This document shows positions 1-64,000 of a stretch of 64,000 bases of DNA, piece by piece (position 1 is the stretch's first letter; the number at the start of each line of letters is the position of its first letter). The stretch covers positions 1-64,000 of the forward strand of contig CALMVI010000156.1 of NCBI GenBank assembly GCA_937873095.1. The letters are read 5' to 3'. The notes beneath the pieces are model-generated. The model was not told where the DNA came from. It made no database searches and worked only from the letters and a program-made list of their open reading frames with translations. The position numbers and the translations under genes are program-made. Source of the DNA: an uncultured Acetobacteraceae bacterium (lineage in GTDB: Bacteria > Pseudomonadota > Alphaproteobacteria > Acetobacterales > Acetobacteraceae).

Positions 1-53
1 GGATGAACGCAAAAACAAGGCGACAAGACCGTAACAAAGGTAATGGTTGCTAC

Positions 54-989
54 TTACGCGCGTTCCAGCTCCGCCTTCAGCTCGGGGATGGCGGTGAACA
101 GGTCGGCGACCAGGCCGTAATCGGCGACCTGGAAGATCGGCGCGTCCTCGTCCTTGTTGATGGCGACGATGACCTTGCTGTCCTTCATGCCGGCCAGATG
201 CTGGATCGCGCCGGAGATGCCGATGGCCATGTAGAGTTCCGGGGCCACGATCTTGCCGGTCTGGCCGACCTGGTAGTCGTTCGGCACGTAGCCGGCATCG
301 ACCGCCGCGCGCGAGGCGCCGACGGCCGCACCCAGCTTGTCGGCAATCGGATCGAGCAGGTGAAAGTTCTCGCCGTTCTGCATGCCGCGGCCGCCGGAGA
401 TCACCACGCGCGCCGCCGTCAGTTCTGGGCGCTCGCTCTTGGACAGTTCGGCCGAGACGAAGCGCGAGGTGCCCGTGTTGCCGGCATCCGTTGCGTCCTC
501 GATGGTCGCGTTGCCGCCCTCGGCCGGCACCGGATCGAAGCTCGCGGCACGGACCGTGATCACCTTCTTGGCGTCCGACGACTTTACTGTGGCCAGCGCG
601 TTGCCGGCGTAGATCGGCCGCACGAAGGTGTCGGCGTCCTCGACGCCCGCGATGTCGCTGATCGGCTGCACGTCCAGCAGGGCGGCCACCCGCGGCATGA
701 CGTTCTTGCCTGTGGCGGTCGAAGCAGAGAGCAGATGCGTGTAGTTTGGCGCCAATGCCACCAGCAAGGCGGCCAGCGGCTCGGCCAGCGCGTGGGTGTA
801 GCCTGCGGCGTCCGCCTTCAGCACCTTGGTTATGCCGGGCAGTTTGGCCGCGGCCTGCGCCGCGTCGCCGACCTTGTAGCCGACCACCAGCGCATGCACC
901 TCGCCGAGCTTGGCGGCGGCAGCGACCGCGCTGCGCGAGGGCTGCTTGAGCAGGCCGTTCTCGTGATCGATCAGGACGAGTGCGGTCAT
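54..989 (-). CDS. etfA: Electron transfer flavoprotein alpha subunit
   Basis: 311 aa ORF with EtfA-like C-terminal FAD-binding region ([87 protein letters not shown]); adjacent to etfB. Confidence 0.95.
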
Positions 990-990
990 T

Positions 991-1740
991 CTATATAACC
1001 TTGGCTTCGGTGCGCAGCTTGCCGACCAGCTCGGCGACCGAGCCGACCTTCTTGCCGGCTACACGTGTCGGCGGTTCGACCACCTTCAAGGTGGTCAGGC
1101 GCGGCGCAGGGTCGACGCCCAGATCGGCGGGCTTGACGGTCTCTATCGGCTTCTTGCGCGCCTTCATGATGTTGGGAAGGCTGGCATAACGCGGTTCGTT
1201 CAGGCGCAGATCGGCGGTGATGATGGCCGGCATGGTCAGCGCCACGGTCTCCAGCCCGCCATCCACCTCGCGCGTCACCGTCGCGGTGTCGCCCTCTATG
1301 GCGATCTTGCTGGCAAACGTGCCCTGCGGCCAGCCGAGAAGGGCGGCCAGCATCTGGCCGGTCGCGTTCATGTCGTCGTCGATCGCCTGCTTGCCCATGA
1401 TGACCAGGCCCGGCTCCTCCTTGGCGACCAGCGCGCGCAGCATCTTGGCGACGGCCAGAGGCTCAGGGCTCGCGTCCGTCTCGACCAGGATGCCGCGGTC
1501 GGCGCCCATGGCGAGCGCGGTGCGTATGGTCTCCTGGCAGGCGGCGACGCCGATCGAGACGACCACGATCTCGGTCGCCACACCCTTCTCCTTCAGGCGG
1601 ACCGCCTCCTCGATGGCGATCTCGTCGAACGGGTTCATCGCCATCTTCACGCCGGCGAGCTCGACCCCTGTCTGGTCGGACTTTACCCGCACCTTCACGT
1701 TGTAATCGACGACCCGCTTGACGGGGACCAGGAGCTTCAT
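991..1740 (-). CDS. etfB: Electron transfer flavoprotein beta subunit
   Basis: 249 aa, [20 protein letters not shown]...[19 protein letters not shown], typical EtfB N-terminus. Confidence 0.95.
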
Positions 1741-1963
1741 CGGTTCTACCGCTGCTTGTGACGTTTCGGCCGTAGATAAGGGGCCGCTTTATGGGGTGTC
1801 AAACGTCGGCGGCGATGCGGGATCACATGGGACCGGAGTGTCGGAACGTCACCGCCTCATCTTGGCCGGGCTTGTCCCGGCCAGCCACGCGGGAGTGCGT
1901 CAGCAGCTCTCATGGGGAGCATGGCATTGCCAGACAGCCGAACCAACCGGAGACGCGTCCTAG

Positions 1964-3520
1964 TCATGGGACACCCGGATCCGCCTTGATATGAACCCCC
2001 AGCATCTGCGCGCGGGCCGGCACGGGCGCCTGGGCGATCTGTGCGAGGGTGGTCCCCTGGGGCGGCGTCATCGTCACCGTCAGCGTGCCGGGATGGTCGA
2101 GGAAGTTGGTCAGCTGTTCGGCGGCGTCGGGCTGGCTGGGCAGCATCATGCCCAGCGTCAGCACCGGCACCGCCAACTGCGCCCGGACCATGTCGGGCGT
2201 CGTGTGCATCTGCGCCCCGGCCACCGCGAGCAGGCGGTTGACCAGGCTGTGGTCCTCGTAGACGACCGAGGCGCCGTGCAGGGTCGTCGCCATCAGGGCG
2301 GCCATCGGCTGCGCCGGAGTGGCCTGCACGGCGTCGTAGCCGGAGAAGTTCGCCTTCACGTGGAACGTGCCAAGGCCGCGCAGGACGATGTCCTCGCTGA
2401 CCACGCTCGGCTGACCGCCCGCCTGGGCGGAGTGCGCGGACAGCGTCGAGGTCGCGTCGACGTCCATGGTCAGCGCGTTCATCCCGAAGGCCGCAAGCGA
2501 CACGGCAGCGGCAGGCGGGATGGCCGTCTGACCGGTCGCGACCGTCAGCCCGTGGATGGCGCCGGTGCCGGCGGTCGGCCCGCCGTTCCCCGGCACCTGG
2601 CTGGCGTGCATGTCGGCCAGGGCGATGTGCGGGCCTGCCGTCACGTCGAGCGTCAGGCCGGACAGCCCGGCCGATTCGTAGGTTGCGCCGCCGAACATGC
2701 CGCGGTCGGCGTGGCCGGACTGGCGTATGGCCTCCAGCACGCCGCGCATGTTGGCCGTCTTGAGGTCGAACGCATCGAGGGTGAGGCGAAAGGGCGGGCC
2801 GTGGGGCTTGCCGAGCCAGTCCATCGCGAACGCCTTGACCGCAAACGAGCCGAGCTTGCCGCCATCGTAGTCGCTGATGGTCTGCGATCCGACCGACAGG
2901 CTGCCGGCCGGGGCACCCGCTTCCGGGGTGCCGGTTTGCGGGGTGCCGGCTTCTGGGATGATTGCCGCGAAGGTCGTGTCGTCCGCCTGGACGCTGTCGG
3001 CCGACAGCGCCAGCGCGGCATCGGCCAGGAAGTCGGGCCTGGCCCGGTTTTCGGGCGTGGGCGGCAGCATGAACGGCCGCCCGCTCAGACGGTGCAGGGT
3101 CACGCGGCCGATGGCCAGCCCCGGATGCGTGCCCTGGGTCAGGTGCACGTTGCGGGCGGACGCGTCGGCGATCAGCAGCCGCCGGTCGGTCCAGGCGGGC
3201 TTGCCGCCAGGGTAGGCCGCGGGATCGAACACGTCGCGCAGGGCCTGGTCGTTGCCGCCGGACACGGTGATGGCATCGGCGGTGCCGATCGTGGCGCCGT
3301 CATGGGTCAACACCACGCTGTGCACGGTGGCCGCACTGGTCAGCGGGTTGTAGTCGACCATGCCGTGCCGCACCGCATAGCCGGGCGGCAGGCGGGCCAG
3401 GAACGCGTCGATGCCCTGGTCCACCACCTGGCTCGCCTGGTGCCGGGTGACGGAGCGCAGGCCGAAGAACGCCGCCACGACGACGAGCGCGCCGGCACCG
3501 AGGAGAACGCGACGCTGCAT
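1964..3520 (-). CDS. Hypothetical exported/membrane-anchored protein (DUF945-like)
   Basis: Start trimmed to MQRRVLLGAGALVVVAAFFGLRSV, a plausible N-terminal anchor; the ORF track extends upstream to 3724 without coding character. Confidence 0.6.
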   Translation of the reverse strand: MQRRVLLGAGALVVVAAFFGLRSVTRHQASQVVDQGIDAFLARLPPGYAVRHGMVDYNPLTSAATVHSVVLTHDGATIGTADAITVSGGNDQALRDVFDPAAYPGGKPAWTDRRLLIADASARNVHLTQGTHPGLAIGRVTLHRLSGRPFMLPPTPENRARPDFLADAALALSADSVQADDTTFAAIIPEAGTPQTGTPEAGAPAGSLSVGSQTISDYDGGKLGSFAVKAFAMDWLGKPHGPPFRLTLDAFDLKTANMRGVLEAIRQSGHADRGMFGGATYESAGLSGLTLDVTAGPHIALADMHASQVPGNGGPTAGTGAIHGLTVATGQTAIPPAAAVSLAAFGMNALTMDVDATSTLSAHSAQAGGQPSVVSEDIVLRGLGTFHVKANFSGYDAVQATPAQPMAALMATTLHGASVVYEDHSLVNRLLAVAGAQMHTTPDMVRAQLAVPVLTLGMMLPSQPDAAEQLTNFLDHPGTLTVTMTPPQGTTLAQIAQAPVPARAQMLGVHIKADPGVP

Positions 3521-3584
3521 GGCAGTCAGTCCCTTGCATCTAAGAAAGATCGTCGCCGCTTTCCTTTCAAGTGGAAAGCAGCCG

Positions 3585-4133
3585 TCACTGGAGAACGTCT
3601 CGGTCGCATCCAGGACGATTTTCGGCAACGCAACTCTCGTGCGCGGACTCAACAACGCGCCGTCCCTCACTTGCCTGCGACAGGGCGGCGACAACGTTCT
3701 GCGTGCACCGCGATCCGCTGCCATCGATGCGGTTGGCCAGTTCGACCGCTACCATGCCGACCGACCATTGAGCGAAGTGCCGGGAGAGCAACGTGAGAAT
3801 TCGGCAGTAGCTGGCTTTCCGGTCTGGATAGGCCAGCAGTGTCCGGTTGAGGGACAGGTTGGCGATCCGGGATGGGTCGCCTGTTTGCGGCGTCAGATGC
3901 ACCATCGTGTTCGGCAGATCACGGCGAGTGGTGATGTGAAACGCATTGGCAATGTCGTGCATCGCAAGACACTCGTTGGCCACGCAGCCTCTCAGCTTTG
4001 CGCTCGCCTGAAAAATCGACGCGTCGGTCGCGGGGCCGTCAAGCAAACCCGTAAGACGATCCACGTCAGCATCTGCGGGCCGCCCAAGCAGAAGGCAAGC
4101 CAGACCAAGCAGCACTCCATTTCTAGCGAACAT
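3585..4133 (-). CDS. Small secreted/periplasmic protein of unknown function (candidate immunity/inhibitor protein)
   Basis: Signal-peptide-like N-terminus MFARNGVLLGLACLLLGRPADA, several Cys; start overlaps the 3' end of the upstream hydrolase gene. Confidence 0.6.
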   Translation of the reverse strand: MFARNGVLLGLACLLLGRPADADVDRLTGLLDGPATDASIFQASAKLRGCVANECLAMHDIANAFHITTRRDLPNTMVHLTPQTGDPSRIANLSLNRTLLAYPDRKASYCRILTLLSRHFAQWSVGMVAVELANRIDGSGSRCTQNVVAALSQASEGRRVVESAHESCVAENRPGCDRDVLQ

Positions 4134-4662
4134 GGCCTGTCCCGTTTTGCTGGTAGAACTTGAACGTTCTTTCCGGTATGCCCGCAACGGTTTTGAGCGT
4201 GAACGACGAGTCGCTGGCGAACGAAGGAGCGTAACTCTCTATAGGTTTGCCGTCCTTGTCCCTTGAGTTTCCGTCAGCGTCGGTCACGCCGGGAACAGTC
4301 TCAAGGCCACCACCCACATCGATCCCTGATGTCGCGTCACCTTTCTTCGGCATCGCCTGGGGTGTGTAGAAGTGTGTGGCGCCTTGTGTCGGGTCTGCTA
4401 CGGTTCCATCGAGGATCCCTTTTGCAAGCACCAGAGACGAAGCCGTCGCATGTTTCTGGTGCTGAAAAGCCGGGCGCCAAACGCGTTCGACATCCGGCGT
4501 CCCGTTTCGAATCATACGGTTCCGCAATGCCCACCCAACTGCGGTTTGCGCTATCGAGTTCTCGCCGCCTGCCTCAGTCACGATCACTCGCGCAAGATCC
4601 TGAACGTTTCGTGCGGCCAGCGTCTCCGCCGTCATCGGTTTGCTGCTTGGGGGCAAGGCCAT
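4123..4662 (-). CDS. Cell-wall-hydrolase-like protein (SleB/hydrolase_2-like)
   Basis: LARVIVTEAGGENSIAQTAVGWALRNRM...ILDGTVADPTQGATHFYTP resembles SleB-type peptidoglycan hydrolase domains; no signal peptide visible. Confidence 0.55.
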   Translation of the reverse strand: MALPPSSKPMTAETLAARNVQDLARVIVTEAGGENSIAQTAVGWALRNRMIRNGTPDVERVWRPAFQHQKHATASSLVLAKGILDGTVADPTQGATHFYTPQAMPKKGDATSGIDVGGGLETVPGVTDADGNSRDKDGKPIESYAPSFASDSSFTLKTVAGIPERTFKFYQQNGTGHVR

Positions 4663-4713
4663 GGCGAATCCCGATCAGAACGGCACCGTATCGCGGGTGT
4701 AGGCGATCAGCAA

Positions 4714-5304
4714 TCAGACCTCGCCCCGCAGCCGCCGTGCCAGGTGCACCAGCATGGCGGCCGTGGCGCCCCAGACGTGATGCTCCTGATGCGGCCAGAC
4801 CCAGTATTGCCGCTCGCTACCGCGGACCATGGCGCTGCGGCGCTGCGGTGCGTCCGGGTCGAGCAGCACGGCCAGGGGAAGCTGGAACACCGCCTCCACC
4901 TCGTGCGCCGAGGGGCGGCAGACGAAGCCGGGGCTGAGCAGCGCCAGCACGGGGGTGACGCGATAGGAGGACACGGTGACGTAGTCGCGCAGCCGGCCGA
5001 GCAGTTCCACGTGGGAGGGGTCCAGCCCGACCTCCTCCTGCGCCTCGCGCAGGGCGGCGGCTTCGGGGCTGGCGTCGCCTGGATCGATGCGGCCGCCCGG
5101 AAAGCTCACCTGGCCGGAATGCGTGCGCAAGTGGCCGGTGCGCTTGGTCAGCAGGACGCCGGCTGCAGGTCCGGTGACGATGCCGACCAGGACTGCCGCC
5201 CGCACCAGGCCGGGATGGTCGGGCAGCTCGCTGTCCGGCGTTATGGTCTCCGGGTCGATAGGGTCCCGGCCGGACAGCCGCGCGCGAAGCTCGTCCGTCG
5301 TCAC
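4714..5304 (-). CDS. NUDIX hydrolase, CoA pyrophosphatase type
   Basis: Nudix box region [48 protein letters not shown] typical of NudL/CoA pyrophosphatases. Confidence 0.9.
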
Positions 5305-5323
5305 CCGCGCGGCTCGCCCGGGC

Positions 5324-5914
5324 TCAATCCTCGGTCGGCACGAGGTCGCCCAATGGGAAGAACACGCCGCAGCTCCACACGCCGAGTTTCTGGCAGCCCT
5401 CGACCATGCCCGGCACGGCGATCGCCACTAGTTCGTAATACACCGGGCGCGCGATGCGGGCTTCGAGGGGGTAGCCGCCCTGGCCGTTGCGGATGTGGAT
5501 GTAGGGGACCGGCTCGCAGGTCAGCGCGTTATGGGCCACGCGCAGCGCGTGCTCTGGCCCTGCGGTGACCACCTGGTCGACATTGGTGCGGAAGGACAGG
5601 CACTGGTTGCGCCCGCTGCCGCATCGCCGCCAGTCCATCTCGACGGCGATCCAGGGCGTATCCTCGACCTGTATCCGCCCCCTCTCGACCGGCGTCTCCA
5701 GGAAGTACTCGCCCACGGCATCGCGCGTCAGCACGCTGCTGAACAGGCAGACCAGCTCCTTTCGGCCGATCGGGCTGCCGCGGTAGAGCCAGGTGCCGTC
5801 GCGCTGCACCAGGAACGGCATGTCGCCGCAGTCGTGGCGCGGCCGCTTGGGCCGGACGGGCAGGTCCGCAGGCACGACGATGGGATCGTCGGGGCAGAGA
5901 ACGGCGCGGTTCAT
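5324..5914 (-). CDS. DUF1285 family protein
   Basis: [56 protein letters not shown] matches my recollection of the DUF1285 pattern; next to NUDIX gene. Confidence 0.85.
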
Positions 5915-6111
5915 GTCGGGCGGTTCGCCAAGGCTATGGTCCATCGCATGCGTCGATATAGGGAGCGCCTGGGCAGGTATGTAATAGCAGGCCGCCGATT
6001 TCGCATGGGGTGTGCGGCCGCGTGGCTGGACGCCGTGCTCGGGGCGGTTGCAGAGTGCGGCCAGGGGTCCACACTCCTCGCGCCGACGCCCGCCACCGCC
6101 CCACGCCTTCC

Positions 6112-7113
<1,002 letters not shown>

Positions 7114-7197
7114 AGCCTGGCCGGTGCTGATGGAACATCGCTGCGCGCCTTCCTTGGCCCGTCGGGGTAACCTGCGGCGTGCCGGCGGGGGCAACTG

Positions 7198-8052
7198 ATG
7201 CGCCACCAGGCCGAGGCGCTGGCCGCCAAGCTGCCGCCGCTGATGGTGGCCGCCGACCAGGTTGCCGCAACCGTGGCGCAGGGCGTGCACGGGCGGCGGC
7301 GCATCGGCACCGGCGACAGCTTCTGGCAGTTCCGGCCGTTCGTCACCGGCGACGCCGCGGCCCGCATCGACTGGCGGCAATCGGCCAAGTCCGACCGCGC
7401 CTACGTGCGCGACATGGAGTGGGAGGCGGCGCAGACCGTCTGCCTGTGGCGCGACGCCTCGCCCAGCATGGCGTGGCGCTCCGGCCGGTCGCTGCCGGAG
7501 AAGCGGCAGCGGGCCGAGCTGCTGCTGCTGGCGCTGACCTCGCTGCTGGCGCGCGCGGGCGAGCAGATCAGGCTGCTGGGCGTGGACGGGCGGGTGTTCT
7601 GCGGCCGCAGCGCGCTGGACGGCGTGGCGCGAGCCCTGCCGGGGCACGGCGACGGGCTGCCCGGCCGCGCCGTCGGCGTCCCCCGGCACGCGTCCGTGGT
7701 GCTGATCGGCGATTTCCTCTCGCCGCTCGCCGAGCTACGGGCCTGCGTCTCGCGGCTCGCCGCCGTGCCGGCGAGCGGGCACCTCGTCATGGTGCTCGAC
7801 CCCGCGGAGGTGGCGCTGCCCTATGACGGGCGGGTGCGTTTCCGCGGGCTGGAGGGGGAGGCCGAAGCGATCGTGCCGCGCGTCGAGGGGGTGCGGCAGG
7901 CCTATGGCGCGGCGCTGGTCGCGCAGCAGGCCGGCCTTGCCGCCATGTGCGCGGCGGCCGGGTTCGGGCTGATCGTGCACCATACCGACCATCGGCCCGA
8001 AACCGCCCTGATGGCGCTGTGGACGGCGCTGGATGCGGGGCGCGCGCGGTGA
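7198..8052 (+). CDS. DUF58 domain-containing protein
   Basis: RRIGTGDSFWQFRPFVTGDAAARIDWRQSAKSDRAYVRDMEWEAAQTVCLWRDASPSM, typical DUF58; follows moxR. Confidence 0.93.
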   Translation: MRHQAEALAAKLPPLMVAADQVAATVAQGVHGRRRIGTGDSFWQFRPFVTGDAAARIDWRQSAKSDRAYVRDMEWEAAQTVCLWRDASPSMAWRSGRSLPEKRQRAELLLLALTSLLARAGEQIRLLGVDGRVFCGRSALDGVARALPGHGDGLPGRAVGVPRHASVVLIGDFLSPLAELRACVSRLAAVPASGHLVMVLDPAEVALPYDGRVRFRGLEGEAEAIVPRVEGVRQAYGAALVAQQAGLAAMCAAAGFGLIVHHTDHRPETALMALWTALDAGRAR

Positions 8053-10703
8053 TCTTCGCGACCCCCTGGGTGTTGACGGCGCTGGTGGCGTTGCCGCTGC
8101 TGTGGTGGCTGCTGCGGGCCACCCCGCCCGCCCCGCGCGCCCAGGATTTCCCGGCGATCCGGCTGCTGGCGGGGCTGCAGCCCGCCGAGGAGACGCCGGC
8201 CCGCACGCCCTGGTGGCTGCTGGCGCTGCGCATGGCTGCGGCGGCGCTCGTCATCGTCGGGCTGGCCCGGCCGGTGCTGACCTCCGGCCAGATGGCGGTG
8301 GCGGGCGGCGGCGCTGCCCTGCTGGCGGTCGATGACGGCTGGTCCTCGGGCCCCGACTTCGCCGCGCGGCTGGCGGCGGCAGGCGCCGTGCTCGACCGGC
8401 TGGAACGGGCGGGCCGGCCCGTATCGCTGCTGACCACGGCCCCCGGGCTGGACGGGGGGGTGGCGCCAGCGACGGCGCCGATGCCGGCAGGCGAGCTGCG
8501 GCCGGTGCTGGCGGCCCTGCAGCCGAAATCATGGCCCACCGATCGCGGTCGCGCCGCCTCGCGGGTGATGGGACATGGGCCGGTGTTCTACGTGTCCGAC
8601 GGGCTGGCGACCGGGCGGGACGCGCCGTTCGTCCGGGCGCTGGCCGCGCGCGGCAGGGTGACGGAGTTTTCCGGCGGCCTGCCGGCGAGGCTGCTGCGGA
8701 CGGCCTCGGCGCCCGAGCAGCTGTTGGCGAAGCTGCGGCAGATCCCCTCTGCCGTGGCGCGGACCGAGTTCGTGCTGGCCGAAACCAATGACGGGCGGGT
8801 GCTGTCCCGCACGCCGATGCTGTCGCCGGCCGGCGCGGCGGAAGCGGAGGCGGTGGTGGCGCTGCCGCCCGAGCTGCGCAACCAGCTGGGCGCGCTGCGC
8901 CTGTCGGGCGCGCCGGGCGCAGGCTCGGTGGCGCTGCTGGACGAGGCGGCGCGGCGGCGCCCGGTGGGCCTGGTCGGCGGCGGCACCGGCGCAGACACGC
9001 CCCTGCTGGGCGACCTGTTCTACCTGGACCGCGCGCTGGCGCCGACGACGGAGCTGCGGCGCGGCGACGTGGCCTCTCTGCTGAAACGCCAGCTGTCTAT
9101 GCTGGTCGTCACCGCAGGCACGCTGCCGGCAGGAGAGGCGGTGGCGGTGGGTGACTGGGTGAAGCATGGCGGGCTGCTGCTGCGATTCGCCGGTCCTGGC
9201 CTGGCGGCGGGCGAGGACGCCGACCCGCTGCTGCCCGGCCGGCTGCTGCCTGGCGACCGCCAGCTGGGCGGTGCGATGTCCTGGAGCCAGCCCGCGCATC
9301 TGGCGCCGTTTCCGGACGGCTCGCCGTTCGCCGGCCTGCGCATCCCCGCCGAGGTCAGCGTCAACCGGCAGGTTCTGGCCGACCCGTCGGATCCGACGCC
9401 GCAGACCTGGGCGCGGCTGACGGACGGCACGCCGCTGGTGACGGCCGCGCGCGTGGGTTCTGGCGAGGTGGTGCTGTTCCACGTGACCGCCAACGCCGAC
9501 TGGTCGAACCTGCCGCTGTCCGGCCTGTTCGTCGACATGCTCGGCCGGCTTGCCAGGCGGTCGGCAGGCGTCGCCGTCGTGGACGACGGCCGCATGCTGG
9601 CGCCCGCGCTGTCGCTGGACGGGTCCGGCGTGCTGGGGACACCGCCGCCGGCGGCGCGCCCGGTCAGCGCGCGCGACCTGGCCGACACCATGCCCTCGCC
9701 CCTGCATCCGCCCGGGCTGTACGGGCCGGAGCGGGACCGGCACGCGCTGAACCTGGGCAGTGCCGCCATTCCGCTGACCGCCATGGCGTCCGTGCCCGGC
9801 GCCGACCTGCTGCCGCTGGATGCCGCACCGAGGGAGCGGCCGCTCGGGCCCTGGGCGGTCGCCCTGGCGGTGGCGCTGCTCTGCGTGGACATGGTGCTGA
9901 CGCTTGGCCTGCGCGGGCTGCTCGCGCGCTGGCGGCCCGGGGTGGCGGCGCTGCTGATCGCGGCCTGCGTGGCAGGCGGGGCACGGGCAGAGAGCCCCGC
10001 CCTGGCGACCCATCTGGCCTATGTGGTGACCGGTGACGCGCAGGTGGACGCGACCTCGCGCGCCGGGCTTGCCGGGCTGTCGGACTACGTCAACGGCCGG
10101 ACGGCCGCGGTCCTGGCCGACCCTGCCGGCGTGGTGCCCGGGCGCGACGACCTGAGCTACTACCCGCTGCTGTACTACCCGGTGACCAGCGACGCGCAGG
10201 CGACGCCGGCCATGGTGAGCGCGCTGAACGGCTACATGCATGACGGCGGCATCGTGGTGATCGACCTGCGCGGCGGCGGCAGCGAGGCGGCGGGCTCGGG
10301 CGCCGGCATGGCGCCGGATACCGGGGCGGCGCTGCGGCGCATCGGCCAGGGCCTGGCGATCCCGCGCCTGGCGCCGCTGACCTCGGCGCACGTGCTGGCG
10401 CGCGCCTTCTACCTGCTGCAGGATTTTCCCGGCCGGTTCGACGGCGACACGGTGTGGGTGCAGCAGGACCAGGACCGCAGCAACGACAGCGTCAGCCCGG
10501 TCATCGTCGGCAGCAACGACTGGGCCGCCGCGTGGGCGGAGGACGAGGACGGGCGGCCTTTGTATGCGACGATCCCGGGCGGCGCGCGGCAGCGCACGCT
10601 GGCGTTCCGCTTCGGGGTGAACCTGGTGATGTACGCGCTGACCGGGAACTATAAGGGCGACCAGGTGCATGTGCCGGCCATCCTGGAGCGGCTGGGGCAG
10701 TGA
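8049..10703 (+). CDS. BatA-like N-terminal / DUF4159 C-terminal membrane protein
   Basis: GTG start overlapping the DUF58 stop; N-terminal FATPWVLTALVALPLLWWLLRATPP; C-terminal DUF4159-type region (LSYYPLLYYPVTSDAQATPAMVSALNGYMHDGGIVVIDLRGG). Confidence 0.9.
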   Translation: MIFATPWVLTALVALPLLWWLLRATPPAPRAQDFPAIRLLAGLQPAEETPARTPWWLLALRMAAAALVIVGLARPVLTSGQMAVAGGGAALLAVDDGWSSGPDFAARLAAAGAVLDRLERAGRPVSLLTTAPGLDGGVAPATAPMPAGELRPVLAALQPKSWPTDRGRAASRVMGHGPVFYVSDGLATGRDAPFVRALAARGRVTEFSGGLPARLLRTASAPEQLLAKLRQIPSAVARTEFVLAETNDGRVLSRTPMLSPAGAAEAEAVVALPPELRNQLGALRLSGAPGAGSVALLDEAARRRPVGLVGGGTGADTPLLGDLFYLDRALAPTTELRRGDVASLLKRQLSMLVVTAGTLPAGEAVAVGDWVKHGGLLLRFAGPGLAAGEDADPLLPGRLLPGDRQLGGAMSWSQPAHLAPFPDGSPFAGLRIPAEVSVNRQVLADPSDPTPQTWARLTDGTPLVTAARVGSGEVVLFHVTANADWSNLPLSGLFVDMLGRLARRSAGVAVVDDGRMLAPALSLDGSGVLGTPPPAARPVSARDLADTMPSPLHPPGLYGPERDRHALNLGSAAIPLTAMASVPGADLLPLDAAPRERPLGPWAVALAVALLCVDMVLTLGLRGLLARWRPGVAALLIAACVAGGARAESPALATHLAYVVTGDAQVDATSRAGLAGLSDYVNGRTAAVLADPAGVVPGRDDLSYYPLLYYPVTSDAQATPAMVSALNGYMHDGGIVVIDLRGGGSEAAGSGAGMAPDTGAALRRIGQGLAIPRLAPLTSAHVLARAFYLLQDFPGRFDGDTVWVQQDQDRSNDSVSPVIVGSNDWAAAWAEDEDGRPLYATIPGGARQRTLAFRFGVNLVMYALTGNYKGDQVHVPAILERLGQ

Positions 10704-12787
10704 TCAGCCAGGCCTACGCCGCGCTGCGTTTCGATCCCGTCCTGCCTGCCTGGCTGCTCGGCCTGCTCGCCGCGCTCTGCCTGATCGCCGTGGCGCTGGG
10801 CCTGTGGCGCCGGGCGCGCGGCAGCCTGTGGCGCGCGGCCGCGTTTGCCGTGCTGCTGGCCTGGCTCGCCGGGCCGACCCTGGTGCGGGAGACGCGGCAG
10901 GGGCTCTCAGACATCGCGCTGCTGGTGCTGGACCGCTCGGCCTCGATGCAGGTCGGCAACCGTGCGGTGCTGGCGCAGCGTGCGGCGCAGGCGGTGCAGG
11001 CGCAGGCGGCGCGGATGCCTGGGCTCGAGTTGCGGACCGTCACTGTGCCGGAATCGGGCCATGACGGCACGCTGCTCTGGGCTGCCGCCTCCCGCGCGCT
11101 GGCCGACATCCCGGCCAACCGGCTGGCCGGCGTGATCGCCGTGACCGACGGCCAGGTGCACGACCTGCCGGCGAGCGCGCCCCCCTCTTCGCTGCAAGCA
11201 CCCCTGCACGCGCTGATCGCGGCCGCTGGCGAGGAGTGGGACCGTCGGGTGCGGGTGATCGAGGCGCCGACCTACGGCATCGTCGGCCACTCGCTCGATC
11301 TGCGCGTGGTGGTGGAGGATCTGGGCCCGCCCGGTGCGTCGCCGCCCGGCCCCGCCCACCTGACGGTGCAGGTGGATGGCGCGCCGCCGACCACCACCGA
11401 CGTGGCGGTGGGCGAGGTGCAGACGGTCCCGGTGCAGATCGCGCGCGCCGGGCAGATGCTGGTCAAGCTTGCGACCGACGCCGTGCCTGGCGAGGCGAGC
11501 CCGATCAACAACCAGACCGTGGTGCAGATCAACGGCGTGCGCGACCGGCTGCGCGTGCTGCTCGTCTCCGGCGAGCCGAACCAGGGCGAGCGCACCTGGC
11601 GGCGGCTGCTGAAGTCCGACCCCGCGGTGGACCTGGTGCACTTCACCATCCTGCGGCCGCCGGAGAAGGACGACACCACCCCGCTGAACGAGCTGGCGCT
11701 GATCGCCTTTCCGACCCGCGAGCTGTTCCAGGACAAGCTGTCCGGCTTCGACCTGATCATCCTCGACAGGTTCACCGACCGCGGCATCCTGCCGCATCTC
11801 TATCTGCGCAACATCGCCGACTACGTGCGCCACGGCGGCGCGCTGCTGCTGACGGTGGGGCCGGAGTTCACCGGCGCGCGCAGCCTGGACGCGACGCCGC
11901 TGGGCGCCGTGCTGCCCGCCCATGCGCCCGCCGAAGGGTCCGCGCGTGAGGGCGGGGGCGTGGTGGACGGCCGTTTCGTGCCGAAGGTGACCGATCTCGG
12001 CAATCGCCACCCGGTGACCGAGGGGCTGGCCGGCCCAGACCCGTGGGGCCCTTGGTACCGCGCAATCGCCGGCGAGGACGTGGACGGCCAGGTGCTGATG
12101 ACCGGGCCGGGCGCGCAGCCGCTGCTGATCCTGAGCCATGTGGAGCGCGGCCGGGCGGCGATGCTGATGAGCGACCAGATCTGGCTGTGGTCGCGCGGGC
12201 ATGACGGCGGCGGCCCGCAGGTCGAGCTGCTGCGGCGGGTGGCGCATTGGCTGATGAAGGAACCCGAGCTGGACGAGGAACGCCTGCAGGCGCGCATCGC
12301 CGACGGGAAGCTGCTGGTGGAACGCCGGTCCGTGGCCGCGGCCAGTGCCGGCGACGTGACGCTGACGCCGCCGGACGGTCCTGCGCGGACGCTGCACCTG
12401 GTGCAGGCGGGCGCGGGGCATGCGGTCGGCCGCGTGGATGCGGCAATTCCCGGGGTGTGGCAGGTGGGCGATGGCACGCACCTGGCGTACGCCGCCGTGG
12501 GACTGGACAATCCGCTGGAATATGCAGACCTGCGCGCGACGGCCGGCCCGATGCGCCGCCTGGTCGATGCCTCGGGCGGCGGTGTCGACTGGCTTGGCGC
12601 CGGCACGCCGGAGTTGCGCCGTGTGGGCGCCGAGGACCCGGCGGCCGGGCGGGGCTGGATCGGGCTGCGGCGGCGCGACGCGAACCTGGTCACAGGGGTG
12701 GCCGATGTCGCGCTGTTGCCGGTCTGGGCGGCGCTGCCGCTTCTGCTTGGGCTGATGCTGGCCGCCTGGCGCCGGGAGGCGCGGTGA
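10700..12787 (+). CDS. Membrane protein with glutamine-amidotransferase-like/VWA-like region (MoxR cluster)
   Basis: ATGA-type overlap with the DUF4159 gene; LLVLDRSASMQVG, ADYVRHGGALLLTVGPEFTG; C-terminal TM. Confidence 0.88.
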   Translation: MISQAYAALRFDPVLPAWLLGLLAALCLIAVALGLWRRARGSLWRAAAFAVLLAWLAGPTLVRETRQGLSDIALLVLDRSASMQVGNRAVLAQRAAQAVQAQAARMPGLELRTVTVPESGHDGTLLWAAASRALADIPANRLAGVIAVTDGQVHDLPASAPPSSLQAPLHALIAAAGEEWDRRVRVIEAPTYGIVGHSLDLRVVVEDLGPPGASPPGPAHLTVQVDGAPPTTTDVAVGEVQTVPVQIARAGQMLVKLATDAVPGEASPINNQTVVQINGVRDRLRVLLVSGEPNQGERTWRRLLKSDPAVDLVHFTILRPPEKDDTTPLNELALIAFPTRELFQDKLSGFDLIILDRFTDRGILPHLYLRNIADYVRHGGALLLTVGPEFTGARSLDATPLGAVLPAHAPAEGSAREGGGVVDGRFVPKVTDLGNRHPVTEGLAGPDPWGPWYRAIAGEDVDGQVLMTGPGAQPLLILSHVERGRAAMLMSDQIWLWSRGHDGGGPQVELLRRVAHWLMKEPELDEERLQARIADGKLLVERRSVAAASAGDVTLTPPDGPARTLHLVQAGAGHAVGRVDAAIPGVWQVGDGTHLAYAAVGLDNPLEYADLRATAGPMRRLVDASGGGVDWLGAGTPELRRVGAEDPAAGRGWIGLRRRDANLVTGVADVALLPVWAALPLLLGLMLAAWRREAR

Positions 12788-12840
12788 GGATGACTCGCCG
12801 GGAGGCGCGGTGAGGACGACTCGCGGGGAGGCGCGGTGAG
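12774..12840. repeat. 26 bp tandem repeat (about 2.6 units) over a stop codon
   Basis: GGGAGGCGCGGTGAGGA(T/C)GACTCGC(C/G) at 12774 and 12800, partial third unit at 12826. Confidence 0.93.
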
Positions 12841-12900
12841 AAGCCCTCGGAGTGTCGAAACCGTGTTCTTCGGTCCGGTTTCCTGTGCTATGCGTTAATC

Positions 12901-13506
12901 ATGATCAGAGTCGCACTGTTTCTATGCCTGGTGAGCGTTCCTGCGTTGGCCCAGGTCGGTCCCTCCATGGGAGGGGGCGGCGCGGGCAGCTACGGCGGTT
13001 CGGGCATGACCGGCTCGCGCTCCGGCCTGCCGTCGCGGCACCAGGAGGACGATCAGGACGCCGAGAAGAAGTCCGACAAGCCCGAGGCGCCGCCGGCGTC
13101 GATCCCTGGCGCACAGCCCGATGCCGATGCGGTGGTCGTTCCCTCCGACAAGGTGGCGGCCGAGATGTCGCCCAACGACGCATTGTTCGATGCCATCAAC
13201 CGCGGCGACCTGGCCGCAGCCAAGGACGCGCTGAACCGCGGCGCGCAGCTGGACAGCCATAACGTGCTGGGCCAGACGCCGACGGACGCCGCCATCGACC
13301 TGAGCCGGAACGACATCACGTTCCTGCTGCTGTCGATGCGCGGCAGCGTGCCCACGCACGCTGCGACCGCCGTGGCGCATGGGCCCGCGCCGGCCGGCCA
13401 CGCGAAGGCGACGCTGGCGCATGCGAGCCTGCGGCCTGTCAAGCGGGCGCCGGTGGTGGCCGATCGCGGCACGCCCAACCCGGCGGTGGGGTTCACCGGG
13501 TTCTAG
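12901..13506 (+). CDS. Exported protein with ankyrin-like segment
   Basis: Signal peptide MIRVALFLCLVSVPALA; NDALFDAINRGDLAAAKDALNRGAQLDSHNVLGQTPTDAAIDLSRNDITFLLL. Confidence 0.65.
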   Translation: MIRVALFLCLVSVPALAQVGPSMGGGGAGSYGGSGMTGSRSGLPSRHQEDDQDAEKKSDKPEAPPASIPGAQPDADAVVVPSDKVAAEMSPNDALFDAINRGDLAAAKDALNRGAQLDSHNVLGQTPTDAAIDLSRNDITFLLLSMRGSVPTHAATAVAHGPAPAGHAKATLAHASLRPVKRAPVVADRGTPNPAVGFTGF

Positions 13507-13598
13507 ATCTTTACCCGATCAGACGAATCGTCTGATCGGGTAAAGATGCTCGCAACACAACGAGCTAGAGCCTGGCGAGTGAACGGACCATGCTCTAG
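13507..13598. repeat. Dispersed intergenic palindromic element, copy 1
   Basis: Perfect 20 bp arms ATCTTTACCCGATCAGACGA/TCGTCTGATCGGGTAAAGAT, then GCTCGCAA...CTAGAGCCTG..GAGTGAACG...CATGCTCTAG shared with 53370-53463. Confidence 0.9.
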
Positions 13599-13680
13599 GG
13601 ACATGTCCTAGCCGCTGCAGGTGAAAACCGGTTGCTGACGGACGCGTTCGGCTGCCGCCCCTTATGGCGAGGACCGCGCG

Positions 13681-14175
13681 ATGGCCGACAGCACCGACGA
13701 GGACTACATGCGACGCGCGATCGACATCGCGCGTGAGGGCGAGCGCAACCCCGGCGGTTCGCCGATCGGCTGCGTCATCGTGCTGAACGGGCGGATCATC
13801 GGCGAGGGCCACAACATGACCCACGGCCGGCACGACCCGACCGCCCATGGCGAGGTGGTTGCGATGCGGCGTGCGGGCGAGACGCTGCAGAACTGGGAGC
13901 TGCGCGGCGCCACGCTGTACAGCACGCTGCAGCCCTGCGGCATGTGCACCATGGCGAGCATCTGGGCCAAGATCGGCCGCATCGTCTACGGCGCGGGGCG
14001 CGACGACGTCCACGCCATGTATTTCGAGGATAGGCACCTGGACACAGACGACTTCATCAGGGACGCATACCGCAAGGATTTGGTGATCGAGGGCGGGCTG
14101 CTGGCGCGCGAGTGCGCCGAACTCTACTTCAAGCCGGACGAGGACGTTCCCGTGGAGGAACAGGCCAACATCTAG
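13681..14175 (+). CDS. Nucleoside/cytosine deaminase family protein
   Basis: Zn-binding deaminase motifs: HDPTAHGEVVAMR and LYSTLQPCGMCTMA. Confidence 0.9.
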   Translation: MADSTDEDYMRRAIDIAREGERNPGGSPIGCVIVLNGRIIGEGHNMTHGRHDPTAHGEVVAMRRAGETLQNWELRGATLYSTLQPCGMCTMASIWAKIGRIVYGAGRDDVHAMYFEDRHLDTDDFIRDAYRKDLVIEGGLLARECAELYFKPDEDVPVEEQANI

Positions 14176-14182
14176 GCGGTCC

Positions 14183-14575
14183 GTGATGCGAGCGCTTTGG
14201 GACGGTGGCAGCAGCTACATACGGGTCATGCTGCGCGACGTGCACACCGAGGCGCATGTGGGCCTGCATCCGTGGGAACGCCATGCGGAACGGCCGACCC
14301 GGCTGGTCGTGAACGTGGAGATGTTCGCCCATGACGACGGCGCGGAGCCCGACACCCCGGCGTCGATCATCGATTACGACCCGGTGCGCGCTGCGCTGAA
14401 GGGCTGGCCTGGCCGCCCGCATACCGATCTGCTGGAGACGCTGCTGGAGGAACTCGTCGAGCTGTGCTTTGGCAACCCGCGCGTCGAGGCCTGCCGCGTT
14501 TCGATCGTGAAGCCTGACGTCTTCAACGAGGTCGCGGCGGCGGGCGTGGAAGTCTATCGCGTACGCAAGCGGTGA
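14183..14575 (+). CDS. folB: Dihydroneopterin aldolase family protein
   Basis: VHTEAHVGLHPWERHAERPTRLVVNVEM, C-terminal VSIVKPDVFNEVAAAGVEVYR. Confidence 0.8.
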   Translation: MMRALWDGGSSYIRVMLRDVHTEAHVGLHPWERHAERPTRLVVNVEMFAHDDGAEPDTPASIIDYDPVRAALKGWPGRPHTDLLETLLEELVELCFGNPRVEACRVSIVKPDVFNEVAAAGVEVYRVRKR

Positions 14576-15324
14576 GGCGCGTTCTGGTCACCGGCGGCGC
14601 GCGGCGCATCGGTGCGGCGATCAGCCGCGCATTGGCGGCCGATGGCTGGCACGTGATCGTGCATTACCGCAACTCCTCGGCCGACGCCGTGGCTTTGGCC
14701 GAGGAGATCGCCGATGCGGGCGGCCATGGCGGGACCATCGCCGCGGATCTGGCCGACCGGGATGCGGTCGCAACCCTGATTGCCGACTGCACGGCGCGCT
14801 TCGGGGCGTTGAGCGCGCTGATCAACAACGCGTCCAGTTTCAGCTACGACCGGTTCGATACGATGGATGCGGCCGGCTGGGACGCGCATCTTGGGTCCAA
14901 CCTCGAAGCGCCGGTGTTCCTGTCCCAGGCGTTCGCCCGCCAGTGCAACGGGCCTGGCGCGATCATCAACATGCTGGACCACAAGGTTGCCGCACCGAAC
15001 CCGGATTTCTTCAGCTACACGGTCGCCAAGCTCGGCCTGGCGAGTGCTACCACGCTTCTGGCGCAGGCGCTGCGGCAGACAGGCATACGGGTGAATGGTG
15101 TGGCGCCCGGCATCACGCTGCTGAGCGGGCGTCAGAGCGAGGCCGGCTTCAGGCACGCCTGGACGGCGCCGCCCCTGGGGCGCAGCTCGACGCCGGGCGA
15201 ACTCGCCGATGCCTGCCGCTACGTGCTGGCGACGCCATCGTTGAACGGACAGGTGCTGGTGCTTGACGGGGGCGACTCGCTGCTCCGGCGTCGCAGAGAC
15301 ATCGCCTTCGATACGCAGGATTAG
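14572..15324 (+). CDS. SDR family oxidoreductase (pteridine reductase-like)
   Basis: RRVLVTGGARRIGAAISRALAADGWHVIVHYRNS, ALINNASSF; overlaps the folB stop. Confidence 0.88.
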   Translation: MRRVLVTGGARRIGAAISRALAADGWHVIVHYRNSSADAVALAEEIADAGGHGGTIAADLADRDAVATLIADCTARFGALSALINNASSFSYDRFDTMDAAGWDAHLGSNLEAPVFLSQAFARQCNGPGAIINMLDHKVAAPNPDFFSYTVAKLGLASATTLLAQALRQTGIRVNGVAPGITLLSGRQSEAGFRHAWTAPPLGRSSTPGELADACRYVLATPSLNGQVLVLDGGDSLLRRRRDIAFDTQD

Positions 15325-15339
15325 CGGGGTATGCTGATG

Positions 15340-15380
15340 TGTCAGCCCGACCCGCTCAGCCGTAAGTTTGTCGAGCAGCG
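15340..15380. repeat. Dispersed repeat copy (TGTCAGCCCGACCCGCTCA-N10-TGTCGAGCAGCG)
   Basis: Shares 19 bp and 12 bp blocks with 47298-47337. Confidence 0.85.
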
Positions 15381-15507
15381 CCTGTGTGCATCGAAACGGC
15401 GCAAGCTCCGTACACTGGAATTTGAGCGCGCAACTCCTTCGACCGCAGCGGCTTGCACGGTCACGCGCCCGCGGGCGGGCGTGACCACCGACAGTGAGGA
15501 GACGGCG

Positions 15508-15843
15508 ATGCCGCAATTCGACGCGACGATCAAGCACATCAAGGATGGCGTGAAGAGCATGACGGTCAGCGCCGCCGTCAAGAACATCGAAGGCTGGGAG
15601 GCGACGCTGGAGAAGCTGGACGCGCCCGGTGCGAAGACGATCGTGAAGGACCTCGAGAACCTCAAGAAGCACCTGCACGCCAAGGAGCTTGACGGGGAGG
15701 CGATTCGCAAGCTGGTGACCAAGCTCGGCAAGGAGACGGTGAGCCTGGCCGGGAAGTCCGACAGCAAGAACGCCGAAAAGGCCAAGGCGCTGGGCGAGGC
15801 GCTGAGCCATGCCGCCGAGACTGAAGAAGCAGAGGCGAAGTAG
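15508..15843 (+). CDS. Small Lys/Ala-rich helical protein, unknown function
   Basis: ORF from MPQFDATIKHIKDGVKSMTVSAAVK preceded by a GAGGAGA ribosome-binding-site-like sequence. Confidence 0.6.
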   Translation: MPQFDATIKHIKDGVKSMTVSAAVKNIEGWEATLEKLDAPGAKTIVKDLENLKKHLHAKELDGEAIRKLVTKLGKETVSLAGKSDSKNAEKAKALGEALSHAAETEEAEAK

Positions 15844-16010
15844 ACTAGAACATGGTCGGTTCAGGTGGAATCACCCGAACCGACAAACATACCCGGCCAA
15901 TGCAAGATAAAGCATGGTTGGCTCAACTTGAACCGCACATGCTTTAGCCGGCCGGTGGCGAAACCGCCGGCCGCATCCTGGGCGTGTCACGGTGCCGAAC
16001 GCTAACGGAA

Positions 16011-17582
16011 TTACGACGCCGGCAGATACTGCGCCGCAAGCTCGGCGAAAGAAGCGACTTGCTCCGCAGCCCAGGCGCGGTCTCGGTCCAATTCCCGAGC
16101 CATGATATCGGCGACGGCAGCCGACATGGCGACCGAAGCGCGCGCGTTCAGCAGCAGCGCGCGCGTTCGGCGCGACAGCACGTCTTCCAGGCTGCGCGCC
16201 ATCTCGTGCCGAACCGCCCAGACGATTTCCGCGGCGATGATGGGCAGCGCGGGGTGCAACTGGCGGGACAGGTCCGGACGCCCAGACGCCAGGGCGAGGA
16301 TGCCGGCCGCGTCCGTGCCGTAGACGGCGAGCGCGCCCAGATCGTCGGGCTGCGCGTGGTAGCCGTGCACGCGCAGGCCGCGGGTGACGCACGCTGCCTC
16401 CGGCAAGTTGCCAAGCGTGATCGCATGGTCGACGCAGTCTTCTGCCATGTTCCGATAGGTCGTCCACTTCCCGCCGACGATGGTCAGCAGGCCGGAATTG
16501 TCGATCTGGATCGTATGGTCGCGCGACAGGGCCGACGTCTTGCCATGCGTGGAGCCGGACGCTTTGACCAGCGGCCGGATGCCGGCGTAGATGCTCAGGA
16601 TGTCGCGGCGCGTGGGTGGGCGGCTGAGGAAACGTCCTGCGGTGTCCAGGATGAACGCGATTTCCTCCTCGAACGGCCTGGGCTCGTAGCTCGGCGCCTC
16701 GACCGGCGTGTCGGTGGTGCCAACGACGGTGTGGCCGTGCCAGGGGATGGCGAAGAGCACGCGCCCGTCGCTGGTGTGGGGCACCATGATCGCGTGGCCG
16801 CCACGCAGAAACGAATCCTCGAACACGAGGTGGATGCCCTGGCTGGGGCTGATCATGGCGGGCGCGTCGGGCTGTGCCAGCCGCCTTGTCTCGTCGGTGA
16901 AGATGCCCGTCGCATTGACGACGACCCTGGCGGCAAGCTTCAGCCGCTCACCCGTCTCGCGTTCCTCGGCCACGACGCCGGCCACGAACCCGTCGGCGCC
17001 TCGGACCAGTTCGACCGCGGACGCGTAGTTCAGCACGGCGGCGCCGTGATCGGCGGCCGTCGCGACCAGGTGGATGAGCAGGCGCGTGTCGTCGAACTGT
17101 CCGTCGTGATAGGTCACGCCGCCGCGTAAGCCGTCCTGCCTTATGCCAGGCAGGCACGCGAGCGTTTCCTCGCGCGACAGGATGCGCGAACGGCCGAAGC
17201 CGTATTTCCCGGCGAGCAGGTCGTACACCTTCAGGCCGATGCCGTAGAACGGCGCTTCCCACCACGCGTAGTTCGGAACGACAAAGGCGAGGTCATGGAC
17301 GATGTGCGGGGCGTTCTGGCGCAGCAATCCGCGCTCCTTCAACGCTTCCATCACCAGCGATATGTTGCCCTGTTCCAGGTAGCGCACGCCGCCATGCACC
17401 AGCTTGGTGCTGCGGCTGGACGTACCCTTGCCGAAATCCTCGCGTTCCAGCAGCAGAACGTCCAGGCCGCGTGTGGCGGCATCGACGGCTACGCCGGCCC
17501 CGGTGGCGCCGCCGCCGATGACGATGATGTCCCACGGCCGGTCATGGGCGCGGATGCGCGCCAGCATCGCGTCGCGGTTCAT
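16011..17582 (-). CDS. glpD: Glycerol-3-phosphate dehydrogenase
   Basis: FAD motif DIIVIGGGATGAGVAVDAATRGLDVLLLERED FGKGTSSRSTKLVHGGVRYLEQ; start trimmed to MNRDAML. Confidence 0.96.
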   Translation of the reverse strand: MNRDAMLARIRAHDRPWDIIVIGGGATGAGVAVDAATRGLDVLLLEREDFGKGTSSRSTKLVHGGVRYLEQGNISLVMEALKERGLLRQNAPHIVHDLAFVVPNYAWWEAPFYGIGLKVYDLLAGKYGFGRSRILSREETLACLPGIRQDGLRGGVTYHDGQFDDTRLLIHLVATAADHGAAVLNYASAVELVRGADGFVAGVVAEERETGERLKLAARVVVNATGIFTDETRRLAQPDAPAMISPSQGIHLVFEDSFLRGGHAIMVPHTSDGRVLFAIPWHGHTVVGTTDTPVEAPSYEPRPFEEEIAFILDTAGRFLSRPPTRRDILSIYAGIRPLVKASGSTHGKTSALSRDHTIQIDNSGLLTIVGGKWTTYRNMAEDCVDHAITLGNLPEAACVTRGLRVHGYHAQPDDLGALAVYGTDAAGILALASGRPDLSRQLHPALPIIAAEIVWAVRHEMARSLEDVLSRRTRALLLNARASVAMSAAVADIMARELDRDRAWAAEQVASFAELAAQYLPAS

Positions 17583-19072
17583 GGGTTGCCGCCGAACCAG
17601 GATCTCGACCGCCGCACCGCGTCCTGCCAACGGGCCGAGCGCGCCAGTGCGTCGGACCGGTCCATCCGCGGGACGAAGACCTGCCCCGGGCCTCTCAGCC
17701 CGGCAATCTCGTCCATGCCTGCCCAGAAGCCGGATGCGAGGCCGGCCAGGTAGGCCGCGCCCAGCGCCGTCGTTTCCGCGATGGCCGACCGTTCCACCGG
17801 CAGCCCGAGCAGGTCCGCCTGGAACTGCATGAGCATGTCGTTGGAGGCCGCGCCGCCATCGGCCTTGAGCATGGTGAAGGCCTGGTGCGTGTCGGACTCC
17901 ATCGCGCGAACGACGTCGGCCACCTGGAAGGCGATGCTGTCGATTGCCGCGCGCGCGATGTGGCCGATTTCCGTGCTGCGCTGCAACCCGATGATCAACC
18001 CGGCGGCGTGCGGGTCCCAATATGGCGCGCCGAGGCCGGTGAACGCCGGCACGAAGACGAGGTGCGCACTGTCCGCGCCTGACGCGATCTGCTCGATGTC
18101 GGGCGCGCTGGCGAAGAACTGCATCTTGTCGCGCAGCCATTGCACGACTGCGCCGCCCACGAAGACGCTGCCTTCCAGCGCATAGCACAGCGTGCGGTCC
18201 GCCGTGCAGGCGATGGTCGTGATCATCCTGGCCTGCGAGAGCCTGAACTCGGCGCCGATGTTCTGCAGCAGGAAGCACCCGGTTCCGTAGGTGTTCTTCG
18301 CGTCGCCAGGGTTCGTGCAGAGCTGGCCGAACAGGGCGGATTGCTGGTCGCCGGCGATCCCGGCGATCGGGATGCCGGCAAGGTCCGGCGTGGTGGCTTC
18401 CCCGATTTCCCCGCTGGACCACACGACCTCCGGCAGCAGGCTTTCTGGAATGCCGAACACCCTCAGCAGCTCGTCGTCCCACTGGTCGCGGACGACGTCG
18501 TAGAGCATCGTGCGGGAGGCGTTCGTGCGATCGGTGACGTGGCGCCTGCCGCCGGTCAGATGCCAGACGAGCCAGCTGTCGACGGTGCCGAAGGCGAGCT
18601 TGCCGTGTTCGGCGCGGCTGCGGGCGCCCTGCACATGGTCCAGCATCCAGCCGATCTTCGTGGCCGAAAAATACGGGTCGATGAGCAGGCCGGTCTTGCC
18701 GCGCACCATGTCCAGGGCGCCGCTCTGCCGCAGCGTGTCGCAGGCTGCAGCCGTCCTGCGGTCCTGCCAGACGATGGCGTTGTAGATCGGCTCGCCGGTT
18801 TCGCGGTCCCAGACGATGGCGGTTTCGCGCTGGTTGGTGATGCCCAGGGCAGCGATGTCGGACGGCGCAGCGCCGGCCTGCTGCAGGGCATGCGCTGCCA
18901 CGTGGAGCTGCGAGGCCAGGATGTCGGCGGGGTCATGCTCCACCCAGCCGCTGTCGGGGTAGATCTGCGCCACCTCCTGCTGCGCCTGTGCTGCCACCGT
19001 GCCGTCGTGATCGAAGAGGATCGCGCGCGAGCTGGTCGTCCCCTGGTCGAGGGACAGCACGAAGCGTGCCAT
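17579..19072 (-). CDS. glpK: Glycerol kinase
   Basis: FVLSLDQGTTSSRAILFDHDG, GITNQRETAIVWDRETGEPIYNAIVWQDRRTA; ATGA overlap with glpD. Confidence 0.97.
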   Translation of the reverse strand: MARFVLSLDQGTTSSRAILFDHDGTVAAQAQQEVAQIYPDSGWVEHDPADILASQLHVAAHALQQAGAAPSDIAALGITNQRETAIVWDRETGEPIYNAIVWQDRRTAAACDTLRQSGALDMVRGKTGLLIDPYFSATKIGWMLDHVQGARSRAEHGKLAFGTVDSWLVWHLTGGRRHVTDRTNASRTMLYDVVRDQWDDELLRVFGIPESLLPEVVWSSGEIGEATTPDLAGIPIAGIAGDQQSALFGQLCTNPGDAKNTYGTGCFLLQNIGAEFRLSQARMITTIACTADRTLCYALEGSVFVGGAVVQWLRDKMQFFASAPDIEQIASGADSAHLVFVPAFTGLGAPYWDPHAAGLIIGLQRSTEIGHIARAAIDSIAFQVADVVRAMESDTHQAFTMLKADGGAASNDMLMQFQADLLGLPVERSAIAETTALGAAYLAGLASGFWAGMDEIAGLRGPGQVFVPRMDRSDALARSARWQDAVRRSRSWFGGNP

Positions 19073-19243
19073 GGCAGCGGCCTCCTTGCAGGGACCGGAC
19101 CGGGCGCCAGTCCGTGCGGGCGCGTCAATATCATCGAAAGCTCTCGCGCATAAGCTGCGCTCCGGTGCGGCCAAGTCCTGGCGCAGCCTGCCGCCGGAAC
19201 GCGCCGGCGTTTCGCGCGGCACTCTCATCACGGTCTGGCGCGG

Positions 19244-19714
19244 GTGTGCATGGCTCCGTTTCTTCTGGCTATCCTGATCGGCTTCGTCGCGGGCCTGCGG
19301 TCGATGACCGCGCTCGCGGTGGTGAGCCTGGCCGCGCATGCCGGGTGGCTGGCGCTCGATCGCACGCAGGTCGGTTTCCTGGGCGCGCCGGCCATGGTGT
19401 GCCTCCTGGTGACGCTTGCCGGTGCGGAGATGATGTGCGACGCGCTGGTCGCCGGGCACAGCCGCAAGCGGCCGCCGCAATTCGGCATGCGGCTGGTCAG
19501 CGGCGGCGTGTGCGGAGCAGCACTCGGCGGCAGCGGCGGGGCGCTTTGGGGCGGGGTGTTCGGTGGCGTGCTGGGCGCGCTGTGCGGCACGCTGGCCGGT
19601 TGCGATTTTCGTCTGTGGCTGGCCAGGACCATGCGGCAGGACGGTCCGGCTGCGTTGACCGAAACTGCGGTCGCCGTCGGTGCGGCAACCCTGGTCATGG
19701 CGGGGCTCGGCTGA
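19244..19714 (+). CDS. DUF4126 family membrane protein
   Basis: LLAILIGFVAGLRSMTALAVVSLAAHAGWL, Gly-rich TM segments. Confidence 0.75.
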   Translation: MCMAPFLLAILIGFVAGLRSMTALAVVSLAAHAGWLALDRTQVGFLGAPAMVCLLVTLAGAEMMCDALVAGHSRKRPPQFGMRLVSGGVCGAALGGSGGALWGGVFGGVLGALCGTLAGCDFRLWLARTMRQDGPAALTETAVAVGAATLVMAGLG

Positions 19715-19865
19715 CCGCGATCGAGGCTGTGGAGCAGCATGCGGGCGGACGAAGCACCAGGCGGCGCGCCCGCCTGGCAGAACGACGCTGAAGCGGTGTG
19801 ACGGGGCCGGCGGCGTCGTCATGATCCGGAGTATCAGACAGGCCGCTCGGCCGGTCCGACGTCTG

Positions 19866-22133
19866 TCAGAAGAACTTGCGTATCCCTGCGTAGAACGCCC
19901 GTCTCGGCCCATATTGCGGGGCGAACACGCCGACGCCGGTTCCCGAGCGGATCTCGTAGCTGCGGTCAGTGACGTTGATTATCGCGGCGTTCAGTTCGAA
20001 CGGTCCTCCGAACACGTGGTCGAAACGGTGCGTGGCGCCCAGGTTCAGCTGGAAATACGGTGCAACCGCGCCGCCGTTCGGAACGTCGCCTGCATCCTCG
20101 CGCAGGCCGGTGCCGTATAGCGCGTCGGCGTTCAGATGCGTGCCGAACAGGTTGTAGGACGCCCCTGCCGACGCCGTGTAGAACTGGTTGTGATCGGTAT
20201 AGATGTAGTGGGTGTCGATGTAGGCCAGATCGTCAGGGCTGAAGTTGAATTGCTGCGAGACCAGCTGGGTCGCGCGCTCCCGACCGATTGAAAGGTTGCC
20301 GTAGGCCGACAGGTTGCCGCGGTCATAGGTTCCGGTGAACTCGATTCCCAGCACGTGCGCGTGCGCGTAGTTGAACACCGATTCGATGATGGGAGCGCCG
20401 AACTGGCCCTCGTCGATCAGGTCGCGCGCGATCTTCCAGTAGCCGTCCACCCCCAGCCTGAAGCCGGGGAAAAACACATGCTCGGCGCCCACGTCGAAGT
20501 AGTTCGAGCGTTCAGGCAGGATGGGGCTGTCCTGGGGCGGCGAAGCCTGCGTGTAGCCGCCAGGGTAACCGGTCGTGCCGGCAAACGTCGAGATCGACTG
20601 ACCTGATATGTTCTCAAGCGAGGGCGGCGTGAAATATCGCGAATAGCCGGCGTGAAACGCGGTTTCCGCATCCGGCTTCCAGACCAGGTTGACGCGCGGG
20701 CTCACCTGCTGGGTGTCGGTATAGGCGTTCAGCACGTCGTAGCGTAGTCCGTAGTTGACGGTCAGCGTCGGCACGACGCGCCATTCGTCCTGCGCGTAGG
20801 CGCTATAGGTGAAGCCGGTCTTGCCGGCTCCGTCGGTCACGTGCACGGGGGTGGTACCGACGCTCGAACAATCGGCGGCCAGGCAGGGAAACACGTCGGA
20901 ACTCGTGCTGGACGTCGCTCGCTCACCGTTGAACAGGAGGCCGTAGCGGAGCGTGTGGTTGTCGGCGACCTCGTAGCTGCCGTCGACCTGCACGCCTTCG
21001 GCGACGTCCGAGCGGGTGGCGTTCTGCGCCAGGCCGTAGAACAGCAGGTCGCCGACGTGGTCGGGTGTATAGGCCAGCCGGCTATACCGTTCGAATGCCG
21101 AAATCTGGAAGCTGTAGCCGTCCGCAGCCTTGAGGTAGGACAGTATGCCGTAATCGTTGCTCTCGTTCTGGCTCTCGTTCAGCAGGGCCGAATTGAAGTA
21201 GCTCTGGTTGCCGAGCGTGAAGGCGGTCGGCTGGCCCGGGTTGTCCGGTATCTGGAACGCGCCCTGGTACACGCCGAACATCGCCGTGATCTTGCTGGTG
21301 GAATCGATGATGTCTTCGATGTAGCCGAAGCCGTGCCCCTGCTGCGTGTCGTCGTGCAGCGGCTCGCTGGACCCGGTCGGGTTTTCGATGCCGATGCCGT
21401 TCTGGGTGTAGTCGCCGGCGAAGTAGTAGGAGATGGTGCCGACGGCGCCGGCATACTCGGCGGAGGGCTCCAGCCAGCCGTGGCTACCGCCGTAGATGCC
21501 GATCGAACCGCCCGGCTGGAACGTCCCCGACTTGGTCTGTATGTCGACGATGCCAGTCGTGTACAAGCCGTATTGGGCCGGCAACGACCCGGTGATCACG
21601 TCGATCGAGGAGGCGAAGCGCGAAGTCAGGCTCTGGCCGAAGAAGCTTATGCCTTCGGGCAGGATGACGCCGTCGATGCGGTACTGGATGTTGGCGTGGT
21701 CGTTGCGCAAATGGATCTGGCCGTAGGAGTCCTGAGACGCACCCGGAACTTGCAGAAGGGTCTGGTTGAGCGGGATGTCCTCGCCGCCCGGCTGGTTCTG
21801 GATCGCCTTGCTGCTCAGCGTGTAGACCGTGGCCCCGATACGCGTCTCGATCTGGCTGCGCGCCTTCGCAAGCCGTTTGGCGGTCACGATGATGTCTTCC
21901 GTGGTGCCGGGGGCCGGAGATTGACGCGTGGGCAGCGATGCGGGCGCAGGATTGGCAGCAGGCGGCTGCTGCTGGTCGGCCAGGGCGGACACGACGGGAC
22001 TGGTCAGGGCAGAGGTGGCGAGTGCCGCCCAGACGACGCCGCGGCTGCGCGCCGTGCACCGACGGCGGCTGGGGAGTTGGCCGGTCCGGTCGCGCTGGCA
22101 GCATAGACCGACACGTAGGATTGACACGGCCAC
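19866..22133 (-). CDS. TonB-dependent receptor, probable zinc uptake
   Basis: Plug domain (EDIIVTAKRLAKARSQIETRIGATVYTLSSKAIQNQPGGEDIPLNQTLLQVPG), C-terminal beta-strand ending in RAFYAGIRKFF; next to znuBC/zur. Confidence 0.9.
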   Translation of the reverse strand: MAVSILRVGLCCQRDRTGQLPSRRRCTARSRGVVWAALATSALTSPVVSALADQQQPPAANPAPASLPTRQSPAPGTTEDIIVTAKRLAKARSQIETRIGATVYTLSSKAIQNQPGGEDIPLNQTLLQVPGASQDSYGQIHLRNDHANIQYRIDGVILPEGISFFGQSLTSRFASSIDVITGSLPAQYGLYTTGIVDIQTKSGTFQPGGSIGIYGGSHGWLEPSAEYAGAVGTISYYFAGDYTQNGIGIENPTGSSEPLHDDTQQGHGFGYIEDIIDSTSKITAMFGVYQGAFQIPDNPGQPTAFTLGNQSYFNSALLNESQNESNDYGILSYLKAADGYSFQISAFERYSRLAYTPDHVGDLLFYGLAQNATRSDVAEGVQVDGSYEVADNHTLRYGLLFNGERATSSTSSDVFPCLAADCSSVGTTPVHVTDGAGKTGFTYSAYAQDEWRVVPTLTVNYGLRYDVLNAYTDTQQVSPRVNLVWKPDAETAFHAGYSRYFTPPSLENISGQSISTFAGTTGYPGGYTQASPPQDSPILPERSNYFDVGAEHVFFPGFRLGVDGYWKIARDLIDEGQFGAPIIESVFNYAHAHVLGIEFTGTYDRGNLSAYGNLSIGRERATQLVSQQFNFSPDDLAYIDTHYIYTDHNQFYTASAGASYNLFGTHLNADALYGTGLREDAGDVPNGGAVAPYFQLNLGATHRFDHVFGGPFELNAAIINVTDRSYEIRSGTGVGVFAPQYGPRRAFYAGIRKFF

Positions 22134-22154
22134 ACCCCCTCACAATGACGCAAT

Positions 22155-22167
22155 GTTATCACATAAC
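22155..22167. promoter_or_regulatory. Zur-box-like palindrome GTTATCACATAAC upstream of the TonB receptor
   Basis: Perfect GTTAT-N3-ATAAC dyad about 20 bp upstream of the receptor start; overlaps the znuB stop codon. Confidence 0.65.
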
Positions 22168-23004
22168 GTTGCGCCGCGCGGCCGTCAAACCCGTCGGGCG
22201 ACCAGGCAAGGCGGATGGCACGCCCGCCAGGACGTAGGCCGCCATGCTGAGCGCGCTGATGCAGAAGCTGGCGGGCCAGTCGGTCCAGTAGCACAGGGCG
22301 ATGCCGAGCCAGGCTTCCAGCAGCGCCAGGCCCGCCGACACGGCCAGCCCGGCAGGCACCCGCGTGGTCAGGCGCTGGGCTGCGGCCGCAGGACCCACCA
22401 TCAGCACGAACACCAGCAGAACGCCCACGATCTGCACGCACTCGGCGGTTGCCAGGGCCACGATCACCAGGAACAGCACGTCCTGCCGGCGCAGCGAGAC
22501 GCCGCGCGCCTCCGCCAGCTCCGGCTGCAGGCTGGCGAACAGCAGCGGGCGGGACGTCACGGCCAGTGCCGCCAGGCTCGGCACCGCCAGGGCCAGCAGC
22601 GCCCAGATCGTGGGCAGGTCGACCGAGAGCACGTTGCCGAACAGCAGCGCCGTCGCCTGGGTCGCAAACGCGGTGTAGTAGTGCAGGAACAGCAGGCCGA
22701 CGCCGAGCGAGAGCGACAGCGCCATGCCGATCGCCACGTCGCGCTGCGCCAGCGCGCCGCCGAGCGCGCCGATGCCGGCCCCCGCCACGACGGTCGCCGC
22801 CACCAGGCCCCAGAGCGGGGCCACCCCGAGCAGCACGGCGCCGGCGGCACCGGTGAAGCCGACATGCGCCAGGGCATGGCCGGCGAATGCCTGGCCGCGC
22901 AGGACGAGGAAGTAGCCGACCAGGCCGGACAGGACCGCCACGATCGTCGCCGCGGCAAAGGCGTGGCGCATGAAGTCGTACTCAAGCATCGCCGTGCCGG
23001 CCAT
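22159..23004 (-). CDS. znuB: Metal (zinc) ABC transporter permease
   Basis: MLEYDFMRHAFAAATIVAVLSGLVGYFLVLRGQAFAGHALAHVGFTGAAGA, ZnuB/MntB family. Confidence 0.93.
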   Translation of the reverse strand: MAGTAMLEYDFMRHAFAAATIVAVLSGLVGYFLVLRGQAFAGHALAHVGFTGAAGAVLLGVAPLWGLVAATVVAGAGIGALGGALAQRDVAIGMALSLSLGVGLLFLHYYTAFATQATALLFGNVLSVDLPTIWALLALAVPSLAALAVTSRPLLFASLQPELAEARGVSLRRQDVLFLVIVALATAECVQIVGVLLVFVLMVGPAAAAQRLTTRVPAGLAVSAGLALLEAWLGIALCYWTDWPASFCISALSMAAYVLAGVPSALPGRPTGLTAARRNVM

Positions 23005-23929
23005 GGGCTTGCCCGTCGTGAAAATGTCCGTCTTGGCGGTGCCCGTCTTGGCGATACGCGTCGCGCTCGGCGTCGTTGTTGCCCGACATGACGAAGACGC
23101 GGCCGCGCACGTGCACGACGTCGATCGGCGAACCGTAGAGGCGCGAGAGGACAGGGCCGGTAATCACCTCGGCCACCGTGCCGATCGCTGCGTGGCCGCC
23201 GCCCAGGTAGAGCACGCGGTCGAGCTGGCCCAGCAGCGGGTTCAGCTCGTGCGCGCTGAACAGCACGGTCATCCGCAGCTCGCGCTGGACCGCGCGCACC
23301 AGATCCACGACGCTGCGCTGGTGATGCACGTCCAGGCTCATCAGCGGCTCGTCGAGCAGAAGCAGGCGCGGCCGGCCGATCAGCGCCTGCGCCAGCAGCA
23401 GGCGCTGCCGTTCACCGCCGGACAGGTCAAGCAGCGGCCGGTCGGCAAGGTCGCGTCCGCCCACCATGTCGAGCGCCCAATCCACCTCGCGCCTGCCGTC
23501 GCGGTTCAGCATCGGCAGCCCCCACCGGTGCCCGCGCACCACGCCGGAGACGAACTCGCGGCCGCTGAGTCGCGCGCCGCCAGCGGCCGCGCGCGACTGG
23601 GGCATGTAGCCGATGGCCGGGTTGCCGCGCACCGGCCTGGCGCCCAGGACGCGGAGTTCGCCTTGCGCCGCCGGAACCAGGCCCAGCATGGCGCGCATCA
23701 GCGTGGTTTTGCCGGCGCCGTTCGGACCCAGCATGCCCACGAACTCGCCCGTCTCCAGCGCGAAGCTCACGTCCCTGAGAACGATGCGTCCGCCGCGCGC
23801 CAGGGTCACCCGGTCCAGCCAGGCGGCCTCGGCGCCGCCTGCGGGTGGCCGCACGATCCCGTCCCGCCGGCTGCCCGCCATAGGGGCGTCCGGCGCGCTC
23901 CTGGCGGTCATGCTGGCCTGGCTTGTCAT
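22982..23929 (-). CDS. znuC: Metal (zinc) ABC transporter ATP-binding protein
   Basis: Walker A GPNGAGKTTLMRAMLGL, signature LSGGERQRLLLAQAL, LLLLDEPLMSLD. Confidence 0.95.
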   Translation of the reverse strand: MTSQASMTARSAPDAPMAGSRRDGIVRPPAGGAEAAWLDRVTLARGGRIVLRDVSFALETGEFVGMLGPNGAGKTTLMRAMLGLVPAAQGELRVLGARPVRGNPAIGYMPQSRAAAGGARLSGREFVSGVVRGHRWGLPMLNRDGRREVDWALDMVGGRDLADRPLLDLSGGERQRLLLAQALIGRPRLLLLDEPLMSLDVHHQRSVVDLVRAVQRELRMTVLFSAHELNPLLGQLDRVLYLGGGHAAIGTVAEVITGPVLSRLYGSPIDVVHVRGRVFVMSGNNDAERDAYRQDGHRQDGHFHDGQAHGRHGDA

Positions 23930-23937
23930 TGCTGCCT

Positions 23938-23950
23938 GTTATAACATAGC
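23938..23950. promoter_or_regulatory. Zur-box-like site GTTATAACATAGC in the zur/znuC intergenic region
   Basis: 12 of 13 match to GTTATNNNATAAC; contains perfect TGTTATAACA palindrome; lies between divergent znuCB and zur. Confidence 0.6.
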
Positions 23951-24022
23951 TTGACCCTCGTCCAGTGGTTGGGAGTGGCATGCGGTCGGGTGCATCCGAT
24001 ATGAAGGCGGGCGGAGGATGCG

Positions 24023-24475
24023 ATGACCGGATCGACGCGGAAGATCGACGAGCAGCTGGAGGCGGCGTCGCACGCCTGCAGCCGATCCAACACGCAGCTG
24101 ACGGAGCTGCGTCGGACGGTGCTCGGGCTGGTCCTGCAGGCGGAACGGCCGCTGACCGCCTATCAGCTGCTCGACCGGCTGAAAGAGACCCGGCGCGGCG
24201 CGATGCCGCCCACGATCTATCGCGCCCTGGATTTCCTGCTGGACAACAAGCTGATCCACAGGGTGGAAAGCCTGAACGCCTTCATGCCGTGCGAGGCGGG
24301 CCACCACGACTGCGCCGTGCAGTTCCTGATCTGCACGGAGTGCGGCCAGGTTGCCGAGCTGGAGGACCGCTCGGTGTCACAGGCGCTGGATCGCGCAGCC
24401 CAGGCCGCCGGGTTCCGCCCCTCGGGCACCATCATCGAAATCGAAGGCCTGTGCGCGGCCTGTGCGGAGGCATGA
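24023..24475 (+). CDS. zur: Fur family transcriptional regulator, Zur type
   Basis: LTELRRTVLGLVLQAERPLTAYQLLDRLKETRRGAMPPTIYRALDFLLDNKLIHRVESLNAFMPC, metal-binding CTECG and CAAC; zinc transport neighbours. Confidence 0.92.
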   Translation: MTGSTRKIDEQLEAASHACSRSNTQLTELRRTVLGLVLQAERPLTAYQLLDRLKETRRGAMPPTIYRALDFLLDNKLIHRVESLNAFMPCEAGHHDCAVQFLICTECGQVAELEDRSVSQALDRAAQAAGFRPSGTIIEIEGLCAACAEA

Positions 24476-24480
24476 CGCCA

Positions 24481-26540
24481 TGCGCCGTGGACTGATCCTG
24501 ATTGCGCTGTTGCTGGGTGCCGCTGCCGCCCGGACGGCCGACCCGTATCTCTGGCTGGAGGAGGTGCACGGGGCGCGTGCGCTCGACTGGGTGCGCGCCG
24601 AGAACGCAAGATCGCTCCGGCCGCTGCAGTCCGACCCGAACTACCGGCCGTTCTTCGATCAGGCGCTGGCGATCGCCCAGGCCGCGGACCGCATCCCCAC
24701 GCCTGAGCTGGTCGGCGCGGACGTCTACAACTTGTGGCAGGACCGCGTGCACGTGCAGGGCCTGTGGCGCCACACGACGCAGGCCGACTACGCGGGGGCG
24801 CAGCCGCACTGGCAGACCGCGATCGACCTGGACGCGCTGTCGCGCGCCGAGCACCACGTCTGGGTCTGGGAAGGGGCCACCTGCGAACGCCCGAAGAGCA
24901 CGCGCTGCCTGGTCGCCTTGTCGGAGGGCGGCGAGGATGCGGTGACGACGCGCGAGTTCGACCTGACGGCGGCCGGCTTCGTGCAGGGCGGCTTCGTTCT
25001 GCCGCACGCCAAGCAGGTCGCCGATTGGGAAGGCGAGGACAGCATCCTGGTCGGCACGGATTGGGGGCCGGGCAGCATGACGGCGTCGGGCTATCCGTTC
25101 GTCATCAAGCGGCTGCACCGGGGCCAGGCGTTGTCGCAGGCCGAGGAGGTGTTCAGGGGCACGCCGCAGGACGTCAGCGTGCTGATTGCGGCTTTCGTGG
25201 ACGACCAGGGCCATCGCGCCGTCATCCTGCAGCGTGGACTGGACTTCTTCCGCTCGGAGTTCCGGCTCGTGACCCCCGGTGGCACGGCGAAGCTGAACCT
25301 GCCGGAGAAGGCGGAGGTGGAGGGGCTGGTGCGTGGCCAGCTGATCGTGAAGCTGAACCAGGCGATGGGCGCGTTGCCGTCGGGCAGCCTGGTGTCGCTC
25401 GCGCTCTCGGCGCCGCAGGGGACGCCGCGCCTGATCCTGGCGCCGACCGCGCGGCAGGCGATCGAGGAGGTGGGGGTCACGGCTGGCTGCATCGTCGTCA
25501 CCATGCTCGACGAGGTGCGCGGCCGCGCCCTGGCGCTGACGGCGGGCCAGGATGGCGGCTGGGTGGCCCACGCGCTGGCGCTGCCGGACAACGCCGCGGT
25601 CAAGCTGGTGACCGCGGGCAGCCTGGACGACCGCGCCTACCTCCAGGTGGCCAGCTTCCTGCTGCCGGACACACTGTACCAGCTGGATGCCGCCACTCCG
25701 GCCGCGGCGCCGGTCGCGATCAGGTCCTTGCCGGCGCAGTTCGACGCGTCGCGCGACGTGGCCGAGCAGCTGCAGGCGACGTCCACGGACGGCACGAAGA
25801 TCCCGTATTTCCTGGTGCGCCCGAAATCGGCCAGGCTCGACGGCAGCAACCCCACCCTGCTGACCGGCTATGGCGGCTTCGACGTGAGCGAGACACCGTC
25901 CTATAACGGTACGGTCGGCAAGCTTTGGCTGGAGCGTGGCGGCAGCTACGCGCTGGCCAACATACGCGGCGGCGGAGAGTTCGGCCCTGCCTGGCACGAG
26001 GCTGGGCTGAAGACCCACCGCCAGCGCATCTACGACGATTTCGCGGCCGTGGCGCGCGACCTGGAGGCGCGCCGCTTCACCAGTCCCGCCCATCTCGGCA
26101 TACGCGGGCGGTCCAATGGCGGCCTGCTGATGGGCGTGGAGTTCGAGCAGCATCCCGAGCTGTGGAACGCCGTGATCATCGGCGTGCCCTTGCTGGACAT
26201 GCTGCGTTTCGAGCAGATCGCCGCCGGCGCGAGCTGGGTCGGCGAATACGGCAGCGTCGCCAACCCGGACGAGCGTGCGTTCCTGCAGCGCATCTCGCCC
26301 TATGCCAACCTGAAGCCGGACGGGCACTACCCCACACCTTATATCTTTACCACGACCTCGGACGACCGGGTGGGTCCGGTACACGCGCGCAAGTTCGCGG
26401 CCCTGATGGAGGCGCAGGGACACCCGTTCCTCTATTACGAGGCGCTGGAGGGCGGTCACGTGGCCAGCGCCAATCTGCGCGAGGCCGCGATGGAGCAGGC
26501 GCTGGAGATGACCTATCTGACGTCCAAGCTGATGCGATGA
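24481..26540 (+). CDS. Prolyl oligopeptidase family (S9) serine peptidase
   Basis: PYLWLEEVHGARALDWVRAEN; catalytic GIRGRSNGGLLMG and C-terminal GGHVASA. Confidence 0.92.
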
Positions 26541-27466
26541 CGGCGGGCAGCCGTGCCGCGCGAGGGATCAGACGCCGCCTGAACGCTTTCTGCCTTTGCA
26601 CGGCGAGCGTTCTGCTCGCTGTGTCGGCAGGCGCGGCCCGTGCCCAACCGCTCACGGTGGTCGCCGCGGAAAATTTTTATGGCGACATAGCGCGGCAGAT
26701 CGGGGGGGATAACGTCTCCGTCACGAGCATCCTCGCCAGCCCGGGCCAGGATCCGCATCTGTTCGAGCTGAGCGCCTCGGTCGCGCGCGACGTGTCCAGG
26801 GCGGGCCTCGTGATCGAGAACGGTCTTGGCTACGACGCCTGGATGGACCGGCTCGTGCAGGCAGCCCGCCCGCGGCCGCGGCGCGTGATCGTGGTCGCTT
26901 CCCTGCTGCGGCGGCGCGCCGGGGACAACCCGCATCTCTGGTTCGATCCCGCCGCCATGCCGGCGCTGGCCCACGCGCTATGCGCCGGCTACAGCGAGAG
27001 CGACCCCGCGCACGCGGCGGATTACGCGCAACGGCTGGCCCGCTTCGGTGCGGCGATGGCGCCCGTTGCGGCCAAGATCGCGTCGTTGCGGCAGAAGCTG
27101 CAGGGGGCGGAGGTGATGGCGACGGAGCCGGTGTTCGGCTACATGATCGCCGCTCTCGGCATGGTCTCGCACGACCAGCGCTTTCAGCTCGCTGTCATGA
27201 ACGAGACCGAAGCGAGTGCCTCCGACGTGGCCGCCTTCGAGGACGGGCTGCGGTCTCGTCGTGTTCGGCTGCTGATCGTCAACCGACAGGCAAGCAGCGC
27301 TGTGGCCGACCGGATGAGATCGGTGGCGCTGGCAGCCGGCGTGCCGGTGGTGAGCGCTTCGGAGACCGAGCCTGCGGGTCTGTCCTACCAGGCCTGGATG
27401 CTGGCGGAACTTGGCGCGGTGGAAGCGGCCCTGGACTTGCCCAAGGCGTCGCGCCGGTTGGAGTAG
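26537..27466 (+). CDS. znuA: Zinc ABC transporter substrate-binding protein
   Basis: LTVVAAENFYGDIARQIGGDNVSVTSILASPGQDPHLFELS, DNPHLWFDPAAMPALA; ATGA overlap with the peptidase gene. Confidence 0.92.
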   Translation: MTAGSRAARGIRRRLNAFCLCTASVLLAVSAGAARAQPLTVVAAENFYGDIARQIGGDNVSVTSILASPGQDPHLFELSASVARDVSRAGLVIENGLGYDAWMDRLVQAARPRPRRVIVVASLLRRRAGDNPHLWFDPAAMPALAHALCAGYSESDPAHAADYAQRLARFGAAMAPVAAKIASLRQKLQGAEVMATEPVFGYMIAALGMVSHDQRFQLAVMNETEASASDVAAFEDGLRSRRVRLLIVNRQASSAVADRMRSVALAAGVPVVSASETEPAGLSYQAWMLAELGAVEAALDLPKASRRLE

Positions 27467-27473
27467 CGCGTGT

Positions 27474-29483
27474 TCAGCCCACACTTCTTCGCTTGTCGGT
27501 CCTGTTGCTGTCGGGCAGGGCGTGGTCGGGATCGAGGGTCACGTCCCTGACGGGCTTGTTGGTCGCGACGTCGACGGTTGCGGTGCCGCCCTTGAAGAAG
27601 GCCTCGACAGGCAGGACCAGCCGCTGCGACGTGCCGTCGGTGAACCGCACCTCCAGCGTGACCGGCATGACCAGGCGGTCGCGCGCGCTCACGACCACGC
27701 TCAGTCCGTGCGCGGGGTCGCCGCCGACATAGGTGACCTTGTCGAGCGACACATCCATCGTTTCGTTGGCGAAGTACCAGCCGCGCCACCACCAGGCGAG
27801 GTCTTCGCCGGCCTCGCTGCTCATGAAGCGGAAGAAATCGGATGGCGACGGGTGCTTGTATGCCCAGGCGGCGATGTAGGCGCGGAAGGCCGCGTCGAAC
27901 CGCGGCGGGCCGAGTATCTGCTCGCGCAGTAGCACCAGTCCCAGCGCCGGCTTGAAGTAGCTGATCGGGTGGCGGTACGTCTCGGTGACCTGGTCGGCCG
28001 GCGTCAGGATGATCGGCGCATGGGCATCGGCCAGCCAGGGCAGTATCTCGTCCGCCGGGTTGCCGCCGTGCTCCGCGTATTCCGGGTCGCGCTTGGGGGC
28101 GTACTCGCCGTGGTTGAACGCGTCGGACGCATAGACGTCGATGAAGGTGTTCGATCCTTCGTCCATCCAGGCGTCGCGGCGTTCGTTGCTGCCGACGATC
28201 ATCGGGAACCAGCTGTGGCCGACCTCGTGCGTCGTGATCCAGAACAGGTCCCGTCCCGCGTCGGCGCGGTCGTCGAACACGATGCCTGGATACTCCATGC
28301 CCGCGCCGTGGCCGCCGAGGTTGACCATCACCGGCCAGGGATAGGTGAACCAGCGGGCGGAGAAATGCTCTATGGCGAATTTGACGTATTCCGTCGACCG
28401 GCCCCATCGCGCCGCTCCCGCCGATTCGGGCGGATAGACCGACATCGCCAGCGCGTGCCCGCCGCCGGGCAGGTTGATGCGGGCGGCGTCCCACACGAAG
28501 GCGGGCGAGGCGGCGAACGCCACGTCGCGCGTCTGCGCCATGTGGAACCGCCAGGTCTTGGTGTCTGGAGCGGCAGTACCGGCGCCGACCTCCGAGGGCG
28601 CGCGCACGACGATCGTGCTGTCGCTGGACGCGGCGCGCGCGAGGCGGTCGCGCTGCTGCGCAGTCAGCACCTCCTCAGGGTTCACCAGGCTGCCCGAGCC
28701 GGCGACGATGTAGTTCGACGGCACGGTCACCGCGTAGTCGATGTCGCCGTATTCGAGGTAGAACTCGCCTGAGCCGAGATAGGGCGCCGTGTCCCACCCG
28801 CGCAGATCGTCATAGACCGCCATGCGCGGGAACCACTGCGCGATCTCGTAGATGTCGCCGTGCGGCGTTCCTGTCACGGCCGTGCGGCCGCCCCAATCGC
28901 CCGGCACGGTGTAGCTGTAGGCGATGTGGATGACCGCCCGTCCGCCATGCCCGGCCAGGGGCGAGGGCAGGCGCAGTTGCAGGCGCGTGTCGGTGACGGT
29001 CTGGATCGGCGTGGCGGTGGCGCCCTGCTGAACCGTGATGTCGCCCAGGCGATACCCGTCGGTGAACTCGCCGGCGCTCCGCCGCGGGCCGCGGGGCATG
29101 GCGGCTGCCCTGGCATCGCGGCGATAGATGTTCTGGTCCAGCTGGACCCAGAGCACGTCCAGCGCGTCGGGGCTGTTGTTGGTGTAGGTGATGGTCTCGG
29201 TGGCGGTCAGCCTGTGCGACGCCGTGTCGATGGCGGCCTCTATCCGGTAATCGGCGCGGTTCTGCCAGTAGCCGGGCGCAGGCCTGCCGCCTGCCGAGCG
29301 GGTGGCGCCGGGCGGCGTGGGCAGGGTCAAAGGGGCGAACGCCGCCAGCGGGTCGAAACCAGCGGACGAGGGGGCCGCCCAGCCTGGCGCTGCGGCCGGC
29401 AACGGTGCCACGAGGCAGGCGGCGCGAACCCATCTCCGAAGCGCTCCAGGCCGCTTCGGGCCCCACCGACCGGACCTGCTCAT
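27474..29483 (-). CDS. M1 family metallopeptidase
   Basis: Zn motif TTHEVGHSWFPMIVGSNERRDAWMDEGSNTFID (HEXXH...E). Confidence 0.94.
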   Translation of the reverse strand: MSRSGRWGPKRPGALRRWVRAACLVAPLPAAAPGWAAPSSAGFDPLAAFAPLTLPTPPGATRSAGGRPAPGYWQNRADYRIEAAIDTASHRLTATETITYTNNSPDALDVLWVQLDQNIYRRDARAAAMPRGPRRSAGEFTDGYRLGDITVQQGATATPIQTVTDTRLQLRLPSPLAGHGGRAVIHIAYSYTVPGDWGGRTAVTGTPHGDIYEIAQWFPRMAVYDDLRGWDTAPYLGSGEFYLEYGDIDYAVTVPSNYIVAGSGSLVNPEEVLTAQQRDRLARAASSDSTIVVRAPSEVGAGTAAPDTKTWRFHMAQTRDVAFAASPAFVWDAARINLPGGGHALAMSVYPPESAGAARWGRSTEYVKFAIEHFSARWFTYPWPVMVNLGGHGAGMEYPGIVFDDRADAGRDLFWITTHEVGHSWFPMIVGSNERRDAWMDEGSNTFIDVYASDAFNHGEYAPKRDPEYAEHGGNPADEILPWLADAHAPIILTPADQVTETYRHPISYFKPALGLVLLREQILGPPRFDAAFRAYIAAWAYKHPSPSDFFRFMSSEAGEDLAWWWRGWYFANETMDVSLDKVTYVGGDPAHGLSVVVSARDRLVMPVTLEVRFTDGTSQRLVLPVEAFFKGGTATVDVATNKPVRDVTLDPDHALPDSNRTDKRRSVG

Positions 29484-29507
29484 GCGTGCTCCATTCTAGA
29501 GCAGCAT

Positions 29508-29533
29508 CATCCAGACTGGAATAAGTCTGGATG
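29508..29533. repeat. Perfect inverted repeat CATCCAGACT-ggaata-AGTCTGGATG
   Basis: Read directly; 10 bp arms, 6 nt loop. Confidence 0.9.
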
Positions 29534-29559
29534 TTTAAGCTGCCCGACAAACACAAGGG

Positions 29560-29602
29560 TTGAGCGGGTTCAGGCTGGCACGGTCAACCTGAACCCGCTC
29601 AA
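29560..29602. repeat. Perfect inverted repeat TTGAGCGGGTTCAGG...CCTGAACCCGCTCAA
   Basis: Read directly; 15 bp perfect arms. Confidence 0.9.
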
Positions 29603-29842
29603 GCGCCAGAGGCATCGTGGCCGAACCGCAACACCGAAGCAATCAGGGCTGGAGGGCCGCTACGCGTCGCACGCTCCGGCTCGTCGGCCAAGCGCGGGCA
29701 AACGCCCGAAGGCAAGCTCAAGGGTGCGTCCGGATCCATGGTCACCTCGATGACCGAGTTGCAGCTCGAGGACATGGCCCGTACCAGGCGCGGGGGAAAC
29801 CCGAGCACGCGGGCCGCCCCGGAGACGGGGCGCGGTCTCAGG

Positions 29843-30304
29843 TCAGCGGTTTGGCCCGACGCTGCTGTAGGGCCGCGACGATGAGAACGGATGGGCGAGG
29901 AAGCCGGCCACGTCGGCCGGACCGGTGCCGAAGGTGATGAACATGAAACCGGCGCCGAGTGCGAAGTTCTTGAGGAAGTCCCAGAACAGGTCGCGCCCCT
30001 TGCCACCCGACCAGAAATCGCCGGGTGCCCAGAACTGCTTCCACAGCAGCGCCGTCACGGCGCAGTAGCCGCCCACGATGAAGGCCGCGAGCCGGTCGGC
30101 GAACCCGGCGAGGATGCAGAGTGAACCGAAGATCTCCACGCACAGGCCCGCGAGGATGAGGGTAGGGGCGAGCGCCTTGGAGAACTCGGCCGCCTGACGT
30201 ACCGCGCCGCGGAAGTTGACGATCTTGTCCAGCGCGCTGAACGGCAGGAACAGCAGCACGAGGACCAGGCGCTGGGCGAAGGTGACGGCGATCGACAGTG
30301 TCAT
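29843..30304 (-). CDS. DoxX family membrane protein
   Basis: RLVLVLLFLPFSALDKIVNF...FSKALAPTLILAGLCVEIFGSLCILAGFADRLAAFIVGGYCAVTALLW. Confidence 0.82.
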   Translation of the reverse strand: MTLSIAVTFAQRLVLVLLFLPFSALDKIVNFRGAVRQAAEFSKALAPTLILAGLCVEIFGSLCILAGFADRLAAFIVGGYCAVTALLWKQFWAPGDFWSGGKGRDLFWDFLKNFALGAGFMFITFGTGPADVAGFLAHPFSSSRPYSSVGPNR

Positions 30305-30419
30305 CCACGGCTCCTCGACATGTGCCGGCCGGCGGTTTTCCCGAGCCCCGCCGCGGCTTTTGGGCTGCCAAACCAGGGTTTACCCACGCCGCGCCGTCCG
30401 GTATATGGCTGCACCCTGA

Positions 30420-30495
30420 TCCCGAATAGCTCAGTTGGTAGAGCAAGCGACTGTTAATCGCTTTGTCGTAGGTTCGAGTCCTACTTCGGGAGCCA
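30420..30495 (+). tRNA. tRNA-Asn (GTT anticodon), CCA encoded
   Basis: TCCCGAATAGCTCAGTTGGTAGAGCAAGCGACTGTTAATCGCTTTGTCGTAGGTTCGAGTCCTACTTCGGGAGCCA folds as a cloverleaf. Confidence 0.97.
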
Positions 30496-30548
30496 TCCCT
30501 CGCCTCTGGCTGCCGCCGGCGGCCGGCTCCTCGGCCCAGAGGAGGTCC

Positions 30549-31682
30549 ATGCAGCTGGTTTTGACCAACGCCACGGTCGTGCTGCCGGACGGACCTCTGT
30601 TTGCGACCGTCGTGGCGAATGACGGGTGCATAGCCGAGGTTCAGCCAGGGCGCTCGTTCGTGCCGGGCGCGGTGGATTTGGACGGGGATCATCTGGTCGC
30701 GGGGCTGGTCGACCTGCATACCGACAATTTGGAGCGGCAGGTGCAGCCGCGGCTGAACGCAAGATGGCCAAGCCGTGCGGCGCTGGTCGCGCACGACGCG
30801 CAATGCGTTGCCGCGGGGGTGACGACAGTGTTCGATGCGCTGTGCGTGGGCGATGCCGGCTTCAACGACGACCGGCCGCGCACCTGTGCCGAGGGTGTCG
30901 CCGACCTTGACGCGCTGGAGCCGGCAGGTCTGTTGAAGGCTGCGCATTTCCTGCACCTGCGGTGCGAGCTTCCGGCAAGCGACGTGCTGGATCAACTGGA
31001 CCGCCTCATCGGCCACCGCCTGCTTCGCATGGCGAGCCTGATGGATCACACGCCCGGGCTGGGGCAGTTCAGTGACCTCGACCGCTACCGCGCCATGCGC
31101 CAGAGCGACGGCGAGACGCCCGACTATGTCGAGCGGCGGATCGGCGCGCTGCAGGCGCAGAGGTCGGCCCATCGCGCCTCGAACCGCCGCGGGATCCTGC
31201 AGCGGTTTGCCGGCCGTACCGTCACCCTGGCCAGCCACGACGACGCTGATGCCGACGACGTCGCCGAGAACGCCGCAGACGGCATCACCGTAAGCGAGTT
31301 TCCCGTGACGATCGGGGCGGCGCTGGCGGCGCGGGCGGCCCGTATGGGGGTGATTGCCGGCGCGCCCAACCTGGTGCGCGGCGGCTCGCACAGCGGCAAC
31401 GTCTCGGTCGCCGCACTGCTGGAGGGCGGGCTGGTCGACGTTCTGGCGTCCGACTACGTCCCGGTCAGCATGCTGCACGCAGCCTTCATGGCCAGCCGGC
31501 AGAGCGGGCTGGATCTGGCGCGCGCCCTGGACCTGGTCTCGGCCGGGCCGGCGTCGATGGCAGGGTTGACCGACCGAGGCCGGATTGCGCCGGGACTGCG
31601 CGCCGACCTCGTCAGGGTCAGGCTGCTCGGTGATCTTCCGGTCGTGCGGGAGGTGTGGGTGGGCGGAGCCAGGGCGGCGTGA
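30549..31682 (+). CDS. phnM: Alpha-D-ribose 1-methylphosphonate 5-triphosphate diphosphatase
   Basis: VAGLVDLHTDNLERQVQPRLNARWPSRAALVAHDAQCVAAGVTTVFDAL, SLMDHTPGLGQF, typical PhnM. Confidence 0.94.
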   Translation: MQLVLTNATVVLPDGPLFATVVANDGCIAEVQPGRSFVPGAVDLDGDHLVAGLVDLHTDNLERQVQPRLNARWPSRAALVAHDAQCVAAGVTTVFDALCVGDAGFNDDRPRTCAEGVADLDALEPAGLLKAAHFLHLRCELPASDVLDQLDRLIGHRLLRMASLMDHTPGLGQFSDLDRYRAMRQSDGETPDYVERRIGALQAQRSAHRASNRRGILQRFAGRTVTLASHDDADADDVAENAADGITVSEFPVTIGAALAARAARMGVIAGAPNLVRGGSHSGNVSVAALLEGGLVDVLASDYVPVSMLHAAFMASRQSGLDLARALDLVSAGPASMAGLTDRGRIAPGLRADLVRVRLLGDLPVVREVWVGGARAA

Positions 31683-32398
31683 CGCTGGGGCCGGCGTCGC
31701 GCGTTGCCCTGTATTGGACGCCCGACCGTGCCGATCCGCTGGCGCTTGCTGGCCACGCCTGGCTTGGGCGCGACCCGGAACTGGGGGTGCCGGTAAGCCA
31801 GCCCGAGCTGCCCGGCATAGAAGGGTTCACCGCCGATGCGCGGCTCTACGGCTTTCACGCGACGTTGCGGCCGCCTATGCGTCTGGCCACCGGGTGGGAC
31901 GAGTTCATCACCGCGGCCGATGGCGTTGCCGCCAGGACTGCGGCGTTCGACCTGCCGCCGCTGCGGGTCAGCGTGCTGGACGGCTTTCTGGCGCTGTGCC
32001 TGGCCGCACCTTCCCGCAAGCTGCACGACCTGGCCGACGAGTGCGTCCGCGCCACCGACGCCCATCGCCTGCGGCCGGACGCCGCAGAACTCGCCAAACG
32101 GCGCAAAGGCGGGCTGTCGGTCGACCAGGAACGCTTGTTGCTGGAATGGGGCTATCCGCATGTGATGGAGCACTGGCGGTTCCACATGACGCTGAGCCGA
32201 CGGCTGACCGAGGGTGAGGTTGCCGTGGTCCTGCCGGCAGCAAGACGGCATTTTGCCGCTGCCCTGTCGGTGCAGCGGCGGGTGTGCGAGGTGGCCGTGT
32301 TCACGCAGGCTGCCGCCTGCGGTGCAGCCCAGCCGTTCCTGATAGGAGACAGGCTGGCGTTGAGGGGTGAGCCAAGCCCGACGAGTTGCCCCGTGTAA
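31679..32398 (+). CDS. DUF1045 family phosphonate-metabolism protein (2H-phosphoesterase-like)
   Basis: VALYWTPDRADPLALAGHAWLGRD...GFHATLRPP and WRFHMTLSRRL (two HxT/HxTL motifs); overlaps the phnM stop. Confidence 0.88.
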   Translation: MTLGPASRVALYWTPDRADPLALAGHAWLGRDPELGVPVSQPELPGIEGFTADARLYGFHATLRPPMRLATGWDEFITAADGVAARTAAFDLPPLRVSVLDGFLALCLAAPSRKLHDLADECVRATDAHRLRPDAAELAKRRKGGLSVDQERLLLEWGYPHVMEHWRFHMTLSRRLTEGEVAVVLPAARRHFAAALSVQRRVCEVAVFTQAAACGAAQPFLIGDRLALRGEPSPTSCPV

Positions 32399-32444
32399 TC
32401 TCCTGCGCGCACCAGATATGGTGGGCGATGGGTAGGACGCTGCA

Positions 32445-33680
32445 GTGACGCTGGACTTCGAGATCGTGGTTGCAGGTGCGGGGCCGGTCGGTCTTGCCTT
32501 TGCGGCCTCCATGGCGGGGACGGGGCTGCGGATTGCGTTGGTGGACCCGCAGCCGGCGCAGGCCCTGGCCGATCCGGCCGATGACGGGCGCGAGATTGCG
32601 CTGACGGACCGGTCCGTGGGCATGCTTGACGCGCTGGGGGCCTGGGCGCTTGTTCCGGCAAGCGAGGTGGCGCCGCTGCGGCGCATGCAGGTGCTCAACG
32701 GGCCGTCGAGCTACGCGATGCAGTTTGGCGCCGGGCCTGTCGGCGCCATCGGCCGGTTCGTGCCGAACCGCGAGCTGCGCCGGACGCTTCACCGCGTGGT
32801 GAGCGCGCAGGGTGCGACCATCATTGCGGAGAAGGCAGTCACGTCCACGCAGCTGGACGGCCAAAGCGTGCTGGCCAGGCTGTCGGACGGGCAGGCGCTT
32901 CGTGCGGGGCTGGTTGTGGCCGCCGATACCCGGCGCTCCGTCCTGCGGCAGCAGCATGACATTCCGGCAGCGATGCACGATTACCGGCAGAAGATGCTGG
33001 TGTGTCCGGTCGCCCATCCCATGCCGCATGGCGAGACGGCGACGGCGTGGTTCGAGTACGGGCGCACGCTGGTGACCCTGCCGCTGAACGGCGGGCGGTC
33101 ATCGGCCGTGCTGACCGTCGGCGAACCGGAGGCCGCCGGGCTGCTGGACATGGACGATGCGGCGTTCGGCGAGGAACTGACGCGGCTGTATCGGGGAAGG
33201 TTGGGGCCGATGCGGCCGGTCGGCCAGCGCCATGCGGTTCCGGTGGTGACGGCCTATGCGCAACGCTTCGTTGGCCGGCGCTTTGCGATGATCGGGGATG
33301 CCGCCGTGGGCATGCATCCGACGACGGCGCACGGCTTCAATTTCGGGATGCTCGGACAGGACGCGTTGGCGCGCATGCTCCGCCGGGCGTTGTCGTCTGG
33401 GCGCGACGTGGCCGATCCGGTGGCGCTGCAGCGTTACGAAGCGGCGCATCGGGGAGAGACCAGGCTGTTCTTTCTGGCGTCGGAGGCGATCATGCGTCTG
33501 TATGCGGCAGGGGAGAGCCTGCCGGCGCGGCTGTTGCGGGATGGCGCCCTGCGGGTCGGCAACCTGCCGCCGTTTCGCAACGTCCTGGCGGCCCGGATGC
33601 GCGACCCGGACCGCGGAGCCGGCCGGCCCGTGGCTCGGGACGGGCTGAGGGAGCCCGTTGCGGCGCCGGGTAGCCGGTGA
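32445..33680 (+). CDS. UbiH/UbiF/COQ6 family FAD-dependent hydroxylase (possibly UbiM)
   Basis: FEIVVAGAGPVGLAFAASMAGTGLRIALVDPQP, RFAMIGDAAVGMHPTTAHGFNFGMLG. Confidence 0.9.
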   Translation: MTLDFEIVVAGAGPVGLAFAASMAGTGLRIALVDPQPAQALADPADDGREIALTDRSVGMLDALGAWALVPASEVAPLRRMQVLNGPSSYAMQFGAGPVGAIGRFVPNRELRRTLHRVVSAQGATIIAEKAVTSTQLDGQSVLARLSDGQALRAGLVVAADTRRSVLRQQHDIPAAMHDYRQKMLVCPVAHPMPHGETATAWFEYGRTLVTLPLNGGRSSAVLTVGEPEAAGLLDMDDAAFGEELTRLYRGRLGPMRPVGQRHAVPVVTAYAQRFVGRRFAMIGDAAVGMHPTTAHGFNFGMLGQDALARMLRRALSSGRDVADPVALQRYEAAHRGETRLFFLASEAIMRLYAAGESLPARLLRDGALRVGNLPPFRNVLAARMRDPDRGAGRPVARDGLREPVAAPGSR

Positions 33681-33701
33681 CCGCTGCTGCGCCGAGGAGG
33701 A

Positions 33702-34367
33702 TCACAGCACGCCGGATGCCAGGTTGACCGTCAGAGCGATGATGACGGTGTTGAACAGAAATCCGAGCAGGCCGTGCAGGGTGGCCAGCCTGCGCAGCAG
33801 GCGGGACGTGATCTGGACGTCTGACACCTGGAAAGTCATGCCCAGAACGATCGAGAAGTAGAGGAAATCCCAGTAATCGGGAGCATCCTCCCCTGGGAAG
33901 CCGAGGCCGCCGACGATTCCGCCTTTGGTCTGCCCGCGCGCGTAGAACTCGTGGGCGTAACGTATGGCGAACACCGCCTGGGTCAGCAGCCACGATACGG
34001 CGAGCGTACCGCCCACGACGGCGATCTTCCTGTCCTTCACCGCTGCTGCCACCCCTCGCATGCTTCCGAACTCGCCGAGAATAGCCACGAAGCTGATGGA
34101 CACGCCGGCCAGCACGAGGAAGAACAGGACCCATTCGCCATCTTCCTGAGCTTCGGCGTTTGCCGCCATCCGGCTGAGCGGCGAGGACAGGAACAGCCAG
34201 CCTAGTAGCGCCAGGTACGCGGTCGACCCGATATCCCACGCCGCGATGCCCTGCTCGAGGCGGGGCCAATGATGCGGAAGCAGGGCAAGGCTGGCCAGAC
34301 CAAGGGCGACGCAGGCAAACAGGCGGCCATGGCCGACGATCAAGCGCCTCAACAACCCGGTGTGCAT
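33702..34367 (-). CDS. DUF1345 family membrane protein
   Basis: DYWDFLYFSIVLGMTFQVSDVQITSRLLRRLATLHGLLGFLFNTVIIALTVN. Confidence 0.9.
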   Translation of the reverse strand: MHTGLLRRLIVGHGRLFACVALGLASLALLPHHWPRLEQGIAAWDIGSTAYLALLGWLFLSSPLSRMAANAEAQEDGEWVLFFLVLAGVSISFVAILGEFGSMRGVAAAVKDRKIAVVGGTLAVSWLLTQAVFAIRYAHEFYARGQTKGGIVGGLGFPGEDAPDYWDFLYFSIVLGMTFQVSDVQITSRLLRRLATLHGLLGFLFNTVIIALTVNLASGVL

Positions 34368-34627
34368 CGTGGCGCTCCAGCTATGGCGGTCGGTGAGGAC
34401 GCTACCCTGCCGGCCGCTCGCGCATGCCGGCCGTCGATAGCGCCGTCCGAAGACGACCGCGCGGCGCCCATCCCGTCAAGGATCGTCGGCAACGATTACG
34501 GGTCGTAGGGCTGGGCGGCGCGTTAACCGAAGCGCAACCAGTCTGTTTTATATTACCTAGGCAACGGTCGATCGATATACTGGCCGACCTGGGTATGTCG
34601 CCCAGAACCAAAGGCAAAGGCGTCAAT

Positions 34628-34936
34628 ATGCATTTCAAAGTTGCTTCGGAATCCTCCAGGACCGTCACGACAGGCTGGCTTGTGGCTTTCGCGATCTTGG
34701 CAACATCTTTCGTCGGCGCAAGTGCTGCTTCCCTGGCGAAAGCTGGCAGCGCCGTAACTGCTTCCGCCGACGTCGACCCCAGCATATTTCATCACTGGCC
34801 ACACGCCGCGTCGACGGCCGAAACGGAGATAGATCCCACGATATTTCATCATTGGCCGCATCTGACGGTTGCGACGCTTGATGATGACGATGCCATCCCT
34901 GATATCTTCCACCACTGGCCACACGACGCGCATTAA
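34628..34936 (+). CDS. Small exported protein with three IFHHWPH repeats
   Basis: 102 aa from MHFKVASESSRTVTTGWLVAFAILATSFVGASA; repeats VDPSIFHHWPH, IDPTIFHHWPH, IPDIFHHWPH at 34784, 34841, 34904. Confidence 0.75.
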   Translation: MHFKVASESSRTVTTGWLVAFAILATSFVGASAASLAKAGSAVTASADVDPSIFHHWPHAASTAETEIDPTIFHHWPHLTVATLDDDDAIPDIFHHWPHDAH

Positions 34937-35041
34937 AGGAACAGATGGGATTTGCAGTCCTATATTAAAAAATGAGCGTTATTCGATATGCGAATGTCCA
35001 ATCTAGATGATCGGTGGACATAGGACTCGGCGCATCAAGCT

Positions 35042-35067
35042 CACCTCTCGCCGAAAGGCGGGAGGTG
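35042..35067. terminator. Hairpin CACCTCTCGCC-gaaa-GGCGGGAGGTG between the HHWPH gene and the GGDEF gene
   Basis: 11 bp stem with one G-U pair and a GAAA loop; function (terminator vs attenuator) inferred. Confidence 0.55.
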
Positions 35068-35160
35068 TGTTGATCGACATGTGAGCACTTGCTTGTCGGG
35101 CATGTGGACCACTATGTTGGCGAGGTAGAACTCGCTGTCTAAACAGGCCTGGAGTCACCA

Positions 35161-38100
35161 GTGAGTCGCGAGCGCACGTCAACCACGCCACGTTCTCTCG
35201 CCAGCATCTCGGCCCTGATCAGTTTCATCATTGCTTTGGCGATCGCTTGGCAGCCGCATGCTGCCGCGGAGCAATTGGCGTTCCGGGGCTACAGCAAAGC
35301 TGACGGGCTTACGAACGCCTGGGCTTCGTGCCTGGTTCAGGATGCATCGGGTTTCATCCTGGTCTGCACGGAGCATGGACTGTTCTCGTACGACGGACGC
35401 CGGTTTTCCAACCTGGGGCCACGGCAGGGACTGCCAGACGGCGGCTTTCTCCACGCGCTGACCCGGGACAGCAGGAACCGGATAGTGCTGCGGTTCCCGC
35501 ACAGCATTTTCGTTTCAGACCAGCCGATAAACGGCCATGACCCGCCCGGGAGCCTGATGTTCCACGCAGCGCAATCGGCATCTCCCATAGAGGATGACGA
35601 GCGCGGTGATATCGTGCCGTGGCGGGATGGTGCGGTCTTCGCAGCCGACGGCCGACTTTATTTCGTGCGTTATGACGATCAGATGGCAAAGCCGGTCGTA
35701 ACGCTGGCGGGCGGCGCGCTCGCTAGGCAAAGCTTCACCTTGCAAGACGCAACGCCACTGGCCGTACAGGGCGCGACCCTATGGGCCGCGCGGACCGACG
35801 GCGCGATCTGCGGACTGAGCGATGCGAAAACATCGTGTTTCGGAGCCTTGGAGGGTCTGCCGAACGACAATTGGGCCGCTCTGCTCGTCACAAGGAACGG
35901 CCATGTCCTGGCTCGGTCGCCGAGCCACCTGGCCGACATCAACCCTGCATCGGGCACGATCGACGTCAGCAACCTGCCAACTCAGGGCGGACGCTACGCA
36001 AATTATCCGCATCGACTGGTTCTTGTCGAAGACCCGACAGGTCAGATCCTGACACAATCCTCAGACGGCCTGATAATCGGCCGGGCTTCCCACTGGCAAG
36101 CGCTGAGCGAGCGTAACGGGCTGCCAACGGCTCCGGTCTTATCGGTGCTGTTCGACCGTGACAAAGGCCTTTGGCTGGGAGTGCTCGGGAAGGGGGTGCT
36201 GAGAGATCTCGGCTATGGGTTATGGGAAAACCTCGACCATCGTGACGGATTGGCCAATGACGTTTTGTGGCAGATGTCGCGCGAGCCGAACGGACCTTTG
36301 TGGATCGCGAACGATAACGGGGTCGACGCGATCGGCCCATTGAAGCCCCTCTTCGTCCACCGCCATTTCGACAGACCCGCGTTTGCGGTAACGACGGATG
36401 ATTTTGGCCATCTCTGGCGTTCCGAGGGATCAAGCGGCATCGCCTGCATCGCGCTCGGCACTGGCCACGTGGACCATTTTACCTTGCCGGCAGTCAACAA
36501 GATACTCCACGGTGCCAAGTCCAGCCTGTGGTTCCTGACTGAACGAGGACTGTACCTTGTTTCGGACTCGGCACGTCCGACCGCTCCGAAGCTTTTCTCC
36601 GCTTCTGTCGATCCAGTCAGTGCAGCGACAGCCGACGCCGACGGAAGTTTGTGGATGATCCGCAAAAACCGGCTCGTCCACCTGGATCTGGACGGCGCAG
36701 AAAAGGTCGTTCAAACAACATGGCCGCAAGGCGACTTTCAGCCGTTAACTTTGGCGATGTCCAAGGCAGGGGCTTTGTGGATCGGTGGAGCGGGTGGGGG
36801 ATTATACCGGCTGACACTCGTCGATGGTCGAGTGACTGCGATGGCGCAATTCGGCTCGCCTGATATTGTTTCGAACACCATCGTCTCGCTTTTGGTCGAT
36901 AGCCGCCAATGGGTTTGGGTTGGAACCGATAACGGCGTTTCCGTGTTCGACGGAAAACGGTGGGTCTCGGCCAACACCGATAGTGGTCTCATCTGGGATG
37001 ACCTGGATCAGGGAAGCCTTTACGAGGACGCGGACGGCTCGATGTGGTTGGGCACAAGTCAAGGCTTGTCCCACCTCCTGAACCCGGCTCGGCTGTTCCA
37101 GCAGAGTTCTTTGCGACCGGTGATAACCGCGGTTCATCTGGGGCAGGACGACGTCCAGGAGCGGGTGGTTCCGTATTCCCGTGAACCGCTCGAAATCCAG
37201 TTCGGCACGCTGAACCTCCAGGCCGACGGCGTCATACGATTCCGCTACAAGCTTGACGGCGTCGACAAAGGCTGGGCCGAGACGGCAAGCGGCCTCGCGC
37301 GCTATCCATCTCTGCCGGCGGGACGTCACATGTTTTCAGTCGCCGCCTACAATCCACTCACGCATGAGGTATCGCCTCCTGTGACGTTGCAGCTCCGTAT
37401 GCGCAGGCCTTGGTGGTTTTCCTGGCCCTTGGTTGCGCTATACGGCTTTGCAGCGACAGGGGCAGCGTATGGCCTTCTTCGTCTGCGAATACGGCTGCTT
37501 CTCCGACAGAAGTCTCTACTGCAACGCGAGGTCGACCTGCAAACTCAGGAAATCCGGAGGGCGCAGGCGGCTTTGCAGGTTCTGGCCACCCAGGACAGTC
37601 TGACGAAGCTGTTGACACGAGGCGAGATACAGTCGCGGCTGGACCGTGTGTTGGCCCAAGACAATCGCAGTCAAACCTTTACGATAGGTCTGCTGGACAT
37701 CGATCATTTCAAGAGGATAAACGACCGTTTCGGACATCTGATCGGTGACGAGATTCTGCGAGAGATCGGGTGCCGGCTGCGCCAGGCAATGGGACCGGAC
37801 GACTACGCGGGACGATATGGCGGCGAGGAGGTACTCGTTGTCGTTCCTGGCGACGGCAAACTCGGGGTCGAAAAGATCTATTCACTCAACGATGCGGTAT
37901 GCAGCCGGCTGTTCCCGGTCGAGAAACAATTCATATTGGTGACCTGCAGCATCGGCGTCACACACGCGCTGCCGCATGACGACTGGAAAACGGTCATCGA
38001 TCGTGCAGACCAGGCGCTCTACAAAGCCAAGGCGCTGGGTCGTGATCGGATCGTGGTTTCAGCCGCCATGGTACCTGTCGAAGGAGGCCGGGCGTCATCC

Positions 38101-38169
38101 TCGACTGAGAGACGCCTTGAACAACCGCCCGCGACACCCTGGAACAGAGCGACGAGCCATCGCTCCTGA
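35161..38169 (+). CDS. Two-component-regulator-propeller (Reg_prop/Y_Y_Y) sensor diguanylate cyclase
   Basis: Repeated Reg_prop-like motifs (GLFSYDGRRFSNLG, GLANDVLWQM, GVSVFDGKRWVSANTDSGL), Y_Y_Y-like FRYKLDGVDKGWAE, TM, GGDEF domain with RYGGEEVLVVV. Confidence 0.92.
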   Translation: MSRERTSTTPRSLASISALISFIIALAIAWQPHAAAEQLAFRGYSKADGLTNAWASCLVQDASGFILVCTEHGLFSYDGRRFSNLGPRQGLPDGGFLHALTRDSRNRIVLRFPHSIFVSDQPINGHDPPGSLMFHAAQSASPIEDDERGDIVPWRDGAVFAADGRLYFVRYDDQMAKPVVTLAGGALARQSFTLQDATPLAVQGATLWAARTDGAICGLSDAKTSCFGALEGLPNDNWAALLVTRNGHVLARSPSHLADINPASGTIDVSNLPTQGGRYANYPHRLVLVEDPTGQILTQSSDGLIIGRASHWQALSERNGLPTAPVLSVLFDRDKGLWLGVLGKGVLRDLGYGLWENLDHRDGLANDVLWQMSREPNGPLWIANDNGVDAIGPLKPLFVHRHFDRPAFAVTTDDFGHLWRSEGSSGIACIALGTGHVDHFTLPAVNKILHGAKSSLWFLTERGLYLVSDSARPTAPKLFSASVDPVSAATADADGSLWMIRKNRLVHLDLDGAEKVVQTTWPQGDFQPLTLAMSKAGALWIGGAGGGLYRLTLVDGRVTAMAQFGSPDIVSNTIVSLLVDSRQWVWVGTDNGVSVFDGKRWVSANTDSGLIWDDLDQGSLYEDADGSMWLGTSQGLSHLLNPARLFQQSSLRPVITAVHLGQDDVQERVVPYSREPLEIQFGTLNLQADGVIRFRYKLDGVDKGWAETASGLARYPSLPAGRHMFSVAAYNPLTHEVSPPVTLQLRMRRPWWFSWPLVALYGFAATGAAYGLLRLRIRLLLRQKSLLQREVDLQTQEIRRAQAALQVLATQDSLTKLLTRGEIQSRLDRVLAQDNRSQTFTIGLLDIDHFKRINDRFGHLIGDEILREIGCRLRQAMGPDDYAGRYGGEEVLVVVPGDGKLGVEKIYSLNDAVCSRLFPVEKQFILVTCSIGVTHALPHDDWKTVIDRADQALYKAKALGRDRIVVSAAMVPVEGGRASSSTERRLEQPPATPWNRATSHRS

Positions 38170-38439
38170 GCAGCTGTGTCAGCGGCGACTCACATGAAAC
38201 GGAAAAGCCCGCACAATACTCGGTCTTGACTGGCTCAAGGTCTTGTCGCCGGTGACAACGTGTCACAGGCCTGCCGATCCACAAAATCAGCAGCGTGCGC
38301 GCGGCGATCAAGGGCGCCGGGGTTGAGCGCTACCTGCCGCCGTACTCGCGCGACCTTCCAGCGCCACCGAGCTGGGATCAGTCTTGGCGATAAAGCTGCC
38401 CGCCAGAGCAGGAGCTGGAGCGCCTCGTCGGCAACGGGA

Positions 38440-39228
38440 GCGCAGGGGCGCCGCCTGGCAGCGAGGAGCGATACCCCGCATCCAGATCGTCGAGCACCGT
38501 CTGCCGTGCGTTTCCAGGAACTTCTGCAGATCCACGTGAGCGGGCGTCATCGGCATCGACCGGCGCCGGACTACGAACCATGCTCTTCAAACCGGGAAAC
38601 CCGCCACAGGCAGTATGCTCAGCACTTCCAGCGCCAGTTCGAGGCCGATGGTCTGGCGCGAGATGATGGCGATGCCCATGCCCCCAAGACGGCCTGCTGG
38701 TCGTTTCGTTGCTGTCGGTCGTGATCGCGATCTGCGGAGTGATCCCGGCAGAAGCGCCATGGAGCGGACCGGGCCGTCCGCCAGTCGGTGCGCCCGCTGC
38801 GCGATCATGACGGTGGGGTGGCTTGCGAAGGCGGTCGCGGACAGGTCGGCCGTGTCGGCGGGGCGGCCGGGCGGCCGGCGACCGCCAGATCGATCCCGCC
38901 CAATGCCGGCGCCTCGGCGATCTGCTGCCGGTTGCCGAACGAAGGTTGATCGTCACCTCCTGGAGCACGGCTTCGAACCGTGCAAGGGTGCGGGGCACGA
39001 TGGACTTGGCCGCCGATACCGCGCCCAGAAGCGCGCGGCCGGCATCGGTCAACGCGATGTTGCGGCCGCGCGCTCGAACATGGCAAACCCGCTCATGTGC
39101 TCTATCTGCTTGATCTGGAACGAGATGGCGGCCGGAGACACGTGCATCTGCTCGGCCGCCCGTGCGAAGGAGCGCGCCTCCGCCGCCGCGGTGAAATCTT
39201 CAGCTGCCGGATGGTGACGTTGCGTCAT
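38440..39228 (-). pseudogene. cbbR: Decayed LysR-family regulator, probable cbbR
   Basis: HTH readable only across frameshifts: RNVTIRQLKI(F)TAAAEARSFARAAEQMHVSPAAISFQIKQIEHMSGFAMFER; later GMGIAIISRQTIGLELALEVLSILPVAGFP and MTPAHVDLQKFLETHGR in other frames; divergent from the cbbL remnant. Confidence 0.85.
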
Positions 39229-39349
39229 GGTTAGTTGACAAGGGATCCCTTGTGGAGAGAATCAGATCATTTATTCCTCTGGTCGTCGTCCACCTGCTTA
39301 GCTTCTCGTCGACGGCACTGTCGATGGTGGCGAGAGGAAGGTCCGGTCG

Positions 39350-39533
39350 ATGGCCGAATGGGCCTGCGAGAACGCCATGATCCTCCACGTTCACCGTTCG
39401 GGGCGTTCCACCGACACGCGGCAGAAGAACCACGGCGTGTCGTTCCGCGTGATCGCGGAATGGATGCGCATGGCAGGCGTGGATCACGTCCACGCCGGAC
39501 CCGTGGTCGGCAAGCTGAGGGGCGATCCCGCGG
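39350..39533 (+). pseudogene. cbbL: Fragment of form I RuBisCO large subunit
   Basis: MAEWACENAMILHVHRSGRSTDTRQKNHGVSFRVIAEWMRMAGVDHVHAGPVVGKLRGDP is the RbcL barrel segment (HLHRA...RQKNHG...DHIHAGTVVGKLEGD); rest of gene absent. Confidence 0.93.
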
Positions 39534-39610
39534 TGAGCAGCGGCATCTCCGATAGGTGCTGTTCCGCACTTATGAAAAAGGACCTGTCGCACGGCATCTT
39601 CTGCGCCGGC

Positions 39611-39766
39611 ACATACATCACTATACTGGCGTCGACACTAAGAAGGGCTGGGAAAGCGTGCGCATGAGCGCGTCGTGCAGCGCCCCGAGTTCGAGCCGGC
39701 CTTCGAACTCGTCCGCCAGGAGGTCGGCACGCAACCTCCGCTACACGCTGCGCAGTCACGCGATGG
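39611..39766 (+). pseudogene. cbbS: Fragment of RuBisCO small subunit, frameshifted
   Basis: [18 protein letters not shown], then [20 protein letters not shown] in a second frame and RYTLRSHAM in the first: CbbS C-terminal pattern. Confidence 0.88.
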
Positions 39767-39847
39767 CGCCCGCGCCCGTGCCCGAGCCCGAGCCCGAGCG
39801 GGCGATCTGATCGTGCACGCCGTCATCCTGCCCGGCCAGAGGCCGTC

Positions 39848-40753
39848 GTGAGCGCGGGGGACGTCGTCGCCGACGGGCCCGCGGCCAGCGTCGACCTGGA
39901 GGAGTTCTACCAGCGCAGCAACATCGCCGACGTCATCGATTCGCTGGATCGCGACCTGGTCGGCCTGGCGCCGGTGAAGACGCGGATACGCGAGATCGCA
40001 GCCCTGCTTCTGGTGGAGTCCGCGCGGCGCAGCATCGGCCTGCAGGCCGAGCCGCCATCGCTGCACATGTGCTTCACCGGCAACCCGGGAACCGGCAAGA
40101 CAACGGTCGCGCAACGCATGGCCGAGATCCTCAACAGGCTCGGCTATATCCGGCGGAACCACGTCGTCACGGTGTCGCGCGACGACCTGGTCGGGCAGTA
40201 TATCGGGCACACCGCGCCGAAGACCAAGGAGGTGCTGAAAAAGGCGATGGGCGGCGTGCTGTTCATCGACGAGGCCTATTACCTGTACCGGCCCGAAAAC
40301 GAGCGCGACTACGGCCAGGAGGCGATCGAGATCCTTCTGCAGGTCATGGAAGACCGGCGGGACGACCTCGTCGTCGTGCTGGCCGGCTACAAGGACCGGA
40401 TGGACATCTTCTTCCAAAGCAATCCCGGCATGGCGTCGCGCATTGCGCACCACCTCGACTTCCCGGACTATTCGGAGGACGAACTGCTGCAGATCGCGCA
40501 AATCATGCTGTCGCGGATGCAGTACATACTGGCCGAGGACGCACAGGCCGTGCTGCGCGCCTATATCGAACGCCGGATGAAGCAGCCCCGCTTCTCCAAC
40601 GCGCGGTCGATCCGCAACGCCCTGGACCGCTCCAGGCTGCGGCAGGCAAACAGGTTGTTTGCCGAGCGGTCCAAGCCTATGGACCGGCAAGCCCTGCAGA
40701 CGATCACGGGTGCCGACATCCGGGCCAGCAGGGTGTTTGCCGACCAGGGATGA
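39848..40753 (+). CDS. cbbX: CbbX, red-type RuBisCO activase (AAA+ ATPase)
   Basis: [94 protein letters not shown]. Confidence 0.96.
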
Positions 40754-40805
40754 CGGCCGGACGCGCGCCTAGCCGGGCGGCTCATAGAGGTTGCAGGGGT
40801 CAGTC

Positions 40806-41888
40806 ATGCCGTATCGCCGCACCACCTTCAGCAAGTTCGTCATCGAGGACCTGCGGCGCGGCGGGCAGGGCGGGCACGATCCTGAACTGGCCGCCCTGCT
40901 GAACGACCTGCAGCGGGCGGGCAAGCTGATCGGGGCGGCCGTCGCCCGTGGCGCCCTGGACAGCCCGGGAGCCATCGTGACGACAAGCGTGAACGTGCCG
41001 GGAGAGCCGCCGAAGAAGCTGGCGGAGGTGGCCAACCTGATCATGCTGAGCGCCTGCGAGTCGGGCGGGCAGTTGTGCGGCATGCTGTCCTCCACCCTGG
41101 CCGAGCCGCACGCCATCCCCGAGCAGTACCCGCGCGGGCGATACATGCTGCTGTTCGCTCCGCTTGACGGCGCTTCGAACCTAGATGTCGACCTGACCGT
41201 CGGCACGATATTCTCCGTGCTGCGCGCGCCAGAGGGCGTGGTCGACCCGACGCCGGACGATTTCCTGCAATGCGGCCGCAAGCAGGTGGCGGCCGGCTAC
41301 GCCCTGTTCGGCCCTGTCGGCATGATGGTGATCACGCTTGGCGCCGGCGTGCACGGCTTCACGCTGGACCGCGAGGCGGGCGCCTACACCCTGACGCATC
41401 CGAACATGCGCATCCCCGAACAGGGCTGTGAACTTGCCGTCGACGCCGCATTGGAACCGCATTGGGAAACGCCGATCAGGCGCTTCGTCCAGGAACACAC
41501 CATCAGCGGCGCCAGCCGGGAAGGACGCAACAGCATACGCTGGATCGACTCGCTGGTGGCCGAAGTGCACCGCATCCTGCTCAGGGGCGGCGTGTTTCTG
41601 CACCCGCGCGACACGCGCGACACGAAGAAGCTGGGGCACGTCCATTTGCTTGCCGAAGCCAACCCGATCGCGATGATCGTCGAACAGGCGGGCGGGGCGG
41701 CAAGCACGGGGCGCGTACCCGTCCTGGACGTCACCCCAGACCACATCCACCAGCACGTGCCGCTGGTGTTGGGCAGTTGCGCGGACGTGCACCGACTGCA
41801 GAGCTATCACGCCGCCTACGACCGTGGCGAGCCCATGGTCTTCGAGTCGCCTCTGTTCAGGCAGCGCAGCATCTTCCGGACCGCCTGA
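40806..41888 (+). CDS. cbbF: Class I fructose-1,6-bisphosphatase
   Basis: YMLLFAPLDGASNLDVDLTVGTIFSVLRAP; C-terminal GRVPVLDVTPDHIHQHVPLVLGS. Confidence 0.95.
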   Translation: MPYRRTTFSKFVIEDLRRGGQGGHDPELAALLNDLQRAGKLIGAAVARGALDSPGAIVTTSVNVPGEPPKKLAEVANLIMLSACESGGQLCGMLSSTLAEPHAIPEQYPRGRYMLLFAPLDGASNLDVDLTVGTIFSVLRAPEGVVDPTPDDFLQCGRKQVAAGYALFGPVGMMVITLGAGVHGFTLDREAGAYTLTHPNMRIPEQGCELAVDAALEPHWETPIRRFVQEHTISGASREGRNSIRWIDSLVAEVHRILLRGGVFLHPRDTRDTKKLGHVHLLAEANPIAMIVEQAGGAASTGRVPVLDVTPDHIHQHVPLVLGSCADVHRLQSYHAAYDRGEPMVFESPLFRQRSIFRTA

Positions 41889-41890
41889 CC

Positions 41891-42766
41891 ATGTCGGTCA
41901 AGCACCCAATCGTCGCCATCACCGGGTCCTCCGGTGCCGGCACGACGACGGTGATGTGGACGTTCCAGCAGATCTTCCGCAGGGAGGGCGTGATACCGGC
42001 CATCGTCGAGGGCGACGCCTTTCACCGGTTCGACAGGCTGCAGATGCGCGAGCGGATGGTCGAGGAGACCAGGGCAGGCAACGAACATTTCAGTCATTTC
42101 GGCCCTGACAGCAACTTGTTCGAGGAACTCGAGGCATTGTTTCGGGATTATGGCCGTTCGGGCGTCGGGCGGACGCGCAAATACCTGCACGATGCCGAGG
42201 AGGCCGCCCCCTACGGACAGCCGCCTGGCACCTTTACGCCCTGGGAGGATTTGAGCCAAGGCACCGACCTGCTGTTCTACGAAGGGCTGCATGGCGGGGT
42301 GAAGACCGACACCATCAACATCGCCGCAGAGGTCGACCTCCTCATCGGGGTCGCACCCACGGTGAACCTGGAATGGATACAGAAGCTGCATCGCGACAAG
42401 CGGACGCGCGGCCACAGCCACGAAGCCGTGGTGGACACGATCCTGCGCCGCATGCCGGACTACGTGAAGTACATCTGCCCACAGTTTTCCGAGACGCACG
42501 TGAACTTCCAGCGTGTTCCCACGGTGGACACGTCCAACCCGTTCATCGCGCGCGACATCCCGAGTGCGGACGAGAGCATGCTGATCATCCGGTTCCGCGA
42601 CCCCAAGGGGATCGACTTCCCCTACCTGCTGTCGATGCTGAAGGACGGGTTCATGTCGCGCGCCAACACCATCGTTTGTCCGGGTGGAAAGATGGCGCTG
42701 GCCATGCAGCTGATATTCACGCCCATGATCTGGCAGATCATGGACCGCAAGAAGCGGGCGTTCTAG
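41891..42766 (+). CDS. cbbP: Phosphoribulokinase
   Basis: PIVAITGSSGAGTTTVMWTFQQIFRREGVIPAIVEGDAFHRFDR, FYEGLHGGVKTDTINIA. Confidence 0.96.
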   Translation: MSVKHPIVAITGSSGAGTTTVMWTFQQIFRREGVIPAIVEGDAFHRFDRLQMRERMVEETRAGNEHFSHFGPDSNLFEELEALFRDYGRSGVGRTRKYLHDAEEAAPYGQPPGTFTPWEDLSQGTDLLFYEGLHGGVKTDTINIAAEVDLLIGVAPTVNLEWIQKLHRDKRTRGHSHEAVVDTILRRMPDYVKYICPQFSETHVNFQRVPTVDTSNPFIARDIPSADESMLIIRFRDPKGIDFPYLLSMLKDGFMSRANTIVCPGGKMALAMQLIFTPMIWQIMDRKKRAF

Positions 42767-42810
42767 TTTTGTCAGGCAATACGCGCGGCCCGCGCGCGTC
42801 GCGGCCCGAG

Positions 42811-43461
42811 ATGCGCACCCTCGCCTTCGATCTGGACGGCACGTTGACCGATTCGGTCCCGGACATCGCGGCCGCGGTCAACCGCATGCTCGCCGCACGC
42901 GGTCTCCCCTTCCTCGAACAGCCGGCCGTGGCGGCCATGGTGGGCGACGGCTTGCAGCCGCTGATTGACAGGGCCTTTGCCGCGGTGGGCGCGCAGCCGG
43001 ACCCGGGCGCCGGTGCGGACTACCTCGCCGACTACGAAAGCAGGGTGGCCGACGCGACCCGGCTGTACCCGGGTGTGGAGGCGGCACTCGACCAGCTGCG
43101 CGCGGATGGGTGGACGCTCGCCGTCTGCACCAACAAGCCCGAAAGGGCCGCGCGCCTGCTTCTCGGGGCGCTCGGCATCGCGGACCGGTTTGCGGCCGTG
43201 GGCGGCTGCGACAGCTTCGCCGCGCACAAGCCCGACCCGAGGCACCTTGCCGGCACGATCGAAGCGGCCGGCGGCACGGCCGACCGTGCCCTGATGGTGG
43301 GCGACCATGCCAATGACGTGCTGGCCGCCAAAGGCTGCGGCGTGCGCACGATCTTCGCAGGGTGGGGCTACGGCCGGCCCGGCATGGAGCGTGGCGCGGC
43401 GGCGGTCGCCCGGGACCTTGCCGAATTCGTCGCGATCGCGGGCCAGCTGCTGCCAGCGTAG
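42811..43461 (+). CDS. cbbZ: Phosphoglycolate phosphatase (HAD family)
   Basis: MRTLAFDLDGTLTDSVPDIAAAVNRMLAARGL, VCTNKPERAARLLL, MVGDHANDVLAAKGCG. Confidence 0.9.
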   Translation: MRTLAFDLDGTLTDSVPDIAAAVNRMLAARGLPFLEQPAVAAMVGDGLQPLIDRAFAAVGAQPDPGAGADYLADYESRVADATRLYPGVEAALDQLRADGWTLAVCTNKPERAARLLLGALGIADRFAAVGGCDSFAAHKPDPRHLAGTIEAAGGTADRALMVGDHANDVLAAKGCGVRTIFAGWGYGRPGMERGAAAVARDLAEFVAIAGQLLPA

Positions 43462-43470
43462 ATCGGTGGT

Positions 43471-44718
43471 CTACCTCAGCGCGTCGATCATCGGCTGGGT
43501 GATCAGGCAGACGCCGCGCGGCGACCGCCTGAAGCGTGCCGCGTCGTGCTCTGGGTCGTAGCCCACCACGAGGTGGTCCGGAATGACCACGCCGCGGTCG
43601 ATCACCACGCTGCGCAGCCGCGCGTGGCGGCCGATCTGCGCGTAGGGCAGAACCACCGCCCGGTCCACCTTGGCGTAGGAATGCGTGTGCACGCCGGTGA
43701 ACAGCAGGGACTGGCGCACCTGTGTGCCGGAAACGATGCAGCCGCCGGAGACGAGCGAGCTGATCGCCTCGCCGCGCCGCCCGTCCTCGTCATGCACGAA
43801 CTTGGCAGGCGGGGTGATCTCGCCATAGGTCCAGATCGGCCAGCTTTGGTCGTAGAGGTTCAGCCCCAGAATGAAATCCGTCAGGTCGATGTTGGCCTCC
43901 CAATACGCGTCCACAGTGCCCACGTCCCTCCAATAGGTGGGCAGTTCCGGCGAGCGTACGCAGGAGGTCTCGAAACGGTGCGCGACCGCCCGCCCGTTGC
44001 CGACGAGGTAGGGGATGATGTCACGGCCGAAATCATGGCTCGAATCGGTTTGCGCCGCGTCGCGCCTGAGGGCGTCGATCAGGAAGGCGGTTTCGAAGAC
44101 GTAGATCCCCATGCTGGCAAGGCAACGGCCAGGCTTGTCCGGCATGGACGGCGGGTCTGAGGGTTTCTCCTGGAAGGACGTGATCCGGTCGAGGGCATCG
44201 ATGTTCATCACGCCGAAGCCGGTCGCCTCCTCGACGCTGACCTCGATGCAGCCCACCGTCACGTCGGCGCGCTGCTCGCAATGCTGCTGCAGCATCAGCT
44301 CGTAGTCCATCTTGTAGATGTGGTCGCCGGCAAGCAGCACGATGTAACGCGGCGCGTAGCTCTCGATGATGTCGATGTTCTGAAACACGGCGTCGGCGGT
44401 GCCTGCGTACCAGCCGGTTTCCGTCACGCGCTGCGAGGCGGGAAGGATGTCGAAACTCTCGTTGCGCTCGGGGCGAAAGAAGTTCCACCCCCGCTGCAAG
44501 TGGCGGATCAGGCTGTGCGCCTTGTACTGCGTCGCAACGCCGATGCGCCTGATGCCCGAGTTCAAGGCGTTGGACAGGGCGAAATCGATGATGCGCGACT
44601 TGCCGCCGAAATAGACGGCAGGCTTGGCGCGTATGTCGGTCAGCTCCATCAGCCGGCTGCCGCGGCCGCCGGCCAGCACATAGGCCATGGCATGGCGGGC
44701 GAGGGGCGCGTGATCCAT
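43471..44718 (-). CDS. glgC: Glucose-1-phosphate adenylyltransferase
   Basis: [68 protein letters not shown]. Confidence 0.97.
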
Positions 44719-44777
44719 GCGGGCGGCTCCGTATCGGGATGATGACGTCGTGCGTCGGCCGAGCGCCTACGATTCCG

Positions 44778-47258
44778 CTAACCCACACCCCAGATCTCGT
44801 CGGCGTATTCCCGTATCGTCCGGTCGGATGAGAACCAGCCCATGCCCGCGATGTTGAGTATGCTCGTGCGCCACCAGCGCTCCGGCACACGCCACAATCC
44901 GGCAACCTCGTCCTGCTTGGCGAGGTAGCTGTCGAAATCGGCCATCACCATGAACACGTCCCTGTGCAGGATCGCGTCGATCAGGTCGCGGTAGCGGCCC
45001 GGCTCGTCAGGCGAGAAAACGCCGGATGCGATCGCCTGAACCGCCTGCTCCAGCGCAGGCGAGGCGGCAAGCGCTGCGTGGCCGGACAGGTCGCCTGAGC
45101 TGCGCGCGGCCACCTGGTCCGCGGTCAGGCCGAAGATGAAGATATTGTCGGCGCCGACGTGCTGGCGCAACTCCACGTTCGCGCCGTCCAGCGTGCCGAT
45201 GGTCAGCGCGCCGTTCAGCGCCAGCTTCATGTTGCCGGTGCCGGACGCCTCCAGGCCGGCCGTCGAGATCTGTTCGGACAGGTCGGCCGCGGGAACGATG
45301 TGCTCGGCCAGCGTCACGTTGTAGTTCGGCAGGAACACCACCTTGAGCTTTTCGCCGATGTTGGGGTCGCTGTTGATCACTTGCGCCACGTCGTGCGCCA
45401 GCCGGATGACCTGCTTGGCTACGCGGTAGCCGGGCGCCGCCTTGCCGGCGAAGATCTTTACCCTGGCCACGCGCTCGTTCGTGGGCTGCGCGCGGAAGGT
45501 GTTGTACAGCGCCACGGCGTGCAGGATATTGAGCAGCTGCCGCTTGTACTCGTGAACGCGCTTGATGTGCACGTCGAACATCGCGTCGGTGTCGACCGCG
45601 ATGCCGACGCGCTCGCGTATCAGCCTGGCCAGCGCCTGCTTGGCGACCAGCCGCTGGGCGGAGATGGCGTGCTGCAGTCCGCTGTCGTCGGCAAGGGCGG
45701 CCAGATCCGCAAGACGGTTCGGGTCGGTCAGCACCGCATCCCCCAGCCTGTCCACAAGGATGGCCGTGAGCGCCGGGTTGGCGCGGTGCAGCCACCGGCG
45801 GAAGGTGATGCCGTTGGTCTTGTTGCTGATGCGGCCGCCGTACAATCCGTGCAGGCCGGCAAACACGGTCTGCCGCATCAGCTCGGTGTGCAGCGTGGAC
45901 ACCCCGTTCACGGCATGGCTGCCGATGAAGGCCAGGTGCCCCATGCGCAGGCGACGGCCATGCGTCTCGTCGATCAGCGACAGCGCCGTCAACTGGGCGT
46001 CGGTCGCGTGGGCGTCCCGCTTGGCGGCCTCCAGGTGGTGGCCGTTCAGCTTGTAGACGATCTGCATGTGCCGCGGCAGAAGCCGCTCCAGCAGCGGCAC
46101 CGGCCACGTCTCCAGCGCTTCGGGCAGCAGCGTGTGGTTGGTGTAGCTGAACGTGGCGACAGTGATCCGCCACGCCTCGGCCCAGTCCAGCCCGTGATCG
46201 TCGACAAGCAGCCGCATCAGCTCGGCAATCGCAATCGCCGGGTGCGTGTCGTTCAGCTGGATGGCGGCGTGGTCGGGCAGGCTGGCGACGTCGCCGTATT
46301 CGGCGATGTGGCGCTTGACCAGATCCTGCAGCGATGCGGAGGCGAAGAAGAACTCCTGCCGCAGGCGCAGCTCCTGCCCGGCTTCGGAATCGTCGCCCGG
46401 GTACAGCACGCGCGAGACGGCCTCGATGCGCACGCGGTCGCGCAGCGCGCCGACATGGTCGCCGCGGTTGAACTGGTCCAGGTGCAGCGGCTCTGCCGCC
46501 CGCGCGGACCACAGGCGCAGCGTGTTCGCATGCGCCCCGCCCGCGCCCACCACGGGAATGTCGTAGGCGACGGCGGACAGCACCTCGCCAGGGTGCCAGG
46601 CGTAGCTCTGCCGTCCGGCGGCGTCGGTCAGCGCGGAAACCGAACCGCCGAACCCCACCAGGAAGGCCACCTGCGGCCGCACGAACTCCCAGGGGTTGCC
46701 GACCGACAGCCAGTCTTCGGGCAGTTCGCGCTGCACGCCGCCGGCGATCTCCTGCCGGAACAGCCCATGTTCGTATCGTATGCCGTAGCCGAAGGCAGGG
46801 ATGCCCAGAGAGGCCATGCTGTCCATGAAGCACGCGGCCAGCCTGCCCAGCCCGCCATTGCCGAGCGCTGCATCCGGCTCCTCGTTGCGCAGCAGCTCGA
46901 TGTCGGCGCCGAGCGACGCCAGCGCCTCGCGCATCGGCTCCAGCAGGCCGAGGTTGCCTGCGGTATCGGCGAACAGCCGGCCGATCAGGAATTCGAGCGA
47001 CAGGTAATAGACGCGCTTGGTTCCGCCCGCCCCCGGGCGCGTCGAGGGCAGCCAGCGCTCGACGACGAAGTCGCGGATCGTATGCGCCGCCGCCACGAAC
47101 CAGTCGCGCCGGCTGGCGTTTTCCGGCGCGCGCCCGACCTCGTAGGTCAGCTTGTCCAGGATGCGTGCGCGCAGCGCGGCCAGGTCGCGGCCCGCATCGG
47201 ATGTCTGCCCTGGGTGGATCGATGCAAGGCGGCCGGCGGCTATATCGTCCACGTGCAA
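44778..47258 (-). CDS. glgP: Glycogen/starch/alpha-glucan phosphorylase
   Basis: VYYLSLEFLIGRLF, ALGNGGLGRLAACFMDSMASL, PLP motif EASGTGNMKLALNGALTIGTLDGANVE. Confidence 0.97.
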   Translation of the reverse strand: MHVDDIAAGRLASIHPGQTSDAGRDLAALRARILDKLTYEVGRAPENASRRDWFVAAAHTIRDFVVERWLPSTRPGAGGTKRVYYLSLEFLIGRLFADTAGNLGLLEPMREALASLGADIELLRNEEPDAALGNGGLGRLAACFMDSMASLGIPAFGYGIRYEHGLFRQEIAGGVQRELPEDWLSVGNPWEFVRPQVAFLVGFGGSVSALTDAAGRQSYAWHPGEVLSAVAYDIPVVGAGGAHANTLRLWSARAAEPLHLDQFNRGDHVGALRDRVRIEAVSRVLYPGDDSEAGQELRLRQEFFFASASLQDLVKRHIAEYGDVASLPDHAAIQLNDTHPAIAIAELMRLLVDDHGLDWAEAWRITVATFSYTNHTLLPEALETWPVPLLERLLPRHMQIVYKLNGHHLEAAKRDAHATDAQLTALSLIDETHGRRLRMGHLAFIGSHAVNGVSTLHTELMRQTVFAGLHGLYGGRISNKTNGITFRRWLHRANPALTAILVDRLGDAVLTDPNRLADLAALADDSGLQHAISAQRLVAKQALARLIRERVGIAVDTDAMFDVHIKRVHEYKRQLLNILHAVALYNTFRAQPTNERVARVKIFAGKAAPGYRVAKQVIRLAHDVAQVINSDPNIGEKLKVVFLPNYNVTLAEHIVPAADLSEQISTAGLEASGTGNMKLALNGALTIGTLDGANVELRQHVGADNIFIFGLTADQVAARSSGDLSGHAALAASPALEQAVQAIASGVFSPDEPGRYRDLIDAILHRDVFMVMADFDSYLAKQDEVAGLWRVPERWWRTSILNIAGMGWFSSDRTIREYADEIWGVG

Positions 47259-47297
47259 ACGGGTCCTCTGCTGGCCAGAGCGGGTTCATGCCGACCG

Positions 47298-47337
47298 TGT
47301 CAGCCCGACCCGCTCACCCCTGGTGTGTCGAGCAGCG
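47298..47337. repeat. Dispersed repeat copy (TGTCAGCCCGACCCGCTCA-N9-TGTCGAGCAGCG)
   Basis: Shares 19 bp and 12 bp blocks with 15340-15380. Confidence 0.85.
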
Positions 47338-47424
47338 TGATGCTGCTGCTCTTGAACGGCACCCTTATACCGTTTCGACGGTCCGTCGTAGCGTAATGCA
47401 GCGCGCGGCCATGGGGTCGGGCCG

Positions 47425-49440
47425 CTACCTGCGCACGACCGGAAGGTCGATGAAGCTTCCGGTCGGTCCGGCGTCGAACACCTTGACCACGGCGCGGCGG
47501 TAATCGCCCGGCTTGGCGAAGAAGATATTCTTCACGTAGGTCTGCGGGTTGCGGTCGTACAGGGGAAACCAGCTCGACTGTATCTGCACCATCACCCGGT
47601 GGCCCGGCAGGAACACGTGGTTGGCGGTCGGCAGCGCAAGCCGCAGCATCTGGCGCTGGTCGGACGGCATCGGCGCCGGGTGGGCCGGATCGTTGCGGTA
47701 GCGTGCGCGAAGGATGTCGGCCGACACCATAAGCTGGTAGCCGCCGAGTGCTGCGCTCCTGCCCATCTCCTCGGGATACACGTCGATCAGCTTGAAGACA
47801 AAGTCGCCGTCGGTCCCGGTGGTGGACGCGGCGATGTTGGCGACCGGTTCGCCGCTGATCTTGAGCGGCGCGGTCAAGGGCGGCGAGGCGTAGCTCAGCA
47901 CGTCGGTCCGGCTGGCCACCTCGCGCTGGTCGCTGGTCAGCCAGGTCTGCCAGCTATGGGCGCCGTCATCCTCGATGTGGACCGGCCGGGGCAGATAGGG
48001 CACGGGCTTGGCGGGGTCGGCGGTGTAGCTGTCGAACCCCGGCACCGCGGGTGCTGCGGCCGACGTGCCGAGCCTGCCGCCCGGCTGCAGGAACATCGGT
48101 TCGTGGTCGATCCGGCATCCGTCGGCGCAGCCGGACGGCCAGGAGGCAAGCGATCGCCAGGCGTTCGTCCCCGTCTCGAACGCGGTGACGGGAGCCAGGC
48201 CGGGCGGCAACGGCTCGTCCTTCAGGAAATGGTCGAAGAACGGCTTGAGCAGCTCGCGGCGGAAATACGCCGCCGTGTCGCTGCCGAACGCGATCGGCCC
48301 GACGCTGAACCCGTCCAGACGCTCCTGGTGGTGGAACCACGGCCCGATCACCAGGTAGACCTTGCCGTCAGGGTCCTTCGGCTTGATCGCCTTGTAGACG
48401 GCGATGTTGCCGAAGATGTCCTCCTGGTCCCACAGGCTGTGGACCAGCATCGTCGGCACGCTGACGGGCTCGTTCTGCAGCAGCTTGTCGATCGCCTGGC
48501 CCTGCCAGAACGCGTCGTAGGACGGATGGCTCATCAGCTTGGCCGCAAACCCCACCTGGTCCAGGCCGTGCAGCCGCGCCATCTCGCCCGCCGACCCGGC
48601 GGCCAACCAGGTGTCGTAATCGTCGTAATGGTCCGACCACCATTTCACCGTGCTGCCCCGCGTCGCCTCCTGGTCGTGCGCATAGACGAGGCTGTCCTGG
48701 CGGAAGGCGCCGTTGTGGAACCAGTCGTCGCCGCGCCACCCGTCCACCATCGCGTTGATCGGCACCACCGCGCGCAACGCAGGATGCGGATGGAACAGCG
48801 CCATCAGGGTGGTGAAACCGTCATACGAGATGCCGAGCATGCCGACCCGGCCGTTGCTCTCTGGCGTGTGGTGCACCAGCCACTCGATCGTATCGTAGGT
48901 GTCTGTCGCGTGATCGACATCGGTCGGGTTCAGCGGGCCGCGCAGCGGGCGCGTCATCACGTAATCGCCCTCCGAGCCGTACTTGCCGCGCACGTCCTGG
49001 ATCACGCGTATGTAGTTGTCCCGGGTCACCAGCTCGTCGGCCACGTCGTGGTCGCCCATCACGGCGGACAGGTGCGCGCTGCTGGTGTCGCCAAAGCGCT
49101 GGTCCGCGCCATAGGGCGTGCGCGTGAGCAGGATCGGCGCGCGCTCGGCGCCGCGCGGGACGAAGATCACGGTGTGCAGGAGCACGCCGTCGCGCATGGG
49201 GATCATGGCTTCGCGTCGCGTGTAGTCGAACCTGTCCGTCCTGGGCGCAAACGCGCGCGCCAGCTCGCTGTCCAGCCTGGCGGGCGCGCCAGGTGCTGTG
49301 CCGGGTGTGGCTGTACCGGGTAAGGCGGGGCCGGTTGAGGCGGGGCCGGGCGAGGCGGGGCCGGGCGAAGCGGGCGGCGTCCCTGCCGCTCCTGCCAGCA
49401 CGGCGCAGCACAGCAGAACAAGGCGCAGGGAAGATGCCAT
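47425..49440 (-). CDS. CocE/NonD family hydrolase (X-Pro dipeptidyl-peptidase S15 type)
   Basis: YTRREAMIPMRDGVLLHTVIFVPRGAERAPILLTRTPYGA, GMLGISYDGFTTLMALFHPHPALRAVVP. Confidence 0.92.
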   Translation of the reverse strand: MASSLRLVLLCCAVLAGAAGTPPASPGPASPGPASTGPALPGTATPGTAPGAPARLDSELARAFAPRTDRFDYTRREAMIPMRDGVLLHTVIFVPRGAERAPILLTRTPYGADQRFGDTSSAHLSAVMGDHDVADELVTRDNYIRVIQDVRGKYGSEGDYVMTRPLRGPLNPTDVDHATDTYDTIEWLVHHTPESNGRVGMLGISYDGFTTLMALFHPHPALRAVVPINAMVDGWRGDDWFHNGAFRQDSLVYAHDQEATRGSTVKWWSDHYDDYDTWLAAGSAGEMARLHGLDQVGFAAKLMSHPSYDAFWQGQAIDKLLQNEPVSVPTMLVHSLWDQEDIFGNIAVYKAIKPKDPDGKVYLVIGPWFHHQERLDGFSVGPIAFGSDTAAYFRRELLKPFFDHFLKDEPLPPGLAPVTAFETGTNAWRSLASWPSGCADGCRIDHEPMFLQPGGRLGTSAAAPAVPGFDSYTADPAKPVPYLPRPVHIEDDGAHSWQTWLTSDQREVASRTDVLSYASPPLTAPLKISGEPVANIAASTTGTDGDFVFKLIDVYPEEMGRSAALGGYQLMVSADILRARYRNDPAHPAPMPSDQRQMLRLALPTANHVFLPGHRVMVQIQSSWFPLYDRNPQTYVKNIFFAKPGDYRRAVVKVFDAGPTGSFIDLPVVRR

Positions 49441-49469
49441 CGTCGCTCCGGAAATCAGGCGTGGGCCGG

Positions 49470-49946
49470 TCAGGCGACCGGGTCGATCTCGAACATGCCG
49501 TCGATCTCCACCGGCGCGTCGAGCGGCAGGCTGGGCACGCCGACCGCCGCACGCGCATGCCGGCCGGCATCGCCGAAGATCTCCACCGCAAGGTCGGACG
49601 CGCCGTTGATCACCGCCGGATGGGCAGTGAACGTGGGCGTGCAGGCGACGAACCCGCCCAGGCGTACCACCCGCGCCACCCGGTCCAGGTCGCCGTCGCA
49701 TGCGGCGTTCACATGGGCCAGCATGTTCAGCAGGCACTGGCGGGCGGCGGCCAGCCCGTCTTCCTGGCTCACCTCCTGGCCAAGCTTGCCGGTCCAGCCG
49801 AGCCTGCCCGACACCATCGGCAGCTGGCCCGACACCACCACCAGGTTGCCGGTGACCACGTACGGCACGTAGGTCGCGACCGGCGGCTGCGCTGCCGGCA
49901 AGGACAGGCCCAGCGCCTCCAGGCGTGCGGCGATGCGTCCGGTCAT
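49470..49946 (-). CDS. RidA/YjgF family protein
   Basis: VTGNLVVVSGQLPMVSGRLGWTGKLGQEVSQEDGLAAARQCLLNMLAHVNAA. Confidence 0.9.
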   Translation of the reverse strand: MTGRIAARLEALGLSLPAAQPPVATYVPYVVTGNLVVVSGQLPMVSGRLGWTGKLGQEVSQEDGLAAARQCLLNMLAHVNAACDGDLDRVARVVRLGGFVACTPTFTAHPAVINGASDLAVEIFGDAGRHARAAVGVPSLPLDAPVEIDGMFEIDPVA

Positions 49947-50044
49947 GAGTGCCTCCGATGGCGTGCTGCGCGCTGCTTGCACCCGCCGCCCCTCGGCTGG
50001 CAAGCCAGCGCCCGTCCGGGGCCCGCCCCGCCAGCCGCGAGGCG

Positions 50045-50818
50045 TTATTTCTCGACGAACGCCTTTTCGATCACGTATTCGCCCTGCCGCGTATTGGTGC
50101 CCTCAACCCAGCCGCCCTGCTCGAACCAGGCGCCGTAATCGGCAAGCAGGCCGGGGCTGCCGCACAGCATCACGCGGTCATGCGCGCGCTCCACCGGGTC
50201 CAGGCCCAGATCGGCCTGCAGCTTGCCGCTGAACATCAGGTCGGTCACCCGGCCCTGGTGGATGAACGGCTCGCGGGTAACGGTCGGGTAGTAGACCAGC
50301 TTGTCGCGCGCGAACTCCCCCAGCAACTCGTGGGCGTGCAGCTCGCGCGTGATCTGCTCCTGATAGGCGAGCTCGCCAACCGTCCGGCAGCCATGCACCA
50401 GCACCACCCGCTCGAACGGCTCGTAGGTGTCGGGGTCCTTGATCAGGCTCATGAACGGTGCCAGGCCCGTGCCCGTGCCGAGCATGTACAGCGTGCGGCC
50501 GGGCAGCAGCGTCTCGGCGAGCAGGGTGCCCACAGGCTTGCGGCCGATCAGCACGGGATCGCCCGGCCGGATGTGCTGCAGGCGGGAGGTCAGCGGCCCG
50601 TCGGCCACCTTGATGCTGAGGAACTCCAGCGTCTCCTCCCAATGCCCGCTCACCATCGAATAGGCGCGCAACAGGGGACGGTCGTCGATCATCAGCCCGA
50701 TCATCGAGAACTGGCCGCTCTTGAAGCGGAACGTCGGGTCCCTGGTGCAGGTGAAGCTGAACAGGCTGTCCGTCCAGTGGTGAACGGCCAGGACTTTTTC
50801 TTCGTAGAACGCGGCCAT
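50045..50818 (-). CDS. fpr: Ferredoxin-NADP reductase
   Basis: FRFKSGQFSMIGLMIDDRPLLRAYSMVSGHWEETLEFLSIKV, MLGTGTGLAPFMSLIKDPDTYEPFERVVLVHGCR. Confidence 0.94.
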   Translation of the reverse strand: MAAFYEEKVLAVHHWTDSLFSFTCTRDPTFRFKSGQFSMIGLMIDDRPLLRAYSMVSGHWEETLEFLSIKVADGPLTSRLQHIRPGDPVLIGRKPVGTLLAETLLPGRTLYMLGTGTGLAPFMSLIKDPDTYEPFERVVLVHGCRTVGELAYQEQITRELHAHELLGEFARDKLVYYPTVTREPFIHQGRVTDLMFSGKLQADLGLDPVERAHDRVMLCGSPGLLADYGAWFEQGGWVEGTNTRQGEYVIEKAFVEK

Positions 50819-50842
50819 GAGGGGGCAGTCAGCTTTCAGCTA

Positions 50843-52051
50843 TCAATCGTCAGCGGCTGCAGGTGGGGGTGTCGTGCCCTGCAGCAAAGGCTTCAGGCGG
50901 TCAAGAATGCGGGCCAGGGATGCGTCCCAGCTGAACCGGGCGGCATGGGCGCGGCAGGCCTGCGCCAGCGCCGGGCCCTGGCGCCGCCGGCGGGCCAGCA
51001 TGTCGACGACCGCGCGCTGCAGGTCGGCCGCCGAGAGCGGGTCGAAATAGCCGCACACCTCCCCGCCCACCTCGGGGATGCTCGAACTCCACGAGGCGAC
51101 GCAGGGGGTGCCGGCCGAGAGGCTTTCCAGCACGGGAAGGCCGAAGCCCTCGAACAGCGAAGGATACAGGGTCGCCTCCGCACCGGCCAGCAGCAGGTAC
51201 TTGGTCTGGTCGGGCACGAAACCGGTGAACACGATGCGCCCGGACGCCCGCGCCGCCTCCAGCCCGTGCGGCAGGCTGTGCTGCTCCTCCAGCCAGCCCA
51301 TCTTGCCGGCGAACACGAAACGGTGGCTGTCCAGCAGCGCGGGCGCCCGCTCCAGCATGTCGAACACCAGGCTGACGTTCTTGCGCGGCTCGCGGGTGCC
51401 CAGGATCAGCAGGTAGGGCTCTGCACCCGCCGGCGACAGCGCGTTGCCCGCACGGACCGCATAGCCATCCGGCCAGGCCACCCCGTTATGGGCCACCATC
51501 ATCCGCCGGGCCTCCACGCCGAGATACGCGGCGAGGTCGTCGCGCGAGGCCGCCGATACCGCGACCACGAGGTCGTCGGAGGCGATGTCGGCCATCATCG
51601 CCTCCATGTGGTGGTCGACGTTTCCCTTGATGTGGAAGTAGGGCAGCACCAGCGTGGACAGGTCGTGGAACACGCTGCACTCGACGTCGAACAGCCGGCG
51701 CACCTGCTTGACCGAGGGGAACAGCCCGATGGTGCGCGCGGCCCCCGGCGTGCCGCGCGCCAGCACCGGCAGCAGGCCGGTGCGGGCGCGGCCGGACGCG
51801 ATCTCGCGCTTGAGGAACAGGCCGGTGTTGCGCCGCAGGGCATCGGCCACGGCGTCGCGGTGAACGACCGAAAGGTCGAGGAAGAAGCGCAGCCGGTCCC
51901 CCACGCCCGAGAGCAGGGCGGAGGCGAGCCCCGCCGCCACGACGGGGATGCCGGTCCATTGCCGCTCCAGCAACGGCGAGACGTCGAAATACAGCGTCGC
52001 GTCCTGGGCGTGCAGCGCCGCCGCGAAACGCTCGACCGCGTGCTGCCTCAC
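50843..52051 (-). CDS. Glycosyltransferase family 4 type protein
   Basis: GTREPRKNVSLVFDMLERAP, EATLYPSLFEGFGLPVLESLSAGTPCVAS; GTG start overlapping the upstream gene stop. Confidence 0.9.
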   Translation of the reverse strand: MRQHAVERFAAALHAQDATLYFDVSPLLERQWTGIPVVAAGLASALLSGVGDRLRFFLDLSVVHRDAVADALRRNTGLFLKREIASGRARTGLLPVLARGTPGAARTIGLFPSVKQVRRLFDVECSVFHDLSTLVLPYFHIKGNVDHHMEAMMADIASDDLVVAVSAASRDDLAAYLGVEARRMMVAHNGVAWPDGYAVRAGNALSPAGAEPYLLILGTREPRKNVSLVFDMLERAPALLDSHRFVFAGKMGWLEEQHSLPHGLEAARASGRIVFTGFVPDQTKYLLLAGAEATLYPSLFEGFGLPVLESLSAGTPCVASWSSSIPEVGGEVCGYFDPLSAADLQRAVVDMLARRRRQGPALAQACRAHAARFSWDASLARILDRLKPLLQGTTPPPAAADD

Positions 52052-53310
52052 GCCGTCGCTTCTGCCCGGGCGCGGGCCGGCCGCCGCGCGCGCGGCGGCG
52101 CCGGTGCTGCCGCCCTGGCTGCCGTCAGCTGCAGCAGCGTCGGCATCGCCCGCAGCGACGGCAGCCGCGCCGAGAAGGTCAGGGCGCCGCAGCGTGTCTG
52201 CGCGTCCACCCAGATCGCCTCGTCGGCCAGCAGGCGGTCGCCAGGCCCGGCGCTGCCCGACGGGTCGATCAGGATGGTCCTGATCCCGCAGGCCGCCAGC
52301 CTGGCCAGCGTCCACCAGTGCTCGGGGTCGTTGCCGTCCACCCAGGCGCAGCCGGCCAGGCTGCGCAGCAGCGCCGCCGCATCCATCGTGCCGACCCGGG
52401 CGAGGAAGATGCCGGCGAGCGCGCCCTCGGCGGCCGGCGCCGCGTCGCGCAGGGTGGCGATCAGCTGCCGGATGATGCCGGTCTGGCCGATATAGTTGAA
52501 CGGCAGCAGGACGATGCGGGGCATGTGCTCGGCCGCCGCGCCGCCCGGCGCGTGCAGCCGCGCCAGCCGGGCCAGCAACTCGGGCACGATGCTGCCGGGA
52601 TGGTCCATGTTCCACGGCAGCAGCACGACGGGCGCCTGGCCGATGCCGGCCATCAGTCGGCCGGTGCGCGACCGCACAGGCCCGGCCGCCCAGGCCAGCG
52701 AGCGGAACTCGGCAAGCGACACCAGGTCGAGGCCGGCATCGGCCCCGTTCTGATGCGCCCGGCGCGTCGGCGTGTCGGCCGGGATGTCGGCGGTGATGCA
52801 GGATTGCGGCAGCAGCGAGGCCGGGATCGCCTGTCCGCCGATCACCCTCGGGCGCAGCGCCTGGTCATAGACGAACAGCCGCCGGATGGACGCTGGCAGC
52901 ACCATGCCGGAGGCGAAGGGATGATGGCTGGCGGTCAGCGGCGGCGCCCCGCCCGCTTCTGCGATCACGCAGGCGTTGCGCACCCCTTTCAGCACGCGCG
53001 CGGCGCGGACGCTGCCGAACCGGAGGTGGACCAGGCGTTCCGCCCTGCCCGGCGCCGCCCCGGCGCGCGCCAGCGCGGCGCGAACGCTGCGCCGGTCCGG
53101 AAAAACCTCCGGCATCGGCGCGAAATACATCCGCCCCGCCAGGCCGCCGGCCGCCGCGACGAAGGCGAGCAGCTGCGACTCGCTGCCGAGAAGCACTTGC
53201 GGCAGGCACAACTCGCCCGCCGGCATCAGCGCGGCGGCGTGCCGGCGAAGCGGTCCTGGACAGCTGAGAATGAGGGCTGAGACGGCTTCCCAGCCGGGCA
53301 GGGCATCCAC
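52048..53310 (-). CDS. Hypothetical protein of the polysaccharide cluster
   Basis: Long ORF translationally coupled (TGA/GTG overlap) to the GT4 gene. Confidence 0.6.
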   Translation of the reverse strand: MDALPGWEAVSALILSCPGPLRRHAAALMPAGELCLPQVLLGSESQLLAFVAAAGGLAGRMYFAPMPEVFPDRRSVRAALARAGAAPGRAERLVHLRFGSVRAARVLKGVRNACVIAEAGGAPPLTASHHPFASGMVLPASIRRLFVYDQALRPRVIGGQAIPASLLPQSCITADIPADTPTRRAHQNGADAGLDLVSLAEFRSLAWAAGPVRSRTGRLMAGIGQAPVVLLPWNMDHPGSIVPELLARLARLHAPGGAAAEHMPRIVLLPFNYIGQTGIIRQLIATLRDAAPAAEGALAGIFLARVGTMDAAALLRSLAGCAWVDGNDPEHWWTLARLAACGIRTILIDPSGSAGPGDRLLADEAIWVDAQTRCGALTFSARLPSLRAMPTLLQLTAARAAAPAPPRARRPARARAEATA

Positions 53311-53369
53311 CAGGATCCTTCCACGCCCCGAGCGGTGAGGCGGACTTTCTCAAATCGGCCAGAGCAGAT

Positions 53370-53463
53370 CCCGATCAGACGGAATCGTCTGATCGGGTGA
53401 AGATGCTCGCAAACAGAAGCTAGAGCCTGTGGAGTGAACGCAAGTGAACGAAACATGCTCTAG
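53370..53463. repeat. Dispersed intergenic palindromic element, copy 2
   Basis: CCCGATCAGACG-gaat-CGTCTGATCGGG then GATGCTCGCAA...CTAGAGCCTG..GAGTGAACG...CATGCTCTAG, homologous to 13507-13598. Confidence 0.9.
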
Positions 53464-54133
53464 AAGGATAAGGAGGCACAACCGGAAGCGGATTCCTACA
53501 CTGATCGAAGGCCACATCGAAACCGTGTCGCCCGACGGCGTGATGCATGGCTGGCTGCGCGACCGAAGCGCCGCCATGCCGTGCCACGTGCAAATCCTGC
53601 AGCACGGCGTCCTGCTCGCCGAAGCCATCGCCGGGACGTTCCGGGCGGACCTGCTGCGGGCGGGCCACGGTCACGGTCATTACGGCTTCCAGGCGCGGCT
53701 GCGCGAGACGCTTCCCCCCGGCCCGTGCAGCGTCAGCCTGCATCTGCCGCGCACCGGCATCGCCGCGTCGATGGCGATGACGGTGCCGCCCCTGCACCCG
53801 CCTCGGCCCAGGACGGTCGAGTCGCTCCTGGCCGCCGAGCCTGGATGGACCACCGCCGACCTGCTCGAGCGTCCGGCCTGCCTGGACATGGCCGCCAACC
53901 TGGCAGCGATGGGCGAGGCGCGCTTCGTGGACGGGCTGTTCCGCTTCGTGCTCGGGCGCTGGCCGTCCGGCGCCGAAAGCCGGCTGCATGCAGGCAGCCT
54001 GCGCGCCGGCCGGGTGACGCCGCACGCGCTGTTCGTCGACATGCTGTCGTCGCGCGAGCGTGCCGACATGGCGCCGGCGCTCGCCTCCCCGTATGACCCG
54101 GACTTCCCGTTCTCCGCCGAGGGCGTTCCTTGA
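53444..54133 (+). CDS. DUF4214-like domain protein
   Basis: EARFVDGLFRFVLGRWPSGAESRLHAGSLRAGRVTPHALFVDMLSSRER resembles DUF4214; start uncertain. Confidence 0.6.
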   Translation: MNETCSRRIRRHNRKRIPTLIEGHIETVSPDGVMHGWLRDRSAAMPCHVQILQHGVLLAEAIAGTFRADLLRAGHGHGHYGFQARLRETLPPGPCSVSLHLPRTGIAASMAMTVPPLHPPRPRTVESLLAAEPGWTTADLLERPACLDMAANLAAMGEARFVDGLFRFVLGRWPSGAESRLHAGSLRAGRVTPHALFVDMLSSRERADMAPALASPYDPDFPFSAEGVP

Positions 54134-54176
54134 CCCATGATCCTGCACGACGCCGTGCGACGAGCGCCCTGACCCG

Positions 54177-55322
54177 ATGATCGCGTCCCGGCTGGTCAAC
54201 GAGCTGATGCTGGTCTCCGTGCTGGTGGCGGGCGAGGGGGCGCCGTCGCTCGCGGCCGAGCTCGAGTCCGAGGGTGCCGCCGCCGAGACCTTCTCCGGCG
54301 GCCAGGCGCCCGAGGGGTTCGACCTCGCCATCCTTCTGGCCGAGGCCGGCTCGGCCGCGGACCCGTCCACCCGGCAGGTGGTGGATGCCCTCTCGCATGC
54401 CAGCGAACGCCTGTTGTTCGCTCCCCTGCCGCTCGGCGCGGCCGCACCCTCCGACGATCCCGCCCTGCCGCAGCTTTCCGAGTGGTTCGAGGTGTTCGCA
54501 GAGTTCGGCTACCAGCCGGTCGTCGAGTTCGACGCGAGTTTCGTCAGCCCCGGCGCGTTCCTGGTCGACCGGGCGGCGGTGGCAGCAGAGAGCGAGCTCG
54601 CCGCCTTCGCCGACCGGCTGCAGCGGGCCGCGCCGGTGCAGCCCCCGCCCGAGCCTGCGGTCGCGCCGGCGGCTGCGGGCCAGGAGAACGGCCTGCGCGC
54701 GCGGCTGGCCGAGGCGGAGGCGGCACTGGCCCAGGCGCAGGAGACCCTGGCCGCGCGGCGCGCCGAGATCGACGGCCTGCTGGCCGAAGCCGCCCGCCTG
54801 GCCGGCCAGCACGACGCGGTGCGCCGCTCCCTGCAGGCGCGCGAGGAGGCGGACGCGGGCTGGGACGGATTGCGCCGCTGGGCGCGCGCGCTGATCGCCG
54901 ACCCGTCGCGCGACACGCCTCAGGCGCTGGCCCGCGACCTGCCGCGCCTGAACGCGTGGCGCAGCCCCGCCGCGCCGGTCATCCTGCCGCAAATGCAGGG
55001 GCTGCGGCTCTGGGGCGTTCGCCTGCCGCTCCTGCGGCGCACCCATGCCCCCGCCATCCTGGCCGACACGGCGCTGGTGCGCGCCAGCCGCCTGTTCGAC
55101 GCCGCCTGGTACGTGGCCGCCACGCCCGAGCTGGCCGACGGCGCGTCCGTCGACCCGGTGTTCCACTACGTGCTGGTCGGCGCGCTGAGGGGTGCCGACC
55201 CGGGACCCTGGTTCGACACCGCCGCCTACCTCGCCGAGCACCCGGAAGTTGCCGGCACCGGGCTGTGCCCGCTGGTCCACGCGATCAGAACCGAAGCCGA
55301 GCTTTCCATCAACTCAGGGTAG
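54177..55322 (+). CDS. Coiled-coil protein with glycosyltransferase-associated C-terminal tail
   Basis: LAEAEAALAQAQETLAARRAEIDGLLAEAARL; LFDAAWYVAATPELADGASVDPVFHYVLVGALRGADPGPWFDTAAYLAEHPEV. Confidence 0.65.
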   Translation: MIASRLVNELMLVSVLVAGEGAPSLAAELESEGAAAETFSGGQAPEGFDLAILLAEAGSAADPSTRQVVDALSHASERLLFAPLPLGAAAPSDDPALPQLSEWFEVFAEFGYQPVVEFDASFVSPGAFLVDRAAVAAESELAAFADRLQRAAPVQPPPEPAVAPAAAGQENGLRARLAEAEAALAQAQETLAARRAEIDGLLAEAARLAGQHDAVRRSLQAREEADAGWDGLRRWARALIADPSRDTPQALARDLPRLNAWRSPAAPVILPQMQGLRLWGVRLPLLRRTHAPAILADTALVRASRLFDAAWYVAATPELADGASVDPVFHYVLVGALRGADPGPWFDTAAYLAEHPEVAGTGLCPLVHAIRTEAELSINSG

Positions 55323-55366
55323 CAACGCCCTTCAACTCTCTGCGGGTTTCTTGCTACGCTCGCGTC

Positions 55367-56065
55367 ATGTTCCGCACCACACTCCCGCAGCTGATGGCGG
55401 TGCTCGCCCTGGCGGGCTGCAGCCAGGTGGCCGAGGGCCTGCCGCCGGCGCCGCGGGCGGAGACGGCCCCGCCGTACCGCGTCCAGGTCGGCGACGTGCT
55501 CGGCCTGCGGCTCTACATGGCGCCCGAGCTCGACGAGGAGGTGACCGTGCGGCCGGACGGCCGGGTCACCACCGCGCTGGCCCAGTCGGTCCCGGCTGCG
55601 GGCCGCACGCCCGACGAGGTCGCGGCCGACCTTCGCCGCATCTACGCCCACGAGCTGAAGGACCCGCAGCTCGCCGTGGAGGTGAAGTCTGCCGCACCCG
55701 CGCGGATTTATGTCAGCGGCGAGGTGGTTGCCCCCGGCGAGTTCACCACACTGGGCGCGCCGCTGACGATGGTGCAGGCGCTGTCGCGCGCCGGCGGCCT
55801 GCGCCCCACGGGCGACGAGGCCCACGTGTTCATCCTCCGCCGCGGCGAGGGCGACACGCCGCAGGTGCTGTCGGCCGACTACCGTGCCGCCATCACCGGC
55901 CGCGACCCCGGCGCCGACGTGCGCCTGGCCCCGTTCGACATCGTCTACGTGCCCAAGACCGGCATCGCCCGCCTCTACGTCTGGTTCAACCAGCACGTCC
56001 AGCAATTCGTGCCGGTCAGCTGGGGTTTCTCCTACAGCGTGAACCCGTTCATCAATAAGCGGTAG
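55367..56065 (+). CDS. Polysaccharide export lipoprotein (Wza/SLBB type)
   Basis: Lipobox LALAGCS; YRVQVGDVLGLRLYMAPELDEEVTVRPDGRVTTALAQSVPAAGRTPDEVAADLRRIY. Confidence 0.92.
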   Translation: MFRTTLPQLMAVLALAGCSQVAEGLPPAPRAETAPPYRVQVGDVLGLRLYMAPELDEEVTVRPDGRVTTALAQSVPAAGRTPDEVAADLRRIYAHELKDPQLAVEVKSAAPARIYVSGEVVAPGEFTTLGAPLTMVQALSRAGGLRPTGDEAHVFILRRGEGDTPQVLSADYRAAITGRDPGADVRLAPFDIVYVPKTGIARLYVWFNQHVQQFVPVSWGFSYSVNPFINKR

Positions 56066-56069
56066 GCAG

Positions 56070-56357
56070 TCAGGCCGGAGGAGCCGCAGCAGCCCAGATC
56101 GCGTAAAGCCGTTCCATCTCCGCGTTGTAAGCGGTCCACAGCGCCTGCGCCTCGTCCTCCGGCACCAGCCGCATCGCCCGCTGAAACGCGCCGTCTCGCA
56201 AGATCACGCCCATCTCGTCCGTCCAGGGCGGCACGGCCGCAGCGAGCAACGCATCGATCGTCTCCAGCATGCGCACCCGCGCCGCCTCACGCTCGCCCGA
56301 CTGCGTCAGCGCGCCATCGTCGAACAGACCAGGCTGGGTCGAAAACGCTACCATCAC
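56070..56357 (-). CDS. Small hypothetical protein
   Basis: 95 aa ORF with plausible codon use in a gap between genes. Confidence 0.5.
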   Translation of the reverse strand: MMVAFSTQPGLFDDGALTQSGEREAARVRMLETIDALLAAAVPPWTDEMGVILRDGAFQRAMRLVPEDEAQALWTAYNAEMERLYAIWAAAAPPA

Positions 56358-56428
56358 TAACCGCTAGCAGCCGCGTCCGAGTCGCCAAGAGCCTTGGCGC
56401 TCACACCCCGACACGGCATCATGCGGCC

Positions 56429-59416
56429 GTGACCTGGCGCAGCGACGAACTCCCCGAACACGTCCGCGCCATGGCCGCCCGCCCGCGGCACGAAGCCCTG
56501 CGCGGCCACGTCACCGCCATCCTGCGTCAAGGCTTTGGCGCCTCCTACGACGAGATCGCCCACGAGGTTTACCTTCTGGGCAACACCGGCCGCATCGATA
56601 CATTGTGGGGCGCGGTCGTGATCGAGCTGAAATCCGATCTTCGGCGCGAGCTGGCGGACGTGCAGGCCCGCATGCCGGACTACCTGGCCGACGCGGCCCG
56701 GAGGAACCCGCGCCCGCCCACCGGCATCGCCACCGACGGCGCCACCTTCATCGGCTACCAACTCATCGACGGTCAGCTCAAGGAGCTACGCCGTTACGAG
56801 ACCGACCCGGAACGCCCCGGCGAGCTGATGGCGTGGCTCGAACTCCTGCTCTCCGACGACGCCGACCTGATGCCGGACGCCCGCGCCGTCGCCCAGGCTT
56901 TCGGCCGCGGCAGCCTGGCGTTCAGCCGCGCCCGCCTGACTCTGCAGGGCTTGTGGCATGCCCTGAAGGACGACCCCGAGGTGCGCCTCAAGCGCGACCT
57001 CTGGGACGGCCTGTTGCGCGAAGCGTACGGCGCCGAAGTGGGCGACGACACGCTGTTCCTGCAGCACACGTATCTGGCCATCATCGTCAAGGCGATCGCC
57101 GCCCGCGTCCTGAAGCTGCCTGTCGATGACGCTGAACGCCTGCTCTCCGGCCGCGTTTTTGCGGACGAGGGCATTCTCGGCGCCGTCGAAGCCGATTTCT
57201 TCGACTGGCTCTTGAAGCTGCCGGCGGGCGCCGAACTGGTCCGCCAACTCGCCGTGCAGACTGCGCGCTTCCGTCTGACCGACGTCGAAACCGACGTACT
57301 GAAAGTGCTGTACGAAAGTCTGGTCGATCCGGACCAGCGCCACGATCTCGGCGAATACTATACGCCCGACTGGCTCGCCGGCCGCGTCGTCGCCGAAGCG
57401 ATGGATGAACCGCTCACCCAACGCGTACTGGACCCCGCCTGCGGCTCCGGCACCTTCCTGTTCCATGCCGCCCGCCGCCTGATCGCCGCCGGCCACGCGG
57501 CGGGCTGGACCGGCACGCGCATAGTGGAAGCCTGCGCCGAGCAGGTACGCGGCATGGACATCCATCCCGTCGCCGTCACGCTGGCGCGCGTCACCTGGCT
57601 GCTCGCGTTGGGCGCGCTGCTCGAGGAACGCCCGTCCAAACTCACCGTGCCCGTCTTCATGGGCGACGCCATGCAATGGAATCTCGACCGCATCGTCGAT
57701 CGCGTGAACATCGCCATCGAGGTGCCGGGCGAAGCGAAAAAACTCCGCATCCCGCTCGGCTTCGCCGAAGACCAGGCTATTTTCGAGGCCGGCCTGGACG
57801 AGCTGAACCGCGGCCTCCCCGGCAACGCCGACCCCAAGGCGGTCGCCCGCGCGCTGCGCCGTATCGAGGGCGCATTGCCCGCCGATGCCGACGCGCTCGC
57901 CGAAACGTTTGCGCATCTGCAAACGCTATACCGCGCCGGCCGCAACGGCATCTGGATTTTTGTATTCCGCAACCTCGCTCGTCCGATCTGGCTGTCTCGG
58001 CAGGAGCAGCATGCCGACGTGCTGGTCGGCAACCCGCCCTGGATCGTCTATCGCCACCTCAGCCCAGGCATGAAGGACCGGCTCAACGCCGCCTTGCGCA
58101 GCTACGATCTGTGGCTCGGCGGCAGTCTGGCCACGCAGCAGGACATGTGCGCGCTGTTCTGGGCGCGCGGCGCGGAACGCTATCTCAAGCGCGGCGGCCG
58201 CATCGCCTTCGTGCTGCCCTACGCCATGTTAAACGCGCCCGTTTTCGCCGGCCTGCGCGCCGGCCGCATGGGCGAGTCGCGCGTGCGCCTGACCGGCGCC
58301 TGGGCGCTAGAACGCGTTTGGCCCATTTTCGGCGCACAATCCGGCAGCAGCACCACCAGCACCTGCGTGCTGTTCGGCCGCCGCCAGATGGCAGGCCCCC
58401 ACCCGGCCGAATGCGACCGCTGGGAGGGCCGCTTTTCCAAACGCGACGCCGACGAGGCCGAGGCGGCGCGCGTGCTGACCCGCACCCGCATTCCCTGGCC
58501 CCGCCCGCGCACCCTGATCGGCGCATCGCCGTACCGCACGCGCTTCCGCCAGGGCGCGACCATCGTGCCGCGCCGCTTCTTCATCGTGGACCCGGCTCCC
58601 GCAAGCCGCCTGGGCCGCTCCGTCCACGCTCCGATCATGCAGGGGCGCGCCGGCCGGCTGGACAAGCGCCCTTGGACGACCGTCGAGCCGCCACGCGGAC
58701 CTGTCGAAGCGCAATTCGTTCGGCAAATCGTTTTAGGGGAGACGATCGTTCCGTATCGCCTGCTGGCCACGGTATCGGGTGTGATCCCCCTGGAAGGGAA
58801 AGCGGTCTTAGATGCTACAGCGGCAAGAGACGCCGGTCATCGACACCTTGCTGATTGGCTTCTTGACGCTGAAACAAAATGGAATCTGCACACGAATAAA
58901 AAAGCGGATGGCGAGTCGCGCATGACGTTGCGCGACCGACTGGATCATATGCGTACGCTGACGGCCCAAGCGACTCCTTCGGCCAACCGTGTGTTCTACA
59001 CAGCGTCCGGAACACGCTTATCTGCAGTTCGGGTTGAGGTAGAAGACCTAATAGTCGAGCACAAAGCTTATTGGGCCGCGGCAAAGTCAAGCGCAGAAGC
59101 AGCCTATCTGACCGTTATCTTAAATAGCTCTGCTGTCCTTGCAAAAATCACCGACCTCCAATCACACGGGCAACGCGACAAACGCGACTTCGACAACCTC
59201 GTCTGGACCCTGCCCATCCCCGAATACGACGACACCGAACAACTCCACCGCGACCTCGCCGCAGCCGCCGCCCGAGCCGAAACCATCGCCGCTACCGTAG
59301 AACTCACCGAAACCCAGCACTTCACCGCCAAACGCCGCGCCATCCGCGCCGCCCTCACCGAAACCGGCATCGCCGCCGAAATCGAAGCCCTCGTCGACGC
59401 GCTCTTGCCCCCGTAA
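56429..59416 (+). CDS. Type IIG-like restriction-methylation protein (N6-adenine methylase plus probable PD-(D/E)XK nuclease)
   Basis: N-terminal GRIDTLWGAVVIELKSDL (D...ELK); LGEYYTPDWLAGRVV, VLDPACGSGTFLFHA (SAM), NPPWIVYR (catalytic motif IV). Confidence 0.87.
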   Translation: MTWRSDELPEHVRAMAARPRHEALRGHVTAILRQGFGASYDEIAHEVYLLGNTGRIDTLWGAVVIELKSDLRRELADVQARMPDYLADAARRNPRPPTGIATDGATFIGYQLIDGQLKELRRYETDPERPGELMAWLELLLSDDADLMPDARAVAQAFGRGSLAFSRARLTLQGLWHALKDDPEVRLKRDLWDGLLREAYGAEVGDDTLFLQHTYLAIIVKAIAARVLKLPVDDAERLLSGRVFADEGILGAVEADFFDWLLKLPAGAELVRQLAVQTARFRLTDVETDVLKVLYESLVDPDQRHDLGEYYTPDWLAGRVVAEAMDEPLTQRVLDPACGSGTFLFHAARRLIAAGHAAGWTGTRIVEACAEQVRGMDIHPVAVTLARVTWLLALGALLEERPSKLTVPVFMGDAMQWNLDRIVDRVNIAIEVPGEAKKLRIPLGFAEDQAIFEAGLDELNRGLPGNADPKAVARALRRIEGALPADADALAETFAHLQTLYRAGRNGIWIFVFRNLARPIWLSRQEQHADVLVGNPPWIVYRHLSPGMKDRLNAALRSYDLWLGGSLATQQDMCALFWARGAERYLKRGGRIAFVLPYAMLNAPVFAGLRAGRMGESRVRLTGAWALERVWPIFGAQSGSSTTSTCVLFGRRQMAGPHPAECDRWEGRFSKRDADEAEAARVLTRTRIPWPRPRTLIGASPYRTRFRQGATIVPRRFFIVDPAPASRLGRSVHAPIMQGRAGRLDKRPWTTVEPPRGPVEAQFVRQIVLGETIVPYRLLATVSGVIPLEGKAVLDATAARDAGHRHLADWLLDAETKWNLHTNKKADGESRMTLRDRLDHMRTLTAQATPSANRVFYTASGTRLSAVRVEVEDLIVEHKAYWAAAKSSAEAAYLTVILNSSAVLAKITDLQSHGQRDKRDFDNLVWTLPIPEYDDTEQLHRDLAAAAARAETIAATVELTETQHFTAKRRAIRAALTETGIAAEIEALVDALLPP

Positions 59417-59521
59417 TGGTCAGCAGCGGTCGGCGAACGATACGGATGCCAAGACACTCCAAAACGCCAGCTCACCTGTTCATCGCAGTCCAACGTAATT
59501 GCAAACGGCTCAGTAAGCATA

Positions 59522-59959
59522 TCACCGCGCCGCGGAACGCGCACGAGGGCGTGCAATGCCCAACCAGTACCCCGTTCCGATCTGGCACGTTGCGGCTGGT
59601 AGGCCGAAGATAAGCGACAGGTAGGGATATCGTCCGAAGGCCAACGCCAAAGACAGGCAGGCTATCGTGCATACGGCCGATAGGATCACCGCCGCGACGA
59701 CGAACTGACCCGCAAAGTGCCGCAGTGCGGGTGAGAGCTTCTGCCAACGCGTTGCCGGTTCGACATGCGCCACTATGAATGTCAGCGCTATGCCGCGAAT
59801 GCCGCCGTGATCAATCCCATCAAGCGGGTCGCCGCCGAGGAGAGACGCCACGGCTGACCAAAGCCCAATGCTTACTAACGCTAGGCCACTTAGGCTCACG
59901 CCAAGGGACAAGAAATAAGAGGGTGCCGGCATGTCCGAAAGAGGTGCTCCTGTGTCCAC
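59522..59959 (-). CDS. Putative immunity protein, 4-TM, paralog A
   Basis: GTG start (or ATG about 27 nt later); shares GGDPLDGIDHGG, ATRW, C..C..LALAFG, ARPR with the two neighbouring ORFs. Confidence 0.7.
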   Translation of the reverse strand: MDTGAPLSDMPAPSYFLSLGVSLSGLALVSIGLWSAVASLLGGDPLDGIDHGGIRGIALTFIVAHVEPATRWQKLSPALRHFAGQFVVAAVILSAVCTIACLSLALAFGRYPYLSLIFGLPAATCQIGTGYWLGIARPRARSAAR

Positions 59960-60030
59960 GGCCGTGCAATGGATTGTACCTGCTCAAGCGGTGCAGTGCC
60001 GACTCATCGTTGCCATTCTTCTTTAAACAG
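59952..60030 (-). pseudogene. Vestigial copy of the 3' end of the putative toxin gene
   Basis: TGTCCACGGCCGTGCAATGGATT...CTCAAG...CGGTGCAGTGCCGACTCATC...TTAAACAGC aligns to 61101-61184 (end of the 61096-62046 ORF) with small indels. Confidence 0.75.
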
Positions 60031-60037
60031 CCCGTAG

Positions 60038-60063
60038 GGTGGGGTGCGCTTTGGCACCCCACC
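60038..60063. repeat. Perfect inverted repeat GGTGGGGTGC-gctttg-GCACCCCACC
   Basis: Read directly; 10 bp arms, 6 nt loop. Confidence 0.9.
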
Positions 60064-60179
60064 TGTTCTCCTGGCACAAACCTGCCGAAACCCGTTATTC
60101 CCGCGCAAGGCAAGCGCCCGGTCTTGTCACGCCAGCAATGGAAACGACTATGAACAAGCATAAGAACCGTGCTTGCCAG

Positions 60180-60623
60180 CTATTCATACAGGTGGGGCCC
60201 GGCTGTCAAAACGTAGCGCGGACGCGCAGTGCAGAGCCAATATAGTGTAAAGATTTGGCAAAACGCAGATATCAGCCCCATGATCAAAGGAAGATTGCCT
60301 GAGGTCGGGTGAGAAAAGGCGACGTAGAGGCAAAAAATCGTTCCCATTATGGACGCAACAAGAACGGCTGCTATCGCGTACGATATTGCGCGTCGAAGGC
60401 GAGCGGGTACCCTGTTCCAACGGGTTGCACGTTCGAGGTAAAGCATCCCAAATGACATCAAAGCGCCGATCGTCGCCCCATAACTTCCGCCACCGAAAGG
60501 ATCGCTGCCAGCAAGTGCTCGCCCGGCGGCCTGCACGCCTATGCCGACAAAGGTTATGCCCACGCAGCCGAGCGCTAGAGAAAGTCCATAACTCTTGCTT
60601 GGTTCTGGGGTCGCAACCGTCAT
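60180..60623 (-). CDS. Putative immunity protein, 4-TM, paralog B
   Basis: GSDPFGGGSYGATIGALMSFGMLYLERATRWNRVPARLRRAISY...FCLYVAFSHP...ARPR. Confidence 0.72.
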   Translation of the reverse strand: MTVATPEPSKSYGLSLALGCVGITFVGIGVQAAGRALAGSDPFGGGSYGATIGALMSFGMLYLERATRWNRVPARLRRAISYAIAAVLVASIMGTIFCLYVAFSHPTSGNLPLIMGLISAFCQIFTLYWLCTARPRYVLTAGPHLYE

Positions 60624-60670
60624 GTGTGTGTCGCCACACTATGTATCTGTAAACGAAGGCGACCCCGTAA

Positions 60671-61099
60671 TCATTCAGTGACAGGTACAGCCTGCGGCCG
60701 CGCCCGACCTAGCCAATAGAACGTTGCAGGCTGACACAGCGCAGCCAACAGGCCGAAAATTTGGGAAAGGTGAGGATAACTTCCATACGCAAACGCGAGA
60801 TACAGGCAAGCCACTGTGCACAATGCCGACGCGATCAACGTCGCAGTCATCATCCAACGCGCTGCTTTACGTGCCGACAATGAAATCTCATCCCATCGTG
60901 TCGCCCGTTCAATATAAAGCAAGATGAAAGCCAGTGCAGTACCGATGCCGCCGCCATAGTTGATCCCGCTGAAAGGATCGCCACCAACCAACGACTCAAC
61001 ACCCGACCACAAACCGATACCCACGAAAGCCACCCCGGCGCATCCAATCGCCAGCGTAAAAAAATACATCGAACCCGGCATTTCGAGCGGTGCTGTCAT
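60671..61099 (-). CDS. Putative immunity protein, 4-TM, paralog C
   Basis: GGDPFSGINYGGGIGTALAFILLYIERATRWDEISLSARKAARWMMTATLIASALCTVACLYLAFAYG; ATGA overlap with the upstream toxin gene. Confidence 0.75.
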   Translation of the reverse strand: MTAPLEMPGSMYFFTLAIGCAGVAFVGIGLWSGVESLVGGDPFSGINYGGGIGTALAFILLYIERATRWDEISLSARKAARWMMTATLIASALCTVACLYLAFAYGSYPHLSQIFGLLAALCQPATFYWLGRARPQAVPVTE

Positions 61100-62046
61100 G
61101 TGTGCACCGCTGTGCAATGGATTTGCAGTCGACTCAAGAAGCGATGCAACACCGACTCGTCACTGCCCAACTCCTCCTTAAACAGCAATCCGAGTGATCC
61201 AACGCCTGCACCTCGGGGCGTCAACTCGTGCAGAACCATGCCTCTGATCTGCTCAGACCTAATTTGCGACCGAAGGTGGGCCCGCGCTGCGATGGCCTTA
61301 TACTGGTCAGCCCGCGACGCATTGGATGCCCGCGCTGCGAAAGTGTCTGCCGTTTTCGCAGTGGCCTGAGCGATAGCCCGCAACTCACGTATTTCCCGGA
61401 GTTCTCTGATGGCCTTGACCCCACCCCACCCCAGATCCGGGAGGGTGGCGACCGTCGCGATTATTCGAACAACCTCCGTGTTTTTTCGGACACGCTCGGC
61501 TGCTTCGTCGTCACCAGCAAGTTCAAACCCGTACACGGTTCCATCAGCACTGAGCAGGATTAGCCCGCCGAGCAGGGCGATACCGCCAAGCACTCCCACC
61601 CCACTCGCAAACAACGCGAGCGACATCCCCACGCACACCACATCAAAAACCACCCCGGCCCCGTCGTCCGCATGCCTGGAAAAGATTTTCGTCAGCGCGC
61701 CCGCCATCGCCTGGCCCGCTGCTGCCTGCGCTTGGGCCGAGGCCAGCTCGGCGTTTCCCTCGGCCGCCATGGCGTTGAGGATGGCGGCTCTCACGCGGTC
61801 CCAGACGGCGACCGGGCGCTTGGGTGGGGGTGGGGGGGCGTCTGGCCAGTGGAACACCAGCGCGTCGCCGAAGCCGAGCCCGTCCCGCCGCGGCGCCCTT
61901 AGCGGGTAGAGGTTGTCGGCGGAAGCCCAGGCCACGCCCACGCCGGGGTCGCACACGGTATCGACGAGGCGGCACAGGTTCATGCGCGCGTCGTTCATGC
62001 CGTCGTAGGGACCCCATTCCGGCGTCAGTGTCACAGCCAACGTCAC
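61096..62046 (-). CDS. Putative membrane-active toxin/effector
   Basis: 316 aa, no signal peptide, central hydrophobic hairpin GVVFDVVCVGMSLALFASGVGVLGGIALLGGLILLSADG, charged C-terminal domain; coupled to paralogous small membrane proteins. Confidence 0.65.
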   Translation of the reverse strand: MTLAVTLTPEWGPYDGMNDARMNLCRLVDTVCDPGVGVAWASADNLYPLRAPRRDGLGFGDALVFHWPDAPPPPPKRPVAVWDRVRAAILNAMAAEGNAELASAQAQAAAGQAMAGALTKIFSRHADDGAGVVFDVVCVGMSLALFASGVGVLGGIALLGGLILLSADGTVYGFELAGDDEAAERVRKNTEVVRIIATVATLPDLGWGGVKAIRELREIRELRAIAQATAKTADTFAARASNASRADQYKAIAARAHLRSQIRSEQIRGMVLHELTPRGAGVGSLGLLFKEELGSDESVLHRFLSRLQIHCTAVHT

Positions 62047-62092
62047 CGCTCCCCCGCGTCGTTGCGCGTATAGACCCGACCGATGAATCGAT

Positions 62093-62164
62093 CGTCAAGC
62101 AACGCGCCGCGCCGGGCGTCAAGCACCGTGCCGCGTTGGGCGTCAGGCAACGCGCCGCGTTGGG
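62093..62164. repeat. Three-unit 24 bp tandem repeat
   Basis: CGTCAAGCAACGCGCCGCGCCGGG / CGTCAAGCACCGTGCCGCGTTGGG / CGTCAGGCAACGCGCCGCGTTGGG. Confidence 0.95.
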
Positions 62165-62226
62165 GCAACGCCGCGCGCCGGCGAACCCGGCGTGACCCGC
62201 GCGCGGCCCCGCGCTAGCCTGCCGCC

Positions 62227-63978
62227 ATGCGCATCCTCCTCCCCCTGCTCCTCGCCCCCACCCTGGCGCTCGCCGCCGACCCCGCGCCCGTGGCGGCGCG
62301 CGGCGGCATGGTGGTCAGCGCGCAGCATCTGGCCTCCGAGGTGGGGGCCGACGTGCTGCGGCGGGGCGGCAACGCGGTGGATGCCGCGGTCGCCGTCGGC
62401 TACGCGCTGGCTGTCACCTACCCCGAGGCCGGCAACCTCGGCGGCGGCGGGTTCATGACGCTGCGCCTGGCCAACGGGCGCACCAGCTTTCTCGATTTCC
62501 GCGAAAAGGCGCCGCTCGCCGCCACCGCCGCCATGTTCCAGGACAGCCAGGGCAACGTCGTCCGCGGCATGTCGACCGAAAGCTGGTCCTCGGTCGCGAC
62601 CCCTGGCTCGCCCGCCGGCCTGGAATACGCGCGCGTGCATTACGGCACGTGGGAGCGCGCGGCCCTGATGGCGCCCGCCATCGCGCTGGCCCGCGACGGC
62701 TTCACGCTCACCCAGGGGGATGCCGGCATCTTCCAGGTGGCCACACCGCAGCTCCGCCCGGATCCTGCCGCGTCCGCCATCTTCCTGCGCCATGGCGACC
62801 CGCTGCAGCCGGGCGACAGGCTGGTGCAGACCGACCTCGCCCACACGCTGGGCGAGATCGCCGACCGCGGCCCCGAACTCGCCTTCTATCGCGGCCGCGC
62901 CGCCCACGAGATCGCGCAGGCCGCCCAGGCCGGCGGCGCCAAGCTGAGCGAGCGCGACTTCGCCGAGTACAAGGTGCGCGAGATGCCGCCCGTGGAGTGC
63001 GACTACCGCGGCTACCACGTGGTCTCCTCGCCCCCGCCCAGCTCCGGCGGCGTCGTGCTGTGCGAGATCCTGCAGATCCTGCAGGGCTACGACCTGCACG
63101 CCATGGGCTTCCACAGCGCGGCCGAGGTGCACGTGCTGGCCGAAGCCATGCGCCACGCCTTCATCGACCGCAACAACCGGCTGGGCGACCCCGATTTCGT
63201 CCGCAACCCGGTGGCCGAGCTGATCAGCGCAGCCCATGCCGAAGCCGTCCGCCATGCCATCGACCCGGAACGCGCCACCCCCACCGGGCAGCTGCCGGTG
63301 CCCAAGCCCGAGGGCACGCAGACCACGCAGTATTCCGTGGTGGACGCGGCCGGCAACGCGGTTTCCGTCACCTACACGCTGAACAACTGGTTCGGCGCCG
63401 GCAAGGTGGCCGGCCATACCGGCATCGTCATGAACGACGAGATGGACGATTTCACCTCCAAGCCGGGCACGCCCAACATGTTCGGTCTGGTGCAGGGGAC
63501 GGCCAACGCGATCGCGCCGGGCAAGACGCCGCTGAGCTCGATGACGCCCACCATCGTCACCCGCGACGGTCACCTGGTGATGGTGATCGGCTCGCCGGGC
63601 GGCAGCCGCATCATCACCATCACGCTCGAGGCCATCGTCAACGTCATCGACCACAACATGACGATCCAGGAGGCGGTGGACGCCCCGCGCATCCACGAAC
63701 AGGGCAACCCCGACCTCGTTCTGCTGGAACGCGGCGCGCTGTCGCCCGACACCCGTGCGCTGCTGACGCAGCACGGCTACCGCTTCAAGGACGCGGAGTA
63801 CTGGGGCTGCGCCGAGGGCATCCTGGTTGGCGCCCCGGCACTCGGCGGCGCCGAGCTGGGCGGCGGCGACTTCCTGCCGTTGAACGCGCGCCCCGAAGCC
63901 GGCGCGCACCTGTTCGGCGCGCATGACGTGCGCGGCGGTGCGGGGGCCGCGGTTGCATCCGACACGGAGGCACGCTAG
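62227..63978 (+). CDS. ggt: Gamma-glutamyltransferase
   Basis: Signal peptide MRILLPLLLAPTLALA; RGGNAVDAAVAVGYALAVTYPEAGNLGGGGFM; TTQYSVVDAAGNAVSVTYTLN; MTPTIVTRDGHLVMVIGSPGGSRI. Confidence 0.95.
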   Translation: MRILLPLLLAPTLALAADPAPVAARGGMVVSAQHLASEVGADVLRRGGNAVDAAVAVGYALAVTYPEAGNLGGGGFMTLRLANGRTSFLDFREKAPLAATAAMFQDSQGNVVRGMSTESWSSVATPGSPAGLEYARVHYGTWERAALMAPAIALARDGFTLTQGDAGIFQVATPQLRPDPAASAIFLRHGDPLQPGDRLVQTDLAHTLGEIADRGPELAFYRGRAAHEIAQAAQAGGAKLSERDFAEYKVREMPPVECDYRGYHVVSSPPPSSGGVVLCEILQILQGYDLHAMGFHSAAEVHVLAEAMRHAFIDRNNRLGDPDFVRNPVAELISAAHAEAVRHAIDPERATPTGQLPVPKPEGTQTTQYSVVDAAGNAVSVTYTLNNWFGAGKVAGHTGIVMNDEMDDFTSKPGTPNMFGLVQGTANAIAPGKTPLSSMTPTIVTRDGHLVMVIGSPGGSRIITITLEAIVNVIDHNMTIQEAVDAPRIHEQGNPDLVLLERGALSPDTRALLTQHGYRFKDAEYWGCAEGILVGAPALGGAELGGGDFLPLNARPEAGAHLFGAHDVRGGAGAAVASDTEAR

Positions 63979-64000
63979 CATCGAAACGATCGGCCGGCCG

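Follow-up and report, generated by a model that had tools for sequence, protein, structure and literature searches.

Among the closest described relatives of the receptor considered here are the Bacteroides hybrid two-component sensors BT4663, BT3049, and BT4673, the periplasmic parts of which combine a double propeller with a Y_Y_Y domain. BT4663 senses heparin and heparan sulphate; that is, the fold is known to bind an oligosaccharide ligand. The output of these sensors is a kinase or a one-component regulator, and we know of no co-encoded peptide gene that forms part of a BT4663-type system. To our knowledge, most diguanylate cyclase sensor domains have no known ligand, and reports of exported linear peptide pheromones from Gram-negative bacteria are rare. 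In Xanthomonas, the diguanylate cyclases GdpX2 and GdpX3 display a Reg_prop/Y_Y_Y–GGDEF domain string; their sensor domains are described as being of unknown function, and no peptide partner is described (PMC6637768).

The locus analyzed here lies in the window, i.e., the whole 64,000-nucleotide stretch of DNA from an uncultured Acetobacteraceae bacterium. It encodes a diguanylate cyclase (DGC) with the same domain string as GdpX2 and GdpX3, preceded by a small gene for a secreted repeat protein, referred to below as the precursor. The two genes have the appearance of a peptide signal and its receptor, a pair so far undescribed, in acetic-acid bacteria. No family for the precursor and no cassette of exported peptide plus DGC were found in the family libraries or the open-licence literature; a description elsewhere is possible.

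The precursor and the propeller DGC of the window

The small gene extends from position 34,628 to 34,936 on the + strand, with an ATG start and a TAA stop, and encodes 102 residues. Its N-terminus, which an earlier note on this DNA had likened to a signal peptide, scores as one by a home-made rule (3.92); the export signal covers about 31 residues (34,628–34,720, + strand), the cleavage site being approximate. The three IFHHWPH copies of the earlier note are present in the reading frame, with cores spaced 19 and 21 residues apart. The repeats, all on the + strand, are VDPSIFHHWPH (34,772–34,804), IDPTIFHHWPH (34,829–34,861), and AIPDIFHHWPH (34,892–34,924), i.e., three copies of (V/I)DPxIFHHWPH, the third beginning AIPD-. 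The three 21-nt cores have the same translation, and all 6 of their 6 variable sites are synonymous. About 19% of random changes in those codons are synonymous, which gives a chance of ~4e-5 for this outcome if substitutions were unconstrained. Purifying selection acts on the repeat core, as had been argued from the differing codons. The precursor matches no Pfam or NCBIfam model at the curated cut-off, in line with the claim that no named family carries the repeat. The weak Pfam matches of related repeat proteins, such as Stannin and EGF, are repeat-sum artefacts in which no single stretch passes.

The DGC gene, claimed to follow on the same strand, does so at 35,161–38,169 (+ strand), and its product of 1002 residues is the proposed receptor. 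The intergenic segment contains a strong hairpin with a GAAA loop (35,031–35,076, + strand; ViennaRNA −28.6 kcal/mol for the 55-nt stretch 35,031–35,085). A terminator was rejected because no T-run follows the hairpin; it is possibly a transcript attenuator or stabiliser.

The DGC exceeds the Pfam cut-offs for Reg_prop (4e-16; 57.4 bits, cut-off 20.4), Y_Y_Y (4e-6; 27.1 bits, cut-off 26.6), and GGDEF (5e-34; 117.8 bits, cut-off 23.8). The AlphaFold model, with a mean pLDDT of 83.6, places an N-terminal membrane helix before a long all-beta region, followed by a membrane helix running into a long helix and the GGDEF domain. The periplasmic sensor, with two propellers and the Y_Y_Y domain, spans 35,263–37,410 (+ strand) and matches the folds of PDB entries 4a2l/4a2m, 3v9f, 3ott, and 3va6. 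Its closest solved structures, by fold and by sequence, are the periplasmic domains of BT4663, BT3049, and BT4673. Entries 4a2l and 4a2m are the BT4663 periplasmic domain; against chain D of 4a2l, Foldseek gives a TM-score of 0.77 by target length and an E value of 5e-38. The GGDEF domain (37,585–38,049, + strand) has the active site GRYGGEE and is without an RxxD I-site. The GGEE motif is preserved, with invariant catalytic columns among 24 DGC homologues, and nearly all members lack the RxxD product-inhibition site. Conservation between lineages is lowest in the N-terminal half of the propeller region.

Occurrence of the pair and variety of its repeats

A whole-protein search with the window precursor in 60 related genomes gave no significant match elsewhere (best 0.0016), overall similarity failing because the repeat is so variable. 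When 85,462 species genomes were scanned with a degenerate back-translation, one relative emerged, in Acetobacteraceae bacterium KSS8. The KSS8 precursor has a signal peptide followed by seven near-identical copies of EIDPNIFHHWPTTGVA, and lies directly 5′ of a window-type DGC on the same strand. With a DNA pattern for FHHWP, clusters were found, among 398 family genomes, only in the window’s genome, in KSS8, and in Lichenicola cladoniae PAMC 26569 (G275). In the last, the pair occurs on two plasmids with four repeat copies each, and the small gene is annotated “hypothetical protein”. Thus, the motif search suggested in the earlier note places the repeat directly 5′ of the DGC in both KSS8 and L. 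cladoniae, and the window precursor, with homologues at loci L009, L040, and L041, is no orphan.

The twin Lichenicola cassettes (L115, NZ_CP053710.1; L116, NZ_CP053709.1) are nearly identical, with 1 synonymous and 4 nonsynonymous differences, and are too alike for dN/dS. IS elements lie just 3′ of both, which suggests mobility. On the Kozakia baliensis plasmid pKB16680_2 (L117, 1686–5087), a homologous DGC appears shortened beside an IS5 element.

For a wider survey, the DGC sequence alone was used for searching and the region upstream of each match was inspected. A small secreted protein is encoded directly upstream at 27 of 41 assessable family DGC loci; 16 of these precursors are multi-copy, with 2–12 tandem repeats, and 11 hold a single copy. 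In the automated control, 2 of 207 ordinary genes from these genomes were positive, plus 0/58 in another set. Both positives are spurious, one being a Gly-rich lipoprotein and the other an overlap with a real enzyme. Small ORFs with a signal-peptide-like start are by themselves common 5′ of ordinary genes (78/207), so a single-copy case counts only if it is conserved, as in Asaia, or motif-like, as in L049 (NIAHHYPG) and L086 (IDPSVRHRWPD). Outside Asaia, the single-copy cases are weak. The L086 core precedes a second propeller DGC in the window’s own genome (G000:C142; L086, L134).

The repeats differ between lineages, as follows: IFHHWP (3, 7, 4, and 4 copies), ISHHWA (8), SRHEWP (7), VVHHF (2), LRQWPAP (12), YRHGWP (4), NEHRNFRIG (3), RHPSE/D (about 7), TLKDRPT (at least 7, the contig end lying within the array), and, in Asaia, GPRPPxGxxxDPCxxxGxC (1 to 6). 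Repeat type tracks receptor phylogeny. The maximum-likelihood DGC tree unites the carriers of HHW repeats (IFHHW/ISHHW) in a clade with full support, to which SRHEWP is sister; a second clade holds the RHRWP, AHHYP, and VVHHF carriers, a third the LRQWPAP and YRHGWP carriers, and a fourth all GPRP..DPC carriers (Asaia).

These repeats bear on a proposal of the earlier note, namely that the precursor is an exported His/Trp-rich binder of metal or heme, the loading of which is read by the sensor. HHW-type cores do occur in several clades, but repeats at homologous positions lack the His cluster or the Trp (GPRPPAGQKWDPCEMQGAC, NPNTLKDRPT), so binding of this kind is unlikely as a general role; moreover, lineage-specific hypervariability is unexpected for a metal site. 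We consider the proposal highly improbable.

Among 387 alphaproteobacterial genomes, only those of Acetobacteraceae carry DGC homologues at E ≤ 1e-70. Some DGCs lack a precursor. No precursor-like small ORF lies directly upstream of the DGC in genus g67, and none that is convincing accompanies the distant paralogues in G204, G156, and G074. It follows that the receptor fold can function without a precursor or has another ligand. The annotation of Niveispirillum and Sphingomonas plasmids shows no same-strand small gene just upstream of the two DGC homologues there. At L078 (523–2439) and L081 (minus strand, 5′ of the DGC), a secreted protease of the pro-kumamolisin/S53 type (Pfam PF09286) precedes a paralogous propeller DGC-EAL protein, possibly a variant that senses a protease product.

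Divergence and replacement of the pair

When the flanks of 23 loci were compared all-against-all, the DGC was the sole common neighbour outside syntenic housekeeping genes. The pair recurs at many unrelated genomic sites with nothing else in common, and no maturation enzyme, exporter, immunity gene, or dedicated protease is conserved beside it in these flanks. PADLOC gave no match. These results weigh on a second proposal, in which the peptide is polymorphic and either bacteriocin-like or a RiPP, and the DGC acts as its immunity protein or regulator. Multi-copy cores and cassette replacement occur in such systems too, and the Asaia repeat has two Cys. Against these points stand the lack of maturation, export, and immunity genes and of a PADLOC match, and the nature of the partner, a signalling enzyme whose catalytic residues are intact. 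The proposal is improbable, and the RiPP-like reading of the earlier note in particular finds no maturation enzyme common to the loci.

At one chromosomal site, shared by G024, G010, and Asaia, the pair is flanked by MetZ genes with products 82–99% identical, and the precursors are unalike. In Asaia, exactly one such DGC plus precursor is present in 9/9 species examined. DNA identity in the 36 species pairs is 77–96% for the flanks, 46–73% for the precursor, and 53–68% for the sensor; precursor and sensor are hypervariable relative to the flanks in 36/36 pairs. Both partners thus diverge faster than their surroundings at a fixed genomic site.

The sharpest case is A. bogorensis (G173) versus G283, where flanks of 94–99% DNA identity enclose an island of 52–77%; the island begins at the stop codon of the DGC and reaches ~350 bp beyond the 5′ end of the precursor gene. 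In this pair, dS is 2.07 for the sensor and 2.5 for the GGDEF part, against 0.18 for metZ and 0.16 for ApaG. Rapid protein evolution cannot bring synonymous sites to saturation; hence the cassette as a whole was replaced, or has long been kept as a separate allele. The two genes thus moved as one unit, the sharp swap being seen in this one species pair. At the other loci compared closely, nucleotide similarity spans the DGC only.

In genus g67, which has no precursor, DGC and flank identities are 97/97, 95/96, and 82/87, and no divergence island is seen. That is, comparing Asaia with g67, the sensor diverges beyond its flanks only where a precursor is present. The contrast weighs against the view that the precursor is a secreted protein that evolves fast, has some unrelated function, and sits in an operon with the DGC merely through ancestry. 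The DGCs that have no precursor would fit that view; upkeep of the pair at many otherwise dissimilar sites, sensor divergence restricted to precursor carriers, and island edges that coincide with the two genes do not, and we regard it as very improbable indeed.

A proposed peptide ligand for a c-di-GMP receptor

Lineage specificity, co-divergence, and cassette replacement are most simply explained by a ligand and its cognate receptor. We suggest that the cassette probably encodes a hypervariable exported peptide ligand and the periplasmic receptor through which it controls c-di-GMP. The small gene would yield a Sec-exported precursor in which a short peptide, specific to the lineage, occurs once to twelve times; the unit of the window precursor would be ~11 residues, (V/I)DPxIFHHWPH. 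Within the envelope, the precursor is probably cut in its spacers, or else serves intact as a multivalent ligand. The peptide, free or displayed, would bind the periplasmic double propeller of the neighbouring DGC, and binding would raise or lower the activity of the cytoplasmic GGDEF domain. The c-di-GMP output, such as surface life, biofilm, or motility, would then track the level of the cell’s own peptide type, the peptide being a pheromone or an autocrine envelope signal. The suggestion in the earlier note that a multi-copy precursor is sensed by the adjacent propeller thereby gains strong comparative support from the association of the genes, the clade-matched repeats, and joint replacement in Asaia.

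The spacer before a unit holds a motif of the hydrophobic-x-[VLY]-Ala type in 9/11 lineages, where 3 are expected; the motif was chosen after the sequences had been viewed, which makes its P value optimistic. In the spacers of the window precursor itself, this putative cut motif is retained just once. A number of precursors terminate precisely at the border of a unit (..IKLA*, ..TRVA*) or immediately after the core (..IFHHWG*, ..ISHHWA*). Together, the motif and these ends suggest cleavage by a general envelope peptidase. In G104, a gene on the minus strand 5′ of the DGC (L067), adjacent to it and divergent, reads like signal peptidase I (motif SGSMEPSL), which is of interest given that the spacer motif is signal-peptidase-like.

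The borders and ends resemble processing units and so argue against a regulator that stays uncut, in which a multivalent repeat protein cross-links, clusters, or inhibits the DGC sensors, copy number sets avidity, and there is neither free peptide nor cell–cell signalling. Such a regulator would be equally consistent with co-divergence and cassette replacement, and would suit both the lack of a neighbouring protease and a unit number that ranges from 1 to 12 without frameshift. We reckon it unlikely. The sequences fit both release and sharing of the peptide between cells and its retention in the producer’s envelope as an autocrine or multivalent regulator. We put at even chances the broader proposal of a Gram-negative class of peptide pheromones, in which the self-type peptide sets c-di-GMP via a propeller DGC and pherotypes spread by cassette exchange.

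If the ligand–receptor reading is true, peptide-type recognition is tied directly to c-di-GMP, and an entire clade of c-di-GMP receptors gains a candidate ligand that can be put to the test. The cassette would also offer simple peptide–receptor pairs for orthogonal c-di-GMP control. It is found in Asaia, a genus with mosquito symbionts that have already been genetically manipulated (PMC7921796), and in Acetobacteraceae associated with plants and lichens.

Among known systems, the cassette resembles the Gram-positive pherotype loci agr, ComQXPA, and ComCDE, in which a short exported peptide and its membrane receptor are encoded together, the locus is hypervariable, the receptor’s sensor diverges with the ligand, and the locus is replaced as a unit. 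It differs from them in being Gram-negative, in its multi-copy precursor, in having no maturase or transporter beside it, and in a receptor that is a propeller DGC rather than a histidine kinase. In layout, the precursor is like those of the fungal alpha-factor type and of the dikaritins, i.e., a signal peptide and then tandem short peptides with processing spacers, which are putative here. Unlike these, it is bacterial, has a hydrophobic-Ala spacer motif in place of a Kex2 site, and is linked to c-di-GMP instead of a GPCR.
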